Below are positions 1 through 64,000 of a stretch of 64,000 nucleotides of DNA, piece after piece; position 1 is the stretch's first letter; the number at the start of each line of letters is the position of its first letter. The position numbers and the translations under genes were made by a program. Below the pieces are notes generated by a model. The model had not been told where the DNA came from. It made no database searches and saw only the letters and a program-made list of their open reading frames with translations. This stretch comes from Pseudoxanthomonas spadix (GTDB lineage: Bacteria; Pseudomonadota; Gammaproteobacteria; Xanthomonadales; Xanthomonadaceae), in assembly GCF_003703395.1 (NCBI RefSeq), contig NZ_RDQN01000001.1, positions 372,001 to 436,000 of the forward strand, read 5' to 3'.

Positions 1-224
1 TGGAAGACCGCGGCCAGGCGGCGCTGTACCTGCGCGCATTCTTGATCGTGGGCATCCTGGGCGGACTGACCACGTTCTCCTCGTTGATGATCGAAAGCCT
101 GATCTTGGCGCGTGCAGGCCGAAGCATGGCGATGCTGACCAACCTGGGGACCAGCCTGATGGGCGGGCTGGTGCTGGTATTTGTGGGCGCCTGGCTGGCA
201 GGGTTGATGCGGCCGCAAGGTTGA
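1..224 (+). CDS. crcB: Fluoride channel CrcB/FluC, C-terminal part
   Basis: The gene enters from the left edge; the open frame runs from base 3 to the stop at 222-224 and gives about 73 residues. The motif GGLTTFSS, the signature of the CrcB/FluC fluoride-channel family, is followed by a hydrophobic helix (LMGGLVLVFVGAWLAGL) that fits the last membrane segment. Family members are about 125 residues, so roughly the first half is missing because of the window edge and not because the gene is broken. The family exports fluoride as a dual-topology dimer in the inner membrane. It is probably core chromosome, the last such gene before the catabolic island. Confidence 0.85.
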   Translation, partial: EDRGQAALYLRAFLIVGILGGLTTFSSLMIESLILARAGRSMAMLTNLGTSLMGGLVLVFVGAWLAGLMRPQG

Positions 225-704
225 TCGCTGAGTACAGCGCGTGGTCTGCCGGCCGCGCCGGCTCCTAGGAGTCTGTCGGGCTTTGGCGGTCGAGGCGAAA
301 ATTCGGCTGTGCGAGGACAGATTTTCGGCGATTCGCCGCCCCATAGTGGTTCTATGGGGCAAGAAGCGACGGAAATATGGACCGCACAGCCGGATTTGCA
401 GCCCGGCCGGCCAAAGTCCGACAGGCTCCTAGCCCCTGCACCCCAGCGGACCCTGCGACAGCGGGTTGGTATCACACGATTGCGCCGGCACCGCGCGAAG
501 CTCCAACGCGCTGTGCCGACGCCCGTTCTTCCCTCGTGACACGAATGTCGCAGGCTCCCATGTCGTCCCGCGATGGCAGGCCATGCTCCGCAGCGCGCGG
601 GCAGGGAACAGAAAGCCCCGCGCGCTACGGATCACACGAGATCGGACAGGTCAGGTGTGCGCAGGGCACTTGGCCGGGCCACCTAAACAATCTTTCCGGA
701 AGAT
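225..704. other. Intergenic region between crcB and the IS630 element
   Basis: No convincing gene. The short open frames here have no recognisable product and overlap on both strands. Bases 265-432 are a palindromic MITE-like element, listed separately. Bases 433-704 show nothing I recognise and end at the insertion point of the IS630 element. The region is the left edge of the bph island. Confidence 0.6.
265..432. repeat. MITE-like palindromic element with 23-bp terminal inverted repeats
   Basis: The two ends, 265-287 and 410-432, are inverted repeats of 23 bases with two mismatches; both begin CTAGGAG and end CTTTGGC when read inward. Nested inside are further inverted pairs: CGGCTGTGCG at 304-313 with its complement at 383-392, CGAAAAT at 296-302 with 321-327, and a perfect 9-bp stem GCCCCATAG/CTATGGGGC at 338-346 and 352-360. 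The 168-bp unit could therefore fold almost completely and has no coding capacity, as expected for a non-autonomous MITE or a large REP-like element. No second copy was seen in this window. Confidence 0.6.
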
Positions 705-1841
705 CTAGTGTAGTGTTCCATTCTGTTTGGAACTTAAGCGCTGATTGGCGCGGATCACCTTCTGCAGGATGTCGCGGGCGCTTCTGGTCCAGATGAACGG
801 CTTGGGTTTGGTGTTGTGATGCGCGAGGTACTCGTCAATGGCGGCGATCAGTTCGGGCACGCTGGTGAACACCCCGCGGCGCAGCCGCTCGGTGGTGATG
901 TCGCGGAAGAAGCGCTCAACCATGTTCAGCCACGACGCGGAGGTGGGCGTGAAGTGCATGGTGAAGCGCGGGTGCTTGGCTAGCCACTTCTGGACATTGG
1001 GATGCTTGTGGGTGGCGTAGTTGTCGGCGATCAGATGCAGCGTCTTGTCCTTGGGCGTCTGGCGGTCGATCTGGCGCAGGAACTTCAGCCATTCGACGTG
1101 GGTGTGGCGCGGCTGGCACTGGCCAATGACCTGCCCGTCGAGCACGTTGAGCGCAGCAAACAGCGTGGTCGTGCCATTGCGCTTGTAGTCGTGCGTCATC
1201 GTCTGCGCGCGGCCCTTCTTCAGCGGCAGCCCGGGCTGGGTGCGGTCCAACGCCTGCACCTGGCTCTTCTCGTCGCAGCACAGCACCAGCGCATGCTCGG
1301 GCGGCGACAGGTACAGGCCGACGATGTCTTCGAGCTTCTCGACGAACTGCGGGTCGCGCGAGACCTTGAAGCTACGCACGAGGTGCGGCTTCAAACCGTG
1401 GGCGTGCCAATGCCGCATCACGGTGCTGGGGCTCACGCCCAGCTCGGCGGCCATCTTGCGCGTACTCCAGTGCGTGGCCGCCGCCGGCTGGCTCTGCGTG
1501 GTCAACTCCACCAGCCGCGCCGCGTCGACCTTGGCCGGCGGCGCCCCGCGCGGCAAGTCGCGCTCGATCCCGGCCATCCGCGACTGCGCATATCGCGCGC
1601 GCCAGCGCGAGACCTGTACGCGCCCCACCCCTACTTGCTCGGCGATCTCCTTGTTCTGCATGCCGTCCGCAGCCAGCAGCACCATGCGGGCGCGCTGCGC
1701 CAGCCTCACGCTCGTGCGCTTGGAGCGAACCAGTCTCGTCAACTCGGCTCGCTCCTCGTCGCTCAGCACAATCTCAGGGGCAACTCGCACTTGCACTCTC
1801 CACTCTTCGTCCTCGTAGAGTGTTGGAACGATGGATTTCAT
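705..1841 (-). CDS. IS630-family transposase
   Basis: A 378-residue protein with an N-terminal helix-turn-helix region (NKEIAEQVGVGRVQVSRW) followed by a DDE catalytic core. The three acidic positions are visible as VLCCDEKS, HLIADNYATH and WLNMVERFF, a spacing typical of IS630/Tc1-mariner transposases. I chose the ATG at 1839-1841 (MKSIVPTLY); a GTG further out at 1871 falls in the terminal repeat and is less likely. The TAG stop at 705-707 is made from the target TA just outside the element, so the gene borrows host bases to terminate. No frameshift or internal stop is visible. Confidence 0.9.
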   Translation of the reverse strand: MKSIVPTLYEDEEWRVQVRVAPEIVLSDEERAELTRLVRSKRTSVRLAQRARMVLLAADGMQNKEIAEQVGVGRVQVSRWRARYAQSRMAGIERDLPRGAPPAKVDAARLVELTTQSQPAAATHWSTRKMAAELGVSPSTVMRHWHAHGLKPHLVRSFKVSRDPQFVEKLEDIVGLYLSPPEHALVLCCDEKSQVQALDRTQPGLPLKKGRAQTMTHDYKRNGTTTLFAALNVLDGQVIGQCQPRHTHVEWLKFLRQIDRQTPKDKTLHLIADNYATHKHPNVQKWLAKHPRFTMHFTPTSASWLNMVERFFRDITTERLRRGVFTSVPELIAAIDEYLAHHNTKPKPFIWTRSARDILQKVIRANQRLSSKQNGTLH

Positions 1842-1873
1842 ATAAGTTCCATCAAGAATAGAACAGTACACTA
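706..1873. mobile_element. Complete IS630-family insertion sequence
   Basis: Near-terminal inverted repeats of about 30 bases bound the element: the left end reads GTGTAGTGTTCCATTCTG from 708 and the right end, on the other strand, reads GTGTACTGTTCTATTCTT from 1871. Both run on to a shared TGGAACTT. The element proper is 708-1871 (1164 bp) and is flanked by the dinucleotide TA at 706-707 and 1872-1873, the target duplication typical of the family. The single transposase gene is intact, so the element may still be active. The target TA lies inside the stop codon of the neighbouring fadL/todX-like gene. Confidence 0.88.
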
Positions 1874-3247
1874 GAACATGTAGTTGTAGGCGAGGCCAAT
1901 GCTGTCCTGGCCATGCTCGGCGCTGATTGGTGCGGAAGTATTTGGCAACCTGTCATTACCCATCTTTTTCTTGAAGGAACGGGTCCAGGCAAGATCCACC
2001 TTGCTCTTCGGCGAGAACTGGTAAGAAAAGCCCGCTGATCCAAACCGGGTCGTGATGCCAGGCGTGACCGCCAACATAGTGTTGGATGGCAATGCCTGGG
2101 TCGTGAAACGGGCTCCCCCACGCAATGTCCACCTGCCGGTTTGGTAAGCGGCCCCGAGCGACAGAGCAGTCTGATCCTTGAAGTTCAAAGGCAATAAAAT
2201 GTCGATATCGGCCCCATTATCCGCCACAAATCCAACATCGATGTTCTCCATGGCGTCCTTCCAGAAGATCCGGGAGATATCAGCGGCAATCATCCATTGC
2301 GCATTGATCTGGTGGCTGATGCCAAGGTTCAATTGTGCCGGTGTCTGGAAGTCTCGGATACTGACTTTCCCCTTGAGTGGAACCTGGCCAACCAAGGCGT
2401 CGACCGCCGTCAGGGTTGCGTCACCTTCCATGTCATCAATATGACTTTTGAAGGAGTACGCGCCACCCAGCGTCGTGTCTTGCGAGACCTTGTAGGTCAG
2501 TCCGATGCGACCGCCGATTCCCCATGCATCAGCACCACTGGCCACTGGCTGGTTCTTGATAAAGCCCAGATGCGCACCGCGCAGGTCAGGCAAGCCCCCG
2601 AGCACGGGTACCAGGCTACCGTCCGCCCGGCCCGACCCGATCAGCGAGCCGACCTGATCGGCGCCAAGCAGCAAGCCGAGGTTCAAGCCCTGCCAAATCG
2701 CATCGAGACTTGCCCCAACAGCCAGCTTGTCATTGACTTCGTAGCTGGCCGCAAAAGGAATATTCAGGGTCAGCAGGCGGCTGGCGTTGTCGAGCCCGGT
2801 ATCAAGCCCGCCTGTGGCGCGGGAAAGAAAACTGTTGTTTCCATATTCTGTTCCCACCCCGCCCTGCGGAAAGAGACCAACACCAAACGTCCAAGGCCCA
2901 CCGTGATAGGTATATGCCAACTGAGGCGCGGCATAGGGGCCGCGATTCTTTGAGTGAGTCTTGGAACGGGCGACCTCTCCTGTCTCGGTGTTCTTGATCA
3001 ACAGGTCTGCAAAAATGACGTCTGCACCGAAATGAAAATCCGATCCTTCGGGCGTCATCGACAGTGTCGCCGGATTGATCAACATACCGGCGGCCCCCAC
3101 ATCGAACGCGGTGCCGGCACCGCCCATGGCCGCCGATATCGGTCCATGCCCCACGAACCGAAAGACGTCGCTGACCGCCCAAGCCGACTGTGATGCGATT
3201 GCCAGCAGCACCCCGGTGGTAATCGGGGTGATTAATTTATTCTTCAT
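1871..3247 (-). CDS. FadL/TodX-family outer-membrane hydrocarbon transporter
   Basis: A 458-residue protein with a signal peptide ending near residue 24 (ASQSAWA) and an N-terminal plug region rich in small residues (AAMGGAGTAFDVGAAGMLINPATL), typical of FadL-type channels. The remainder is a beta-barrel with alternating aromatic strands and a C-terminal Phe, the usual outer-membrane targeting residue. TodX, XylN and related members bring hydrophobic aromatics across the outer membrane. It is the last gene of the bph operon, 92 bp after bphD, so biphenyl uptake is the likely role. A GGAGGG ribosome-binding site precedes ATG 3247. The IS630 element landed in its TAG stop codon, which was regenerated by the TA duplication. 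Confidence 0.85.
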   Translation of the reverse strand: MKNKLITPITTGVLLAIASQSAWAVSDVFRFVGHGPISAAMGGAGTAFDVGAAGMLINPATLSMTPEGSDFHFGADVIFADLLIKNTETGEVARSKTHSKNRGPYAAPQLAYTYHGGPWTFGVGLFPQGGVGTEYGNNSFLSRATGGLDTGLDNASRLLTLNIPFAASYEVNDKLAVGASLDAIWQGLNLGLLLGADQVGSLIGSGRADGSLVPVLGGLPDLRGAHLGFIKNQPVASGADAWGIGGRIGLTYKVSQDTTLGGAYSFKSHIDDMEGDATLTAVDALVGQVPLKGKVSIRDFQTPAQLNLGISHQINAQWMIAADISRIFWKDAMENIDVGFVADNGADIDILLPLNFKDQTALSLGAAYQTGRWTLRGGARFTTQALPSNTMLAVTPGITTRFGSAGFSYQFSPKSKVDLAWTRSFKKKMGNDRLPNTSAPISAEHGQDSIGLAYNYMF

Positions 3248-3339
3248 CTATGTTCCCTCCCAGAAACGAAAATTTTAATTAACAGGAATATTCAGTTTGG
3301 CTGCCATGGCGATTCAGGGTAGCAGCCAGGCCTTGCTCT

Positions 3340-4269
<930 letters not shown>

Positions 4270-4328
4270 TCATGCGGCGGGTAGGGGGGGATAGCAACGT
4301 CCAGGGCGCCCCAACGGCCGATAGGCTT

Positions 4329-5912
4329 TCAAGCAAGTTCGATGCGCCAAGGCAGCTGCACTGCGCCACCGGACAGCCAGCTTCTCAGCTCTGCCTTCTT
4401 GAGTTTTCCGTTCGTGGTCTTGGGTAGTTGATCCACAAACACCACGTGCTTCGGTGTTTCAGGGCGACTGAGCTTGCCTTGGCAGAAGTCGATGACTTCC
4501 TGCACCGTCACATCGGGCTGCGAAGGTTTTCGGACAACCACGGCAACGACAGCCTCGCCCCATTCCGGATGCGGCACGCCTACCACGGCGACCTCCTCCA
4601 CCGCAGGGTGCTCGACGAGAATCGCCTCAACCGTGGTTGGAAATACTTTTACGGCGCCGGTGCTGATCAGGAATTTCTGACGATCCAGCAAATAGAGATA
4701 ACCGCGCTCGTCAAGGCGCCCGATGTCGTTGGTGCGTAACCAGCCATCTGGCATGGCTTCCGCCGTCGCCTCGGGCAGGTTTTTGTAGCCTTTCATCATC
4801 GTATTGCCGCGCAGCCAGATCTCGCCGGATTGACCGATCGGCACCGGTTGCCCCGACTCGTCACGAATCGTGCAGTCGTAGCTGGTTCCGATGCGACCCA
4901 CCGACTTCAGCAAATCGATTTCATCGCGCAATGCGTGCTCGTGGTCGGCATCTGTCAAGTAACTGACCCAGCCCGCCGCGGTTTCGGTCATGCCATAGAT
5001 CTGCAGCAGCTTGATGCCCTTGAAGGTCTCCCGGGCATCACGGATCAGTTTGGGTGTTGCCGGCGAAGAGCCGTACACCATCATGCGCAATGAGGACAGG
5101 TCATAGACGGGATTGCTTTGGATTTCAGCTATCGCGCGCTGGAGCATGGTCGGGACGTGGAACCCGGCCGTAATGCGAAAACGCTCGACATCACGCAGGT
5201 AGGCCTGCAATTGGTATCCGCCATCCGGAATGACGGTCGTCATTCCGTTGCCTAGTCCCAACAAGTAGCACATGACGACGACCCAGGCCGAAGATCCTAC
5301 CGCTCCCCAAACATCGTCTGGACAGAAGCCAAAATGACCCAATGACTGAATGATGCAATTGGCACCGCTCAGTTGCGGCAACATCACGCCCTTGGGCACA
5401 CCGGTGGTGCCGGAGGTATAGCTGAAAAACAGGATGTCGTCGGGGGCCAACGTTGGCCAGTGGGGCTCACCCTCGGCCTTTGCCAGCAGGCTCTCGTAGT
5501 CGTGCTCCAGGCCATGGCCTGCGCCGTAACCAATCAACGTGATGCCCAGTGTCTCCAGCTCGTCCATCCGACTGGCGACCAAGTCCCGGCAACGGGCATC
5601 CAACAACAGGAACTTGACCTCGCTGTCTTTCAGCACGTGCAGCATCTCGGGCCAGACGTATCCCGTATTGACCGCCACGCGTGGGGCCGCGATCTTCATG
5701 CAGGCAAAGAAGTGTTCATAGACCTCGATGCTCTCGGGCGCGAGGATGGCCACCGTTTGGCCCGGTCGGTGGCCAAGTTGCTGCAGCGTCACTCCAAACT
5801 GGTCTGATCGCTGGTCCATTTCGCGCCAGGTACGCGATCGTTCGCCGCAGTAGTAGGCGATCTTGGTCGGGAAGTTGTTCCCACAGCGCTTGACCAAATC
5901 TCTCGCAAACAT
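4329..5912 (-). CDS. AMP-forming acyl-CoA ligase inside the bph operon
   Basis: A 527-residue member of the ANL adenylation superfamily (FadD/CaiC-like). The phosphate-loop motif YTSGTTGVPKG is at about 165-175, followed by YGSSPATP, QIYGMTETAAGW and LRTNDIGRLDERGYLYLLDR, and a C-terminal KTTNGKLKKAEL with the acyl-adenylating Lys. The reaction would be carboxylate + ATP + CoA to acyl-CoA. The substrate cannot be read from sequence. Its place immediately before bphD suggests the acid released by BphD (benzoate, or an aliphatic acid from alkylbenzenes), but this is inference. It has a close paralogue at 50695-52275. Gaps of 250 bp to bphI and 128 bp to bphD suggest insertion into a bphI-bphD junction that is contiguous in known operons. 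Confidence 0.85.
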   Translation of the reverse strand: MFARDLVKRCGNNFPTKIAYYCGERSRTWREMDQRSDQFGVTLQQLGHRPGQTVAILAPESIEVYEHFFACMKIAAPRVAVNTGYVWPEMLHVLKDSEVKFLLLDARCRDLVASRMDELETLGITLIGYGAGHGLEHDYESLLAKAEGEPHWPTLAPDDILFFSYTSGTTGVPKGVMLPQLSGANCIIQSLGHFGFCPDDVWGAVGSSAWVVVMCYLLGLGNGMTTVIPDGGYQLQAYLRDVERFRITAGFHVPTMLQRAIAEIQSNPVYDLSSLRMMVYGSSPATPKLIRDARETFKGIKLLQIYGMTETAAGWVSYLTDADHEHALRDEIDLLKSVGRIGTSYDCTIRDESGQPVPIGQSGEIWLRGNTMMKGYKNLPEATAEAMPDGWLRTNDIGRLDERGYLYLLDRQKFLISTGAVKVFPTTVEAILVEHPAVEEVAVVGVPHPEWGEAVVAVVVRKPSQPDVTVQEVIDFCQGKLSRPETPKHVVFVDQLPKTTNGKLKKAELRSWLSGGAVQLPWRIELA

Positions 5913-6162
5913 AGATCATCACTCGCAAGTTTCAGTGTGTCTGGCTTGTTACCGTTGTCAGGTCGGTCGGAACACCAGACCTCGTCGGTCGAGATGCGCC
6001 TGGGTCGCCTGAGCCATGGCGACCCCTCAGGCATGAAGCCGTCAAGGTCGCCACCCCCTATGCCAGCTCGATCGTTGATGCTCTTGGCCGTCTCCTGCGT
6101 CTACGGTCCGCGGGCTTTTCGGCGTTTGGTCAAAGCGGTGATGTATCTGTTGCTGCCGAGCT

Positions 6163-7206
6163 TCATGCGGCTTCCTTCTTCGCAATCGCACGCTCACGCG
6201 CCATGGTCATGGCGGTGTCTTCGATCATGTCTTCCTGGCCGCCGACCATGCCGCGCCGTCCCAGCTCGACCAGGATGTCGCGCGCCGGCACGCCATACTT
6301 CTCACTGGCGCGTTTGGCAAACAGCAGGAAGCTGGAGTAGACCCCGGCATAGCCCAGCGTGAGCGAGTCGCGGTCGATGCGGATGACGTGGTCCATGATC
6401 GGCACCACCAGGTCTTCGGCCACGTCCTGGATCTTGAACACGTCCACTCCGGTTTCGATCCCCATACGCGCACAGACGGCGATGAACACCTCCATCGGCG
6501 TGTTGCCGGCGCCAGCGCCCAGGCCAGCGGCGGCGGCATCGATGCGGTTGGCGCCGGCCTCGATCGCAGCGATCGAGTTGGCCACCCCCATGGCCAGGTT
6601 GTGATGGCCATGAAAGCCCAATTCCGTCTCGGGCTTGAGCGCGGCGCGCACGGCGCTCAAACGCACTTTCACATCATCAGGCAGCATGTAGCCAGCCGAG
6701 TCGGTGACATAGATGCAGTTGGCGCCGTAGCCTTGCATCAACAGTGCCTGGCTCACCAGCTTTTCCGGGCTGGCCATGTGCGCCATCATCAGAAAGCCAA
6801 CGGTATCCAGCCCCAGCTTGCGCGATTGGGTGATGTGCTGCTCGGACACATCGGCTTCGGTGCAGTGGGTGGCCACGCGGATGGTATTCACGCCCAGGTC
6901 CTTGGCCATCAACAGGTGTTCGACGGTGCCGATGCCGGGGAGCAGCAGGGCACTGACCTTGGCCTGCTTCATCAACGGAATCACGGCGCCCAGGTATTCC
7001 TCGTCGCTGTGCGCCGGGAAACCATAGTTGACCGAGGAGCCGCCCAGGCCGTCGCCGTGGGTGACTTCGATCAACGGCACGCCCGCGGCGTCCAGGCCGC
7101 AGGCAATGCTCTTCATCTGGTCCAGCGTCATCAGGTGGCGCTTGGGATGCATGCCGTCGCGCAGCGTCATGTCGTGAACGGTGATTTTCTTGCCTTTGAG
7201 GTTCAT
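6163..7206 (-). CDS. bphI: 4-hydroxy-2-oxovalerate aldolase BphI
   Basis: A 347-residue HMGL-like DRE-TIM aldolase that splits 4-hydroxy-2-oxovalerate into pyruvate and acetaldehyde. The N-terminal [10 protein letters not shown] carries Arg16, Asp17 and His20, and GFHGHHN provides the metal-binding histidines near 200. The length matches BphI/DmpG. It normally forms a substrate-channelling complex with the acylating acetaldehyde dehydrogenase, encoded here 19 bp upstream. Only this copy of the aldolase occurs in the window, although a second meta-cleavage island lies at 41-52 kb. Confidence 0.96.
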
Positions 7207-7225
7207 GGTGGTTCTCCTGCGTGAT

Positions 7226-8140
7226 TCAGGCGTGGACGGGCTGGAGTGTCAGCTGCCCGGCGAGCATTTCTTCGGCAAACATCTCGGCGGTGCGGGCAGC
7301 GGCGGCGGTCATGATGTCGAGGTTGCCGGCGTACTTGGGCAGGTAGTCACCCAGGCCCTCGACCTCCAGGAAGACCGAGACACGCTTGCCGTCGAACACC
7401 GGACCGTTGACCAGTTTGTAGCCGGGCACGTACTTCTGCACCTCCTTGATCATGGCGTGGATCGACTCGGTGATCTTCTGCTGGTCCGGTTCGCTCTCCA
7501 GCAGGCAGTGCACGGTGTCGCGCATGATCAGCGGCGGCTCGGCCGGGTTGAGGATGATGATGGCCTTGCCCTTTTTCGCGCCACCAACTTTTTCCACGCC
7601 GCCGGCCGTGGTGCGGGTGAATTCGTCGATGTTCTTGCGCGTACCGGGCCCGGCAGACTTGCTCGACACGGTCGCGACGATTTCACCGTAGGCCACCGGC
7701 TGCACGCGGTTGACGGCAGCCACCATGGGGATGGTGGCCTGGCCCCCGCAGGTGACCATGTTGACGTTCATCTCGCCTTTGCCGACATGCTCCTTGAGGT
7801 TGACCGGCGGCACGCAGAAGGGGCCGATGGCCGCGGGCGTGAGATCGATCATGAGCGCCCCTTCGGCGTTCACCTTGCGGCTGTTCTCTGCATGGGCGTA
7901 AGCGCTGGTGGCGTCAAAGACGATCTGTACACCGTCGGCCTGCATGTGCGGCACCAGGCCGTCCACACCGTCAGAAGTGGTCTTGAGCCCCATCTCGCGG
8001 GCGCGCTTGAGACCGTCGGACTCGGGGTCGATGCCGACCATCCAGACCGGCTCCAGTACGGGGCTGCGCTGCAGCTTGGCCAGCAGGTCGGTGCCGATGT
8101 TGCCGGGTCCGATCACGGCGCATTTGATTTTATTGGTCAT
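7226..8140 (-). CDS. bphJ: Acetaldehyde dehydrogenase (acylating) BphJ
   Basis: A 304-residue NAD+-dependent enzyme that converts the acetaldehyde made by BphI, with CoA, to acetyl-CoA. The Rossmann motif VIGPGNIG is at residues 9-16 and the catalytic Cys is at 131 (MVTCGGQAT). ATG 8140 (MTNKIK) gives the family length; an in-frame ATG at 8164 would overlap bphH by 4 bp and adds 8 residues. It is the only acylating acetaldehyde dehydrogenase in the window. Confidence 0.95.
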
Positions 8141-8160
8141 GTTCTCAGTTTCCGGAAGAG

Positions 8161-8943
8161 TCATTGGAATTGTACCGAGCAGTCGCCGATGCCGCCGACG
8201 CTGACGCGGAAGTGGTCTCCGGCCTGAGCCGGAAACATGGCAGCCAACGCGCCGGAGAGAATCACCTCGCCGGCTTTCAGGCCGATACCCAGGCGGCCCA
8301 GGGTGTTGGCCAGCCAGGCCACGGCATTGACCGGGGAGCCCAGGGCGGCCGCGCCGGCACCGGTCGCGATGATCTCCCCGTTTTTCTCGAGCACCATGCC
8401 ACAGGTCTTCAGGTCGATCTTGCGTGGATCGGCGGCGGTGCTACCGAGTACGAACATGCCGCAGGAGGCGTTGTCGGCGACGGTGTCCTGGATCTTGATT
8501 TTCCAGTCGCGGATGCGCGAGTCGACGATCTCGAAGCAGGGCATGACAAAGTCGGTGGCCGCCAGCACGTCGGCGTTGGTAATGCCCGGGCCCATCAGGT
8601 CCTTTTTCAGGACAAAGGCGATCTCGCCTTCGGCTTTTGGCTGGATCAGGGAGGACATCGAGATGCTGCCGCCGTCGCTGACGATCATGCCGTCGAGCAT
8701 ATAGCCGAAGTCGGGCTGGTAGACGCCCAGCATGTTCATCACGGCCGCGCTGGTGACGCCGATTTTCTTGCCGACGACGCGCTCGCCGGCCTGCAGGCGG
8801 CGCGAGATCATGCGTTGCTGGATGTGGTAGGCGTCCTCGATGATGATGTCTGGATGGCGGCTGGTCAATGGCTCGACCACGGTGCGTGTGCACAGCGCGC
8901 TGTACAGCTCGTCACCCAGCGTTCCGATCAGTTCAGGGGTCAT
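8161..8943 (-). CDS. bphH: 2-hydroxypenta-2,4-dienoate hydratase BphH
   Basis: A 260-residue hydratase of the MhpD/DmpE/BphH family that adds water to 2-hydroxypenta-2,4-dienoate to give 4-hydroxy-2-oxovalerate. Characteristic stretches are [22 protein letters not shown] and [21 protein letters not shown] 8943 (MTPELIG) gives the standard length; 15 extra bases upstream are in frame. The gene is strikingly similar in DNA as well as protein to the hydratase at 45482-46264 of the second island, so the two could recombine. Confidence 0.95.
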
Positions 8944-9029
8944 GGCGTTTCGGATCATTCCAGGACGGGGCGTTCATTGCTTTGAGGCAGCTCTCCCAGG
9001 CCCGCTTCCGCGCCCCGGGAAGGGCATCT

Positions 9030-9641
9030 TCACTCCTTGGTCAAGCCTTCGGCGCGAAGCGCAGACTGTACCGCTTCGCGGCCTCCGACACGGCCTTGGA
9101 AGGCCTGCAGCGCCGGCCAGGGCGAGAGATCAAGCTTGACATAGGCGCTCCAACCGAGCACGACAAACAGATAGATGTCGGCCACGCTCAATTGGTCACC
9201 CAGCAGATAGGGCGCATGCTCGAGCTGTCGCGCGACCTGCCCCAGGCGGGTGTTCAGGCTCTGCCGCACGGCGTTTTTCCAGTCGTCGCTGGACGCAGGG
9301 TTGAACAAGGGGCTGAAGCTCTTGTGCAGTTCGCTCGAGATGAAGTTCAGCCATTGCTGCAAGCGGTAGCGCTCGAAGCTGCCGTTGGCCGGCGCCAGCT
9401 GCTTGCCGGGCACCTGATCGGCCACGTATTGCACGATGGCGGGACCCTCGGTCAGGGTACGGCCGTCGTCAAGCTGCAGGCAAGGCACGTACCCGGCCGG
9501 GTTGATCTCTAGGTAGTCCTGCCCGGAGGCGGTCTTCTTGCTTGCCAGGTCGACCTTTACCAGCTCGAAATCCAGGCCGGCCTCGCGCAATGCAATGTGC
9601 GGGGACAGCGAGCAGGCACCAGGACTGTAGTAAAGCTTCAT
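9030..9641 (-). CDS. bphK: Glutathione S-transferase BphK
   Basis: A 203-residue cytosolic GST of the beta class with the expected Cys10 in YSPGACSLSPH and the thioredoxin-fold glutathione contacts at GYVPCL and LTEGPAIVQYV. BphK of bph operons has been linked to dehalogenation of chlorinated HOPDA intermediates and is not needed for biphenyl itself. It lies between bphC and bphH as in LB400. Its presence hints that the operon may have seen chlorinated substrates. Confidence 0.95.
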   Translation of the reverse strand: MKLYYSPGACSLSPHIALREAGLDFELVKVDLASKKTASGQDYLEINPAGYVPCLQLDDGRTLTEGPAIVQYVADQVPGKQLAPANGSFERYRLQQWLNFISSELHKSFSPLFNPASSDDWKNAVRQSLNTRLGQVARQLEHAPYLLGDQLSVADIYLFVVLGWSAYVKLDLSPWPALQAFQGRVGGREAVQSALRAEGLTKE

Positions 9642-9672
9642 GCAAGGACTCCAGGGGGGTAGAGGTTATTGT

Positions 9673-10551
9673 TCATGCTTTTTTGCGCGCCGGCTTGTGG
9701 CCCCACATGCTCGTGCTGTCATGCCGCACCACGGACCAGGAGCGGTCAACGGTCCGGGCACTCCATCCGTACTCGACCTCCAGTCCGGACGGAGTCGCTG
9801 CATAGAACGACACCATGTGGTCATTGGTGTGGCGTCCAAGCGTGGAGGTGATCAAGCCGTCCGCGTCAACGCGATCATATGCAAAACCGACGTCATCGAG
9901 CGAGGCGACTTCGAGCATGAAGTGATGAATGCGTTTTGGCAGCGGGAATGCCGCGATCGCCAGGGTATGGTGGCGTTCGTTGCAGTGCAGGAAATACGCA
10001 GGAACCGTCACGTCCGGCCCCAATTTCATGTGGATGACGTCAGACAACCGGAAGCCGAGCACGTCGGTATAAAACGCCAGCGCCTTGTCCGAATCCGGAA
10101 CGCAGCGCACGAAGTGCCCCAGCCCTTGCTCGGCGGTCAGGAAACCCGACACGGCCGCACCAGGCAGGAACGGTTTTTCGAACAGCTCACTGGCGCCGTA
10201 ATAAATTTCCAACGGCAGGCCAAACGGGTCGGCAAAAGTGATCAATCCCGTCACCCCGCGGCGCCTGGCAAGTGAGGCATCGCCGGTAGTGACTGCGATA
10301 CCGGCCTGTTTGAGCTTGTCAGCCATCTGCGCCAGCCCTGCCGCATCGGCCACCTCGTAGCCTGCATAGGCCAGATCGTCAACCTCGCCCTGCTGCACGG
10401 CAATCCGCCAGGCTCTCGAATCGACGCGGAACAGGTCGCCGTTGTCGGTCGTGCCTGCATCCATCAAGCCCAGTTTCTGCGTCAGAAACGAACGCCAAGC
10501 AGCTACGTCGCTGACCGCAAACCCCATGTATCCCAAAGTTTTGATGCTCAT
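9673..10551 (-). CDS. bphC: 2,3-dihydroxybiphenyl 1,2-dioxygenase BphC
   Basis: A 292-residue two-domain extradiol (vicinal oxygen chelate) dioxygenase that opens the ring of 2,3-dihydroxybiphenyl to HOPDA. The Fe(II) ligands are at canonical positions His146 (GLGHFVR), His210 (KRIHHFM) and Glu260 (GLEVEYGW); the catalytic His195, His241 and Tyr250 are also present. It is a few residues shorter than the LB400 enzyme (298), with the difference at the C-terminus. It lies 21 bp from bphB and 31 bp from bphK, a tight operon arrangement. Confidence 0.96.
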   Translation of the reverse strand: MSIKTLGYMGFAVSDVAAWRSFLTQKLGLMDAGTTDNGDLFRVDSRAWRIAVQQGEVDDLAYAGYEVADAAGLAQMADKLKQAGIAVTTGDASLARRRGVTGLITFADPFGLPLEIYYGASELFEKPFLPGAAVSGFLTAEQGLGHFVRCVPDSDKALAFYTDVLGFRLSDVIHMKLGPDVTVPAYFLHCNERHHTLAIAAFPLPKRIHHFMLEVASLDDVGFAYDRVDADGLITSTLGRHTNDHMVSFYAATPSGLEVEYGWSARTVDRSWSVVRHDSTSMWGHKPARKKA

Positions 10552-10572
10552 TACTGTCTCCTTCGTCGATGC

Positions 10573-13098
<2,526 letters not shown>

Positions 13099-13102
13099 TC
13101 AA

Positions 13103-13522
13103 TCAAGGTGCCATGGGCGATTTTAACGCAATGGCTCGCCAGGCATGCAGGCCCCAGCCAATCCACAGCACATGAATCACCAGCGTGACAAGCCCGAACC
13201 ACAGGGCTTCGTGGCTCCACACGATGCTGTAAAAATCCCAGAGGCCATCGACAACTTCCGTTGCAATGACCACTGGAATGACGGCCTGATAGCGGCCCGG
13301 ATCGCGGGCGCCCCACAAAGCGACCGCCCCGATGGCACCCAACTGGAGACCGATCACCGCCCAGGCATCCTGCAACAAGGTGAAGATCGGCGCGCCCACA
13401 TGCAGTTCAACGCCTGGATACATGGTGCCGAACAAGCCCAGGGTGCTGAAGGGAAGCGTGCCAATGAGGTTGATGATGTAGAACACACCGATGGCGATCA
13501 AAAACAGCCTTGCTCTTCTCAT
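13103..13522 (-). CDS. Small integral-membrane protein of bph operons (orf3-like)
   Basis: A 139-residue hydrophobic protein with about four predicted membrane segments (near 7-30, 53-73, 80-96 and 107-128). An uncharacterised open frame of this size lies between bphA2 and bphA3 in LB400-type operons, and position, size and hydrophobicity agree. The function is not known; a role in substrate handling at the membrane would be a guess. It starts 51 bp after the bphA2 stop. Confidence 0.8.
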   Translation of the reverse strand: MRRARLFLIAIGVFYIINLIGTLPFSTLGLFGTMYPGVELHVGAPIFTLLQDAWAVIGLQLGAIGAVALWGARDPGRYQAVIPVVIATEVVDGLWDFYSIVWSHEALWFGLVTLVIHVLWIGWGLHAWRAIALKSPMAP

Positions 13523-13573
13523 GGCAGCGTCCTCCGTTCCGGCTGAGATGTGGCTTCTCGCTAGAAGAACTCG

Positions 13574-14140
13574 CTAGAAGAACATGCTCAGGTTGTTCGA
13601 CAGCAAGGTGCTGGCGTCGAGCAGGATGGTGCGCCTGGCGATGCTGAAGCCAAGGTTGTTGTCGGCGCGGCGCAGCACGTCCCGGCGTTCGCCGGCGAAG
13701 ATGTCGACCTGGCGCTCAAGCCGATTACGGTACAGGATGAATGCGGAATTGACCTCGAAGGTATCCGGCTTGTCCGTCTCCTTGACGATGACATTGGAGA
13801 TCAGGTGGCGGGTGCGGGAAGGCGGGTTTTCCGCCCAGCCCAGATCCGAGGTCACCTTGCGGATGCGCCCGTACATGGTTTCGTAGGTTTCGTCGAAATG
13901 GGCAAAATCCTGGTCGCCGGAATATTCCAGCTCGCCCTCCCGGATCATGCGGTTGGTGCGCAGCGGCATGAAGTAGCGGATGTCTTTGTCCAGCAGGGCA
14001 AACCAGGCCTCGTAGGCCCGGTGGTCAAGCAACTGCGCTTCGCGGTAGTAGAACTGTTCGATCTCGTTCTGCAGCTCAAGGCCCACGGTCTTGCTGGGCC
14101 ATTCAAAGACCTTGTAGGAATGCGCGGATAGGTTGGTCAT
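13574..14140 (-). CDS. bphA2: Biphenyl 2,3-dioxygenase small (beta) subunit BphA2
   Basis: A 188-residue ring-hydroxylating-dioxygenase beta subunit, the LB400 length, with the family features [21 protein letters not shown] and [30 protein letters not shown]. It forms an alpha3beta3 oxygenase with BphA1 and has a structural role. ATG 14140 (MTNLSAHS) was preferred over the upstream in-frame codons, which would add 35 non-homologous residues. The intergenic gap to bphA1 is 114 bp. Confidence 0.95.
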
Positions 14141-14254
14141 GAGGGTTGTTCTCTGAGTCGATACCAGGGGGCGGAGCCTTGGTGCGCTGTGTATGCGCGC
14201 GCGTCCGGCTCCGCGATGAATGTCATCCGATTGAAACTCTGGCAATTGCCCCGC

Positions 14255-15673
<1,419 letters not shown>

Positions 15674-15758
15674 TTAAATTCTCCGTTGAAGGCCCTTGGC
15701 AGGGCGGAAAAACACCAACATCTTCCATCACCCCGAAAAAAAGCTGCGGCGTCTGCAT

Positions 15759-16496
15759 TCACCGCAACAAACCGAACTGCCGAACCACCGAAATTGATGA
15801 TTCGATGTGCCCGCGCAACAACGCCGTGCAGCGCTCGGCATCACGTGCCAGCGCGCTGTCGCGAAGCGCCTGATGCTCTTCATGCACGTTTCTGGCAGGC
15901 TGGTTGTGTCTTGAGGTCAACCGGCGATAGCGCTCCATCTGCACATACAGGACCGACAGGAACCGCCGGGTCCAGACGGACGGACAGGCGGAAATCAGAG
16001 CCTCGTGAAAGTCACGGTTGACTGGCTCCCATTGGTTGAACAAGTGCACCGGATCGCGCATGGTGCGCTCCTCGATCAAGGACAGCCGGTGAAATGCACT
16101 GACCACCCGCGCCTCCCATTCAGCGTCGCCGTTGAGCACGCTTTGGCGCAGTGCCTCGCACTCCAGCGCGACCCGCGTGGCGGCCAGATCACGCATGTCG
16201 TCCAGGGACATCGGAGTCACATGGAATCCGCGCTGGGCCTGTGCCTGCACCAGATTGTCGGCCACCAGCAGGGAAAGTGCCTCGCGCACGGTCCCGCCGC
16301 TGACCTCGTAGCGCGACTTGAGATCCTCGATGGCCAGTCTGGATCCGGCCGCCAGTCGCCCCTCCACGATGTCTGCCCGCAGCCGCTGAAACGTCGCCTC
16401 AATCAGGCTTCGCCCACTCGCATTGGGCATCGGCGACACATCGGCAAACGCCGGGTCGCCTCCCATGGTGACGCCGTTGGACGTTCTCGCATTCAC
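15759..16496 (-). CDS. bphR1: GntR-family regulator of the bph operon (BphR1/Orf0 type)
   Basis: A 245-residue GntR regulator. The winged helix-turn-helix is near 33-95 (LKSRYEVSGGTVREALSLLVADNLV) and an FCD-type all-alpha effector domain follows (DLAATRVALECEALRQSV to the C-terminus). Its size and its position immediately upstream of bphA1 match Orf0/BphR1 of the LB400/KF707 operons, which activates bph transcription with HOPDA as ligand. The start is uncertain: GTG 16496 or ATG 16466. Only 88 bp separate its stop from bphA1, so the bphA1 promoter or operator must lie there or the genes are cotranscribed. Confidence 0.85.
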   Translation of the reverse strand: MNARTSNGVTMGGDPAFADVSPMPNASGRSLIEATFQRLRADIVEGRLAAGSRLAIEDLKSRYEVSGGTVREALSLLVADNLVQAQAQRGFHVTPMSLDDMRDLAATRVALECEALRQSVLNGDAEWEARVVSAFHRLSLIEERTMRDPVHLFNQWEPVNRDFHEALISACPSVWTRRFLSVLYVQMERYRRLTSRHNQPARNVHEEHQALRDSALARDAERCTALLRGHIESSISVVRQFGLLR

Positions 16497-17080
16497 CGCA
16501 TTTCACGCCTGGTCATTACAGAACACTCCTGCGCCCGCACATCCTGCATCAGAGTCGGCAGCAGGTAGCCCGTTACAATTTCGATATTATTGTCGATATT
16601 CGACATCTGTCCGGGGAGCCTATACGGACCGTTCCGGGACAACAAGTTGCAGTGCAGCAAACCGTGTCGATTGAGGACAAGCGAGTTTGCCAGCCGAGCT
16701 CCCGTTGATGGCCGGACCGATCGCCGGCAACACCGGGGGCTCGCCGGGATCCTGCGCAAGGAGCGCGCCGGATCGAGCGTGACCGAAGGTTGCGTCCGGG
16801 TCCCACCACGGACACGCGGAGGCAGACGAGAACTGGGCAGGCCAACCCAGCGCCCGGGGCAGAATCGATCAATGCCGGCCTCCAGGCGGCCAACGCCGCT
16901 GACCGCGCCTCCTGCGCCTTCGCCGGTCCTGCGCACCATGGTCTACCTACTCAAGGGCGGGCTGGACTTGCCCAGGGCATCTGCGCGCCCGCATGGCGCG
17001 GAGCGCATCTTCTGTCATCCACACGGAAACGGATAGTCCCCGAAAAAAGTGAGTGCCGTTGTTCGATGTGAGCGCCGCCG
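16497..17080. other. Intergenic region between bphR1 and metX
   Basis: This 584-bp stretch is the right edge of the bph island. Overlapping open frames on both strands (for instance around 16573-17036) show no recognisable domain and no good ribosome-binding site, so I call no gene. It carries the palindrome at 16591-16605 and, presumably, the promoter of bphR1. The sequence becomes more GC-rich towards metX, which fits an island-to-core transition. Confidence 0.55.
16591..16605. promoter_or_regulatory. Candidate GntR operator upstream of bphR1
   Basis: TGTCGATATTCGACA is a perfect 6-3-6 palindrome in an AT-rich pocket about 95 bp upstream of the bphR1 start. Short symmetric sites of this size are typical GntR-family operators, so autoregulation by BphR1 is plausible. 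No binding data are implied, and no second copy was found ahead of bphA1. Confidence 0.4.
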
Positions 17081-18223
17081 TCACAGCCGGGCCAGGAAGC
17101 CACGCACTGCAGGGTCGAAGCGCTCGATATCCACCAGGAAGGCGTCATGGCCCTGCGGCGAGGGCAGCGGGACGAAGCTGCTGTCGGCGCCGCCGGCCTG
17201 CAGGCCCAGGGCGATCTGCTCCTGCTGCTGCAGCGGGAACAGGATGTCGGTGGTCGCGCCGATGGCCATCGCCTTTTCCAGCCTGATGCTGGCCAGGGCA
17301 GCCATCACATCATCTCCTTGCGTCCGGTCGTCGACATGCTTTTGGCCGGCATGCTCGGCCAGGTCGAACCAGTCCATCGACCGGCTCAGGTACAGATAGC
17401 AGTTGGGATCGAACTGGCGCACGAAGCGGCGCGCGTGGCCCTCCAGGTAGCTTTCGACCTGGAATTCCAGGCCGAAGGGGTCCTCGCCCGGGCGGTCGGA
17501 CTCCAGGCGCACGCGACCGAAGCGGCCATCCCATTCCAGTGCCGAGCGATAGGTGATCACCCCCAGCTTGCGCGCAATGCGCATGCCGCTCTCCGGATAT
17601 GCCGCGTCGCTGTAGTGGCCGCCGTTCCACATCGGGTCCAGGCGGATCGCTTCACGCTGCAGCGAGCGGATCGCAATCGAGAACGGCAACGCCTGAGCGC
17701 TGCCGGAGATGTTGATGTGGCCGCGCGCAATGCCCGGATGGGCGTGCAGCAGCGCCAGCGCGGTCATGCCGCCCATCGAGTTGCCGATCACGCACGCCAG
17801 CTGCCCGATGCCAAGCGCACGGACCACCTCGACCGCCGCTGCCGCGCCATCCTCTACCGACAATTCGGGAAACGACAGGCGGTAGAGATCGCCGGTGGCT
17901 GGATCGATCGAAGCCGGCCCGGTCGAGCCCTTGCAGCTGCCCAGCGAGTTCACGCAGACCACGAACCAGCGGTTGGTATCGATGGCCTTGCCCGGGCCGA
18001 GCATCGGCTCCCACCAGCCGGCGGCCGGGTTGTCGGCGTTGGCGGCGGCGTGTGCGTCGGGAGAGAGGCCGGTGACGATCAGGATGGCGTTGTCGCGCTG
18101 CGCGGCGAGCGTGCCCCAGGTCTCGTAGGCGATCCGCGCGCCATGCAGCGCGCCGCCGCGTTTCATGGGGAAGGGCGAGGACAGGGCGTGCCAGCGGGTG
18201 CCTGGCGGGATGAATTCGGTCAT
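17081..18223 (-). CDS. metX: MetX-family homoserine/serine O-acyltransferase
   Basis: A 380-residue alpha/beta hydrolase-fold acyltransferase with the nucleophile elbow GNSMGGM, the early NAILIVTGLSPDAHA segment, and an acid and a His near the C-terminus (ATTDILFP, PQGHDAFL). MetX enzymes acylate homoserine for methionine synthesis. From memory of family studies, some xanthomonad members are succinyltransferases and some act on serine in cysteine synthesis, so the acyl donor and acceptor are left open. It is a core gene and marks the end of the bph island. Confidence 0.88.
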   Translation of the reverse strand: MTEFIPPGTRWHALSSPFPMKRGGALHGARIAYETWGTLAAQRDNAILIVTGLSPDAHAAANADNPAAGWWEPMLGPGKAIDTNRWFVVCVNSLGSCKGSTGPASIDPATGDLYRLSFPELSVEDGAAAAVEVVRALGIGQLACVIGNSMGGMTALALLHAHPGIARGHINISGSAQALPFSIAIRSLQREAIRLDPMWNGGHYSDAAYPESGMRIARKLGVITYRSALEWDGRFGRVRLESDRPGEDPFGLEFQVESYLEGHARRFVRQFDPNCYLYLSRSMDWFDLAEHAGQKHVDDRTQGDDVMAALASIRLEKAMAIGATTDILFPLQQQEQIALGLQAGGADSSFVPLPSPQGHDAFLVDIERFDPAVRGFLARL

Positions 18224-18318
18224 CCGGCCAGTTTAGCTTGCGGCCAGATCCAGGCGGTCACACCAGGTCGTGCGCGACCGGCAACGCAGCGTGCCGCGCA
18301 GGGCCGGGCCCGGCGGCG

Positions 18319-19326
18319 CTATCTGCCGCCGATCACCAGCTTGACCGGATCCTTGGCCGGCAACTTCACCCGCACCGGCGCCGATTCCAGGTCGCCCTCA
18401 CCGCGCTGGGCGTTGCCGCTGGCCGACAGGCGCGCGATCAGTTCGACCTCCTTCAACGCGGAGAGCTTCATGGTCGGCATCGGGCTGTCGGTGTCGCCGA
18501 GGGTGATGCGCAGCGGCAGGTCCTGCAGGGTGTGCTTCTGTACGGCCACCGGCATCGGCGGGCCGCCGGCCTGGCGGGCGATGACAAACACGGTGGCGTC
18601 GCCGGACAGGTGCACGCGTGTGGCCAGGTCCGGGTCCAGCGATACCTCGACGTTCACGCCGGCACTGGCCGGTGCGGCGGCGGGCGCGTCGGCTTGCAGC
18701 GGCGGCTGTCCGGCTTCGGTGCGGGCGGCATTGATCTGCGCGCGCAGGCTGTTGGCGGTACTGGCATCGACCTGCGTCAGCAGCGGCTCCCAGGTCGCGG
18801 CGGCCTGCGCGGGCTGGCCGCGCTGGCGCTGGGCCACCCCCAGGAACCAGCGCGCGCGCTGATGGCTGGGCTGCAGCGCAAGTGCGCGTTCGAGCATGGT
18901 CACGGCTTCCTGGTCCAGGCGCCGCTGCGGATCGGCCAGACTGCGCGACTGCGCGGCTTCGACCAGTGCGTCGGGGTCATCGGGCAGCAACCGGGCGGCG
19001 CGGGCGAAGGCATCGCGCGCTTGCTCGGGCTTGCCTTGCGCTGCCAGCGCGCGGCCCAGCAACTGCCAGCCTTCGGCCGCCTGCGGGTTGCGCTGCAGTT
19101 CGTCCTGCAGGCGGGCGATGGCGGCATCCATCGTGGCCGGCGCCTGGGTGGCGTGCGGCTGCAGTGCCTGCGGCGTCCCCACCAGCCGGTACAGCGCAAG
19201 GCTGCACACCCCCAGCGCGACCAGCAGCCCGCCAGCGGCGCGCGGCGCGCGGCGCCACAATGGCCACAGCGCGCCGCCCAGCACCAGCAGGCCGAGCAAT
19301 ACCGCCGCCACGACGAAACTGGCCAT
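18319..19326 (-). CDS. ccmI: Cytochrome c maturation protein CcmI (CycH)
   Basis: About 335 residues, with two N-terminal membrane helices (4-24 and 32-50), a TPR region (AEGWQLLGRALAAQGKPEQARDAFARAARLLPDD) and a C-terminal beta-rich CycH domain. CcmI delivers apocytochrome c to the CcmFH haem ligase. The start was put at ATG 19326; an ATG two codons upstream (19332) is equally possible and would overlap ccmH. It is the last gene of the ccm operon. Confidence 0.85.
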   Translation of the reverse strand: MASFVVAAVLLGLLVLGGALWPLWRRAPRAAGGLLVALGVCSLALYRLVGTPQALQPHATQAPATMDAAIARLQDELQRNPQAAEGWQLLGRALAAQGKPEQARDAFARAARLLPDDPDALVEAAQSRSLADPQRRLDQEAVTMLERALALQPSHQRARWFLGVAQRQRGQPAQAAATWEPLLTQVDASTANSLRAQINAARTEAGQPPLQADAPAAAPASAGVNVEVSLDPDLATRVHLSGDATVFVIARQAGGPPMPVAVQKHTLQDLPLRITLGDTDSPMPTMKLSALKEVELIARLSASGNAQRGEGDLESAPVRVKLPAKDPVKLVIGGR

Positions 19327-19766
19327 CACCATTCCTGTCCGTCATCGGCGCCCGGCAGCGCGCGTGCGCTGCGCCGGCGCACCACCCGCCACACCACCAG
19401 CGCGCCGCCTGCCAGCAGCAGGAGCGGGCCGAACCACAGCAGCCAGGTGTTGCGTTGGACCTGCGGACGGTAGAGCACGAACTCGCCGTAGCGCTCCACC
19501 AGGTAGCTCTTGATCTGCGCGTCGCTGCGGCCCGACTGCATCAGCTGCAGGACCTCGCGGCGCAGGTCTTGAGCGATCTGCGCGTTGGAGTCGGCCAGCG
19601 ACTGGTTCTGGCACATCACGCAGCGCAGTTCGTGGGTGAGCGCATTGAACCGGGCTTCCTCGGCGGCATCCCGGAAGTTCAGCGGCGTGGGGTCGCTGAC
19701 CTGGGCCAGGACGTGGCCGGCGATGAGCAGGGTAAAGATGCACAACAGGCCGCGCAGCCAGGCCAC
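19326..19766 (-). CDS. ccmH: Cytochrome c maturation protein CcmH
   Basis: A 146-residue membrane-anchored thiol oxidoreductase with a signal-like N-terminus (LLCIFTLLIAGHVLA), the LRCVMCQNQSLADS active site and a C-terminal helix (LLWFGPLLLLAGGALVVWRVV). It keeps the apocytochrome CxxCH thiols reduced for haem ligation. The GTG at 19766 was chosen because it places the signal peptide at the N-terminus. The frame stays open far upstream, but that part is antisense to the true frame of ccmG. Confidence 0.87.
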   Translation of the reverse strand: MAWLRGLLCIFTLLIAGHVLAQVSDPTPLNFRDAAEEARFNALTHELRCVMCQNQSLADSNAQIAQDLRREVLQLMQSGRSDAQIKSYLVERYGEFVLYRPQVQRNTWLLWFGPLLLLAGGALVVWRVVRRRSARALPGADDGQEW

Positions 19767-19825
19767 GCGCCTGTGCCTGCCGGGCGCGGCGCTTGCTCTG
19801 CTGTTTCCCGCGGCCGACCTCCCGA

Positions 19826-20401
19826 TCACCGCGCGCCCCCGGCCTTGGCCAGCGCCGGCAGCAGTTCGGCTTCGACCACGGCCTGATCCAGCGGGCCGAC
19901 ATGCTTCCAGCGCACGATGCCGGCTGCGTCGATCAGGAAGGTCTCCGGCGCCCCGTAGATGCCCCAGTCCAGCGAGGCCCTGCCTTCCACATCGCTGACG
20001 ATGGTGTCGTAGGGATCGCCGAACTGGTCCAGCCAGCGCAGCGCATCGGCCGGCTCGTCCTTGAGGTCGTAGCCGATCACGCGCACCTTGCCGGTCCTGG
20101 CCAAGGCGCTGACGACGGGGTGTTCGACCTGGCATTCCGGGCACCAGCTGCCCCACACGTTGAGCAGGTATGGCCTGCCGCGCAGGGTGGCAAAATCGAG
20201 CGTCCTGTCGGGCTGGTGCAGCAACGGCAGCACCGTGGCCGGCGCCGGCCTGCCGATCAGCGTCGAGGGCAGGGCCTGGCGGTCGGGACGGTCCGAGCGC
20301 TGGACCGACACCAGCAGCAGCGCGAACACCGCCAGCAGGCATAGCATCCCGATCACCATTGCGGTACGCGAGATGCCGCGTCGTTGCGATGCGGCGCTCA
20401 T
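19826..20401 (-). CDS. ccmG: Thiol:disulfide oxidoreductase CcmG (DsbE)
   Basis: A 191-residue periplasmic thioredoxin-like protein. An N-terminal anchor (TAMVIGMLCLLAVFALLLV) is followed by GRPYLLNVWGSWCPECQVEHP with the WCPEC active site and DLKDEPADALRWL. It reduces CcmH or apocytochrome cysteines. Its ATG overlaps the ccmF stop (ATGA, 20398-20401). Confidence 0.93.
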   Translation of the reverse strand: MSAASQRRGISRTAMVIGMLCLLAVFALLLVSVQRSDRPDRQALPSTLIGRPAPATVLPLLHQPDRTLDFATLRGRPYLLNVWGSWCPECQVEHPVVSALARTGKVRVIGYDLKDEPADALRWLDQFGDPYDTIVSDVEGRASLDWGIYGAPETFLIDAAGIVRWKHVGPLDQAVVEAELLPALAKAGGAR

Positions 20402-22323
20402 GCCGGCTGCGGCTCCCTGCTGCGGCGGCGGAAGCGGCGGTCGGTGGCGGTGACCAGGCCGCCGAGCGCCATCAGCACCGCGCCGGCCCAGATCCAGCGC
20501 ACCATCGGCTTGACCTGGATGCGCACCGCCCAGGCACCGTCGCCCAGCGATTCGCCCAGCGCCACGTACACATCGCCCAGCACGCCCGCACGCACCGCCG
20601 ATTCGGTCATCACCTGGCCGCCGCCGGCATAGGCGCGCTTTTCCGGATGCAGGGTCTGCAGCGGCTCGCCACCACGGCTGAGCTGCACGGTGGCGCGGTC
20701 GGCGATGTAGTTGGGGCCCTGGGTTTGGGCCACGCCGTCGAAGCTGAAGCCGTAATCGGCCACCTCGACGTGCTGTCCGGGCTTGAGCGCCACCTCGCGC
20801 TGCACGTTGAGCGCCTCGACCATCAGCGCGCCGATCAGGAACACCGCCAGGCCGAAGTGCGCCAGGCTCATGCCCAGCATCTCGGCGGTCATCCGGCCCT
20901 GCGCGCGCAGCCGGCTCCAGACAAAGCGCACGGTGCCGCCGGCCACCCACAGCGCAGCGACAATCGCCGCGGCAGCCTTCCACTTGCCCTGCGGCGCCAG
21001 GAAGAACGCCGCCGCGCCGCCAGCCAGCGCCAGCGCTGCCCATGGCAGCAGCATTGCCATCACCCGCGAGGCTTGTTCGCGCTGCCATTTGAACAGCGGG
21101 CCGAACGGCAGCAGCAGCACCAGCGGCGTCATCAGCAGGGTGAACAGCAGGCTGAAATAGGGCGGGCCGACCGAGATCTTGCCCAGCTCCAGCGCATCGG
21201 CCAGCAGCGGATACAGCGTGCCCAGCGCGACCATTGCGCAGGCCGCGCCCAGCAGCACGTTGTTGGCCAGCAGCAGGGTCTCGCGCGAGCCGGCGGCGAA
21301 CGGCGCACCGTCATCGAACTGCGGTGCACGCAGCGCGTAGAGCAGCAGCGAACCGCCGACCACCAGCCCCAGGAAGACCAGCACGAACAGGCCGCGCGTT
21401 GGATCGGCGGCGAACGCATGCACGCTGGTCAGCACGCCCGAGCGCACCAGGAAGGTGCCCAGCAGCGACAGCGAGAACGTGGCGATGGCCAGCAGCAGGG
21501 TCCAGCCGCGGAAACTGCCGCGCTTCTCGGTCACCGCCTGCGAGTGGATCAGCGCCGCACCGGCCAGCCACGGCATGAAGCTGGCGTTTTCCACCGGGTC
21601 CCAGAACCACCAGCCGCCCCAGCCCAGTTCCGAATAGGCCCACCAGCTGCCCAGCGCAATGCCGCCGGTCAAGAACGCCCAGGCCACGTTGGTCCATGGC
21701 CGGGTCCAGCGCAGCCAGCGCGCGTCCACTTCGCCCTCCAGCAGCGCGGCAATGGCGAAGGCGAACGGCACCGCGAAGCCCACGTAGCCCAGGTACAGCA
21801 GCGGCGGGTGGATGATCATCCCCGGGTCCTGCAGCAGCGGGTTGAGGTCGCGGCCTTCGGCAACGGCCGGCAGCAGCCGCGCGAACGGATTGGAGGTGAA
21901 GATCAGGAACGACAGAAAGCCCACGCTGATGATGCCCATGACCCCCAGCACCCGCGCGACCACCCGCTCCGGCAGCGCCCGCGAGAACTCGGCCACCGCC
22001 GCGGTCCACAGCGCCAGCACCAGCGCCCACAGCAGCAGCGAGCCTTCGTGCGAACCCCACACCGCGGTGTAGCGGTACACGATGGGCAGCAGGGAGTTGG
22101 AGTTCTCGGCCACGTACTTCACCGAGAAATCCTGGCCGACGAAGGCCGCGGTCAGCACCACGAAGGCCAGCAGCACGCTGGCCAGCTGCGCATAGGCGGC
22201 CGGCCGGGCCACCGCCATCCATGCCTGCGTGCCGCGCTGCGCGCCGGCCAGCGGCAGCACGGCCTGTACGCATGACACCAGCAGCGCCAGGATCAGCGCG
22301 ACCTGGCCAAGCTCAGGAAGCAT
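20398..22323 (-). CDS. ccmF: Haem lyase subunit CcmF
   Basis: A 641-residue polytopic membrane protein with the haem-handling WWD motif WGGWWFWDPVENASFMPWL and the conserved HEGSLLLWALVL segment near the N-terminus. It ligates haem to apocytochrome c with CcmH and CcmI. I chose ATG 22323 (MLPELGQVAL), the family start. The frame remains open to ATG 22467 through the GGGACCC repeat arrays and would add 48 Pro/Gly-rich residues, which looks like fortuitous readthrough. Confidence 0.93.
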   Translation of the reverse strand: MLPELGQVALILALLVSCVQAVLPLAGAQRGTQAWMAVARPAAYAQLASVLLAFVVLTAAFVGQDFSVKYVAENSNSLLPIVYRYTAVWGSHEGSLLLWALVLALWTAAVAEFSRALPERVVARVLGVMGIISVGFLSFLIFTSNPFARLLPAVAEGRDLNPLLQDPGMIIHPPLLYLGYVGFAVPFAFAIAALLEGEVDARWLRWTRPWTNVAWAFLTGGIALGSWWAYSELGWGGWWFWDPVENASFMPWLAGAALIHSQAVTEKRGSFRGWTLLLAIATFSLSLLGTFLVRSGVLTSVHAFAADPTRGLFVLVFLGLVVGGSLLLYALRAPQFDDGAPFAAGSRETLLLANNVLLGAACAMVALGTLYPLLADALELGKISVGPPYFSLLFTLLMTPLVLLLPFGPLFKWQREQASRVMAMLLPWAALALAGGAAAFFLAPQGKWKAAAAIVAALWVAGGTVRFVWSRLRAQGRMTAEMLGMSLAHFGLAVFLIGALMVEALNVQREVALKPGQHVEVADYGFSFDGVAQTQGPNYIADRATVQLSRGGEPLQTLHPEKRAYAGGGQVMTESAVRAGVLGDVYVALGESLGDGAWAVRIQVKPMVRWIWAGAVLMALGGLVTATDRRFRRRSREPQPA

Positions 22324-22332
22324 GGGGAAGCC

Positions 22333-22456
22333 GGGACCCGGGACCCGGGGCCCGGGACCCGGAAGAGCAAGAACAGGAGCGCGAGCCCGGCCACCGCCGC
22401 CCTTGATTTTTTCGGGTCCCGGGTCCCGGGTCCCGGGTCCCGGCTTCATGGGTCCC
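22333..22456. repeat. Inverted arrays of the GGGACCC heptamer between ccmE and ccmF
   Basis: Four tandem heptamers, GGGACCC with one GGGGCCC variant, occupy 22333-22360. Four GGGTCCC heptamers, the reverse complement, occupy 22414-22441, and a fifth lies at 22450-22456. The arrays face each other across about 53 bases and could form a 28-bp stem in the ccm transcript. Each heptamer is itself nearly palindromic. The array is in the only sizeable gap of an otherwise overlapping gene series. Confidence 0.85.
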
Positions 22457-22470
22457 GGCTCCATCAAGCC

Positions 22471-22920
22471 TCACTGCGCCGTCTCCACTCGATGCTTCAC
22501 ATGCGCCTTGCCCATCTTGTCGGCCACTTCCTTGGGCATGTAGCGCTCGTCGTGCTTGGCCAGCACCTCGGTGGCGACGAACCGGCCACCGCGCATCGTG
22601 CCGGTGGCGATCACCGCCTGGTCCTCGCGGAACAGGTCCGGCAGGATTCCGGTGTAGACCACTGGCAGCTGCGCATCGCCGTCGGTCACCCGGAAGTGCG
22701 CATCCAGCGAGCCTTCGCCGCGCTGGAACGAGCCGCGCTCGACCATGCCGCCCAGGCGGAACCGCGCCTGGCCGCCGGCCTGGCCCTTGAGTACCTCCGA
22801 AGGCGTGTACAGGTAGGCCACGTTGCGCTGCAGGGCCATGGCCACCAGCGCGGTCGCAAGGCCCGCGGCGGCCACGACCACCAGCACCAGCAGCAGCCGG
22901 CGGCGACGGACCGGGTTCAT
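22471..22920 (-). CDS. ccmE: Haem chaperone CcmE
   Basis: A 149-residue protein with an N-terminal anchor ([22 protein letters not shown]) and an OB-fold domain. His123 in [10 protein letters not shown] is the covalent haem-binding residue, with Tyr127 as expected. It carries haem from CcmC to CcmF. ATG 22920 overlaps the ccmD stop by 4 bp, which fixes the start. Confidence 0.94.
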
Positions 22921-23090
22921 CGCACCAGCTCGGTATCGGCGGCCGGCGCCGGGGCGGGACGCCGGCGGCTGCCGCGCAGGCGCGCATCGCGCAGCAGCCG
23001 GCGCACCTGCAGGCGCGGGACCAAGAAGTCCCACAGCAGCACCAGGGCGAAGACCGCGTAGGCGGCGATGACGTAGGGCAGGTAGCTCAT
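22917..23090 (-). CDS. ccmD: Haem exporter subunit CcmD
   Basis: A 57-residue protein with one membrane helix ([21 protein letters not shown]) and a basic tail, as usual for CcmD, which helps release holo-CcmE from the CcmABC complex. Its ATG overlaps the ccmC stop and its stop overlaps the ccmE start. The encoding frame is open far upstream on the same strand, but only this part is ccmD. Confidence 0.88.
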
Positions 23091-23845
23091 GGGCTGCTTC
23101 CGGCCAGCCTGGTCAGCCAGTCCTTGCCGGCTTCGCGGCGCAGGTTGTCGGCACGGGCGCGCGCCAGCAGCGAGCCGGCGAACCAGAACTTGGTCGCCAG
23201 AACCATGATCCACAGCGGCATGATCATGCTGGCGTCCATGCTGGACTGGCCCAGCAGGCGGATGGTCTGGCCCTGGTGCAGCGAATTCCACCACACCACC
23301 GAATAGCGGATCACCGGCAGCAGCGCCACCCCGACGATGGCCAGCAGTCCGGCGGCGCGCGCGGCGGCGCGGCGGTCTTCGATGGCGGCATACAGGCCCA
23401 TCACGCCAAGGTACAGGAACAGCAGGATCAGCTCGGTGGTCAGGCGCGGATCCCAGTCCCACCACGTGCCCCACATCGGCTTGCCCCAGATCGAACCGGT
23501 GGCCAGGGTGATGACGGTGAAGGCGGCGCCGATCGGCGCGCAGGCCATCGCCAGGACCTCGCACAGCTTGATCCGCCAGACCAGGGCGATGGCTGCGTAT
23601 AGCGCCATCAGCCCGAACACGAACAGGCTCATCCAGGCGCTGGGCACGTGGATGTAGAGGATCCGGAAGCTGTCGCCCTGCTGGTAGTCGGCCGGCACCA
23701 CGAACAACGCCTGCCACAGCCCGATCCCCAGCAGGACCAGGCCCGCCAGATGGCACCAGGGCGACCAGCGCGCGGCAAACCGGTCGAAATAGGGTGGCGA
23801 ACCCAGTTGATGGAACCAGCGGACCAGCGGATTCATGTCGGACAT
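23087..23845 (-). CDS. ccmC: Haem transporter CcmC
   Basis: A 252-residue six-helix membrane protein with the WWD haem motif [21 protein letters not shown] and histidines in [10 protein letters not shown] and the later periplasmic loop. It transfers haem to CcmE. ATG 23845 ([12 protein letters not shown]) was chosen; a few in-frame codons upstream are not family-like. Its usual neighbour ccmB lies 5.2 kb away, beyond four electron-transfer genes. Confidence 0.93.
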
Positions 23846-23980
23846 CGCATCGCTCGCTGAAAGGGGCCCTGGCGCACGCGGGCACCCGGTGGCACGCACC
23901 CTGACGCTGCCGGAGCCGCTATTTTCACCGACTCTCCCGGCCAAGCCAAGCACGCGACACGCTGCCTGCCGCCACCGGCA

Positions 23981-24430
23981 TCAGGGTTTCACGGTCAGGG
24001 TGCCCTTCATCAGCGCCGAGTGGCCGGGAAAGCTGCAGAAGAATGAGTACGGGCCTTCGCTCAGCTTGGCCACCGGAATGCTGATCGAGGTGCTCTCACC
24101 ACCGCCGATCACCTTGCTGTGCGCGATCACCCGGTTGTCGCCCGGTTTGACGTAGTCGGCAGCCAGCCCGGCCTTGACGCCGTCGGCGTTGACCCCCGCC
24201 ATGTCGCTGCTCTTGGCCACCACCACGTTGTGGCCCATTACATTCTTTGGCAGCTTGCCGACATGCTTGAGATTGATGGTGAAGGTGGTGCAGCTCTTGG
24301 GCACCTCGATGGTGGCCATGCTGAATTTCATGGCGTCGTTGCCCTCAAGATCGGCCGAGCAGGTGGCCGCTCCGGCGACAAGCGGGAACGAGGCGAACAG
24401 GACGGCGGCGACAAGCGTTTTGCACAACAT
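23981..24430 (-). CDS. Azurin (type I blue copper protein)
   Basis: A 149-residue periplasmic cupredoxin with a signal peptide cleaved near residue 21. The copper ligands are His67 (VMGHN), Cys132 (FFCSFPGH), His137 and Met141, and Cys24-Cys47 form the usual disulfide. Azurin is a one-electron periplasmic shuttle. It follows the cytochrome c4 gene by 78 bp on the same strand and is probably part of the same unit, so it may carry electrons to or from the porin-cytochrome conduit. The residue after GHN is Val where Pseudomonas azurin has Trp. Confidence 0.95.
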
Positions 24431-24508
24431 GCGGGATAACTCCTTGTGGGTCAGCCTGGCAGGAAACGAAGAAAGCCGGACGCGGCCTGCCGAGGGGCAA
24501 TGGTCCGA

Positions 24509-25291
24509 TCAGGGTGGCAGGCTCGATAGCCATGCCGCAAGCGATTCGATGGTTTGCGCATCCAACCGCTGGGCGACGCCATGCATGATCATATCGTTGG
24601 TCGAGTCGAGCAGGGTGCCTTGTTGGAAGGCATTCAGGCGCGACTGCAGGTAGGTGGACTGCTGCCCACGCAGCGCCGGGTACAGGGCGTAGGGCGACAG
24701 GTGTGCGCCATCGGCCTGTGCGGCCAGCGGGTATCCCAGGGCCTCGGGTCCGTGGCAGCCCTGACAGGGCGGAATGCCCTTGTCCGGATCGCCGTTCAGG
24801 AACAGTCGGCGGCCGGCTTCGGCCAGGGTCGGGTCGACGGTGGCCTGTGGGTCCTGTGCAGCCGGCTGTCGCTGCTGGCTGGCGTAGTACGCCGCCAGGT
24901 CGCGCATGTCCTGTTCGCTCAGGCCCGCGGCCAGCGGGGTCATGGGCGATTCGGGCTGGGCGCCGCGTTTGTACTCGACCAGTTCCCAGTACAGGTACTC
25001 GGCGCGCTGCCCGGCCAGGTTCGGAAAGATCGCTGTGGTCGCGGTCCCGGTGACCCCATGGCAGGCCGCGCACACCTCCGACTTGGCCTTGCCCGCTGCG
25101 GCGTCGCCGTGGATCGGCTCGGGTCGGCGCAGGTCCAGGTAGCGCACCGCCACCGGAGCGGCGGCTGGCTCGGCCTGCGCCTGCGCGGCGGTGGCCGGTA
25201 CGCCCTGCGCCATCGCCATGGCCGCCACGCAGGCGCAGGCCGCCGCCGTCGCCACGGCCGCGATCCACCGCCGCGGACGCGAGGGCTTCAT
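24509..25291 (-). CDS. Diheme cytochrome c4
   Basis: A 260-residue secreted protein. After the signal peptide and an Ala/Pro linker come two cytochrome c domains, with haem sites CAACH near 73-77 and CQGCH near 172-176 and axial Met candidates in SPMTPLAAGL and NDMIMHGVAQRL. Cytochrome c4 is a periplasmic electron carrier to oxidases. ATG 25291 overlaps the stop of the mtrB-like gene by 4 bp, so the two are translationally coupled. The same frame stays open upstream only as antisense of that gene. Confidence 0.92.
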   Translation of the reverse strand: MKPSRPRRWIAAVATAAACACVAAMAMAQGVPATAAQAQAEPAAAPVAVRYLDLRRPEPIHGDAAAGKAKSEVCAACHGVTGTATTAIFPNLAGQRAEYLYWELVEYKRGAQPESPMTPLAAGLSEQDMRDLAAYYASQQRQPAAQDPQATVDPTLAEAGRRLFLNGDPDKGIPPCQGCHGPEALGYPLAAQADGAHLSPYALYPALRGQQSTYLQSRLNAFQQGTLLDSTNDMIMHGVAQRLDAQTIESLAAWLSSLPP

Positions 25292-27816
25292 AGCTGAATC
25301 TCCAGCAGCACGCCGACCATGTTGACGCTGTAGTTCTCCGGGCCGCCGTCGGTGTAGACGCGATGGTCCATGACCTGTCCATCCTCGAACCCAAGGTAGT
25401 GCCAGTCGAAGACGTTGCCGCGCTGGTAGGAATCGAACAGGCGCAGGCTGAAGTCCCGGGCGATCGGGATGGTCAGGCCGAGGGTCAGCGCATGGGTGCG
25501 ATAGACCATGGCCGGGAACCGGCCGGTCAGCAGCGGGGCGGCCGTCGGATTGGCCAGGGCGGTCGGCGAGGCATAGCGGTAGCTGGTCAACCCGCGCGAA
25601 TAGGTCCAGTTCCAGTCGGCGTTGAGCGTGGCCCGGCCGATGCGCCGGCTCAGGTTGGCCCCGGCGTAGTGGTTGCGCTGGCGATCGTGCATCCACCAGC
25701 GGTTGGCCTCCGGATAGGTCGCGCCACCCAGGCTGGGATCCGGCAGCAGGACGGCGTCGTTGACGTTGGCGAAATCCAGGGTCGAGCGATCGTAGCCGTA
25801 CCAGGCGCTGGCCATGGTGGCCGGGTTCGGCTGCCATTCCCATTGCAGGCTGCCGCCGATGGTGTCGTAGCCCTGGCGTCCGAGGACGGCGTCGTAGTCG
25901 TTCCAGTCGCCGCGCACCGAGGCATAGAAGGTCATGTCGCGCGGCGCGGTGAAGGTCGCCATCAGGTCGATCTTGTCCTGGGTCCGTCCGCCGACGTCGT
26001 ACTTGCGCAGCGCATCGACGGTATGGGCAAAGTCGCCGGTGACCGGCGGCACGTAACCGGGCAAGGATCTGGACATGGTGAATTCGTAGGGGTCGTAATC
26101 GTATTCGCTGCCCGTGCGGCGCAGGTGGGTGTAGTTGGCGCGCAAGCTCAGCCAGTCCAGTGCGCGGTTGCTCCAGTTGAGCTTCAGCGAATGATCGCGC
26201 GTGGTGGCGACCTCGCGGTGAGTGCGTTCGGTGCGGTCGAAGGTATAGGTGGCGCCGAGCGTGTTCCTTTCGTCGACGCGCCAGTCGCCGCCGAAGGAAA
26301 TCTCGTTGAGTTCGCGGTCCAGCGGCAGGTTGCGGATCCTGGTCAGCGAAGCGGGACTGGACAGGCGGTCCCAGATGCCGGCCTCGCCGGGAACCACGCT
26401 GCCCTGCGAACCATTTTCCGACGGATAGCCCCACTGGCCGGTCAGGGGGTTGTAGGCCCGGTAGGTGCCGTCGTAGTCCTGGCGGTCATACTTGACGTTC
26501 GCCCGCCAGGTGAGCGCATCGCTGGGTGCCAGGACCACGCGCGCATCCACCATCTGGGTATTGATGCTCAGGTCCGAGCGCTGCCGCGACAGCGACTGCG
26601 TCGTGTTCCAGTTCGCGCAGTCGAACAGCGTGCCCGGGATGCCGGCGATGCCGAACTGGCCCTGGCAGGCCATGGACGGAACCAGCTGGTCGTTCTGGCG
26701 CATGGTTCCCAGTGAGGCGGTCAGCGAGGCGGTGCCGTTCCAGGCGACCTTGCGGCTGAAGCTGGTGCGCAGGTGGTGGTAGTCGTTGTCCGGCTCGTAC
26801 GAGAACGAGCCATCGGTCAGCACCGGTGAGGTCAGGCCCGGCACCACCGGGGTCAGCCCGAACGGCACCTGGTAGTCGAAGCTGCGCTTGGCGTTGCGGA
26901 AGAACGAACCGGAGTAGGCGAACTCCATCCGCCACAGGTTACCGACGAAGCGCGCGCCGCCGTTGAAATTGACCGTGCTGTCGTCGATGGGTCGCGGGGT
27001 CTCGTAGGCGCCGCCGTTGTCGGCGAAGGCGAAGTTGAAGAAGAACGGACCGCCGAACGGCCGCGCGCCCTCTCGGGATTCGTGGCTGGCATTGGCGAAT
27101 ACCGCCCAGCGCGTGTTGATGAGGTAGTTGATGCCCACGCCCTGTTTTTCGCGCACCACCGTCAGCAGCCGTTCCGGCTGCGCGGCCGAGACCGCGGCGA
27201 CCTGCGCCGGGGTGCTGGCGCCGGGGGTCAGGCCGTCCTTGAGGGTCAGGTGGTTGCTGCCCACCCCATCCCAGATCGAGCGCGCGTTGCCGCTGGTGAT
27301 GTTCGGCTGGCTGCGTGCAAAGGCCTGCACGCGGTACTTGCCGGCGCGGCCGAAAACGGCGCGCACGTACTGGCTGTCATCGGCCAGGCGGCTGGCGCGC
27401 AGGTCGAAGTAGCTGCCGTCGGAGGGCTTCTCGAAGCGCAGGTCCGCACCCAGGTAGGCGCCATCGTCCCAGTTCGAGAATCGCCGCCAGATCATGTTGT
27501 TTGCGTCGCCGGAGACGCCCAGGTAACCCAGCGTGAGCGTGCCGCGATACTGCCAGGGGCCCTGGCCCTTGAATTCCGGCCAGGCGATCGGGCAGGCATA
27601 GAGGAAGCCGGTCGGCGTACGCTTGCGCTCGCCGTTCAGCCAGCTGGCGCCATCGGGATCGCAGCCGTAGACGGCGGGCCCGCTGCTGGGATCCAGGGCG
27701 TTGCCGAACTGGAGGTCGGTGCCCAGCCCGGTGTCCTGGGCCAACGCGCTGGACGCGAGCAACGCCGAGGTCAAGGTGGCCAGTTGCAGGGCGGTATTGC
27801 GTTGGCGCTTGCGCAT
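25288..27816 (-). CDS. MtrB/PioB-family decaheme-associated outer-membrane barrel
   Basis: An 842-residue protein with a signal peptide (LATLTSALLASSALAQ) and a large beta-barrel with many alternating aromatic strands, for example WRRFSNWDDGAYLGADLRFE, FYASVRGDWNDYDAVL and VYRTHALTLGLTIPIA. MtrB, PioB and MtoB sheath a decaheme cytochrome across the outer membrane to move electrons out of or into the cell. Two Cys (in AVYGCDPDG and LYACPIAW) lie in the N-terminal region. It starts 13 bp after the decaheme cytochrome gene. The barrel assignment is strong from its partner and length; the physiological direction is not determined. Confidence 0.85.
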   Translation of the reverse strand: MRKRQRNTALQLATLTSALLASSALAQDTGLGTDLQFGNALDPSSGPAVYGCDPDGASWLNGERKRTPTGFLYACPIAWPEFKGQGPWQYRGTLTLGYLGVSGDANNMIWRRFSNWDDGAYLGADLRFEKPSDGSYFDLRASRLADDSQYVRAVFGRAGKYRVQAFARSQPNITSGNARSIWDGVGSNHLTLKDGLTPGASTPAQVAAVSAAQPERLLTVVREKQGVGINYLINTRWAVFANASHESREGARPFGGPFFFNFAFADNGGAYETPRPIDDSTVNFNGGARFVGNLWRMEFAYSGSFFRNAKRSFDYQVPFGLTPVVPGLTSPVLTDGSFSYEPDNDYHHLRTSFSRKVAWNGTASLTASLGTMRQNDQLVPSMACQGQFGIAGIPGTLFDCANWNTTQSLSRQRSDLSINTQMVDARVVLAPSDALTWRANVKYDRQDYDGTYRAYNPLTGQWGYPSENGSQGSVVPGEAGIWDRLSSPASLTRIRNLPLDRELNEISFGGDWRVDERNTLGATYTFDRTERTHREVATTRDHSLKLNWSNRALDWLSLRANYTHLRRTGSEYDYDPYEFTMSRSLPGYVPPVTGDFAHTVDALRKYDVGGRTQDKIDLMATFTAPRDMTFYASVRGDWNDYDAVLGRQGYDTIGGSLQWEWQPNPATMASAWYGYDRSTLDFANVNDAVLLPDPSLGGATYPEANRWWMHDRQRNHYAGANLSRRIGRATLNADWNWTYSRGLTSYRYASPTALANPTAAPLLTGRFPAMVYRTHALTLGLTIPIARDFSLRLFDSYQRGNVFDWHYLGFEDGQVMDHRVYTDGGPENYSVNMVGVLLEIQL

Positions 27817-27829
27817 CGCCGCACTCCCC

Positions 27830-28894
27830 TTACTTGTGGAACCGTGGACCTGCAGGATTGTTGGAGCCGTGGACCTGCGCGTGGCAGGTCACGCACCCGC
27901 GCCCCATCAGGCGCTCGTCCGGCGCCATGCCGGTGGCGAGCTGCTGTTCGCTGAACATGTCGTTCGGATGGCGGGTATGCGAATGGCACTGCTGGCACAG
28001 CATCGGCACCGGCGCCACCAGCAGCGCGTGTTGATTGGAGCCATGCGGGGTGTGGCAGTTGAGGCAGTTCTCGCGCACCGGCGCGTGCTCGAACAGGAAC
28101 GGCCCGCGCTTTTCGGCATGGCACTGGTAGCAGGTTTCGTTGACCGTATCGGTCTTCAGCAGCGAGGCGCTGATGGTGCCGTGCGGGTTGTGGCAATCCA
28201 CGCAGGCCATCTGGCCTTCCGGCAACGGCATGTGCGAGCGCCGGTTGAATTGCTGGCGGATGTCCTTGTGGCAGGTGGCGCAGGTCTCGTTGATCGACTG
28301 TTTTGCTTCCAGTCCTTCGGCGGACAACTGCGCCATCGGGTTGTGGCAGTCGCTGCAGGACAGCTGGTTGCGCTGGTGGATCGAGCCCAGCCATTGGTCA
28401 CGCGGCCCGCCTGCGTGGCAGCCCAGGCAGCTTTCGGTCTGGGTCTTGATCGGCGTGCCGCGGTCCTTGGTGAAGGCGATGATCGCGCCCTTCAGCGACG
28501 GGTTCTGCGCATGCTGCGAACCGGGCCCGTGGCAGGCCTCGCAAGTGGCGGTATTTGGATTGGCGGCCAGGGCCGCGTTCATGCCCAGGGCATGGGTGGT
28601 GTGGGTGAAGTTCTGGTTTTCCTTGGCGTGGCAGGCGGTGCAGGTGGCCTGGCCCACGGGCGTGGCGTCGGGGGCCTGCGGATTGACCGCCACCTTGGCC
28701 TGGTCGAACCCGGTCACCTGCGAGAATCCATGAACGGCCGCTGGGTTTTCGGCGCCGAAGTGGGTCGAGGGAAGCTTGACCCTGGCCTGGTCCATGCCGG
28801 AGGCGGAGGACGGTGCCACCCACGCCGCGATCGCCAGCGCGCCAGCGGCTGCCACGCACATCATCACCAGCATGAATCGGCGCATCCGTTCCAT
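27830..28894 (-). CDS. Decaheme c-type cytochrome, MtrA/PioA/DmsE family
   Basis: A 354-residue secreted protein with exactly ten CxxCH motifs in order: CTACH, CEACH, CLGCH, CSDCH, CATCH, CVDCH, CYQCH, CLNCH, CQQCH and CVTCH. It has extra His residues for bis-His ligation and an N-terminal signal (MLVMMCVAAAGALAIAAWVA). This is the MtrA/PioA/MtoA architecture, a decaheme wire that threads the MtrB-type barrel. No extracellular MtrC-like cytochrome is encoded nearby, so the pair resembles PioAB/MtoAB more than MtrCAB. Oxidation of extracellular Fe(II) or another donor is one possible role and remains inference. Confidence 0.92.
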   Translation of the reverse strand: MERMRRFMLVMMCVAAAGALAIAAWVAPSSASGMDQARVKLPSTHFGAENPAAVHGFSQVTGFDQAKVAVNPQAPDATPVGQATCTACHAKENQNFTHTTHALGMNAALAANPNTATCEACHGPGSQHAQNPSLKGAIIAFTKDRGTPIKTQTESCLGCHAGGPRDQWLGSIHQRNQLSCSDCHNPMAQLSAEGLEAKQSINETCATCHKDIRQQFNRRSHMPLPEGQMACVDCHNPHGTISASLLKTDTVNETCYQCHAEKRGPFLFEHAPVRENCLNCHTPHGSNQHALLVAPVPMLCQQCHSHTRHPNDMFSEQQLATGMAPDERLMGRGCVTCHAQVHGSNNPAGPRFHK

Positions 28895-29045
28895 CCCCGC
28901 GCACCTGGCGATGCCGCAACGAGCGGCGGCTGGGCTACGCCGTAAGTGATGTTGGGATGAGGGTCACGCGCGAGCGCCTACAACGTCAAGCTGCAACGCA
29001 GCATGAACGACAGGTTCCGGGCCGGACCAGCAGCGGCCACCGGTC
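28895..29045. promoter_or_regulatory. Probable promoter region of the porin-cytochrome operon
   Basis: This 151-bp gap between the ccmB stop and the decaheme cytochrome start is the largest spacing in this part of the minus-strand series and is the natural place for a promoter serving the four electron-transfer genes. I see no unmistakable -35/-10 pair or terminator in it, so this is a positional call only. Confidence 0.3.
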
Positions 29046-29732
29046 TCAGTTCAATGCGATCCGGATCGCCGCAGCCGCCGCCAGCGGCGCCAGCACCAGC
29101 GCTGCCACCAGGCCGGCGGCCAGCAACAGCAGCGCGCCCACCGGATCGAGCCCCTGCGCGCTGGCCGCCACGCTGCCGGCGCCGAACACCAGGACCGGCA
29201 CGTACAGCGGAAGGGCCAGCAGTGACAACAGAATGCCGGAGCGAGGCATGCCCACGGTCAGTGCGGCGACCACCGCGCCGAGCAGGCTCAGCAGCGGCGT
29301 GCCCAGCAGCAGCGAGGCCATCAGCACCGGCAGTTGCGCATGCGGCAGCTGCAGCAGTTCGCCCAGCAGCGGGGTCGCCACCACCAGCGGCAGGGCAGTG
29401 GTCAGCCAGTGGCTGAGCACGCGCACGGCCACCAGCCAGGCCAGCGGCACCGGTGCCAGGATCCATTGTTCGAGCGAGCCGTCCTCGGCATCGCCGCGGA
29501 ACAGTGTGTCCAGTGCCAGCAGCCCGGCCAGCAGCACCGCCAGCCACAGCACGCCGGCGGCGACCTTTGACAGCAGCTGCGGCGCGCCGCCCAGCGACAG
29601 GGCAAACAGCACCACCACCAGCAGCGCGAACAGGGCCGGCTGGAAGGCATCGCCACGGCGGCGCCACATCAGGCGCAGGTCGCGCTTCAACAGCGCCGCG
29701 GCCACGCCGGGAAGCGTCACGATGCCGTCCAT
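29046..29732 (-). CDS. ccmB: Haem exporter permease CcmB
   Basis: A 228-residue inner-membrane protein with about six helices and the family N-terminus LLKRDLRLMWRRRGDAFQPALFALLVVVLFAL. It is the permease of the CcmAB ABC transporter that drives release of haem-loaded CcmE. It follows ccmA by 4 bp. The electron-transfer genes begin 151 bp downstream, where ccmC would be expected. Confidence 0.92.
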   Translation of the reverse strand: MDGIVTLPGVAAALLKRDLRLMWRRRGDAFQPALFALLVVVLFALSLGGAPQLLSKVAAGVLWLAVLLAGLLALDTLFRGDAEDGSLEQWILAPVPLAWLVAVRVLSHWLTTALPLVVATPLLGELLQLPHAQLPVLMASLLLGTPLLSLLGAVVAALTVGMPRSGILLSLLALPLYVPVLVFGAGSVAASAQGLDPVGALLLLAAGLVAALVLAPLAAAAAIRIALN

Positions 29733-29736
29733 GACG

Positions 29737-30462
29737 CTACGTTCCCGCCTCTGGATGGCCCGGCCCCGCCGCCCTTGGCGGGGCGTTCACCGTCGCAGAG
29801 GCCGACAGGGTATCTGCCAGGCACGACGGGGCACCCAACTCCAGCATCCGCGTGCGCACCGGTGGCGCCGCATAGGCGCCGTGGGTGGTGACCAATGCCG
29901 CGCCGCCACTGCGCAGGTGCGCGGCGACCAGGCGATTGACCAGGGTGATGCCTTCCAGGTCCAGGTTGGCGTAGGGCTCGTCCAGCAGCCACAGCGGTGC
30001 CGGCGCCAGCCACATGCGCGCCAGCGACAGGCGTTTTTTCTGGCCGGCCGAGAGCTGGCGGGCCGGGGTGTCCTCGTAGCCGGCCAGGCCGGTCAGGGCC
30101 ATGGCCTGGATCGGCTGCTGGTTCGGGCGGCGGCCATGCAGGCCGCACAGGAATTCCAGGTTCTCCAGCGCGCCCAGGTCGGCCTTCAGTGCCGGCAGAT
30201 GGCCCAGGTAGGCCATCGCCCGGGCGCGTGCGGCGCTGGTGGCGGGCACGCCATCGAGCACGATATGGCCCTGGTCGGCCCGCAGCAGGCCGGCCAGGAC
30301 CCGCAGCAGGGTGGTCTTGCCGGCGCCATTGCCACCCTGGACCAGCAGTGCCTCGCCGGCGTCGACCTGGAAATCGAGCGGGCCGAACACCGGTTCCTCG
30401 TTGCGGCTGAACGCCAGTGCCTGGACGGACAGCAGGGGCGGGCGCGAGGTGTCGGAACTCAT
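29737..30462 (-). CDS. ccmA: Haem exporter ATPase CcmA
   Basis: A 241-residue ABC ATPase with Walker [10 protein letters not shown], signature [14 protein letters not shown], Walker [13 protein letters not shown] and the switch His in LVTTHG. It powers the CcmABCD step of cytochrome c maturation. The ATG at 30462 (MSSDTSRPP) was preferred to 30471. The roughly 40-residue tail after the switch His is longer than usual and Ala/Pro-rich. Confidence 0.92.
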
Positions 30463-30508
30463 CGCGCGCATTGTAGGACGCGATCATCCAGCGCGGCTTG
30501 GCGCTGGC

Positions 30509-30988
30509 TCAGGCGATCCAATCGGTGAACGCGTCGTCGGCGCAGTCGTGTGGCTGGGGGTGCTGCATCCGCAGCCGCACCGGCTCGCCTGCGTGCCAGT
30601 ACACGGTGCCGGCTTGGCCGAAGTCGCGGGCCAGCGCATCGGCCTGCTCGGGTGCGAGGTCCAGGACCAGCCAGCCGTGCTCGATCGCGCCGCCCTGGGC
30701 GTTGCAGCCCAGCGCGCGGTGGAAGGTCAGGCCCGATTCCAGCAGCCTGGCCTCCAGCGCCTGGCCGGCTTCCAGGTTGCGGTGCTCGCCGGCGGGCCTG
30801 GAATGCGGGTTCCATGCAGTCACGAACTGGAAACTGCGCGCCTCCAGTTGGCGCTCCACGTCGCCGGCTGGCTGGCCGACCTGGAACAGCCATTCCTGCC
30901 GGCCTACCGCCACGAAGTAATGCGCGGCCGCATACAGCCTGGCCAGTTCGCCCAGCGTTGGCGGTGTCCGCTCGATGTCCCCTGTCAT
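30509..30988 (-). CDS. DUF3293 family protein
   Basis: A 159-residue soluble protein that resembles the DUF3293 family, with the stretches FVTAWNPHSRP, HRNLEAGQALEARL and GWLVLDLAPEQADALARDFGQ. The function of the family is not known. ATG 30988 gives a compact product; ATG 31000 is also in frame. It is divergent from the aminotransferase gene at 31112. Confidence 0.7.
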   Translation of the reverse strand: MTGDIERTPPTLGELARLYAAAHYFVAVGRQEWLFQVGQPAGDVERQLEARSFQFVTAWNPHSRPAGEHRNLEAGQALEARLLESGLTFHRALGCNAQGGAIEHGWLVLDLAPEQADALARDFGQAGTVYWHAGEPVRLRMQHPQPHDCADDAFTDWIA

Positions 30989-31111
30989 GGCGCGCATCAT
31001 GGTCAGTTCGGGACAGGCACGCCATCAGCCGAAGGTCGAGTCGCCGCGCGCGCCGAGGTGCGGTGCATTGGCCGGCGGGCGCGGTGCATTGCGTACACTG
31101 GCCGGCCCCTC

Positions 31112-32284
31112 ATGAACAGGCCGGACGCCGCCTCCATGCTGCCGCAGACCAAGTTGCCCCGCGTGGGCACCACCATCTTCACCGTGATGTCGCAGCTGGC
31201 CAGCGAACACGGCGCGGTCAACCTGGGCCAGGGCTTCCCGGATTTCCCGGTGCCCCAGCGGCTGGTGGACGAGCTGGACAAGGCCATGCGCGCCGGTCAC
31301 AACCAGTACCCGCCGATGGCCGGCGTGGCGCCACTGCGCCAGGCGATCGCCAACAAGGTCCTGCGCTGCTACGGCGCCCGGGTGAATCCCGAGACCGAGA
31401 TCACCGTGACCAGCGGCGCCACCGAGGCGCTGTTCGATGCCATCCACGCGGTGGTGCGTCCGGGCGAGGAGGTGATCGTGCTGGACCCGGCCTACGACAG
31501 CTACGAGCCGGCGATCGAGCTGGCCGGTGCCAGGGCGGTGCACGTGGCGCTGGACCGGCAGACCTTTGCGGTGGACTGGGACAAGGTGCGCGCGGCGATC
31601 ACGCCGAAGACCCGGCTGATCATGGTCAACAGCCCGCACAACCCGACCGGGGCGATGTTGGGCAAGGCCGACCTGGAAGCGCTGAGCAGGATCCTGCAGG
31701 GCACCGAGATCTTCCTGGTCTCCGACGAGGTCTACGAACACATCGTGTTCGACGGCCGCGCCCACGAATCGGTGCTGCGCTGGCCGGAACTGGCCGCGCG
31801 CGCCTTTGTGGTGTCCAGCTTCGGCAAGACCTACCACTGCACCGGCTGGAAGATCGGATACGCGATCGCGCCGCCAGCGCTGACCGCCGAATTCCGCAAG
31901 GTTCACCAGTACAACACCTTCACCAGTTTCGCCCCGGCCCAGTACGCCTTTGCCGCGATGCTGGACGCCGAGCCGGAGCATGACGAGCAACTCGGCGCGT
32001 TCTACCAGGCCAAGCGCGACCGTTTCCGCGCGCAGCTGCTGGGCACCCGGCTCAAGCCCTTGCCGGTGCCGGGCGGTTATTTCCAGCTGGTGGACTATTC
32101 GGCGGTCAGCGACCTGGAGGACATCGCCTTCGTCAAGTGGCTGACCGTCGAGCATGGCGTCACCGCGGTTCCGCTGTCGCCGTTCTACCAGACCCCGCCG
32201 CCCGGCCAGCGTCTGGCGCGGCTGTGCTTTGCCAAGAACGCGGCCACGCTGGATGCGGCAATCGAACGACTGGCCAAGCTTTAG
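31112..32284 (+). CDS. PLP-dependent methionine/glutamine-type aminotransferase (YbdL-like)
   Basis: A 390-residue class I/II aminotransferase. Visible features are LGQGFPDFPVP at the substrate mouth, VTSGATEALF, NSPHNPTG, SDEVYEH and the PLP lysine in SSFGKTYHCTGWKIGY. It resembles E. coli YbdL and glutamine transaminase K types, which act on methionine, glutamine and aromatic 2-oxo acids. ATG 31112 was chosen; the open frame upstream is antisense to the DUF3293 gene. The omega-amidase gene follows immediately, a known functional pairing. Confidence 0.88.
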   Translation: MNRPDAASMLPQTKLPRVGTTIFTVMSQLASEHGAVNLGQGFPDFPVPQRLVDELDKAMRAGHNQYPPMAGVAPLRQAIANKVLRCYGARVNPETEITVTSGATEALFDAIHAVVRPGEEVIVLDPAYDSYEPAIELAGARAVHVALDRQTFAVDWDKVRAAITPKTRLIMVNSPHNPTGAMLGKADLEALSRILQGTEIFLVSDEVYEHIVFDGRAHESVLRWPELAARAFVVSSFGKTYHCTGWKIGYAIAPPALTAEFRKVHQYNTFTSFAPAQYAFAAMLDAEPEHDEQLGAFYQAKRDRFRAQLLGTRLKPLPVPGGYFQLVDYSAVSDLEDIAFVKWLTVEHGVTAVPLSPFYQTPPPGQRLARLCFAKNAATLDAAIERLAKL

Positions 32285-32296
32285 ATGGAGGCACCC

Positions 32297-33094
32297 ATGC
32301 AGGATCTACGCATCGCCCTGGTCCAGGGCGCGACCCGCTGGCACGATCCGGCCGGCAACCGCAGCTATTACGGCGAGCTGATCGCGCCGACGGCGGGCAA
32401 CGCCGACCTGGTGATCCTGCCGGAGACCTTCACCAGCGGCTTCTCCAACGAGGCCATCGACAAGGCCGAAGGCATGGACGGGCCGACCGTGGCCTGGATC
32501 GGCGAGCAGGCCGTGCAGTTGAACGCGGCGGTCACCGGCAGCGTGCAGCTGCGCACCGAGCAGGGTGTGTTCAACCGGCTGCTGTGGGCCACCCCGGACG
32601 GCCAGCTGGCCTACTACGACAAGCGCCATCTGTTCCGCTATGCCGGCGAGCACAAGCGCTACGCACCTGGCCGCGAGCGGCTGAGCGTGGAATGGAAGGG
32701 CTGGCGGATCAATCCGCAGGTCTGCTACGACCTGCGCTTCCCGGTGTTCTGCCGCAACCGCTTCGATGTGGAGCGTCCGGGCCAGTTGGATTTCGACCTG
32801 CAGCTGTTCGTGGCCAACTGGCCTTCGCCGCGCCGTTATGCCTGGCAGACGCTGTTGCGCGCGCGGGCGATCGAGAACCTGTGCGTGGTGGCGGCGGTCA
32901 ACCGGGTCGGCACCGACGGCAACGGCCATCGCTATTGCGGCGACAGCGTGGTGCTCGATGCGCTGGGCCAGCCGCTGGCCGAGGCCGATGGGTCCGAAGG
33001 CATCACCTACGCGGCGGTCTCGGCCGAGGCACTGCGTGCGCATCGCGAGCACTTCCCGGCGATGCTGGATGCCGACCGCTTCGAACTGCGCTAA
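32297..33094 (+). CDS. Omega-amidase, nitrilase superfamily (YafV-like)
   Basis: A 265-residue carbon-nitrogen hydrolase with the Glu-Lys-Cys triad in ILPETFTSGF, YYDKRHLF and NPQVCYDLRFP. YafV-type omega-amidases hydrolyse 2-oxoglutaramate and 2-oxosuccinamate made by glutamine/asparagine transaminases, which makes transamination irreversible. The GGAGG at 32287-32291 is well placed for ATG 32297 (MQDLRIAL). An ATG at 32285, directly behind the aminotransferase stop, would put that site inside the gene. Confidence 0.87.
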   Translation: MQDLRIALVQGATRWHDPAGNRSYYGELIAPTAGNADLVILPETFTSGFSNEAIDKAEGMDGPTVAWIGEQAVQLNAAVTGSVQLRTEQGVFNRLLWATPDGQLAYYDKRHLFRYAGEHKRYAPGRERLSVEWKGWRINPQVCYDLRFPVFCRNRFDVERPGQLDFDLQLFVANWPSPRRYAWQTLLRARAIENLCVVAAVNRVGTDGNGHRYCGDSVVLDALGQPLAEADGSEGITYAAVSAEALRAHREHFPAMLDADRFELR

Positions 33095-33105
33095 GACGCG
33101 TCCGG

Positions 33106-33145
33106 TTCTCCCCCCGCGTGTGGGGGAGAAGATGCCCGCAGGGCA
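33106..33145. repeat. Double hairpin between convergent genes (xanthomonad intergenic repeat)
   Basis: TTCTCCCCC at 33106-33114 pairs perfectly with GGGGGAGAA at 33122-33130, and TGCCC at 33133-33137 pairs with GGGCA at 33141-33145. The position between the convergent omega-amidase and ABC transporter genes suggests transcript-end protection or termination, although no T-run follows. Similar sequences are common between genes in Xanthomonadaceae, as remembered. Confidence 0.6.
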
Positions 33146-33168
33146 GATGAGGGGGGCGTAGGCAGCGC

Positions 33169-35037
33169 TCAGCGATAGCCGGCGGCCTGCAGTTCGAACA
33201 GTTCGGCGTAGCGGCCACCTGCGGCCAGCAGGCTTTCATGGGTGCCCACCGCCTCGATCCGGCCCAGGTGCAGGACCAGGATGCGGTCGGCCATGCGCAC
33301 CGACGAAAACCGATGCGAGATCAGCACCGCGGTGCGCTGCGCGGACAGCTCGCGAAAGCGCTGGAACACCTCGAACTCGCTGCGCGCGTCCAGCGCGGCG
33401 GTGGGTTCGTCCAGGATCATCACCTGCGCCCGGCGCATGTAGGCGCGGGCGATGGCGACCTTCTGCCACTGGCCGCCGGACAGGTCCACGCCGGTCTTGA
33501 AGCGGCGCCCGATCAACTGGTCGTAACCGGCCGGAAGGGCCTGGATCACCTGGTCGGCCAGCGCGCTGTGGGCGGCCTGGCGGATGCGCGCGGTGTCGTC
33601 CATCGCCTCGATCCGGCCCACGCCGATGTTCTCGCCGGCGGTCAGGTAATAGCGCACGAAGTCCTGGAAGATCACGCCGATGTTGGCGCGCAGTTCGTCC
33701 AGGTCGTAATCGCGCAGGTCGCGCCCGTCCAGCAGGATCCGGCCCTCGTCCGGCTCGTACAGGCGCGCCAGCAGCTTGACCAGGGTGGTCTTGCCGGCGC
33801 CGTTCTCGCCGACCAGGGCCAGCACTTCGCCGGCCTTGAGTTCGAAATCCAGATGGCGCACGGCCCAGTGCTGGGCATCGGGGTAACGGAAACCGACGTT
33901 CTCGAACACGAAGCCCTGCCGGATCGGCATGGGAAACGGCGCAGGCGAAGCCGGCGAGACGATTTCCGGCTGGATGGCGAAGAACGAGAACAGATCGTCC
34001 AGGTACAGCGCCTGGCCGGCCACCTGCGAGAACCCGACCAGCAGGCCTTCCAGCAGTTGGCGCAGGCGCAGGAAGCTGCCGGCCAGGAAGGTCAGGTCGC
34101 CGATCGAGAAATCGCCCTTGACCGTGCGCCAGGCGATGTAGGCATAGGCCACGTAGTAGCCCAGCGAGCCCAGCCCGGCCAGGGCCGTGCCCCAGATCGC
34201 GCGGCGCTTGGCCAGTACCCGGTTGGCGTCGAACAGCTTCAGCGACAACATGCGGTAGCGGTCGATCAGGAAGCGGTGCAGGTTGAAGATCTTCACCTCC
34301 TTGGCCGTTTCCACGCTGGCCCCGGTCTGGCGCACGTATTCCAGCTGGCGGCGCTCGGGCGTCCACTGGAAATTGAGCGAATAGCCCAGCGCGTTGAAGT
34401 GCGCCTCGCCGATGAAGGCGGGCACCAGCGCCACCATCAGCAGCACGATCAGCCATGGCGCGTAGGCCAGCAGGCCGATGCCGAAGCTGACCACGGTGAT
34501 CGCATCCTGGACCTGGCCGAACAGCTGGCTGAGCAGGTTCATCCGACCCATGGTCTGGCGCCGCGCACGGTCCAGCTTGTCCTGCAGGTCCGGGTCTTCG
34601 AAATCCTCCAGGTCCAGGGTGGCGGCATGTTCCATCAAGCGGATGCTGGTGGCGTTGGTGAACAGCTCCGACAGCAGCGTGTCGGCATAGCTGATCAGCC
34701 GGCCGAGCAGGTCCGAGCCGATCGCCAGGGCGAACTCCAGCAGCAGCAGCTCGGCCAGCCTGGAGAGCTGGCCACTGGCCAGCGCCTGGCTCAGTGAGTC
34801 GAAACCCGGGCCGGCGCCGACCAGACGCACGGCCTCATCGATGATCAGCTTGCCCACATACAGCGTGGCCACCGGCAGCAGCGCCTTGACCAGGCGCAGG
34901 CCCAGGCTGCCCACGGTCAGCCACGGGCTGGTGGACCAGACCATGCGCAGGAACGGCGGCAGGTTGCGCATCGCCTCGAAGCGCTCGCGCAGGCTGGGAC
35001 TCTTGCCGGTTCGCGCGGCCGCAGAAGGGGATGCCAT
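33169..35037 (-). CDS. ABC exporter, fused permease and ATPase
   Basis: A 622-residue half-transporter: an N-terminal six-helix exporter domain (about 1-340) and a nucleotide-binding domain with Walker A GENGAGKTT, signature LSGGQWQKVAIARA, Walker B MILDEPTAALD and switch His LISHRFS. The signature resembles that of peptide/lantibiotic-type exporters, but no precursor or modifying gene is adjacent, so the substrate is not known. ATG 35037 (MASPSAAAR) was preferred to 35046. Confidence 0.85.
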   Translation of the reverse strand: MASPSAAARTGKSPSLRERFEAMRNLPPFLRMVWSTSPWLTVGSLGLRLVKALLPVATLYVGKLIIDEAVRLVGAGPGFDSLSQALASGQLSRLAELLLLEFALAIGSDLLGRLISYADTLLSELFTNATSIRLMEHAATLDLEDFEDPDLQDKLDRARRQTMGRMNLLSQLFGQVQDAITVVSFGIGLLAYAPWLIVLLMVALVPAFIGEAHFNALGYSLNFQWTPERRQLEYVRQTGASVETAKEVKIFNLHRFLIDRYRMLSLKLFDANRVLAKRRAIWGTALAGLGSLGYYVAYAYIAWRTVKGDFSIGDLTFLAGSFLRLRQLLEGLLVGFSQVAGQALYLDDLFSFFAIQPEIVSPASPAPFPMPIRQGFVFENVGFRYPDAQHWAVRHLDFELKAGEVLALVGENGAGKTTLVKLLARLYEPDEGRILLDGRDLRDYDLDELRANIGVIFQDFVRYYLTAGENIGVGRIEAMDDTARIRQAAHSALADQVIQALPAGYDQLIGRRFKTGVDLSGGQWQKVAIARAYMRRAQVMILDEPTAALDARSEFEVFQRFRELSAQRTAVLISHRFSSVRMADRILVLHLGRIEAVGTHESLLAAGGRYAELFELQAAGYR

Positions 35038-35163
35038 GGCCCTCATTGTGCCTGGTGTCCCGTTCTGCCGGTCTCAGCGGTGAACGCCGGCGCACCCGCG
35101 CGATGTCGTCCACGCCTGTTGCAGCCACGGACCGGGTCCTTCGCACCCAAGCGCTCCGGCCGT

Positions 35164-35185
35164 GTAGGGCGGGTCTCGACCCGCC
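35164..35185 (+). repeat. GTAG-type REP hairpin (SMAG-like), copy 1
   Basis: GTAG followed by GGCGGGTCTCGACCCGCC, a perfect 8-bp stem with a 2-base loop. A GTAG tetranucleotide ahead of a short GC stem is the hallmark of SMAG elements described in Stenotrophomonas maltophilia and relatives. Confidence 0.75.
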
Positions 35186-35233
35186 ATTGCGGTACATCAC
35201 CCCGCACGCATCCGTGCCGAAGCCGACAAGGCC

Positions 35234-35256
35234 GTAGGCGGGGGTCTCGACTCGCC
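35234..35256 (+). repeat. GTAG-type REP hairpin (SMAG-like), copy 2
   Basis: GTAG overlapping an imperfect stem, GGCGGGGGTCTCGACTCGCC. Same orientation as copy 1, 70 bases away, with a C-to-T change and an extra G that weaken the stem. Confidence 0.7.
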
Positions 35257-35332
35257 ACCGCCCTTGTCACCATCCGCTCCACCTCCACGCGAACCGGCCG
35301 AGCGGCAACGGGCGCACGGCATTGGCCGTGGA

Positions 35333-35352
35333 TGGCGGGTCAAGACCCGCCA
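35333..35352. repeat. GTAG-less REP hairpin, copy 3
   Basis: TGGCGGGTCAAGACCCGCCA is a perfect 9-bp stem with an AA loop. It shares the GGCGGGTC arm with copies 1 and 2 but lacks the GTAG head, so it may be an inverted or degenerate partner. Confidence 0.65.
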
Positions 35353-35353
35353 T

Positions 35354-35379
35354 AAAAAAGCCGGCGCGATGGCCGGCTT
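35354..35379 (-). terminator. Intrinsic terminator of slyD
   Basis: On the minus strand an 8-bp stem AAGCCGGC/GCCGGCTT is followed by a run of T (the A tract at 35354-35359 on the plus strand). It lies 40 bp beyond the slyD stop, a textbook rho-independent terminator. Confidence 0.88.
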
Positions 35380-35418
35380 CATCGTCTCGCACGCAAGCAA
35401 GCGCGCAGAGGTCAATGG

Positions 35419-35901
35419 TCAGTCGTGCGCGCCGCCCGGGCCGTGCACGTGGCCGTGGCTGAGCTCGTCAGCGGTCGGTTCGCGCACCCCGGCCACTTCC
35501 ACGGCAAAGTGCAGGGTGCGGCCGGCCAGCGGATGGTTGCCGTCGATGGTGACCTCGGCCTCGCCGACCTCGGTGACCATGACCACCAGCGGGCCGCGGT
35601 CGCCATGGGCTTCGAACTGCATGCCGGGGCTGATGTCGGCGCCTTCGGGGAACGCGGCGCGCGCGACCTGCTGGACCAGCTGTTCGTGGCGCGGGCCGTA
35701 GGCCAGCTCCGGCGGCACCTCGGCGGTCAGGGTGTCACCGGGCTGCTTGCCGGTCAGCGCCTGCTCCAGGCCGGGCACGATGTTGCCGGCGCCATGCAGG
35801 TAGCTCAGCGGCGCCTCCGGCGCGGACTTGTCGATGACGATGCCGTCGTCGTCGGTCAGGGTGTAATGAATGGTGGCGACGCGGCCGTCCATGATCTCCA
35901 T
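35419..35901 (-). CDS. slyD: FKBP-type peptidyl-prolyl isomerase SlyD
   Basis: A 160-residue SlyD-type chaperone and prolyl isomerase. The FKBP core (YTLTDDDGIVIDKS to PPELAYGPRH) is interrupted by the insert-in-flap domain (VQQVARAAFPEGADISPGMQF) and completed by DGNHPLAGRTLHFAVEV. The C-terminal tail is a short His/Gly-rich segment (HGHVHGPGGAHD), much shorter than the metal-binding tail of E. coli SlyD, so nickel delivery capacity may be reduced. Confidence 0.93.
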   Translation of the reverse strand: MEIMDGRVATIHYTLTDDDGIVIDKSAPEAPLSYLHGAGNIVPGLEQALTGKQPGDTLTAEVPPELAYGPRHEQLVQQVARAAFPEGADISPGMQFEAHGDRGPLVVMVTEVGEAEVTIDGNHPLAGRTLHFAVEVAGVREPTADELSHGHVHGPGGAHD

Positions 35902-36033
35902 GGGAAACCTCCGTTGAAAGTTGACAGTGAGGGATACGCCGGCAGCTTCACGACGCGGATTGCAATTGCCGCACTACCTTAGGCAAAGGCCCGGTGCGAT
36001 ACAACCGCGCGAGGCGTCCGCGTCGTACCTCGT

Positions 36034-36792
36034 TCAGTTGACCTTGCTGGTCGGATACACCGCCCCGATGTTGCAGGTCGCGGCGCCCAGGCCACCGTTC
36101 GCGAAGCCTTCCGGGCGCGCGGTGGGCACGACCACATCGCCGGGATTGCCGCAGATCATCCCCAGGTCCATGCGCGAGCGGAAATTGATTTGCGGGCTGC
36201 GCGCCAGTTCGGGGCAGCTGCCAGACAGCTCCACCCGGTACCAGCCATGGCCACCGGGGTGGCGACGGGAGACTTCCACCAGCAGGCCGCCGGGATCTGC
36301 CGACCACGAGCGCACGAAGCGCGGGGCGAAGCAGTAGCTGGGTGAGCCGCGAAAACCCTGGCCGCGCTGCGGTCCCTGCACCTTGACCGTATCGAGTGTG
36401 GCCACGCCGTCTGCCTGGTCGGCCTGGCGCGCCATCGCCGCGAAGGTCCTGCCGTCGATCGGCGCAACGCTGGCGACCGCGCAGCGCTGGTCGTCGGCCT
36501 GGACGAATTCGTTGGGATCGCCGCAGACCCAGCCGTCGTGGGCCAGCAGCTGCGCCGAATGGGCGGTGTCCACGCCGGGGCAATCCGTGGCCAGGGTCAC
36601 CCGATGGAACTGGCTGATGCCGCTGGCGATGGCCAGCGTGCGTGGGTCTGCCTGGCGGGCGTCGCTGACGTGGCGTGCGTCCAGGCATTGCGGCCCGGGC
36701 GGCACGCGCTGCGGCTGCGCCGAGGTGGCCTGCGCCTGCGGCGAGGGTCCGCTGCAGGCGAGCAGGGCGGCGAGGGCAAGCGGCTTGTTCAT
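36034..36792 (-). CDS. Secreted protein with two related cysteine-containing repeats
   Basis: A 252-residue protein with a short signal-like N-terminus. Two halves are clearly related: FHRVTLATDCPGVDTA...GWVCGDPNEFV...RCAVASV near 62-110 and YRVELSGSCPELARS...GMICGNPGDVV...TCNIGAV near 185-245. Each half carries a C...CG(D/N)P...C pattern, probably a small disulfide-stabilised domain in the periplasm. It may relate to xanthomonad families such as DUF6491, but I am not certain. No function is assigned. Confidence 0.7.
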   Translation of the reverse strand: MNKPLALAALLACSGPSPQAQATSAQPQRVPPGPQCLDARHVSDARQADPRTLAIASGISQFHRVTLATDCPGVDTAHSAQLLAHDGWVCGDPNEFVQADDQRCAVASVAPIDGRTFAAMARQADQADGVATLDTVKVQGPQRGQGFRGSPSYCFAPRFVRSWSADPGGLLVEVSRRHPGGHGWYRVELSGSCPELARSPQINFRSRMDLGMICGNPGDVVVPTARPEGFANGGLGAATCNIGAVYPTSKVN

Positions 36793-36853
36793 CTCATCGC
36801 TCCTTGATGATGAAGATCATCCATCATAAAGCATGCGTGGCGGCAGCCGGATT

Positions 36854-37810
36854 TCAGCCGGTGGGCGGCCTGGCCATCGCCGCGCGGCGGGCCCTGAAGA
36901 CTTCCGGCGCCTGCGGCTTGACGAACAGGGCGGTCAGTTCGGGGAATTGCTGCTTGACCGCCGTTTCGATGCGGGTGATGCAGGCTTCGATCTGCGGGGT
37001 GGCGCGGTCGTCCTCGAACTCGGCGCTGAGCGTGGCCACCACCTGGTTGGGGCCCATCTGCATGGTGTTCACGCCGTTGGCATTGCGCAGGTCGTGGTCG
37101 CCGTTGGCCACGTCCAGGATGGCCTGGGCCAACTCGGGGTGGGCCGATTCGCCGATCAGCAGGCCCTTGGTCTCGCGGGCCAGCAGGAAGGCCGCCGTGG
37201 CCAGGAGCGCGGCGATGCCCAGCGAGGCCACGCCATCGAACACCGGCATCTGCAGCAGCTGGGCCGAGGCCACGCCGAGCAAGGCGATCCCCAGGCCCAG
37301 CAGCGCCGCAGTGTCTTCCAGCAACACGGTGAAGATCGACGGGTCCTTGCTGCGGCGGAAGGCTTCGAAATAGCCCAACTTGCCCTTGGTGCTGCGGAAC
37401 TCGCGCAGCGCGACCAGCCACGAGCCTGCTTCGAACACGATCGACACACCCAGCACGAGGTAGCTGACCAGATGGTTGGTGGCCGGTTCGGGATGCAGGA
37501 TGTGGTGGATGCCCTCGTAGGCTGACACCCCGGCGCCGGCGGCAAACACCAGCAGGGCCACGATGAAGCTCCAGAAGTACAGCTCACGCCCGTAGCCGAA
37601 CGGATGGGTCGGGTCGGGCTGCTTTTCCGAACGGTGCAGGCCGTAGAGCAGCAGCAGTTCGTTGACGGTGTCCACCAGCGAGTGCACGCCTTCGCTGAGC
37701 ATCGCCGAGCTTCCGGAAAAACCGGCCGCGACGAACTTGGCGATGGCGATGGCCAGGTTGCCGGCCAGTGCGGCGTAAACGACAAGGCGTGGGCCGGAGG
37801 GTCTGGCCAT
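36854..37810 (-). CDS. Cation diffusion facilitator (CDF) metal transporter
   Basis: A 318-residue transporter with about six helices; the metal-site helix reads SAMLSEGVHSLVDTVNELLLL and a second is FTVLLEDTAALLGLGIAL. A C-terminal cytoplasmic domain (about 205-318) follows. CDF proteins export Zn, Mn, Fe or Co by proton antiport. The HSLVDTVNE motif with DPTHPFGYGRE is typical of the subfamily that includes mitochondrial SLC30A9, so substrate identity is uncertain. Confidence 0.88.
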   Translation of the reverse strand: MARPSGPRLVVYAALAGNLAIAIAKFVAAGFSGSSAMLSEGVHSLVDTVNELLLLYGLHRSEKQPDPTHPFGYGRELYFWSFIVALLVFAAGAGVSAYEGIHHILHPEPATNHLVSYLVLGVSIVFEAGSWLVALREFRSTKGKLGYFEAFRRSKDPSIFTVLLEDTAALLGLGIALLGVASAQLLQMPVFDGVASLGIAALLATAAFLLARETKGLLIGESAHPELAQAILDVANGDHDLRNANGVNTMQMGPNQVVATLSAEFEDDRATPQIEACITRIETAVKQQFPELTALFVKPQAPEVFRARRAAMARPPTG

Positions 37811-37965
37811 GGATCAAGGCGGAGAGGCGAGGGCAGCTGTCATCTTGGTCAGGCTGGCGTCCGCACCACGTGAGATATGCAGGTGCTCTCGTCACGCCCG
37901 CGACCTGGCGACCCCGATCGCTACGGCGGCGGCTACAATCGCATGCCCTGTCCCGACCGATACCC

Positions 37966-38301
37966 ATGTCCGATCCAATCGCCTGCCCGCAATGCACGCT
38001 GCACAACACCTATGCCGATGGCGCGCTGATGGTCTGCGCGGACTGTGGCTTCGAGTGGGCGGCGCAGACGCCGGCCGAGCCCTCGGTGGTCGTGCGCGAC
38101 AGCAACGGCAACGTGCTGGTCCAGGGCGATACGGTCGTGGTGATCAAGGACCTCAAGGTCAAGGGGTCATCGATTCCGCTCAAGCAGGGGACCGTGATCC
38201 GCGGCATCCGCCTGGTCATAGGCGACGCCGAGCACATCGAAGGCCACTCGGACAAGATCAAGGGCCTGGTACTCAAGACCTGCTTCCTGCGCAGGGCCTG
38301 A
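37966..38301 (+). CDS. yjdM: Zinc-ribbon protein YjdM (PhnA family)
   Basis: A 111-residue protein with an N-terminal zinc ribbon (CPQCTLHNTYADGALMVCADCGFEW) and a PhnA domain (VVVIKDLKVKGSSIPLKQGTVIRGIRLV). The E. coli homologue was named for alkylphosphonate use but its true role is not settled. ATG 37966 gives the standard length. It is divergent from the CDF transporter gene. Confidence 0.92.
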   Translation: MSDPIACPQCTLHNTYADGALMVCADCGFEWAAQTPAEPSVVVRDSNGNVLVQGDTVVVIKDLKVKGSSIPLKQGTVIRGIRLVIGDAEHIEGHSDKIKGLVLKTCFLRRA

Positions 38302-38518
38302 GCGCTGCGCTTCAACCCGGCGACGGCAGCGGATCGAGCAGCGGCACATGCCTCCACCGGTCGAGTTCACGAACGCGCACGCATGCGCCGTGGCAGGTGA
38401 TGGCGCCGGGCCACGCCGCCCGGTGCCGAGCGTGCTCCAGACCCGATTTTCGCATCACCGACGCCGCAAGCCCGTTAGCCGGACTGAGCGACCACTACCG
38501 GCGGGCGGCGCGCAACGC

Positions 38519-38554
38519 ACACAACAAAGGCCGCTCGTGCGGCCTTTGTTGTGT
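38519..38554. terminator. Bidirectional hairpin terminator between yjdM and a small gene
   Basis: A 16-bp perfect stem (ACACAACAAAGGCCGC / GCGGCCTTTGTTGTGT) with a TCGT loop lies between convergent genes. Its AT-rich outer half supplies a T-rich 3' arm in both directions, so it can serve both transcripts. Confidence 0.8.
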
Positions 38555-38572
38555 CTGCCACGGCAGGCGCGA

Positions 38573-38758
38573 TCAAGCGCCTTCCTGGCTGTCGACCTTT
38601 TTCAGCACGCGGGTATTGCCGAGCACTTCGACCCGGCCACCTGCCTTGCGGAAGGCTTCCAGGTCGGCCTTGATGCGCTCGTGGGTCAGCGCGCCACCTT
38701 TCTCATTGCCGCTCTTGCCTTTGCTGGCCATGGTCATCTTGGAACTGGTACGGGGCAT
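38573..38758 (-). CDS. Small basic conserved-type protein of unknown function
   Basis: A 61-residue hydrophilic, Lys-rich protein (MPRTSSKMTMASKGKSGNEK, then ALTHERIKADLEAFRKAGGRVEVLG). It ends just before the bidirectional terminator and begins 14 bp after the stop of the YkgJ-type gene, so it is probably cotranscribed with it. I do not recognise a named family. The central helix and short beta segment suggest a small nucleic-acid or protein-binding fold, but this is a guess. Confidence 0.65.
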   Translation of the reverse strand: MPRTSSKMTMASKGKSGNEKGGALTHERIKADLEAFRKAGGRVEVLGNTRVLKKVDSQEGA

Positions 38759-38772
38759 TGGAATCTCCTGGG

Positions 38773-39096
38773 TCAGTACATCGTCAAGGGAATACCGCGG
38801 CGCAGCTGGTCGTGGTGGACCTGCCGGATGTCGCGGCAGTACGGGGCGCCCATCACGAAGCGGCGGCACACTTCCGGCCGGCTTGCGTAGATGGTGCAGC
38901 CCATGTCGGGGCCGACCGCCACGCACCAGCCTTCTTCGTCGCGAGCCATCACGCGCAGTCCTTCGTGCGTGTGGGTGGTCAGGTGGGCCGGCACCCGGTC
39001 GTCGACATCCAGCACGACGGTCAGGCGGCAGCAGATCGCGTCGCAGGCATCGCACTGCACCGACGGATCGCGGCCGCTGTCGGCATCGAAGCTCAC
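38773..39096 (-). CDS. YkgJ-family cysteine-cluster protein
   Basis: A 107-residue protein with the family cysteine pattern CDACDAICC near the N-terminus, then GCTIYASRPEVCRRF and a final Cys in APYCRD. The cluster probably binds zinc or an Fe-S centre; the role is not known. Its ATG overlaps the stop of the methyltransferase gene by 4 bp. Confidence 0.88.
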   Translation of the reverse strand: MSFDADSGRDPSVQCDACDAICCRLTVVLDVDDRVPAHLTTHTHEGLRVMARDEEGWCVAVGPDMGCTIYASRPEVCRRFVMGAPYCRDIRQVHHDQLRRGIPLTMY

Positions 39097-39761
39097 GCCT
39101 GGCCGCCGACGCCGCGCTGGTAGTGCAACAGCTGCGCCTGGCGCTTGCGGCCCGGTGCCGACGGCAGCCGCGGCGTGCTCAGGACAAACCCATGCGCGGC
39201 CAGATCACGGGCGAATACCCCGGCATGGCCGCGCGCCGGGTCGCTGATGACGATCTCGCACGCCGGCCGCGCCAGCGAAGGCAGCAGTGCCGCCAGGGCC
39301 AGCGTCGGCCCGCGCTCGTACAGCACGTCGCTGCCGATGATCAGGTCGAAGCGGCCCATGCCTGCGCGGCCCGTGGCCCAGTCCATGCGCCGGTACGGCA
39401 CCGCGGCCAGATCATTCAGGGCAGCGTTGTAGGCCAGGAACACTTCGGCCAACGGATGGTGGTCGCTGGCCACCACCTGCGCACCGCGCCGGCTCAGCAC
39501 CAGGCTGGCCAGGCCCAGGCCGCAACCCAGTTCCAGCACGCGCTTGCCAGCCACTTCGTGGATCTGCATGGCGTCTGCGAGCACCAGCCCAGCCGGCCAG
39601 ACGTGGCCGAACAGGCTCCACTGGGCCGATGAAATGCCGGCCTCGGCGGCCGACGCGTCAGGGTCTGCGTACTGCTGCAGGTCGCTCAGGGCACGGATAC
39701 GGAAATGCTGGTCGCCAAAGGCGTAATCGCTGATCTGGGTCTGATAGCCCGACACGGGCAC
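39093..39761 (-). CDS. Class I SAM-dependent methyltransferase, lysine-methyltransferase-like
   Basis: A 222-residue methyltransferase with motif I VLELGCGLGLASLVLSRRGAQVVASDHHP and DLIIGSDVLYER at the motif-IV position. The N-terminal SAQWSLFGHVWPAGLVLADAM resembles the METTL21/calmodulin-lysine methyltransferase group, which modifies protein lysines. The start is a GTG (39761 or 39755). It is coupled to the YkgJ-type gene by a 4-bp overlap. Confidence 0.78.
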   Translation of the reverse strand: MPVSGYQTQISDYAFGDQHFRIRALSDLQQYADPDASAAEAGISSAQWSLFGHVWPAGLVLADAMQIHEVAGKRVLELGCGLGLASLVLSRRGAQVVASDHHPLAEVFLAYNAALNDLAAVPYRRMDWATGRAGMGRFDLIIGSDVLYERGPTLALAALLPSLARPACEIVISDPARGHAGVFARDLAAHGFVLSTPRLPSAPGRKRQAQLLHYQRGVGGQA

Positions 39762-39871
39762 TCCCGCTGGGATCCATCAGCATGCACTGACTGACGGACC
39801 GGATGAAACCGGATAAAAAGAGAGCGAGAGACGGGCGCCTGAGTGGCCGGACGAAACGCGCGTGTAGCTGC

Positions 39872-39905
39872 GTGGAACGTGTGCATGATAGCACAAGTGT
39901 TCCAC
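39872..39905. repeat. Imperfect stem-loop upstream of the methyltransferase gene
   Basis: GTGGAAC (39872-39878) pairs with GTTCCAC (39899-39905), and inside it GTGC (39881-39884) pairs with GCAC (39891-39894). It lies between the nemA stop and the methyltransferase start. It has no T-run, so it is either a weak terminator or a protein-binding site. Confidence 0.45.
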
Positions 39906-39962
39906 AGACCCTTCACCGCAGATGAAGGGCGTGCAGGGCGTGCTCGGCCGTGCCCGGCTCGG

Positions 39963-41063
39963 TCAGCCGGCAGTGGACAGTTCCAGCGGCGGATAGTCGA
40001 TGTAGCCCTCGGCGCCGCCGCCATACAGCGTGTCCGGGTTGAAACTGGCCAGCGGCGCGTCCAGGCGCAGGCGCTCGACCAGATCCGGGTTGGCGATGAA
40101 GGGGCGGCCGAAGGCGACCGCATCGGCCCTTCCTTCGCTCAATGCGGCCACCGCCATGGCCTTGTCATAGCCGTTGTTGACCACCCACGGGCCGCTGAAC
40201 CTGGACTTGAGCGCGACGTAGTCGAAAGGGATGTCGTCGCGGGGACCGCCGGTCGCGCCCTCGATCACGTGGACGAAAGCCAGGCCGCCGATCGCCTCCA
40301 GGCGCTCGACCGCGCGTTCGAACAAGGGCTGCGGGTTGGAATCGTGCGCATCGTTGGCCGGGGTCACTGGCGAGAGGCGCACGCCGGTGCGGCCGGCGCC
40401 GATTTCCTCGGCGACTGCGCCGACCACTTCGGCCAGCAGGCGGGTGCGGTTTTCGATGCTGCCACCGTATTCATCGGTGCGGTGGTTGCTGCCGTCGCGC
40501 AGGAACTGGTCGATCAGATAGCCGTTGGCTGCATGCACTTCCACGCCGTCAAAGCCGGCGCCGATGGCGTTGCGCGCGGCGGTGCGGTAGTCGGCGATCA
40601 GCTGCGGGATTTCCTCCAATCTCAGGGCGCGCGGCTCGGAGACCTGTTCCATGCCGTTGGCAGTAAAGGTCTGTGCGTTGGCGCCGATGGCGCTGGGAGC
40701 GACCGGAACTTCGCCTGCGGGCAGCAGGCTCACATGCGAGATCCGGCCCACGTGCCACAGCTGCAGCGCGATCTTGCCGCCGGCAGCGTGGACTGCGTCG
40801 GTGACAGCCTTCCAGCCTGCGACCTGGGCCTGGCTGTAGATGCCCGGCGTGTTCAGGTAGCCCTGGCCGAGTGGATTGATCTGGGTGGCCTCGGCAATGA
40901 TCAGGCCAGCGCTGGCCCGCTGGCGGTAGTACTCGATGGCCAGCGGCGTGGGCACGCAGCCTTCGATGGCCCGATTGCGGGTGAGCGGTGCCATCACCAC
41001 GCGGTTGGCCAGAGCGATGTCGCCCAGCGTGGTGGGGGAGAACAGGATGCTGGCGTCAGTCAT
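39963..41063 (-). CDS. Old yellow enzyme family NADH:flavin oxidoreductase
   Basis: A 366-residue FMN-dependent TIM-barrel ene-reductase (NemA/XenA/OYE). Visible features are MAPLTRNRA, LQLWHVGRISH, the substrate-binding FDGVEVHAANGYLIDQFLRDGSNHRTDEYGG with the paired-histidine region, and AFGRPFIANPDLVERL for the FMN phosphate. It reduces electrophilic alkenes and nitro compounds. It is probably core chromosome and borders the second catabolic island. Confidence 0.92.
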   Translation of the reverse strand: MTDASILFSPTTLGDIALANRVVMAPLTRNRAIEGCVPTPLAIEYYRQRASAGLIIAEATQINPLGQGYLNTPGIYSQAQVAGWKAVTDAVHAAGGKIALQLWHVGRISHVSLLPAGEVPVAPSAIGANAQTFTANGMEQVSEPRALRLEEIPQLIADYRTAARNAIGAGFDGVEVHAANGYLIDQFLRDGSNHRTDEYGGSIENRTRLLAEVVGAVAEEIGAGRTGVRLSPVTPANDAHDSNPQPLFERAVERLEAIGGLAFVHVIEGATGGPRDDIPFDYVALKSRFSGPWVVNNGYDKAMAVAALSEGRADAVAFGRPFIANPDLVERLRLDAPLASFNPDTLYGGGAEGYIDYPPLELSTAG

Positions 41064-41251
41064 GGAGTATCTCGAAGGTGGGGATCCGAAGGCCGCGATG
41101 ATGCCTGCCGCAGCGTTGCCGTCGGGTGCAAGGCCGGCCCACCATTGGAACGCTGCGTCCAGCAGGGTGCGTTGGCGCGCGTGCGCATGCGCATGCTGAC
41201 GCTAACTGGGGCAGCGCGCGGGTGTCGTGCGCGGCCACCGACTCGATCGCT

Positions 41252-42430
41252 TTAATCCCGCCGGCCTGAAGCGGTGCCGACGATGGAGCTTGCGTCGGTC
41301 ATCGCCGGCTCCCTGCCGGTCACCCCCCAGTCGGCAAGCGCTTGTTCGGTGTGTTCGCCGGCATATGGCGCGGGACCTCCCGGTTCAGTGGCGGTGCGGC
41401 TGAAGCGCGGCGCCGGCGCCGGGTGCGTGATGCCATCACGCTCGATGAAGGTGTTGCGTGCGGCGTTGTGCGGATGGTGGGGAGCTTCGTCCAGATCGAG
41501 TACCGGTGCAAAGCACACGTCGCTGCCTTCCATCAGCGCGCACCACTGATCACGGGTCTTTCCACGAAACGCCTGGGCCAGCTTCTGTTTGAGTGCCGGC
41601 CAGGCGGCGGTGTCGAACTGCGGCGCGAATGCCGGGTCGTTGATCTCGAGCTTGTCGAGCAACAGCTTGTAGAACTGCGGTTCAACCGAGCCGATCGAGA
41701 TCCATTTGCCGTCCGCACACTGATAGGTGTCGTAGAAATGCGCGCCGCCGTCAAGCAGGTTGGATTGCCGCGCGTTGTTCCACATCCTCATCGCCTTGAA
41801 CTCGTACACGATCGATGCCATCAGCGCGGCACCGTCGGTAATGGCGGCATCGACCACCTGGCCCTGCCCGGAGCGCTGGGTCTCCAGCAGGGCGCTGACA
41901 ATGCCCAGCGCCAGCATCATCCCGCCGCCGCCGATATCGCCGATCATTGCCGGCGGCGCCACCGGCCCACTGTCGGCACGTCCAATGGCATGCAAGGCGC
42001 CGCTGATGGCGATGTAATTGATGTCATGGCCGGCGGCCTGGCTGAGCGGACCATCCTGCCCCCAGCCTGTGACGCGCCCGTAGACCAGACGCGGGTTGCG
42101 CGCATGGCACGGTTCGGGACCGATGCCGAGACGTTCCATCACCCCGGGCCTGAACCCTTCGATCAAGGCATCGGCCGATTCGACCAGTTGCAGGAAAGTT
42201 GCGACACCTTGCGCAGACTTGAGGTCAAGCGCCAACGAGCGCCGCCCGCGGTTGAGAACGCTGCTGCGGCCCGGTTTCAAGAATTCGCCGTCGCGGTCCT
42301 TGCCGACCTCATCCAGCCTGTCGATACGCAGGATCTGGGCGCCCATGTCCGCCAGCATCATTGCGCAGAAGGGCCCTGGGCCAATGCCGGCGACTTCCAG
42401 AATTTTCAAGCCTTGCAACGGCCCTGCCAT
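41252..42430 (-). CDS. Alpha-methylacyl-CoA racemase family protein
   Basis: A 392-residue class III CoA-transferase-fold protein. The residues match the racemase branch: His135 in [10 protein letters not shown], Asp165 in GDIGGGGM and Glu250 in SVEPQFY, equivalent to His126/Asp156/Glu241 of the Mycobacterium tuberculosis enzyme MCR (constant offset of 9). Racemases epimerise 2-methyl- or 2-aryl-propionyl-CoA thioesters. ATG 42430 ([10 protein letters not shown]) is preferred over an upstream in-frame start that overlaps the regulator gene. A racemase at the end of a catechol meta-cleavage operon is unexpected and points to a branched acyl-CoA substrate. Confidence 0.88.
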
Positions 42431-42489
42431 CAAGCAATCCTCTGTTGCAGGCAAGTCGGCCGGTGCGCCGGCGGACAGGCCCATCGGCG

Positions 42490-43179
42490 TCAACGGGCGG
42501 GTTCGGCGCCACCCATGGCTGGTCCCGCCACGACGGCGTCGTCCGGTCTGGCTTCATTCAAAAGCGCATAAACGAAGTCGTCGGCCAGGCGCCGCAACTG
42601 TTCCGGTGTCGGATTGCGAACCCAGTGAATGGTCCAGTTGAGCGCGCCGACCGCATTCCTGCGGAAGAGCGCGGTGTCGGTGGCGATCAATCCCTCGCTC
42701 TTGACTTCCTGGAGCACACTCAGCCAGACATTGCGATAAGTCTGGCTAAGCGCTTCCAGCGGCAGCCGTTTTTCAGGCGAGATCTGGCGCCATTCGCGCA
42801 GCCAGACCTTGTGCGCATAGCTGTACTCGGAATGCAGCGCTTCCAGATGGCCGGATATCAGCGCATGCAGGCGCTCGCGCGGGGTGCGCGCGCCGTCCAG
42901 CTTCCTTGCGACCACTTGCAGGCCTTCGGTCATGCCGCCTTCCAGCACCGCGAACAGCACATCTTCCTTGGTCGCGAAGTGATAGAAGAAGCTGCCTGAA
43001 GTAATCCCGACCGCATGGGTGATGTCGCGCACGCTGGCGCCCTGATAACCCTTCTCCTCGAACAACTTTCCGGCCGCACGAATCAACTGGTGATACCGGG
43101 TCAGCGGCTGGCGCTCCTGCACCTCGCCGGATGCCGGCGCTCTACGCTCCTGTCGCTTCGCACTTATCGTTTTAGCCAA
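42490..43179 (-). CDS. TetR/AcrR-family regulator
   Basis: A 229-residue regulator with the N-terminal helix-turn-helix [40 protein letters not shown] and an all-alpha ligand domain. I chose TTG 43179 because AGGAAAGAGG lies 7-8 bases upstream; ATG 43251 and more distal codons remain open. The position between the hydrolase and racemase genes suggests control of this island, with an aromatic acid or acyl-CoA as possible ligand. A CCAATTGATTG sequence overlapping the proposed start also occurs in the palindrome at 53145-53162. Confidence 0.82.
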
Positions 43180-43486
43180 TTGATTGCCTCTTTCCTGTTG
43201 TGGCAAGCGTCCACGACCAAACACAAACAAGCCAAGTGCCCCAGTACCCATCAGGGACTCACGGCCACCATTGCTGCACCTTCCCTTAAGTTTCTGGACA
43301 CATTGCAGGTTGCACCGCAATCTTCCGCTTCAGGAAATCCACATCCAATCGGGTGCGTACATGGAACAGGTGATACGAACGCGCATCCCTCACGCTTCTC
43401 CATCGAGAACGCGTGACGTACGCAGGAACTGGTCCTTTGTACGCCACTCGGAGGTCAGCCCGATCGCAAGATGCGCGCTGTCAAGA
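43180..43486. other. Gap upstream of the TetR-type gene
   Basis: About 300 bp between the TTG start proposed for the TetR gene and the hydrolase stop. If the regulator starts further upstream (up to 43320) part of this is coding. Otherwise it holds the regulator's own promoter; I see no other feature. Confidence 0.45.
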
Positions 43487-44317
43487 TCAAGCTTCGTCTT
43501 CGGCAAAGAAATCGCTGACCAGACGGTTGAATCGGGCCGTATGCTCGATCTGTGTCCAGTGTCCGCACTGACCAAACACGTGCAGTTGGGATTTCTGGAT
43601 CAGCTCAAATAACCTGTAGGAACTCGACAGCGGGATGACCCTGTCCTCGCGTCCATGGATGATCAACGCCTGCTGCGGCAATGCACTGATGCTGGATTCC
43701 GGACTGGCCAACAAATCGACGCTGCGCTGGCGCGGCGCCGGAAACATCTGCGAGTACGCTTCCTGGCAGCCGGGCCGGATGCTGGCTTCGTAGCGCATGC
43801 GAGCCAGCTCATCGTTGACCAGCGAGCGGTCGTAGGCAAAGATATCGAGCATCTGGCGCATGGCGTCCTGCGAAGGCGTGTAGCCCCAGACGCGGTCCAG
43901 CCCCTCGGTGATCGGAAAGGAGAGGCCGGCGCTTCCCATCAGCACCAGCCGGCCCACGCGCTGCGGCGCACGAATCGCAAGCGCCAACGCCAGCGCGCCG
44001 CCGAAGGAATTGCCGATCACATGCGCCTTGTCGATCTCGAGGGCATCCAGGAAGCCGAGCACATGGCTGACCCAGGTGTCCATGTTGTAGTGCACGCCCT
44101 GCGGCCGCTCGGTGTAGCCGAATCCGACCATGTCCGGCGCCAGCACGCGAAAGCGCGAAGCCAGCGCCGGGATCGTCAAGCGCCAATTGGCCCAGGCCGT
44201 GACGCCGGGCCCCGAGCCGTGAATCAGCACCACCGGCGTACCGCTGCCCTGGTCGTGATAGTTGGTCTGGATGCCGTTGGCAGAAATCGATTTGCCGACT
44301 TCCGGATTGGTGCTCAT
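43487..44317 (-). CDS. 2-hydroxymuconic semialdehyde hydrolase (DmpD/XylF type)
   Basis: A 276-residue alpha/beta hydrolase that cleaves 2-hydroxymuconic semialdehyde (or its methyl ketone analogue) to formate or acetate plus 2-hydroxypenta-2,4-dienoate. The triad is Ser104 (GNSFGG), Asp225 (GREDRV) and His253 (QCGHWTQ), with LIHGSGPGV for the oxyanion hole. It resembles DmpD/XylF of catechol pathways more than BphD. A GGAG ribosome-binding site precedes ATG 44317. Confidence 0.93.
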   Translation of the reverse strand: MSTNPEVGKSISANGIQTNYHDQGSGTPVVLIHGSGPGVTAWANWRLTIPALASRFRVLAPDMVGFGYTERPQGVHYNMDTWVSHVLGFLDALEIDKAHVIGNSFGGALALALAIRAPQRVGRLVLMGSAGLSFPITEGLDRVWGYTPSQDAMRQMLDIFAYDRSLVNDELARMRYEASIRPGCQEAYSQMFPAPRQRSVDLLASPESSISALPQQALIIHGREDRVIPLSSSYRLFELIQKSQLHVFGQCGHWTQIEHTARFNRLVSDFFAEDEA

Positions 44318-44453
44318 GCTTTGTCTCCTCAGTCTCAGGTCGCTTGAACCGGTTGTGCTCGCACGCCGGCGTCATCCGCCCCGGCGCGGGATCATTTCGT
44401 TCGATGTTGCAATGAAGCCCGGCGCGAGCCTGCGCCAGGCCGAGGGCGCTGTG

Positions 44454-44645
44454 TCAGCGGCCCAAATCCTTTGCGCTGACGCCGGCGATTCCCCAGTTTT
44501 CCTTGGGTACGTCGTGAATCCAGACGCGCACGTTTTCCTTTGGCGCGCCCAGCGCTTCTGTCAGCGCGAGTGTGACCTTTTCAATCACGGCCCGCTTTTG
44601 TTGCTCGGTGCGGCCTTCCAGCAAATACACTTGCGCGAACGGCAT
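44454..44645 (-). CDS. 2-hydroxymuconate (4-oxalocrotonate) tautomerase
   Basis: A 63-residue tautomerase with the required Pro directly after the initiator Met (MPFAQVYLLEGRTEQQ), the conserved VRVWIHDVPKENWGIAG and the length of XylH/DmpI. It isomerises 2-hydroxymuconate to 2-oxo-3-hexenedioate. ATG 44645 is used, because a longer start would bury the catalytic Pro. Confidence 0.93.
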   Translation of the reverse strand: MPFAQVYLLEGRTEQQKRAVIEKVTLALTEALGAPKENVRVWIHDVPKENWGIAGVSAKDLGR

Positions 44646-44668
44646 GATCAATTCCTTCCCAATGAAAG

Positions 44669-45457
44669 CTAGACAAAGCGCATGCCGACACTGCCCATGC
44701 CTTGCACGCGCAGGGTGACGGCGTCGCCCGGTTGGACCGCAACCGCTTCGGTGATGCCGCCGGACAGGATCAGCGTTCCGGCGGGGAGTTCCTCACCGCG
44801 CGCACCTAGATGGTTGGCCAGCATCGCGATCGCCGCTGCGGGGTGGCCGAGCACCGCAGCGCCGGCCCCGAATGCCACTTGCTTGCCGTTCTTCTCGAGC
44901 ACGATGCCCACGGTGCGCAGATCGACTTCACTGGCTGGCACGGCCTGGCCACCGACCACGAAGCGTGCGGCCGAGGTGTTGTCTGCGATCACGCTTTTCA
45001 GGTCGAAATTGAAATCCCGGTAACGCGAATCGATGACTTCGATGCCCGGCAAGACAAAGTCGGTGGCCGCCAGGACGGCGCCGATGTGGCACCCAGGCCC
45101 CTTCAAGGCGCGCTTGGTGACGAAGGCGATCTCAGGCTCGATTTTGGGATGAATCAGGTCGGACACCTTGCACTCGCCGCCTTCCGGCACGGCATAGTAG
45201 TCGGCCATGAAGCCGAACACCGGGGTTTCCACGCCCATCTGTTTCATCTTGGCGTGCGAGGTCAACCCCGCTTTGAGCCCGACAATCCTGTTGCCGCGCG
45301 CGATCTTGCGGCGGCGGATCTCATCCTGGATCGCATAGGCATCTTCCCAATCCATCTCGGGATGATCGTTGGTGATCTTCAGCGTATCCTTCGCCTTCAG
45401 CTCGCAGTCTTCGAGATGGGCAGCGAGCTTTGCGATGGTGTCCTGGTCAAGCATCAT
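44669..45457 (-). CDS. 2-oxo-3-hexenedioate (4-oxalocrotonate) decarboxylase (DmpH/XylI)
   Basis: A 262-residue member of the hydratase/decarboxylase family. It has GLKAGLTSHAKMKQMGVETP, PKIEPEIAFVTKRALKGPG and GIEVIDSRYRDF, the decarboxylase-type variants of the hydratase motifs. It turns 2-oxo-3-hexenedioate into 2-hydroxypenta-2,4-dienoate and CO2 and normally complexes with the neighbouring hydratase. AGGAG lies 8 bases before ATG 45457. Confidence 0.93.
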   Translation of the reverse strand: MMLDQDTIAKLAAHLEDCELKAKDTLKITNDHPEMDWEDAYAIQDEIRRRKIARGNRIVGLKAGLTSHAKMKQMGVETPVFGFMADYYAVPEGGECKVSDLIHPKIEPEIAFVTKRALKGPGCHIGAVLAATDFVLPGIEVIDSRYRDFNFDLKSVIADNTSAARFVVGGQAVPASEVDLRTVGIVLEKNGKQVAFGAGAAVLGHPAAAIAMLANHLGARGEELPAGTLILSGGITEAVAVQPGDAVTLRVQGMGSVGMRFV

Positions 45458-45481
45458 GGTGCATTCTCCTGAGCGCGTTTG

Positions 45482-46264
45482 TCAGCTGAACCGGACCGAG
45501 CAACTGCCCAGGCCACCGATTGTGACGCGAAAGTTGTCGCCGGCCTTTGCCGGGAACATCGCGGCAAGCGCGCCGGACAGGATCACCTCACCGGCTTTCA
45601 ATGGAATCCCCAGGCGGCCCATGGTATTGGCCAGCCATGCCACGGCGTTGAGCGGGGAGCCCAGGGCAGCGGCGCCAGCGCCGGTTGCGATGATCTCGCC
45701 GTTCCTTTCAAGCACCATGCCGCACAGCGACAGGTCGAGCTTGCGCGGATCGACCGCCTTGTCACCGAGCACGAACACCCCGCAGGATGCGTTGTCGGCC
45801 ACCGTGTCCTGGATCTTGATTTTCCAGTCGCGGATGCGCGAGTCGACAATTTCGAAGCATGGCATCACGCATTCGGTGGCAGCCAGCACGTCGGCGTTTG
45901 AGATGCCGGGACCCATCAGATCCTTTTTCAGGATGAAGGCGATTTCGCCCTCGGCCTTGGGCTGGATCAGGGTGCCGATATCGATCGCCTCGCCCTCGTT
46001 GTAGATCATGCCGTCAAGCATGTAGCCGAAGTCCGGCTGGAACACGCCCAGCATGTTCATCACCGCATGTGAGGTGACCCCGATCTTCTTGCCGACGATG
46101 CTCTCGCCCGCCTGCAGTCGGCGTTCAATCATCCGCTGCTGGATCTGATAGGCGTCCTCGATGGTGATTTCCGGATGGCGGGTGGTCAGCGGCTCGCACA
46201 TGCTGCGGGTCATCAGCGCCTGGTAAAGCTCATCGCCGAGCGATGTAATCAGTGTCTTGTCCAT
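45482..46264 (-). CDS. 2-hydroxypenta-2,4-dienoate hydratase (DmpE/XylJ type)
   Basis: A 260-residue hydratase, the second in the window; its protein differs from BphH mainly at scattered conservative positions and the DNA is also very similar. It has [22 protein letters not shown] and [21 protein letters not shown] 46264 (MDKTLITSLG) lies 2 bp after the dehydrogenase stop. Its product, 4-hydroxy-2-oxovalerate, needs an aldolase, and the only one in the window is bphI. Confidence 0.95.
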   Translation of the reverse strand: MDKTLITSLGDELYQALMTRSMCEPLTTRHPEITIEDAYQIQQRMIERRLQAGESIVGKKIGVTSHAVMNMLGVFQPDFGYMLDGMIYNEGEAIDIGTLIQPKAEGEIAFILKKDLMGPGISNADVLAATECVMPCFEIVDSRIRDWKIKIQDTVADNASCGVFVLGDKAVDPRKLDLSLCGMVLERNGEIIATGAGAAALGSPLNAVAWLANTMGRLGIPLKAGEVILSGALAAMFPAKAGDNFRVTIGGLGSCSVRFS

Positions 46265-46266
46265 GG

Positions 46267-47721
46267 TCACAGTTTGATGCACACGTTTTTCAGTTCGGTA
46301 TAAAACTCGAGCGAATGCACTCCGCCTTCGCGGCCGATACCGGATTGCTTGGCGCCGCCGAAGGGCGTGCGCAGATCGCGCAGGAACCAGGAATTGACCC
46401 AGACGATACCGGCCTCGATCGCCGCTGCCATTCGGTGCGTGCGCTGCAGGTTGGTGGTCCAAATTGCGGAGGCCAACCCGTACGGATTGTCATTGGCGCG
46501 CCGGATCACTTCCTCCTCGCTGTCAAAGGGAGCGATGTGGCAGCATGGGCCAAAGATTTCTTCGCGCACCACCGCTGCCGTATCCGACAAGCCGGTCCAG
46601 ATCGTCGGCTCTACCCACGAGCCGCCCTTGAGCGCATCGGGCATGTCCGGAATGCCACCGCCGGTCACCAACGTGGCACCTTCCTCCAGCGCCTTCGCGT
46701 AATACGACAGCACCTTGTTGCGATGCTCCTGGGAGATCAGCGGCCCGAGGCCACTCGATGGATCGGTAGGCGCGCCCGGTTTCATTTTCTCCACCGCTTC
46801 TTTCAAGCGGTTGACGAAGGTCTCGAAGATCGGTCGTTCCACGTAGATGCGTTCGGTGCCCAGACAAACCTGTCCGCAATTGGCGAACGTGGAGCGGATC
46901 GTGCCGGCAATGGCCTCATCCATGTCGCAATCGGCAAACACGATCGCCGCGTTCTTGCCGCCCATTTCCAGCGAGACTGGTCTTGCTCCGTCGGCCGCAG
47001 CCTTCATGATCGCCGCGCCGGTGCGGGTTTCGCCGGTGAAGGTGATGGCGCCGACCTGCGGATGGGTGGTTAGGAATTCGCCGGCCGCATCCGGGCCGAA
47101 GCCATTGACCACATTGAAGACACCCTTCGGCACGCCGACCTTGTTCATCACGTCGCCGAGCAGGGCGGCCGCCTGCGGCGTTTCTTCCGATGGCTTGACA
47201 ACGACCGTATTGCCGCATGCCATGGCCGGGCCGAGTTTCCAGGTCATCAACAGAAACGGCAGGTTCCACGGACAAATCACCGCGACCACCCCGACCGGGC
47301 GACGCAGCGAGTAATTCAATGCCCCGCGTCCGTCGGGCGTGGCCATCTCGAAGAACTCGCTGGGTACATTCTTCACCACGTCGGCGAACACCTTGAAATT
47401 GGCCGCGCCGCGTGGCACGTCAACATGCCGCACGAAGTGCTCGGGCTGCCCCATGTCGGTGATTTCTGCCTCGACGAAATCCTCGAAGCGACGCGTGATT
47501 TCATCGGCCACCGCGTACAGCATTTCCGAGCGCTCCGCGACTGCCAGTTTGCTCCATGGGCCATGCAGCGCTTCACGCGCCACGCGCACGGCAGCATCGA
47601 CTTCACCACGCCCGGCCTCGCTGACGCGTGCAATGATCTGGCCGTCGTAGGGTGCTGTCTTGTTGAACCACTTGCCGGTGCTGACGTACTCACCGTTGAT
47701 GAAATTCAAGACTTCTTTCAC
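46267..47721 (-). CDS. 2-hydroxymuconic semialdehyde dehydrogenase (DmpC/XylG)
   Basis: A 484-residue NAD+-dependent aldehyde dehydrogenase with catalytic Cys286 in FANCGQVCLGTE and Glu252 in LEMGGKN, and PWNLPFLLMTWK with GEETPQAA-like cofactor contacts. It opens the oxalocrotonate branch from 2-hydroxymuconic semialdehyde. A GTG at 47721 is the likely start: AAGGAG lies about 6 bases upstream and the product begins with the family-typical MKEVLNFINGEY. Confidence 0.92.
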   Translation of the reverse strand: MKEVLNFINGEYVSTGKWFNKTAPYDGQIIARVSEAGRGEVDAAVRVAREALHGPWSKLAVAERSEMLYAVADEITRRFEDFVEAEITDMGQPEHFVRHVDVPRGAANFKVFADVVKNVPSEFFEMATPDGRGALNYSLRRPVGVVAVICPWNLPFLLMTWKLGPAMACGNTVVVKPSEETPQAAALLGDVMNKVGVPKGVFNVVNGFGPDAAGEFLTTHPQVGAITFTGETRTGAAIMKAAADGARPVSLEMGGKNAAIVFADCDMDEAIAGTIRSTFANCGQVCLGTERIYVERPIFETFVNRLKEAVEKMKPGAPTDPSSGLGPLISQEHRNKVLSYYAKALEEGATLVTGGGIPDMPDALKGGSWVEPTIWTGLSDTAAVVREEIFGPCCHIAPFDSEEEVIRRANDNPYGLASAIWTTNLQRTHRMAAAIEAGIVWVNSWFLRDLRTPFGGAKQSGIGREGGVHSLEFYTELKNVCIKL

Positions 47722-47913
47722 TTGATGCTCCTTACCTGTCCGGCCGCAAGCCAGACCGCCGCAGGCAAGCCTGCCTGTGCGCATAGTTCAAAGGCCGCTC
47801 GGACCCGCCCGAAACGCCGTTCCCAGCGCCTCGCTGGCGGTTCGACATCCCGCCTGACGCCGCTTCCCGCGCCAAGCTTGCTGGGAGCGGAAAGCGCAAT
47901 CGCACCGCCGCGA

Positions 47914-48858
47914 TCAGGTGTAGACGTTGGTAAAGCTCTCCTCCAGCACCCCGGTATGGTAGAAGATGCCACGTGCCGCCTGGTCTTCGGTCCAAGTAAT
48001 GACGGGCTTGTCGGGTTGCGCCTGGTATCCGAGGCCGGCGAAGGTTTCATTGCGGTTGCCGGAAGGGTCAAAGAAATAAATGGTTTCACCGCGCGTGAGG
48101 CCGTGCCTGGTTGGCGGCACGTCGATGCGGGTGCGGTTCTTGGCCATGATGTCGCCAGCCTTGAGGATGTCGTGCCACGAATCGAGGAAGAACGACACGT
48201 GATGCAGGCCTGGACGATCGCCACCGACGAAGGCGATGTCATGTGGCTTGCTGGAGCACGACAGGAATGAGGACAGCTGGATCGATCCGCCTGGGCCGAC
48301 CAGGATTTGTTCGGTCTGAAAAAACCCGAGCGCTTCCTTGAAGAATCTGGTGTTCTCCTCGACCTTGTTGATGCCTTTTTCCGGGTTCAATTCGCACATC
48401 AGCAACACATGGTCGAGCCAATGCGAGCCGGCGCCGCGCAAATCGTCCGGCCAGGGATCAGGATTGGTGGAGCCGACATCGGTATCGACACATTCTTTCT
48501 GCGCATACAAGCGCATGTCGTGTCCGCTCGGCAGGTTGAACTTCAGCATACGGCCGACGAAAGGCAGCGAATTCTCCTTCAGAAACTCGGTCTTGACGCC
48601 TTTGGCTTCGATGGCGGTCCTAAAGACATCCAGGTCCTGGTCGCTTTCGACCTTGTAGGCAACATGGTTCATGCCGGCGTGGTCGGCAAGGCTCAGGATC
48701 ACCGAGTACTTGTCCCACTCGTCCCAGCACTTCAGATAGACATTGCCTTGGTCATCCTTGTGCGTGACCTTCATGCCCACGACATTTTCATAATGTTTGA
48801 GCGCCGCCTCCATGTCCATCACGCGGAGGGCAACATGACCTATTCTCATCACACCCAT
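47914..48858 (-). CDS. Catechol 2,3-dioxygenase (XylE/DmpB type)
   Basis: A 314-residue two-domain extradiol dioxygenase that cleaves catechol to 2-hydroxymuconic semialdehyde. The probable iron ligands are His150 (SHWLDHVL), a His at 219/220 (GLHHVSFFL) and Glu271 (GNRNETF), in the order of Pseudomonas XylE. AGGAGATAGAAA precedes ATG 48858. The 192-bp gap to the dehydrogenase gene contains no other gene. Confidence 0.95.
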
Positions 48859-48948
48859 TTTCTATCTCCTCAGGCTCTATTGGTTACGCGAGTTACGACC
48901 CAAACCCCGGCCCGCCCAGCGCAGCTGAAATCGGCGGGTGCAATTTGC

Positions 48949-49341
48949 TCATGTCACGATCGCCCCCCAGGGGCTGCGTGTGATCGCTTTCTTCAATTTT
49001 CCAACCACTTCGACTTCGATGGCGCTGGCTGGCGCGACCCGGCAAGCTAGCACGATTCCCTGCGCCTCTTCCTGCTCGTTGACGTGAACGCGGCTCATCG
49101 GGCCGGTCTTGTTTACCTTGCCGCTGCGGATCGCGACCTTGCACACGCCGCAGCCGCCATTCAGGCAGCCCGCCGGAATGCCCTTCCTACCCAGACGCGC
49201 CATGCCTTGCAAAAGCGTTTCATCGGCCGAGCAACGATAGACCGCATCGTTGTCCACGATATGAATCTGGTAAGTTGCGGGAACGGCTTGGCTCGGCGCC
49301 GGCATGCAACCCTCCACTGCCCGTGAATGTGACTCGTTCAT
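48949..49341 (-). CDS. XylT-type [2Fe-2S] ferredoxin
   Basis: A 130-residue protein with a plant-type ferredoxin domain; the cluster cysteines are in CLNGGCGVCKVAI plus a distal Cys in VLACRVAP. XylT-like ferredoxins reduce and so reactivate oxidised catechol 2,3-dioxygenase, whose gene is the next one downstream. ATG 49341 (MNESHSRAV) gives a 35-residue extension before the domain; a start at MPAPSQ is also possible. Confidence 0.9.
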   Translation of the reverse strand: MNESHSRAVEGCMPAPSQAVPATYQIHIVDNDAVYRCSADETLLQGMARLGRKGIPAGCLNGGCGVCKVAIRSGKVNKTGPMSRVHVNEQEEAQGIVLACRVAPASAIEVEVVGKLKKAITRSPWGAIVT

Positions 49342-49851
49342 GCTAGCACCCATCGCTTCAATGTGATCCCCATATCGGTGAGACGCACCATTTCCACCGC
49401 ACCGCCGCTCCTGATCAGGCCCCCGGACGGGGCGCCGATCGCGGTTCGGCGTTATCCAATCCGAGGCGGCCAGGCGGTCATGCACGACCGCGTACCTGCT
49501 TCGGCCAACCTGAGCAGGGGAAGTCGGCCAGACTGATCGGCTGCATGCGCTCCAGGCTAATCGATGGGCGTGCTGCGCTCCGGACAGGACGGATCGACCA
49601 GCGCAACACGGCTGGCCACGGCCGGTTCAGCATGTCCAGGAACCCGTCCCTCGGGCACGACTGTAATTCAGTTCCAGGCCGACACCCCGACCGACGGCCA
49701 TCGCCAGTCTGAGGCTTCAGCGGCACCTTCCTGTGTGTGGGCCACCAGTCTCTCGGTTGACCCACCGCACCGCCGACCTTCAAATCGTTCAGGGTTGCCT
49801 CAAAAATTTTCGGCCTCACCCGTGTGATGTCATGGACGCCTGCTCGATCTC
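49342..49851. other. Non-coding gap inside the second island
   Basis: About 510 bp between the Rieske ferredoxin and XylT-type genes, both on the minus strand. The longest open frame (49478-49819 minus) has no family features. In an otherwise tightly packed operon this could be an internal promoter region or the remains of a deleted gene; I cannot identify one. Confidence 0.5.
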
Positions 49852-50202
49852 TCAGCTTCCATCTTCGCTGTCCAGGCGTGCATAGATTCGGCCGTTTTCA
49901 ACCACGACTGGATAGACAGCCAGTGGCTTGGTACAGGGAAATGTGGTTGCGGCGCCGGTGCGGATATCAAACGTGCCGCCGTGAAAAGGACATTCAACCT
50001 GGCCGTCGAAAATCTCGCCGTCACAAAGCGACGCTGCACCATGCGTACAAGTATCGTCCGTTGCAAAGAACTCGTCGCCCAGGCGAAAGACGGCGATCGG
50101 CGCTCGTCCAGCCAGTTCCACCAGGGTGCCGCAATCCGGCTGGACATCCGCAGTCTGCGCAAGAAAAGTCAATTCGCGCTGCTTGTTTGCTTGATCAGGC
50201 AC
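49852..50202 (-). CDS. Rieske [2Fe-2S] ferredoxin, minus-strand copy
   Basis: A 116-residue Rieske ferredoxin with ligands Cys52/His54 (CTH) and Cys71/His74 (CPFH). I chose GTG 50202 because GGAG lies about 6 bases upstream; it overlaps the thioesterase stop by 8 bases. The open frame continues to 50298 with ATGs at 50298 and 50229, but those would overlap the thioesterase more. It is closely related to the plus-strand ferredoxin at 53612-53944 and more distant from BphA3, so it probably serves the 54-56 kb oxygenase. Confidence 0.87.
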   Translation of the reverse strand: MPDQANKQRELTFLAQTADVQPDCGTLVELAGRAPIAVFRLGDEFFATDDTCTHGAASLCDGEIFDGQVECPFHGGTFDIRTGAATTFPCTKPLAVYPVVVENGRIYARLDSEDGS

Positions 50203-50698
50203 TCGTGTCTCCGAAGCTTGCCTCGTCATCCAGAACGGCCTGTCCGACGTTGAAATAACGGCCATGCAGTTCCGCGATCTGGCGGTTGTTTTGATCAACG
50301 ACCTTCACCAAGGTGGTGCCAGTGGTGCGGCCGACGTAGGTCACTTCCGAATGTGCGTACAAGTGATCGCCCTTTTTCGCTGGACGCATGAAATCAATAT
50401 GACAGTTTAAGCCGACGGCGGCATTGTTGCGGGTGCTCGACGCATAAGCAAAAGCCGCATCCGCCAAGGTAAAAATGTAACCACCATGGCAAGTGTCATA
50501 GGCATTCAACATTTCCTCGGTTACCGCCATCGACAGCGCGATACGTCCTGGACCACCCGACTCGATTGTAATGCCGAGACCCTCCGATACGCGATCTTTG
50601 GAACGCAGCTTGGCGATGCATCGCTTGGCCAGTGCGTCGGCATGCGACTGGCCCGCAGTGGCGGCCGTGGCCGCAGGTTCGTTGGTGTTCTGTTTCAT
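50195..50698 (-). CDS. PaaI-family hot-dog thioesterase
   Basis: A 167-residue hot-dog thioesterase with the family core YDTCHGGYIFTLADAAFAYASST. PaaI enzymes hydrolyse aromatic acyl-CoA thioesters such as hydroxyphenylacetyl-CoA. Its ATG overlaps the acyl-CoA ligase stop (ATGA, 50695-50698), so ligase and thioesterase are coupled: one makes and the other can remove a CoA thioester. This suggests the aromatic acid is processed while bound to CoA, or that dead-end thioesters are rescued. Confidence 0.88.
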   Translation of the reverse strand: MKQNTNEPAATAATAGQSHADALAKRCIAKLRSKDRVSEGLGITIESGGPGRIALSMAVTEEMLNAYDTCHGGYIFTLADAAFAYASSTRNNAAVGLNCHIDFMRPAKKGDHLYAHSEVTYVGRTTGTTLVKVVDQNNRQIAELHGRYFNVGQAVLDDEASFGDTSA

Positions 50699-52275
50699 TC
50701 AATCTCCGTGTTCCAGGGCACCAGACCTTTTTCGGAACTCAGCCACTTTTTTATTTCCGCTTTCTTGACCTTGGCGTTCGAAGTCTTTGGCAACTCATCG
50801 ACAAATACTACATGTTTTGGCGTTTCCTGCTTGCTCAGCTTGCCATTGCAGAACGCGATGATGTCTGCGGCCGTCGCGTCCTGGTGCGTGGACCGCCGAT
50901 TGACCACTGCCACGACAGCCTCGCCCCATTCAGGGTGGGGCACGCCAACCACTGCCACTTCCAGAATCGCCGGATGGTCGACCAGCACCGCTTCGACGGT
51001 GGTTGGGAACACATTGACTGCGCCTGTGATGATCATGAATTTCTGCCGGTCAAGCAGGTACAGATAACCGCGTTCATCAAGTTGGCCGATATCGTTGGTG
51101 CGCAGCCAGCCGTCTTTCAATACCTCGGCGGTCTCCGCTGGCATGCCCATATAACCTTTCATCATGGTCGTGCCGCGCAGCCAGATCTCACCCTTGGTAC
51201 CGGGGGGCACTGGCCTGCCTTCCTCGTCGCGGATCGAACAGTCGAAATGGAGGCCCAGGCGGCCGACTGACTTCAGCAGCTCCGGCTCCGATTCAAGCGC
51301 GAGTTTGTGGTCCTGCTCGGTGAGAAACGTGACCCAGCCGCCGCTTGACTCGGTCAGCGCATAGGTCTGGATCATCTGGACCTTGAAGCTTTCGCGTGCG
51401 TCGCGGATAAGCTTCGGCGTGGCAGGTGACGAGCCGTAAACCAACACCCGCATCGACGACATGTCGTATTGGCCGGTTTGGTACTCGGTGATCGCGCGAT
51501 GGATCATCGTCGGCACCAGCAGACCCACCGTCACGCGGAAGCGCCCGACATCGCGCAGGTAGGTATCAATCTTGAAGGAACCGTCAGGAATCACCGTGGT
51601 CATGGCGTTGCCGAGGCCATAGCAATTCATGAGGACCACCACCCAGGCGGATGCGGCGGGCATATACCAGACATCATCCGGGTTAAAGCCGAACGAAATC
51701 ACCGAGTGAATGACGCAGTCGGAGCCGCCTCGCTGCGTCAGCATCACGCCTTTGGGAACGCCGGTGGTTCCGGAGGTATAGCTGATGAGCAGCAGGTCGT
51801 CTGGTGCGAGTTCCGGCCATTCGGGCTCGCCCGTCGCTTCGCTCAGCAGCTTTTCATAATCGAATGAAAAGTCGTGCTCACCATTATATCCGATCAGTGT
51901 GATGCCGAGATCTTCGATCTCCTCGCGATGTTCTACAACCATGCTCTTAACGCGTGCATCGACCAGCAAAACTCGCGTCTTGCTGTTCTTGAGAACATGC
52001 TTCATTTCTGGCCATGCGTATTGTGTATTGACGCCGACCCTTGCTGCACCCATCTTCATGCAGGCATAAAAGTGCTCATACACCTCGATGGATTCAAGCG
52101 TCATGATGGAGACGGTCGAACCTTTGCCGAACCCCATGTTTTGCAAGGCGACTGCAAAGCGGTCAGACCGCTCATTCATCTGCTTCCAGGTGGCTTTATG
52201 GTCCCCACAGTAATACGCCACTTTGGTTGGGTAGTTGTTGGCGCAGCGCTTGATCATCTGGCGTAGATAAAGCAT
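50695..52275 (-). CDS. AMP-forming acyl-CoA ligase, second copy
   Basis: A 526-residue ANL-superfamily ligase, clearly the paralogue of the bph-operon ligase at 4329-5912; most motifs match, including YTSGTTGVPKG, VYGSSPATPKLIRDARE and LRTNDIGQLDERGYLYLLDRQKF. The C-terminal catalytic motif reads KTSNAKVKKAE, with Ala where Gly usually precedes the Lys. It is the first gene of the minus-strand island operon. Substrate is not known; an aromatic or aryl-alkanoic acid fits the neighbours. Confidence 0.87.
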   Translation of the reverse strand: MLYLRQMIKRCANNYPTKVAYYCGDHKATWKQMNERSDRFAVALQNMGFGKGSTVSIMTLESIEVYEHFYACMKMGAARVGVNTQYAWPEMKHVLKNSKTRVLLVDARVKSMVVEHREEIEDLGITLIGYNGEHDFSFDYEKLLSEATGEPEWPELAPDDLLLISYTSGTTGVPKGVMLTQRGGSDCVIHSVISFGFNPDDVWYMPAASAWVVVLMNCYGLGNAMTTVIPDGSFKIDTYLRDVGRFRVTVGLLVPTMIHRAITEYQTGQYDMSSMRVLVYGSSPATPKLIRDARESFKVQMIQTYALTESSGGWVTFLTEQDHKLALESEPELLKSVGRLGLHFDCSIRDEEGRPVPPGTKGEIWLRGTTMMKGYMGMPAETAEVLKDGWLRTNDIGQLDERGYLYLLDRQKFMIITGAVNVFPTTVEAVLVDHPAILEVAVVGVPHPEWGEAVVAVVNRRSTHQDATAADIIAFCNGKLSKQETPKHVVFVDELPKTSNAKVKKAEIKKWLSSEKGLVPWNTEIE

Positions 52276-53611
52276 GAAGGTCTCGTCTCCTGTTCTTTGT
52301 TGTCTCGGCGAATATTTATGGGATCACTGAAAATCAAGCCACTGGTCTCCAGCCGCACTGCTGCCAACTTTCCCATTGGCTCCTTTTGCCCGGTCTCTGC
52401 CAGGCTCACCAGCAACCAAGGCGCTTCAGCGACTTCCATCGAACCCGCGAAATACGGGATCTGGACACCCTCTTCGTGCTGGGAGTTCAAAATCGGTGGA
52501 CGCTATATTTTTATTATTTCTACTGTACCTTCGTATCTGTGGCGCGCCTCCAGCTGATGGTTACGGGCCCGGCGCCTCTCCAGAGTTAATCGTCGCGTCA
52601 AGGAAGAGCCCTCACCCAAATGATCGCCGAGGAGACCTAGCCGGTCATCAGGGCGGCAAGCATGAATCATTGACAGGTTCCTGGGAGGCCTCGATGCCGA
52701 GCGGATCAAGCAGGTCTCGGTCCAGTCCGTGCACCCAACCCCGCTGCGCGCGAATCAGAAACTTCATTTTCACGCTTCTGCCGCTGCGCATCATGCTGCC
52801 GCAGCGCGCACAGCGGCTGGACAGGATAGCGGTCGATTCGTCGCTCTTGAGCACCACGCAGGCTTCCTCCCGGCCAGTCGTGCGGTGCTGGTACTTGCTC
52901 CCTCCGAACTTCGGTGGAAAAGTGAAAAATGTCCAGCCGCCAATGAGAGCCTGCCACCTTTCTTTAGGTCTTTAGGACAACCCATTGTACTTTTCAAGCC
53001 CGGCGTGCGCTCCTCGTGCGGATCAGGCAATCCAGACCCCTCGCTGGGCTAGCAGGGGAGGGACACCACCTTCCAATGCCCAATGCACTTCTCGTCTTGC
53101 CCGGTTTTGTCGATAGCGAAACAACCGGCGCCGAGTGCGCAAACATACCAATTGATTGGTATTAATGGTACTAACAATTTTCCGGCGGTGTCAAGCGGTC
53201 TCCCGGAATCCCTTAAACGTACAATTTTTAAATGAAATCAAAAGCTTACGGTATAAAACGCTTCTCGCCGGCGTGGCCGACGCGTCATGATGCGGGTCGG
53301 CGCCTAAAGATCTGCATCTGGCGCTCCACCGGGGCCGGGGGCGGGGTGCCCAGATTCGGGCTGGCGAGGACGTAATTTTGCTCCGGGCGCCCTGGGTCGC
53401 GCGTCCAAGCACGCGATAGCGGGCGGCCGCCTCATTTTTGCTGCAGTGCAATATAGCTCAGCCGAGTGAGGAATGATAAGGTTCCTCTAGAGACGACTGC
53501 ACGCGAGCCCCCCGTCCCGTTAAGGCCTGTACGTGGCGGGATGGTGCGGTACCTAACTTGTAAGCATTGCCATGCTGTCGCCGGCGTAAATGGCTGATGG
53601 GACTGAGATTC
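52276..53611. other. Divergent intergenic region of the second island
   Basis: About 1.3 kb between the minus-strand ligase and the plus-strand Rieske ferredoxin. Overlapping short frames on both strands have no family features, so I call no gene. The stretch 52600-53000 has the look of decayed mobile or coding DNA, but I cannot name it. An 18-bp palindrome lies at 53145-53162, and the DNA around it is AT-rich compared with its neighbours, as expected for a control region. Confidence 0.5.
53145..53162. promoter_or_regulatory. Candidate TetR-type operator
   Basis: ATACCAATTGATTGGTAT is a perfect 8-2-8 palindrome in the divergent control region. Size and symmetry suit a TetR-family dimer. The core CCAATTGATTG recurs at 43176-43186, overlapping the proposed start of the TetR gene of the same island, which supports one regulator binding both places. 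This is sequence inference only. Confidence 0.5.
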
Positions 53612-53944
53612 ATGGGACACATTGAACAAGAGAACCTGGTAGAACTGATCGCGTGTGACGAGGTGGAGGAGGATTTTGGCGCAAAGGTCGAGCGAGAGGG
53701 GGCTCCCCCGTTGGCAGTGTTTCGATTGGGCGACGAGTTCTTTGTCATCGACGATACGTGCACGCATGGTGATGCATCTCTATCGGACGGAGAGTTATTT
53801 TCGAATGGAGAGGTGAGTTGTCCGTTCCATGGCGGGACATTTGACGTCAGAAGTGGCGCCGCATGCAAATATCCTTGTGTGGTGCCGATCAAAACCTACA
53901 GGACCAGGATTATAAATAATTCGGTCTGGATTGATTTAAGTTGA
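53612..53944 (+). CDS. Rieske [2Fe-2S] ferredoxin of the BenA/AntA-type oxygenase
   Basis: A 110-residue Rieske ferredoxin with Cys50/His52 (CTH) and Cys70/His73 (CPFH) and the conserved VFRLGDEFFVIDDTCTHGDASL. ATG 53612 gives the usual ferredoxin length; ATG 53597 and TTG 53567 are in frame but have no better ribosome-binding site. It lies 81 bp before the oxygenase large-subunit gene and is its probable electron donor. BenA-type enzymes usually use a fused reductase (BenC), so a separate Rieske ferredoxin is notable and recalls the AndA-type anthranilate dioxygenase. Confidence 0.88.
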   Translation: MGHIEQENLVELIACDEVEEDFGAKVEREGAPPLAVFRLGDEFFVIDDTCTHGDASLSDGELFSNGEVSCPFHGGTFDVRSGAACKYPCVVPIKTYRTRIINNSVWIDLS

Positions 53945-54025
53945 TTTTTTTGCGGTTTTTGTGTTGCAGGTGGCGGGGGTTTTGCACTTGAACGCGCTTC
54001 AACTCATTGATAATGGAGTAGACAA

Positions 54026-55348
54026 ATGAACATGTTGGAAAAGACGATCCCTTTCCTGGATCAAGCTGAATCCGGGCCACGACGGGTCAGTCGTGAGATA
54101 TTCACGAGCCCCGAGCTTTTCGAGCTTGAGTTTCCCAGGATCTGGGAAAAGGTCTGGGTCTATGGCGCCCATGAGAGCGAGATCGCCAAGCCTCGCTCGT
54201 TCGTTACCCGGTGGGTCGGCCGCGTGCCGGTCATTATCAACCGCAACAAGGCCGGCGAAATCAATGCGTTCGTAAATGTATGTACGCACAGAGGCGCAAC
54301 GCTGTGCCGCGTTTCCAAGGGAACGCGTGCAAATTTTGTCTGCCCGTTTCACGGCTGGGCATTTGACGATAACGGTTCCTTGATCGCCCCGATGAATGAG
54401 CAAGACGCCGGCTACCCCGATGGCTTCGAAAAGAAGGCCCTCGGCCTCAGGCGTTTGGCGGTTGCGAACTACAAGGGTTTTATTTTCGTAACCCTGAATG
54501 AAGAGGCGGAGCCGCTGGAAGATTACCTTGCGGATGCGAAGGTATTCATAGATATTCTGGTGGAGCAGTCGCCCAGCGGGTTGGAGGTCCTCAAGGGGAG
54601 CTCAACCTACACCTTCAACGGCAACTGGAAACTTCAGGCCGAGAACGGGGTTGACGGTTATCATGTTGCGGCCACTCATGCAAACTATGTTCAGACCCTA
54701 AAAAACCGGGCGAGTTCCACCACCAAGGGTCAGAAGACGAAGGCCATGAATGTGGGAGACCTCCCGAATGCCCGGGGTGGTTATTATGACTTGAAGAACG
54801 GTCATACCCTTATCTGGTCGGACTGGACAAATCCTCAGGATAGGCCTCTGTTTCCTGTGAAGGACGAGCTCAAGTCGCGCATGGGCGAGGCAAAGGCGGA
54901 GTGGGCTGTCGGCAGGTTGAGAAATCTGCTCATTTATCCCAACGTGTTTTTCATGGACCAGACCAGCAGTCAGATCAGGGTATTTCGTCCCTTGGCGGTG
55001 GATAAGACGGAAGTGACGATCTACTGTTTTGCCCCCAAGGGGGAGGCGCCAGCGGCTCGTGCGCATCGGATCAGGCAGTATGAGGATTTCTTCAATGCCA
55101 GTGGCATGGCAACTCCCGATGACCTGACGGAGTTTTCCGAGGTCCAGAAGGGTTCGCGGGCGCATGATGTGGTTCGCTGGAGCGACATGTCCAGAGGCAT
55201 GAGTCATGAAATCTTGGGCCCCGACGATCTCGCAAAAGAATTGGGCATCAGTCCGGCGAGTAGTGGTGCAAAAATCGAAGATGAAGGGATCTTCCTGGCG
55301 CAGCACGCCAGGTGGCTGGAACTCATGGGGCTTGAAGGAGAGCAGTAA
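54026..55348 (+). CDS. Aromatic-ring dioxygenase large subunit, benzoate/anthranilate (BenA/AntA) group
   Basis: A 440-residue Rieske oxygenase alpha subunit. The Rieske ligands are Cys86/His88 (CTHRGATLC) and Cys106/His109 (CPFHGW). The catalytic iron site is in NWKLQAENGVDGYHVAATHANY, with His213 and His218. The sequence clearly belongs to the BenA/XylX/AntA group (QSPSGLEVLKGSSTY, MDQTSSQIR, VRQYEDFFN-like SGMATPDDLTEF). The substrate is probably an aromatic carboxylate. Benzoate would need a dihydrodiol dehydrogenase (BenD), which is absent; anthranilate or a 2-hydroxy acid would give catechol directly. A GGAG site precedes ATG 54026. Confidence 0.9.
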   Translation: MNMLEKTIPFLDQAESGPRRVSREIFTSPELFELEFPRIWEKVWVYGAHESEIAKPRSFVTRWVGRVPVIINRNKAGEINAFVNVCTHRGATLCRVSKGTRANFVCPFHGWAFDDNGSLIAPMNEQDAGYPDGFEKKALGLRRLAVANYKGFIFVTLNEEAEPLEDYLADAKVFIDILVEQSPSGLEVLKGSSTYTFNGNWKLQAENGVDGYHVAATHANYVQTLKNRASSTTKGQKTKAMNVGDLPNARGGYYDLKNGHTLIWSDWTNPQDRPLFPVKDELKSRMGEAKAEWAVGRLRNLLIYPNVFFMDQTSSQIRVFRPLAVDKTEVTIYCFAPKGEAPAARAHRIRQYEDFFNASGMATPDDLTEFSEVQKGSRAHDVVRWSDMSRGMSHEILGPDDLAKELGISPASSGAKIEDEGIFLAQHARWLELMGLEGEQ

Positions 55349-55842
55349 TGGCTGTTGCGTTGGAAGCGCGGATGCGCGTGCAGGATTTTATTTCTGCAGA
55401 GATACGTTATCTGGATGACCGGGACTGGGATAAGTGGCTGTCGCTGTTTGATGAGGGGGTGGAGTTTTGGGTGCCTGCGTGGGATTCGGAGCACGAAACG
55501 ACAACCGATCCTCAGAGTGAAATGTCGCTGATATTTTATAGTGGTCGCAGCGGGCTGGAGGATCGTGTATTCAGGATCCGTACGGGCCTCTCCTCGGCGT
55601 CGACACCGCTTCCCAGAACCTGTCATATTGTGAGCAATATCCAGGTCACTGAAGCATCGGGAGGGTATGGAGTGACTGCGAACTGGGTCAGCCACGCTTT
55701 CAAGAATGGAGAAACCACGACGTTTTACGGAGCCTACCATTACCATCTTATCGAAGATGGAAGCGAGTTCCGTATCGGGGCCAAGAAAGTCATTGTGATG
55801 AATGATTTGATTCCCACTGTGCTCGATATCTATAACATTTGA
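55348..55842 (+). CDS. Aromatic-ring dioxygenase small subunit
   Basis: A 164-residue beta subunit of the BenB/AntB type (VQDFISAEIRYLDDRDWDKWLSLFDEGVEFWVPAWD, then SLIFYSGRSGLEDRVFRIRT and PRTCHIVSNIQV). Its ATG overlaps the large-subunit stop by one base (TAATG), and GGAGAG lies upstream, so translation is coupled. It forms the hexameric oxygenase with the 54026-55348 product. Confidence 0.92.
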   Translation: MAVALEARMRVQDFISAEIRYLDDRDWDKWLSLFDEGVEFWVPAWDSEHETTTDPQSEMSLIFYSGRSGLEDRVFRIRTGLSSASTPLPRTCHIVSNIQVTEASGGYGVTANWVSHAFKNGETTTFYGAYHYHLIEDGSEFRIGAKKVIVMNDLIPTVLDIYNI

Positions 55843-55861
55843 CCTTTGGGCGGGTGGCGTG

Positions 55862-56909
55862 ATGTTGGCGATAAGAAAAATTACCGCCGGGCATGGGGGT
55901 CTGTCTGTAGACGATGTGCCTGCGCCAAAGGAGGCCCGCGGCAGCGACGTATTGGTGAAGGTCGAGGCAGCTGGAATCTGCGGTACTGACCTGCTGATCT
56001 ACAAGTGGGGCGACTTTGCGAAGCGGATGAAACTGCCGACCATCATCGGTCACGAGATCAGTGGGGTGGTTGAACAGGTCGGTTCGGACGTCAAGGGCCT
56101 GCGACCCGGAATGCGAGTCAGTCTGGAGAGCCATCTTCCTTGTGGAGTCTGCTACACCTGTCGACGTGGTTGGGCCCAATGTGTGTCCTCATACGCGCTA
56201 TCCAGGCGTCGACTTTGACGGGGGGTTTGCCCCGTTCGTCATGGTTCCGGAAAGTGTGTGTTGGCCGGTGCCGCCTGAAATCTCTCCACTGCAGGCGGCC
56301 ATGATGGAGCCTTTTGGACTGGCGGTACACGCCAGCATGGAGGGTTCCGGGGTCTCGGGATTGAATGTCCTTGTCTCTGGTTACGGGCCGATCGGACTGA
56401 TGAACATTGCAGCTGCCCGGGCATTGGGCGCAAGCAAGGTGATTGCTACGGATGTCCATCCGCTCCGCCTGGCCGCGGCAGCCAGGATGGGGGCCGACGA
56501 ATGTGTCAATGCAGCTGATGACAGTGTTTACGAGACGGTGCGCTCATTGCTCGGTGAGAGAGGGGTCGATGTCGCGATTGACTACTCTGGGCAGGCGTCG
56601 GCACTGAAAGCGCTTATTCAATCCATCACTCAGGGGGGTGAGCTGCGGCTGATGGGCGTTCCCTCGCAGGAGATTTCACTCAACCTGGAAGAGTGGCTCT
56701 TCAAGGGACTTGTGGTCCGTGGGCTTCATGGAAGACGCCTTTTCGAAACCTGGGAACGTTCAACAACTCTCCTCGCCAACGGGCGTGTCGACTTGTCTTC
56801 GCTTGTTTCGCATCGCGTGGCCCTTTCCGATGCACAGGATGCGTTTGAAATGGCCTTGAATGGAAAGTCGTTAAAAATCCTGTTTGAGCCCAATGGCGCA
56901 TGTGCCTGA
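55862..56909 (+). pseudogene. Zn-dependent medium-chain alcohol dehydrogenase, frameshifted
   Basis: Two overlapping frames make one protein of about 348 residues. The first, from ATG 55862, has the catalytic zinc Cys in AAGICGTDLL, the GHEISGVVEQVG segment and part of the structural zinc loop (CGVCYTCRRGWAQC), then runs into a stop near 56219. The second continues with CPHTRYPGVDFDGGFAPFV, the Rossmann segment VSGYGPIGLMNIAAARALGA and the C-terminus. The shift fits a one-base insertion in the TGTGTGT run at 56180-56186. It resembles threonine- or sorbitol-dehydrogenase-type enzymes. If the base is not a sequencing error the gene is inactive; an alcohol intermediate of the island pathway could have been its substrate. 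Confidence 0.85.
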
Positions 56910-57035
56910 GTTATGGTGCTGAAGCTGGCGCACGAGCGTGAGCGTCCCTTCCAGCCAGTCGCGCAGGAGTCTCTTGGCAGGAGCATGACGGGCCGGTAGC
57001 GTTGCGCGCTTCCCTCCTCACGAGCGTGTCCTCGC

Positions 57036-57377
57036 ATGATCCAGCGTTTCGATTCCGGTCCCCGCATGTCCGAGATGACCGTGCATAACGGCGTGGCCTA
57101 CCTTGCCGGTCAGATTGCCGAATCCGGTGGAGACATCGGCACCCAGACCCGCCAGGTGCTTGCCGAGATCGATGCGCTGCTTGCCAGGGCCGGCAGTGAC
57201 AAGTCCAGGATCCTGCGCGCGGAGATCTTCATGGCCGACCTGGCTGAGTTTTCCGGCATGAACGCCGAGTGGGAAGCCTGGGTCGCCCCGGGCCACACCC
57301 CGGCCCGCGCCACCGTGCAGGCGCAGTTGGCAAGGCCGGAATGGAAGGTCGAGATCATCATTACCGCTGCGGTCTGA
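57036..57377 (+). CDS. RidA-family protein
   Basis: A 113-residue RidA/YjgF/UK114 protein with the family opening GVAYLAGQIAES and ILRAEIFMADLAEFSGMNAEWEAW. A conserved Arg in TPARATVQAQL supports deaminase activity on reactive enamine/imine intermediates. It is probably core chromosome and marks the right border of the second island, about 125 bp after the frameshifted dehydrogenase. Confidence 0.9.
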   Translation: MIQRFDSGPRMSEMTVHNGVAYLAGQIAESGGDIGTQTRQVLAEIDALLARAGSDKSRILRAEIFMADLAEFSGMNAEWEAWVAPGHTPARATVQAQLARPEWKVEIIITAAV

Positions 57378-57451
57378 TGCGGTCCCGAGCTGGATGCGGC
57401 TGAGCACCCCGCCAGCGGGTCGCAGCGCCTCTTGGGGAGTCTTCGAAGGTG

Positions 57452-58009
57452 ATGCACGACGACCTCTTCGCCCGGCCCGATGCGCAACTGCTGAGCCTGT
57501 TCTTCGCCCTGATGCCGTCCGCGAGCGACCAGGCGGCGCTTGACGAAGCCGCGCGCCTGCATGCCACGCGCTTTGGCCGGATGAAACCCATCTTGGCAGC
57601 CAAGCGCCATGTGACCTTGCTCTACCTGGGCCAGCCGATGGACGAGCAGATTCCCTCGCTGGTCGCCGGTGCGGGGCGGGCGATGGCGACGATCCAGGGC
57701 GAGTCCTTCGTGCTGACACTGGACCAGGTGGCGGTGTTCGGCCGTAATTCGCTGGTGCTGGCAGCCTCGCAGACCCCACGCGCGCTGGCCGAGCTGGAGC
57801 AGCGCGTGCGCCGTGCGGCCCTGCTCAACCGGCTGCTGCTGGCCAGGGCGCCGGCGTTCCATCCGCACCTGACCCTTGGCCACAACGACGGTCGCCGCGT
57901 CGCGCCGGTGAATTGCCCACCGGTGCGTCTGGCCTTGGATACCGTCGTCCTGCTGCGCGGGGCGGGCGACGCGCCTTACCAGGAACTGGGGCGCTGGTCG
58001 CTGGCGTGA
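57452..58009 (+). CDS. thpR: 2'-5' RNA ligase / cyclic phosphodiesterase ThpR family
   Basis: A 185-residue 2H-family phosphoesterase with the two HxT motifs HVTLLYLG and HPHLTLGH, the catalytic pair of LigT/ThpR proteins, which seal or open 2',5'-phosphodiester bonds in RNA. ATG 57452 was preferred over the preceding GTG 57449. Confidence 0.9.
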   Translation: MHDDLFARPDAQLLSLFFALMPSASDQAALDEAARLHATRFGRMKPILAAKRHVTLLYLGQPMDEQIPSLVAGAGRAMATIQGESFVLTLDQVAVFGRNSLVLAASQTPRALAELEQRVRRAALLNRLLLARAPAFHPHLTLGHNDGRRVAPVNCPPVRLALDTVVLLRGAGDAPYQELGRWSLA

Positions 58010-58494
58010 TCCGGCAGCGACCGGCGTCCGCCGACCTGGGCCATGACCGCCGCCGCGGCCAGCACGACGGCGGCGATCAGGAACGCGGTGGCAATGCAAG
58101 GCAGACTGGCTGCGGTCCGACCGGGGTCGAGGTCACCGCGCCGAAGAGCACCGGCGACAGCAACCAGGCGTAGCGCTAACGCTGTTGTTGGTGCCCCGTA
58201 GCGGGCCATGCTCGAAGTCGGACATTCGCCGGGGGCATCGGCGATTGCGGGGTTGGCATCGCCAGGCCCCATGGCGCCTTGGGCAGCATCGCTGCCAAGA
58301 ACAGCCGGCGGGTCGGTCCCAGCCCCATGCAGGCGATGGCGGTGCTGCAGGCGGTGCTGGCGCTGCAACGCGATGGCCCGCGTGATCCGGGGCGGGCGAT
58401 TCGGATTTTCCCCACGCGCCGGCGCGGCCTGCGCCGATCGCACGGTCTGCCGTGCCTGCGCATGCTGTGGCATCGATATGGCAGGAGGCCTTCG
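58010..58494 (-). pseudogene. Possible decayed membrane-transporter remnant
   Basis: The 485 bp between thpR and comEC hold no intact gene. Minus-strand frames give transporter-like pieces in different registers: a hydrophobic helix ASLPCIATAFLIAAVVLAAAA near 58040-58110 and a Gly/Pro-rich stretch GLGPTRRLFLAAMLPKAPWGL near 58260-58325, suggesting a frameshifted C-terminal part of a major-facilitator-type gene. The assignment is weak; it may simply be GC-rich non-coding DNA. Confidence 0.3.
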
Positions 58495-60948
58495 ATGGCG
58501 ATCACCCAGGCGCGGGCACGCGGTGCCGGACGGATGTGGCAGCGGATCCGCACGTTGTGCCGGGCCGCGTCCGCGGTGCATCTGGCGCCGTTCGGGGCCT
58601 GGGCCGCACTGTGGCTGCTGGTCGGCGTGTGCGGATGCCTGCTGTTGCCGGCGCTGCCATCGCTGCGATGGCTGCTGCCGATGCTGGGCCTCGGCGCCGT
58701 GCTGTGGTGGCGCTGCGGGGCGATGCCCGGGCGCGGCCTGGGCGTGGTGCTGACCGGCTTGGCGCTGGCCGGCGTCCAGTCCAGTTGGGCGCTGTCGGCG
58801 CAGCTGCCGGAGCGCTGGGAACGGCGCGACCTGGTCATCGAAGGGCGCATCGCCGGCCTGCCACAGGCCGAAGCCCGGCGCACGCGGTTCGACTTTGTCA
58901 CCGATGCCTGCCCCGGCGCGCAGACGCCAGGCTGCGGCAGGCGCCTGCAGCTGGCCTGGTACGACGATTTCGGCGCGACCGCGCCAGGCCCGCGCACCCA
59001 ATTGCAGGCCGGCGCGCGCTGGCACTTGGTGGTCCGGCTGCGCGCACCGCGGGGGCTGGCCAATCCGGGCGGCTTCGACAGCGAGCGCCATGCGCTGTCG
59101 CGGCGGGTGAGCGCGACCGGCTATGTGCGCCAGGTCGAGCAGGCGCGAGCCCTGTCCACCGCGGCCGGGGTCGATGGCTGGCGCGCGCGCATGTCGGCAC
59201 GGATTGCTGCGCAGGCGCCGGCCGGTTCACAGCGGTTCGTGCGCGCGCTGGCGCTGGGCGATACCGGCGGCCTGGATGATGCCGACTGGAGCACGCTGCG
59301 GGCCGCGGGCCTGACTCATCTGATCGCGATCTCCGGCTTCCACGTCGGCCTGGTGGCCGGCTTCGGCGCCTTGCTGGCGGCTGGGCTCTGGCGTCTGTTT
59401 CCGCGCCTGGGCCGGCGCTTTCCGCGGGCGATGGCGGCGGGCGTGGCGGCCATGGCATTGGCCGCCGGCTATGCGGTGCTGTCCGGGTTCTCGCTGCCGA
59501 CCGTGCGCACGCTGCTGATGATCGCGGTGGTGGCGCTGGCTCGGTGCGGGCGAAGGCGTGCCAGCGCTGCCCAATCTCTGGCGCTGGCCACCATCGCGGT
59601 CCTGCTGGCCGATCCGCTGTCGCCGCTGACGGCCGGCTTCTGGCTCAGCTTTGCCGGCGTCGGCTGGCTGCTGTGGTGCCTGCCGCGCAGCGACGCGCCG
59701 CTGCTGCGGCAGTTCCTGTCCGCGCAGGGCGTGGCCACGCTGGGGCTGCTGCCGCTGACGGTGGTGCTGTTCGGCCAGGCCTCGCTGGCCGGGCCATTGG
59801 CCAATCTGGTCGCGATCCCCTGGTGGAGTCTGGTGGTGGTGCCGCTGGCGTTGCTGGGGACCGCGCTGGAGGCGCTGCACGCCGGCTGGGGCGGCTGGGC
59901 GTGGTCGCTGGCCGGGCATGCGTTTGCACCGAGCTGGGAGCTGTTCGGGTGGATGGCGCGCAGCCGCTTCGCGCTGTGGTGGCTGGCCGAAGGGGCGTGG
60001 TACGCGTTGCCGCTGGCCCTGATCGGCGCGTTCTGGCTGCTGCTGCCGCGTGGTGTACCCGGCAAGGCGTTGGCGGCCCTGCTGTGGCTTCCGTTGCTGT
60101 GGCCGGACACCGACCGGCCGGCAGTGGGCGAGGCGACCCTGACCGTGCTCGACGTCGGCCAGGGCCTGTCGGTGCTGGTCCGTACTCGCGCGCACGCGCT
60201 GCTGTTCGATACCGGCCCGGCCGTGGCCGACGGCTTCGACGCCGGCGAGCGGGTCGTGGTGCCGGCCTTGCACGCCCTGGGGGTGGCGCGGCTGGACCGG
60301 GTGATGGTCAGCCACGGCGATGCCGACCATGCCGGCGGCCTGGGCGCAGTGCGGCTGGGCCTGCCGGTGCTGGAAGTACTGAGCCCGGCGGGCGCGCCGG
60401 TGCCGCTGCAGAGCGCCTGTCGCGCCGGCCAGGCCTGGTACTGGGACGGCGTGCGTTTCGAGGTGCTGCATCCGGCGCGCGGCTTTCCCTACCTGGGCAA
60501 CGAGGCCAGTTGCGTGCTGCGGGTGGACACCGCGCACGGCGCGGCGCTGCTGGCCGGCGACATCGGCCAGGTGATCGAACGCGACCTGCTCGCGCGCAAG
60601 CCCGGCAAGCTGCACGCGCAAGTGGTGCTGGTCGCGCACCACGGCAGCGAGAAATCGTCCGATCCGGGCTTCGTCCAGGCCACCGGTGCGCGCCTGGCGC
60701 TGGTCTCGGCCGGCTACGGCAATCGCTTTGGCCATCCGCGCCCGCAGATCGTGCGGCGCTGGCAACACGCCGGGGCCGAAGTGCTCAATACCGCCGACAG
60801 CGGCGCACTGGGCGTGTGGCTGCGCGCCGACGGCCTGGCCGTGCGCGAGCGCCGGCGCTGGAAGCCGCGGCTGTGGGACGCGGTCCAGGCAAAACGGGCG
60901 GCTGGGCTATCCTATCGGCCTGCAACTACACGGCCCGGCGTGCCGTAA
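58495..60948 (+). CDS. comEC: DNA uptake channel protein ComEC
   Basis: An 817-residue protein with the three ComEC parts: an N-terminal DUF4131 region with helices, the central Competence domain (RALALGDTGGLDDADWSTLRAAGLTHLIAISGFHVGLVAGFGALL), and a C-terminal metallo-beta-lactamase domain (VLDVGQGLSVLV, SHGDADHAGGLG, LVAHHGSEKSSD). It carries transforming DNA across the inner membrane. AGGAGG at 58483-58488 supports ATG 58495; the open frame further upstream is not family-like. Confidence 0.93.
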   Translation: MAITQARARGAGRMWQRIRTLCRAASAVHLAPFGAWAALWLLVGVCGCLLLPALPSLRWLLPMLGLGAVLWWRCGAMPGRGLGVVLTGLALAGVQSSWALSAQLPERWERRDLVIEGRIAGLPQAEARRTRFDFVTDACPGAQTPGCGRRLQLAWYDDFGATAPGPRTQLQAGARWHLVVRLRAPRGLANPGGFDSERHALSRRVSATGYVRQVEQARALSTAAGVDGWRARMSARIAAQAPAGSQRFVRALALGDTGGLDDADWSTLRAAGLTHLIAISGFHVGLVAGFGALLAAGLWRLFPRLGRRFPRAMAAGVAAMALAAGYAVLSGFSLPTVRTLLMIAVVALARCGRRRASAAQSLALATIAVLLADPLSPLTAGFWLSFAGVGWLLWCLPRSDAPLLRQFLSAQGVATLGLLPLTVVLFGQASLAGPLANLVAIPWWSLVVVPLALLGTALEALHAGWGGWAWSLAGHAFAPSWELFGWMARSRFALWWLAEGAWYALPLALIGAFWLLLPRGVPGKALAALLWLPLLWPDTDRPAVGEATLTVLDVGQGLSVLVRTRAHALLFDTGPAVADGFDAGERVVVPALHALGVARLDRVMVSHGDADHAGGLGAVRLGLPVLEVLSPAGAPVPLQSACRAGQAWYWDGVRFEVLHPARGFPYLGNEASCVLRVDTAHGAALLAGDIGQVIERDLLARKPGKLHAQVVLVAHHGSEKSSDPGFVQATGARLALVSAGYGNRFGHPRPQIVRRWQHAGAEVLNTADSGALGVWLRADGLAVRERRRWKPRLWDAVQAKRAAGLSYRPATTRPGVP

Positions 60949-60957
60949 GGATTGAAC

Positions 60958-61587
60958 GTGCTGGAACTGGTGAAGGCGGGTGGCTGGCCCATGATCCCGC
61001 TGCTGCTGCTGGCTGTGCTGGCCCTGGCCATCGTGGTGGAACGGTTCTGGAGCCTGCGTCGCAAGGAAATCCTGCCGCCGGGCCTGGGCGAGGAAGTCCG
61101 CCGCTGGGCACTGTCGGCCAACCTGGAGCCCTCGCACATCGAATCGCTGCGCCAGACCTCGCCGCTGGGCGCGCTGCTGGCCGCCGCGCTGGACGTGCGC
61201 CACCGCTCGCGCGATGTCGTGCGCGAGCGCATCGAGGATACCGGTCGCCATCTGGTCCATCGCATGGAGCGCTTTCTCAACACCCTGGGCACCATCGCCG
61301 CGGCCGGGCCGTTGCTGGGCCTGCTGGGTACGGTGATCGGCATGATCCAGATGTTCCTGGGGATTCTCGACCACGGGGTGGGCGATGTGACCCAGCTCGC
61401 CGGCGGCATCGGCAAGGCGCTGGTGTGCACCGCGACCGGCATGCTGGTGGCGATCCCGGCGCTGATCTTCCATCGCTATTTCCGCGGCAAGGTCACCGGT
61501 TATGTGATCGAGATGGAGCAGCAGGCCATGGCCCTGTCCGATGCGCTGGAAGCGCGCAACGCCGCCGCCGCGCGGCCCCAAGCCTGA
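60958..61587 (+). CDS. exbB: ExbB/TolQ-family proton-channel protein
   Basis: A 209-residue membrane protein with three helices and the conserved GTIAAAGPLLGLLGTVIGMIQMF and GGIGKALVCTATGMLVAIPAL segments. With ExbD it converts proton motive force to mechanical work at the envelope. The GTG at 60958 is chosen because TAAGGA lies 6 bases upstream, sharing the comEC stop. No tonB gene is adjacent, so this pair may energise another process, as its link to msbA and lpxK hints. Confidence 0.9.
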   Translation: MLELVKAGGWPMIPLLLLAVLALAIVVERFWSLRRKEILPPGLGEEVRRWALSANLEPSHIESLRQTSPLGALLAAALDVRHRSRDVVRERIEDTGRHLVHRMERFLNTLGTIAAAGPLLGLLGTVIGMIQMFLGILDHGVGDVTQLAGGIGKALVCTATGMLVAIPALIFHRYFRGKVTGYVIEMEQQAMALSDALEARNAAAARPQA

Positions 61588-61597
61588 GCTGCGCCGC

Positions 61598-62020
61598 ATG
61601 CGCATCCGCGACGACCGCGCCCACGACGAGCCGGAGATCAACCTGATCCCGCTGATCGACGTGATCCTGGTGCTGGTCATCTTCTTTGTGATCACCACCA
61701 CCTTCGACGCGCGCTCGACCCTGCAGCTGCAGCTGCCCTCGGCCTCGCAGCAGGCGTCCGAGGCGCCGGCCAGGGCGCTGAGCGTGCTGGTCAATGCCGA
61801 AGGCCGTTATTTCGTCGGCGACAGCGAGGTACTGCGCACCGATGTCGATGCGCTCAAGCAGGCCATCGCCCAGGCCGCCGGCAACGACCGCGATCGCCCG
61901 GTGATGCTGCGTGCCGATGCCCGCACCCCGCATCAGGCCGTGGTGACCGCGCTGGACGCGCTGGCCCAGCTGAACTTCAAGCGCGTGTCCATCGCCACCG
62001 CGCCGGAGCCGGCCAAGTGA
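61598..62020 (+). CDS. exbD: ExbD/TolR-family protein
   Basis: A 140-residue protein with one N-terminal helix (INLIPLIDVILVLVIFFVITTTF) containing the key Asp in LIDV, and a periplasmic domain (LSVLVNAEGRYFVGDSEV, RADARTPHQAVVTALDALA). It partners ExbB. ATG 61598 is used, since upstream in-frame codons overlap exbB. Confidence 0.92.
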   Translation: MRIRDDRAHDEPEINLIPLIDVILVLVIFFVITTTFDARSTLQLQLPSASQQASEAPARALSVLVNAEGRYFVGDSEVLRTDVDALKQAIAQAAGNDRDRPVMLRADARTPHQAVVTALDALAQLNFKRVSIATAPEPAK

Positions 62021-63771
62021 ATGCAGCCTTCAACGGCTCGGCCTGGAAGACCTACCGCCGGCTGCTGACCTTTGCCAAGCCGTATCGTGGCCTGCTGGTG
62101 CTGGCGGCGCTGGCCGCGCTGGTCGAAGCCGCCGGTAGCAGCCTGTTCCTGTGGCTGATGAAGCCGATCACCGATGAGACCTTCGTCTCCAAGAACATGG
62201 AGTTTGCCGCCTGGCTGCCGGCGGCCATCATCGCGGTGTTCCTGGTGCGCGGCATCGCCGGCTACCTGACCGACATGTCGATGGGCCGCGCGGCGCGCAG
62301 CGTGGCGCGCGACCTGCGCGTGCGGGTGCTGGGCAAGTACCTGCGCCTGCCCGGTTCGCGCTTCGATGCCGAGCCGGTGCCGTCGATGCTGGTGCGCCTG
62401 GGTTCGGATTCGGACCAGGTCGCCCAGGCCGCAGTCGATGCGCTCAAGACCATGGTCCAGCAGTCGCTGCAGGTCATCGGCGCGCTGTGCATCATGCTCT
62501 ACATCAGCTGGCAGGTGACCATTTCGGTCCTGGTGCTGGCCCCCCCGCTGGCCTTCGTGATGAACAAGGTCGCCAAGCGCTACCGCCGGGTCAGCCACCG
62601 CATCCAGGAAAGCGGCGCGCAGCTGCTGCAGGCGGCCGACCAGACCCTGTCCAACCAGCAGGAAGTGAAGGTCTACGGCGCCCAGCCCGAGGAACTGCGG
62701 CGCTACGCCACCCTGGCCGACAACAATCTGCGCCTGGCGATGAAGGTCGAAGCCACCCGCGGCCTGTCTTCGGCCCTGGTCCAGATGATGGGCGCGATCG
62801 GCCTGGCTGGACTGCTGCTGCTGGCCGGGCACGAAGCGGCCGCTGGCCGCCTGACCGCCGGCGGCTTCGTCAGCCTGATGGTGTCGATGATCGGCATCAT
62901 TCCCGCGTTGAAGAGTCTCACCAGCGTGCAGAACGTCCTGCAGCGCGGGGTGGCCTCGGCCGAGCGCCTGTTTTCGGTCCTGGACGCGCCGGACGAGATG
63001 GACACCGGGTTGCGCCCGCTGGCACGCGCCAGGGGGATGATCGAGTTCCGCGACGTCAGCGCGCGCTACCCCGGCCAGGCCAAACCGGCACTGGAGCACA
63101 TCAGCTTTGTCGCCCGGCCCGGCACCGTCACCGCGATCGTCGGGCGTTCGGGCAGCGGCAAATCCACCCTGATCAAGCTGATCCCGCGTTTCTATGAGCC
63201 GGAAGGCGGCCAGATCCTGGTCGATGGCGTGCCCCTGCAGGAGTACGCGCTGGCGGACCTGCGCCGGCAGATCGCGCTGGTCGGCCAGCAGGTGATGCTG
63301 TTCGATGGCAGCGTCACGGCCAATGTGGCCTATGGCGAGATGCGCTCGGCCGATCCGCAGGCGCTGGACAAGGCGCTGCGCGATGCGCACGCGATGGAGT
63401 TCATCGAACAATTGCCGGAGCGCAAGGACACCCCGATCGGGGTCAAGGGCAGCAGGCTCTCCGGCGGCCAGCGTCAGCGCCTGGCCCTGGCCCGGGCGAT
63501 GCTCAAGGACGCGCCGATCCTGATCCTGGACGAAGCCACCGCTGCGCTGGACAACGAATCCGAGCGCCTGGTCCAGGATGCGCTGACCCAGCTGATGCCC
63601 GACCGCACCACCCTGGTCATCGCCCACCGGCTGTCCACCATCGAACACGCCGACCAGGTGCTGGTGCTGGATCACGGCAAGCTGGTCGAGCAGGGCACCC
63701 ACGCCGAGCTGCTGGCCAGGGGTGGGCTGTACGCGCAGCTGCATGGTGCGCAGTTCCGCGAAGCGCAATGA
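62017..63771 (+). CDS. msbA: Lipid A export ABC transporter MsbA
   Basis: A 584-residue half-transporter: six helices (about 1-330) then an ATPase domain with Walker [10 protein letters not shown], signature [15 protein letters not shown], Walker [13 protein letters not shown] and switch His VIAHRLS. It flips lipid A-core across the inner membrane. The GTG start at 62017 overlaps the exbD stop (GTGA), and lpxK follows with a 4-bp overlap, so the series is translationally coupled. Confidence 0.94.
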
Positions 63772-64000
63772 GCAAGGCCCCGCGGACCCCGCGCCACTGG
63801 TTCGACGGCGCCCCGGTGCCGCCGGTCGCACGCCTGCTCGAACCGGTCTACGCCGGCGCCCTGAAGCTGCGCGCCGGCCTGTTCGGTCTGCACCTGCTGC
63901 GCCGCAAGCGCGCGCCGGTGCCGGTGATCGTGGTCGGCAACCTCACCGTCGGCGGCACCGGCAAGACCCCGCTGACCATCGCCCTGGTCAAGCGCCTGCG
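63768..64000 (+). CDS. lpxK: Tetraacyldisaccharide 4'-kinase LpxK, N-terminal part
   Basis: The first 77 residues of LpxK, cut off by the right edge of the window. The P-loop is visible in [25 protein letters not shown] and is preceded by the membrane-associating N-terminus [25 protein letters not shown]. LpxK phosphorylates the lipid A disaccharide to lipid IVA. ATG 63768 overlaps the msbA stop (ATGA). Confidence 0.94.

Follow-up and report, generated by a model that had tools for sequence, protein, structure and literature searches.

Genes for an Mtr/Pio-type decahaem-barrel module lie inside the ccm operon of Pseudoxanthomonas spadix

The 64,000-nucleotide stretch of Pseudoxanthomonas spadix DNA analysed here (the window; contig NZ_RDQN01000001.1, positions 372,001 to 436,000) carries genes for a decahaem cytochrome, an outer-membrane barrel, a diheme cytochrome c4 and an azurin inside its haem-ligation (ccm) operon. 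The arrangement is real, conserved and unusual, and it is of a known machine type. Probably, these genes encode an outer-membrane porin-cytochrome conduit of the MtrAB/PioAB/MtoAB kind that has no surface cytochrome, would carry electrons with a net inward flow and would be embedded in ccm for its haem supply. The sequence supports the parts, their order, the barrel fold, the haem ligands, the recurrent ccm link and the variable carrier; from these we infer assembly, cotranscription, direction, partner oxidase and substrate.

Layout of the locus and identity of its products

The genes are arranged on the minus strand in the order ccmA, ccmB, decahaem, barrel, c4, azurin, ccmC, ccmD candidate, ccmE, ccmF, ccmG and ccmH. 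The gene for the haem-exporter ATPase, ccmA (29737..30471; TIGR01189, 225.5 bits, cut-off 131.6), is followed by ccmB as the left flank of the conduit (29046..29732; TIGR01190, 217.2 bits, cut-off 156.2). The right flank is formed by ccmC (23087..~23845, start placed by eye; TIGR01191, 235.4 bits, cut-off 186), and behind it come the ccmD candidate (22917..23090, an open frame of 57 aa recognised by eye only), ccmE (22471..22920; NF009728, 248.9 bits, cut-off 221), ccmF (listed frame 20398..22467, the true start being probably further in; TIGR00353, 730.7 against 569.05), a gene for a ccmG/dsbE-like thioredoxin (19826..20404; Redoxin PF08534 on the longer frame 19826-21088) and one for a ccmH/ccmI TPR protein (18319..19332; PF23892, PF23914). 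According to the profile searches, the System I set is complete and in order for ccmA, B, C, E, F, G and H.

The sequence-only reading had placed the four inserted genes on one strand between ccmB and ccmC, and both the frames and the profiles confirm this. Its ten CxxCH motifs, the 13-bp gap between the decahaem and barrel genes and the 4-bp overlap of the barrel and c4 genes were re-measured and agree. From ccmB to ccmC the intergenic distances are 151, 13, -4, 78 and ~135 bp; the first of these (28895..29045) is the place where most relatives with a module in ccmB|ccmC have a TetR-family gene. The arrangement is not an assembly join, since the identical order recurs in 6 of 28 regions fetched from other genomes; one of the six has its ccmB cut by a contig end (L040), and in another ccmB is an open frame that was missed by tblastn (L050). 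In the 3.37-Mb genome of the window there is a single decahaem cytochrome above the TIGR03508 cut-off, a single MtrB_PioB barrel and a single ccmC. A promoter and terminator scan of the region yielded no sigma-70 promoter and a terminator-like stem in the c4-azurin gap, but performed no better than on shuffled sequences (5 terminators versus 3.6 +- 2.1).

The decahaem cytochrome (27830..28894; 354 aa, ten CxxCH) is a member of the MtrA/DmsE family, and the mtrA profile search proposed for it gave a match above the cut-off (TIGR03508, 262.6 bits versus 192.2). Among solved structures its best match is chain A of 6r2q (E 3.5e-59), which is the Mtr complex according to the entry title, the molecule name in the record being wrong. 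All ten CxxCH motifs align with this chain. Across 35 related decahaem cytochromes 20 histidines are invariant, ten of the CxxCH motifs and ten others, which matches the requirement of ten bis-His haems. PioA has a long N-terminal part, and in the window protein 84 residues precede the first haem motif. An AlphaFold model made without haem was poor (pLDDT 52.4) and was left unused. Among the identified genes of the six neighbours on each side of the conduit there is no DmsA or DmsB.

For the barrel (25288..27816; 842 aa, 26 predicted long strands), the assignment to MtrB/PioB holds with PF11854 (293.1 bits, cut-off 23), but the protein stays below the cut-off of TIGR03509 (212.7 versus 240.05). 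Structural alignment (VIA-align) superposes it on the 6r2q barrel, a chain of 695 residues, with 2.4 A over 640 residues at 20% identity. The decahaem gene is thus adjacent to an MtrB/PioB-type barrel gene, the mark of a porin-cytochrome conduit. The cytochrome c4 (24509..25291; 260 aa, two CxxCH, PF00034) matches two solved proteins of this type, 6q2u (E 5.8e-32) and 1etp (E 1.4e-31), its residues 62-258 aligning with 1etp over both class-I c domains, and it matches the PdsA profile weakly (45.6 bits, cut-off 330). The azurin (23981..24430; 149 aa; TIGR02695, 181.8 bits, cut-off 105.1) retrieved 88 PDB sequences at E <=1e-20, nearly all of them azurins among the matches listed, and its alignment to the Pseudomonas aeruginosa-type azurin covers the His, Cys, His, Met region of the copper site. 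Judged by its sequence, it is a plain azurin.

Recurrence of the module at ccm sites

That ccmB and ccmC are normally adjacent, as had been claimed, is borne out: among the matches listed, 57 of 75 genomes have a gap of <400 bp, ten one of 0.9-1.3 kb and six one of >10 kb, and in one genome the pair is split over contigs. The corresponding gap in the window genome measures 5.4 kb. In a family sample of 297 genomes, TIGR03508 matched in 45 and exceeded the cut-off in 27. The 28 regions compared (26 other genomes above this cut-off and two below) comprise six with the order ccmB-[module]-ccmC, nine with the module elsewhere and 13 with only more distant decahaem cytochromes, most of them together with a barrel. 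Altogether, the module is present in 16 of the 297 genomes. The genus of the window has a conduit in 4 of 18 genomes, the window's included; the ccmB|ccmC gap in 10 of the other 14 is empty in nine cases and holds an azurin gene in one.

A scan of named genomes yielded 173 relatives; the 80 of these that were kept were joined with the window, L042 and L050 to give a set of 83 module loci, some of them near-copies. Fifteen loci lie in ccmB|ccmC, 13 assigned by script and two (L098, L050) by hand because of a truncated or overlooked ccmB. Four loci, all from metagenome assemblies, lie in ccmE|ccmF (L104, L107, L113, L115), and the decahaem tree places their cytochromes with those of Dokdonella, Rudaea and Tahibacter. 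A further seven are flanked by ccm genes on a single side. In Luteimonas mephitis (L081) the module is found just downstream of ccmH. The remaining 57 loci show no ccm gene within the available flank, which is short in 14 of them; the ccm link is therefore not needed for the module. The excerpted text of Baker 2022 (PMC8805035) describes six mtrCAB clusters that adjoin a complete ccmA-I operon, so that a linkage of conduit and ccm was already known. Going by that excerpt, those clusters stand beside a complete ccm operon and include mtrC, whereas the kind in the window sits inside ccm, in ccmB|ccmC or ccmE|ccmF, and lacks mtrC. No published case of a conduit within a ccm operon came up in a search of the open-access literature.

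Some loci deviate from the common layout. L089, labelled Burkholderiaceae, has the Lysobacterales order ccmB-[TetR, 8.7 kb, module]-ccmC, and this bin may therefore be mislabelled. In two metagenome assemblies the decahaem-barrel-c4 set is tandemly duplicated (L118:10001-18805 and L151:7721-17011). L037:2436-12918 has two decahaem-barrel pairs around a 668-aa protein with nine CxxCH motifs and a formate-dehydrogenase-gamma-like part, and is a different conduit type within the same family.

A TetR-family gene (PF00440, PF14246) lies upstream within 2.5 kb in 12 of the 15 ccmB|ccmC modules and at 8.7 kb from the module in L089; it is missing in the window and in P. winnipegensis (L087), and the ccmB-decahaem gaps of both hold no remnant of it. 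A relocation within the window genome was considered and rejected: the best relative there is 44% identical, lies ~206 kb off among other genes and was taken as a paralogue. Beside the modules of Rhodanobacteraceae a LysR-family gene often replaces TetR. At several of these loci (L120-L160), genes named by eye as those for an ECF sigma factor, an anti-sigma factor and subtilisin-like proteins recur.

In a tree of ccmC and ccmF with 59 rows, the gap contains the conduit in 14, azurin only in 14, TetR only in one and nothing recognised in 30, three of which (L180, L181, L183) were scored empty with 483-1231 bp free of any recognised gene. The conduit label requires seven changes on this tree, five of them forced by starred branches. 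The azurin-only and TetR-only gaps look like remains of loss, the tree itself giving no direction of change. The lone TetR-family gene in the ccmB|ccmC gap of L070, 58% identical to that of the module and without a conduit, is likely a scar of loss. On the decahaem tree, the ccmB|ccmC state needs four changes, only one of which is forced by starred branches. Constraining the ccmB|ccmC decahaem cytochromes to one clade lowers the likelihood (p-AU 0.048), which may point, as a borderline result, to more than one move of the module into this site. The window decahaem itself is loosely placed both in the decahaem tree (support 93) and in the tree of the constraint analysis, where it is at an open fork. 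In the decahaem tree, Pseudoxanthomonas sangjuensis (L159) stands apart from its genus and falls in the Rhodanobacter-type branch, which may reflect a transfer between families.

Two routes of movement were dismissed. A recent insertion through azurin-azurin recombination was suggested by L050, where azurin genes flank the module on both sides, but at 56% identity these are no fresh direct repeat. The upstream copy (L050:7500-8190) begins with a signal of the lipoprotein-like type and a long linker rich in Pro and Ala. Carriage of the module by a plasmid is represented by one distant Photobacterium record only.

The position in ccm could be a neutral accident, that is, one landing in ccmB|ccmC which is now being lost and has no function. 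We regard this as somewhat unlikely, although the many loci away from ccm and the rarity of the module in the family would suit it, as would the decay-like pattern in a seven-row starred clade that includes four named Stenotrophomonas, with four conduits, two azurin-only gaps and one TetR-only gap. It is at odds with the second site in ccmE|ccmF and the spot downstream of ccmH, with a roughly estimated chance of ~1% per event that a module landing at random falls within 10 kb of ccm, and with the borderline outcome of the one-clade constraint. The two separate ccm sites and the additional position downstream of ccmH rather suggest a benefit of the link. According to an excerpt of PMC11868835, CcmB does harm when in excess, and forming a complex with CcmACD has a protective effect. 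A split of ccmB from ccmC by 5 kb would then be costly unless both halves are co-expressed.

The carrier slot, redox partners and direction of electron flow

We define the carrier slot as the 2.5 kb on either side of the decahaem-barrel-c4 block. Of the 83 loci, 20 have azurin there (17 downstream, 3 upstream), 10 a HiPIP and 4 another cupredoxin, and 49 have none of the three; in four of the HiPIP loci (L106, L121, L122, L123) a cupredoxin gene is also present between barrel and c4. Carriers of the azurin, HiPIP and cupredoxin types have high potentials and serve oxidases; in terms of redox potential, they donate poorly to Fe(III) oxides. PioC belongs to the HiPIPs, and cymA takes its place in the mto cluster, as the excerpted PMC10654088 has it. 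Together with the exchange of azurin, HiPIP and cupredoxin, this marks the small carrier as the variable part of these systems.

The azurin gene could, however, belong to the ccm operon and be unrelated to the neighbouring conduit. It occurs alone in ccmB|ccmC in 14 of the 59 tree loci, and Luteimonas aquatica and L. panaciterrae have a conduit without azurin elsewhere (L082, L083) and an azurin in L061 and L062. We nevertheless find such independence doubtful, as 5 of 83 loci (L042, L088, L090, L096, L101) have azurin, in two relative positions, with a module that lies away from ccm, and in other branches a HiPIP or another cupredoxin fills the slot. Azurin is also known as a donor of nitrite reductase, so the cluster might serve copper nitrite reductase as part of denitrification. 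TIGR02376, which covers the copper type (NirK), is above its cut-off in 10 of 16 module genomes, compared with 128 of 297 overall, but in neither the window genome (best match 2.4e-7) nor five other module genomes. All three PF00115 proteins of the window genome read as oxidases, which leaves no NO reductase of the PF00115 family. A link of azurin to NirK was consequently rejected for the window genome, and a role in denitrification appears very improbable.

The window genome was searched for quinol dehydrogenases of the NapC family and for bc1. A bc1 complex is present, and the gene clusters of the three PF00115 haem-copper oxidases were assigned by eye to aa3, bo3 and cbb3. The same genome gave no PF03264 match for NapC/NirT/CymA at E <=0.001, no TIGR03507 match for an MtrC/OmcA surface decahaem and no family match for RuBisCO. 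The interpretation given in the sequence-only reading is supported in part: its assignment to the PioAB/MtoAB kind, made from the missing MtrC, agrees with the lack of an MtrC match in the whole genome; neither a HiPIP beside the conduit nor a NapC/CymA protein is present.

The module resembles Shewanella MtrAB (6r2q) in its decahaem cytochrome and 26-stranded barrel, with aligned haem motifs and superposing barrels. It differs from MtrCAB of that organism in the lack of MtrC and of NapC/CymA in the genome and in having aerobic oxidases as putative partners. With PioABC of Rhodopseudomonas palustris it shares a decahaem cytochrome, a barrel, a small soluble periplasmic carrier and the lack of a surface cytochrome; unlike PioABC, the window has azurin and c4 and its genome no RuBisCO, and the PioC-type HiPIP occurs in ten relatives of the module but not in the window. 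Going by an excerpted description, MtoAB-MtoD-CymA of Sideroxydans lithotrophicus is similar in its decahaem cytochrome, barrel, small periplasmic cytochrome and missing MtrC, and different in that the window lacks CymA and has c4 and azurin instead of MtoD.

In the proposed mechanism, the 26-stranded barrel would house the decahaem cytochrome, and the latter would conduct electrons through the outer membrane. Its exchange partners in the periplasm would be cytochrome c4 and azurin, and these would pass the electrons on to a cbb3 or aa3 oxidase. Net flow would most likely be directed inwards, a heterotroph thereby gaining electrons from an extracellular donor; candidates are Fe(II) and humic or other redox compounds, and removal of the donor may be an alternative purpose. 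Through the placement inside ccm, the twelve haems of the conduit and the ligation machinery would be made together.

Conversely, electrons could leave the cell at low oxygen, from the quinol pool through bc1 or another dehydrogenase to c4 and azurin, and on through the decahaem cytochrome to an external acceptor. The bc1 complex required for this is available, and in other Mtr systems the diheme shuttle PdsA, to whose profile the window c4 has its weak match, serves outward flow. Shewanella uses MtrAB homologues for outward transfer, and PdsA has a link to mtrCAB. For MtrCAB, too, direction is not readable from sequence, as stated in the excerpt of Baker 2022 (PMC8805035). We prefer inward flow to oxygen because the carriers are of the high-potential, oxidase-serving types, bc1 and oxidases are present, and NapC/NirT and MtrC/OmcA proteins were not detected in the window genome. 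With no CymA/NapC-family quinol dehydrogenase, no MtrC-like surface cytochrome and slot carriers ill suited to Fe(III) oxides, we consider outward flow improbable.

Implications for Xanthomonadaceae and Rhodanobacteraceae

Electron conduits have been studied chiefly in metal reducers and iron oxidisers. The module described here represents a divergent conduit branch in ordinary aerobic heterotrophs (Pseudoxanthomonas, Luteimonas, Stenotrophomonas, Dyella, Rhodanobacter), among them several named culturable strains. With azurin, HiPIP and another cupredoxin replacing each other beside one conduit, its direction and its choice of partner can be tested directly by gene removal. Its insertion within the haem-ligation operon would provide a natural case of haem supply and demand on one transcript, and the recurrence in several relatives hints at the usefulness of this link. 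As a tentative generalisation, the conduits of Xanthomonadaceae and Rhodanobacteraceae might be an aerobic uptake module with an exchangeable carrier that entered ccm more than once since a twelve-haem wire would pay only with raised haem ligation. If this is true, the ccm operon would be a landing site for haem-demanding respiratory modules, and the azurin-only and TetR-only gaps would be fossils of their loss.
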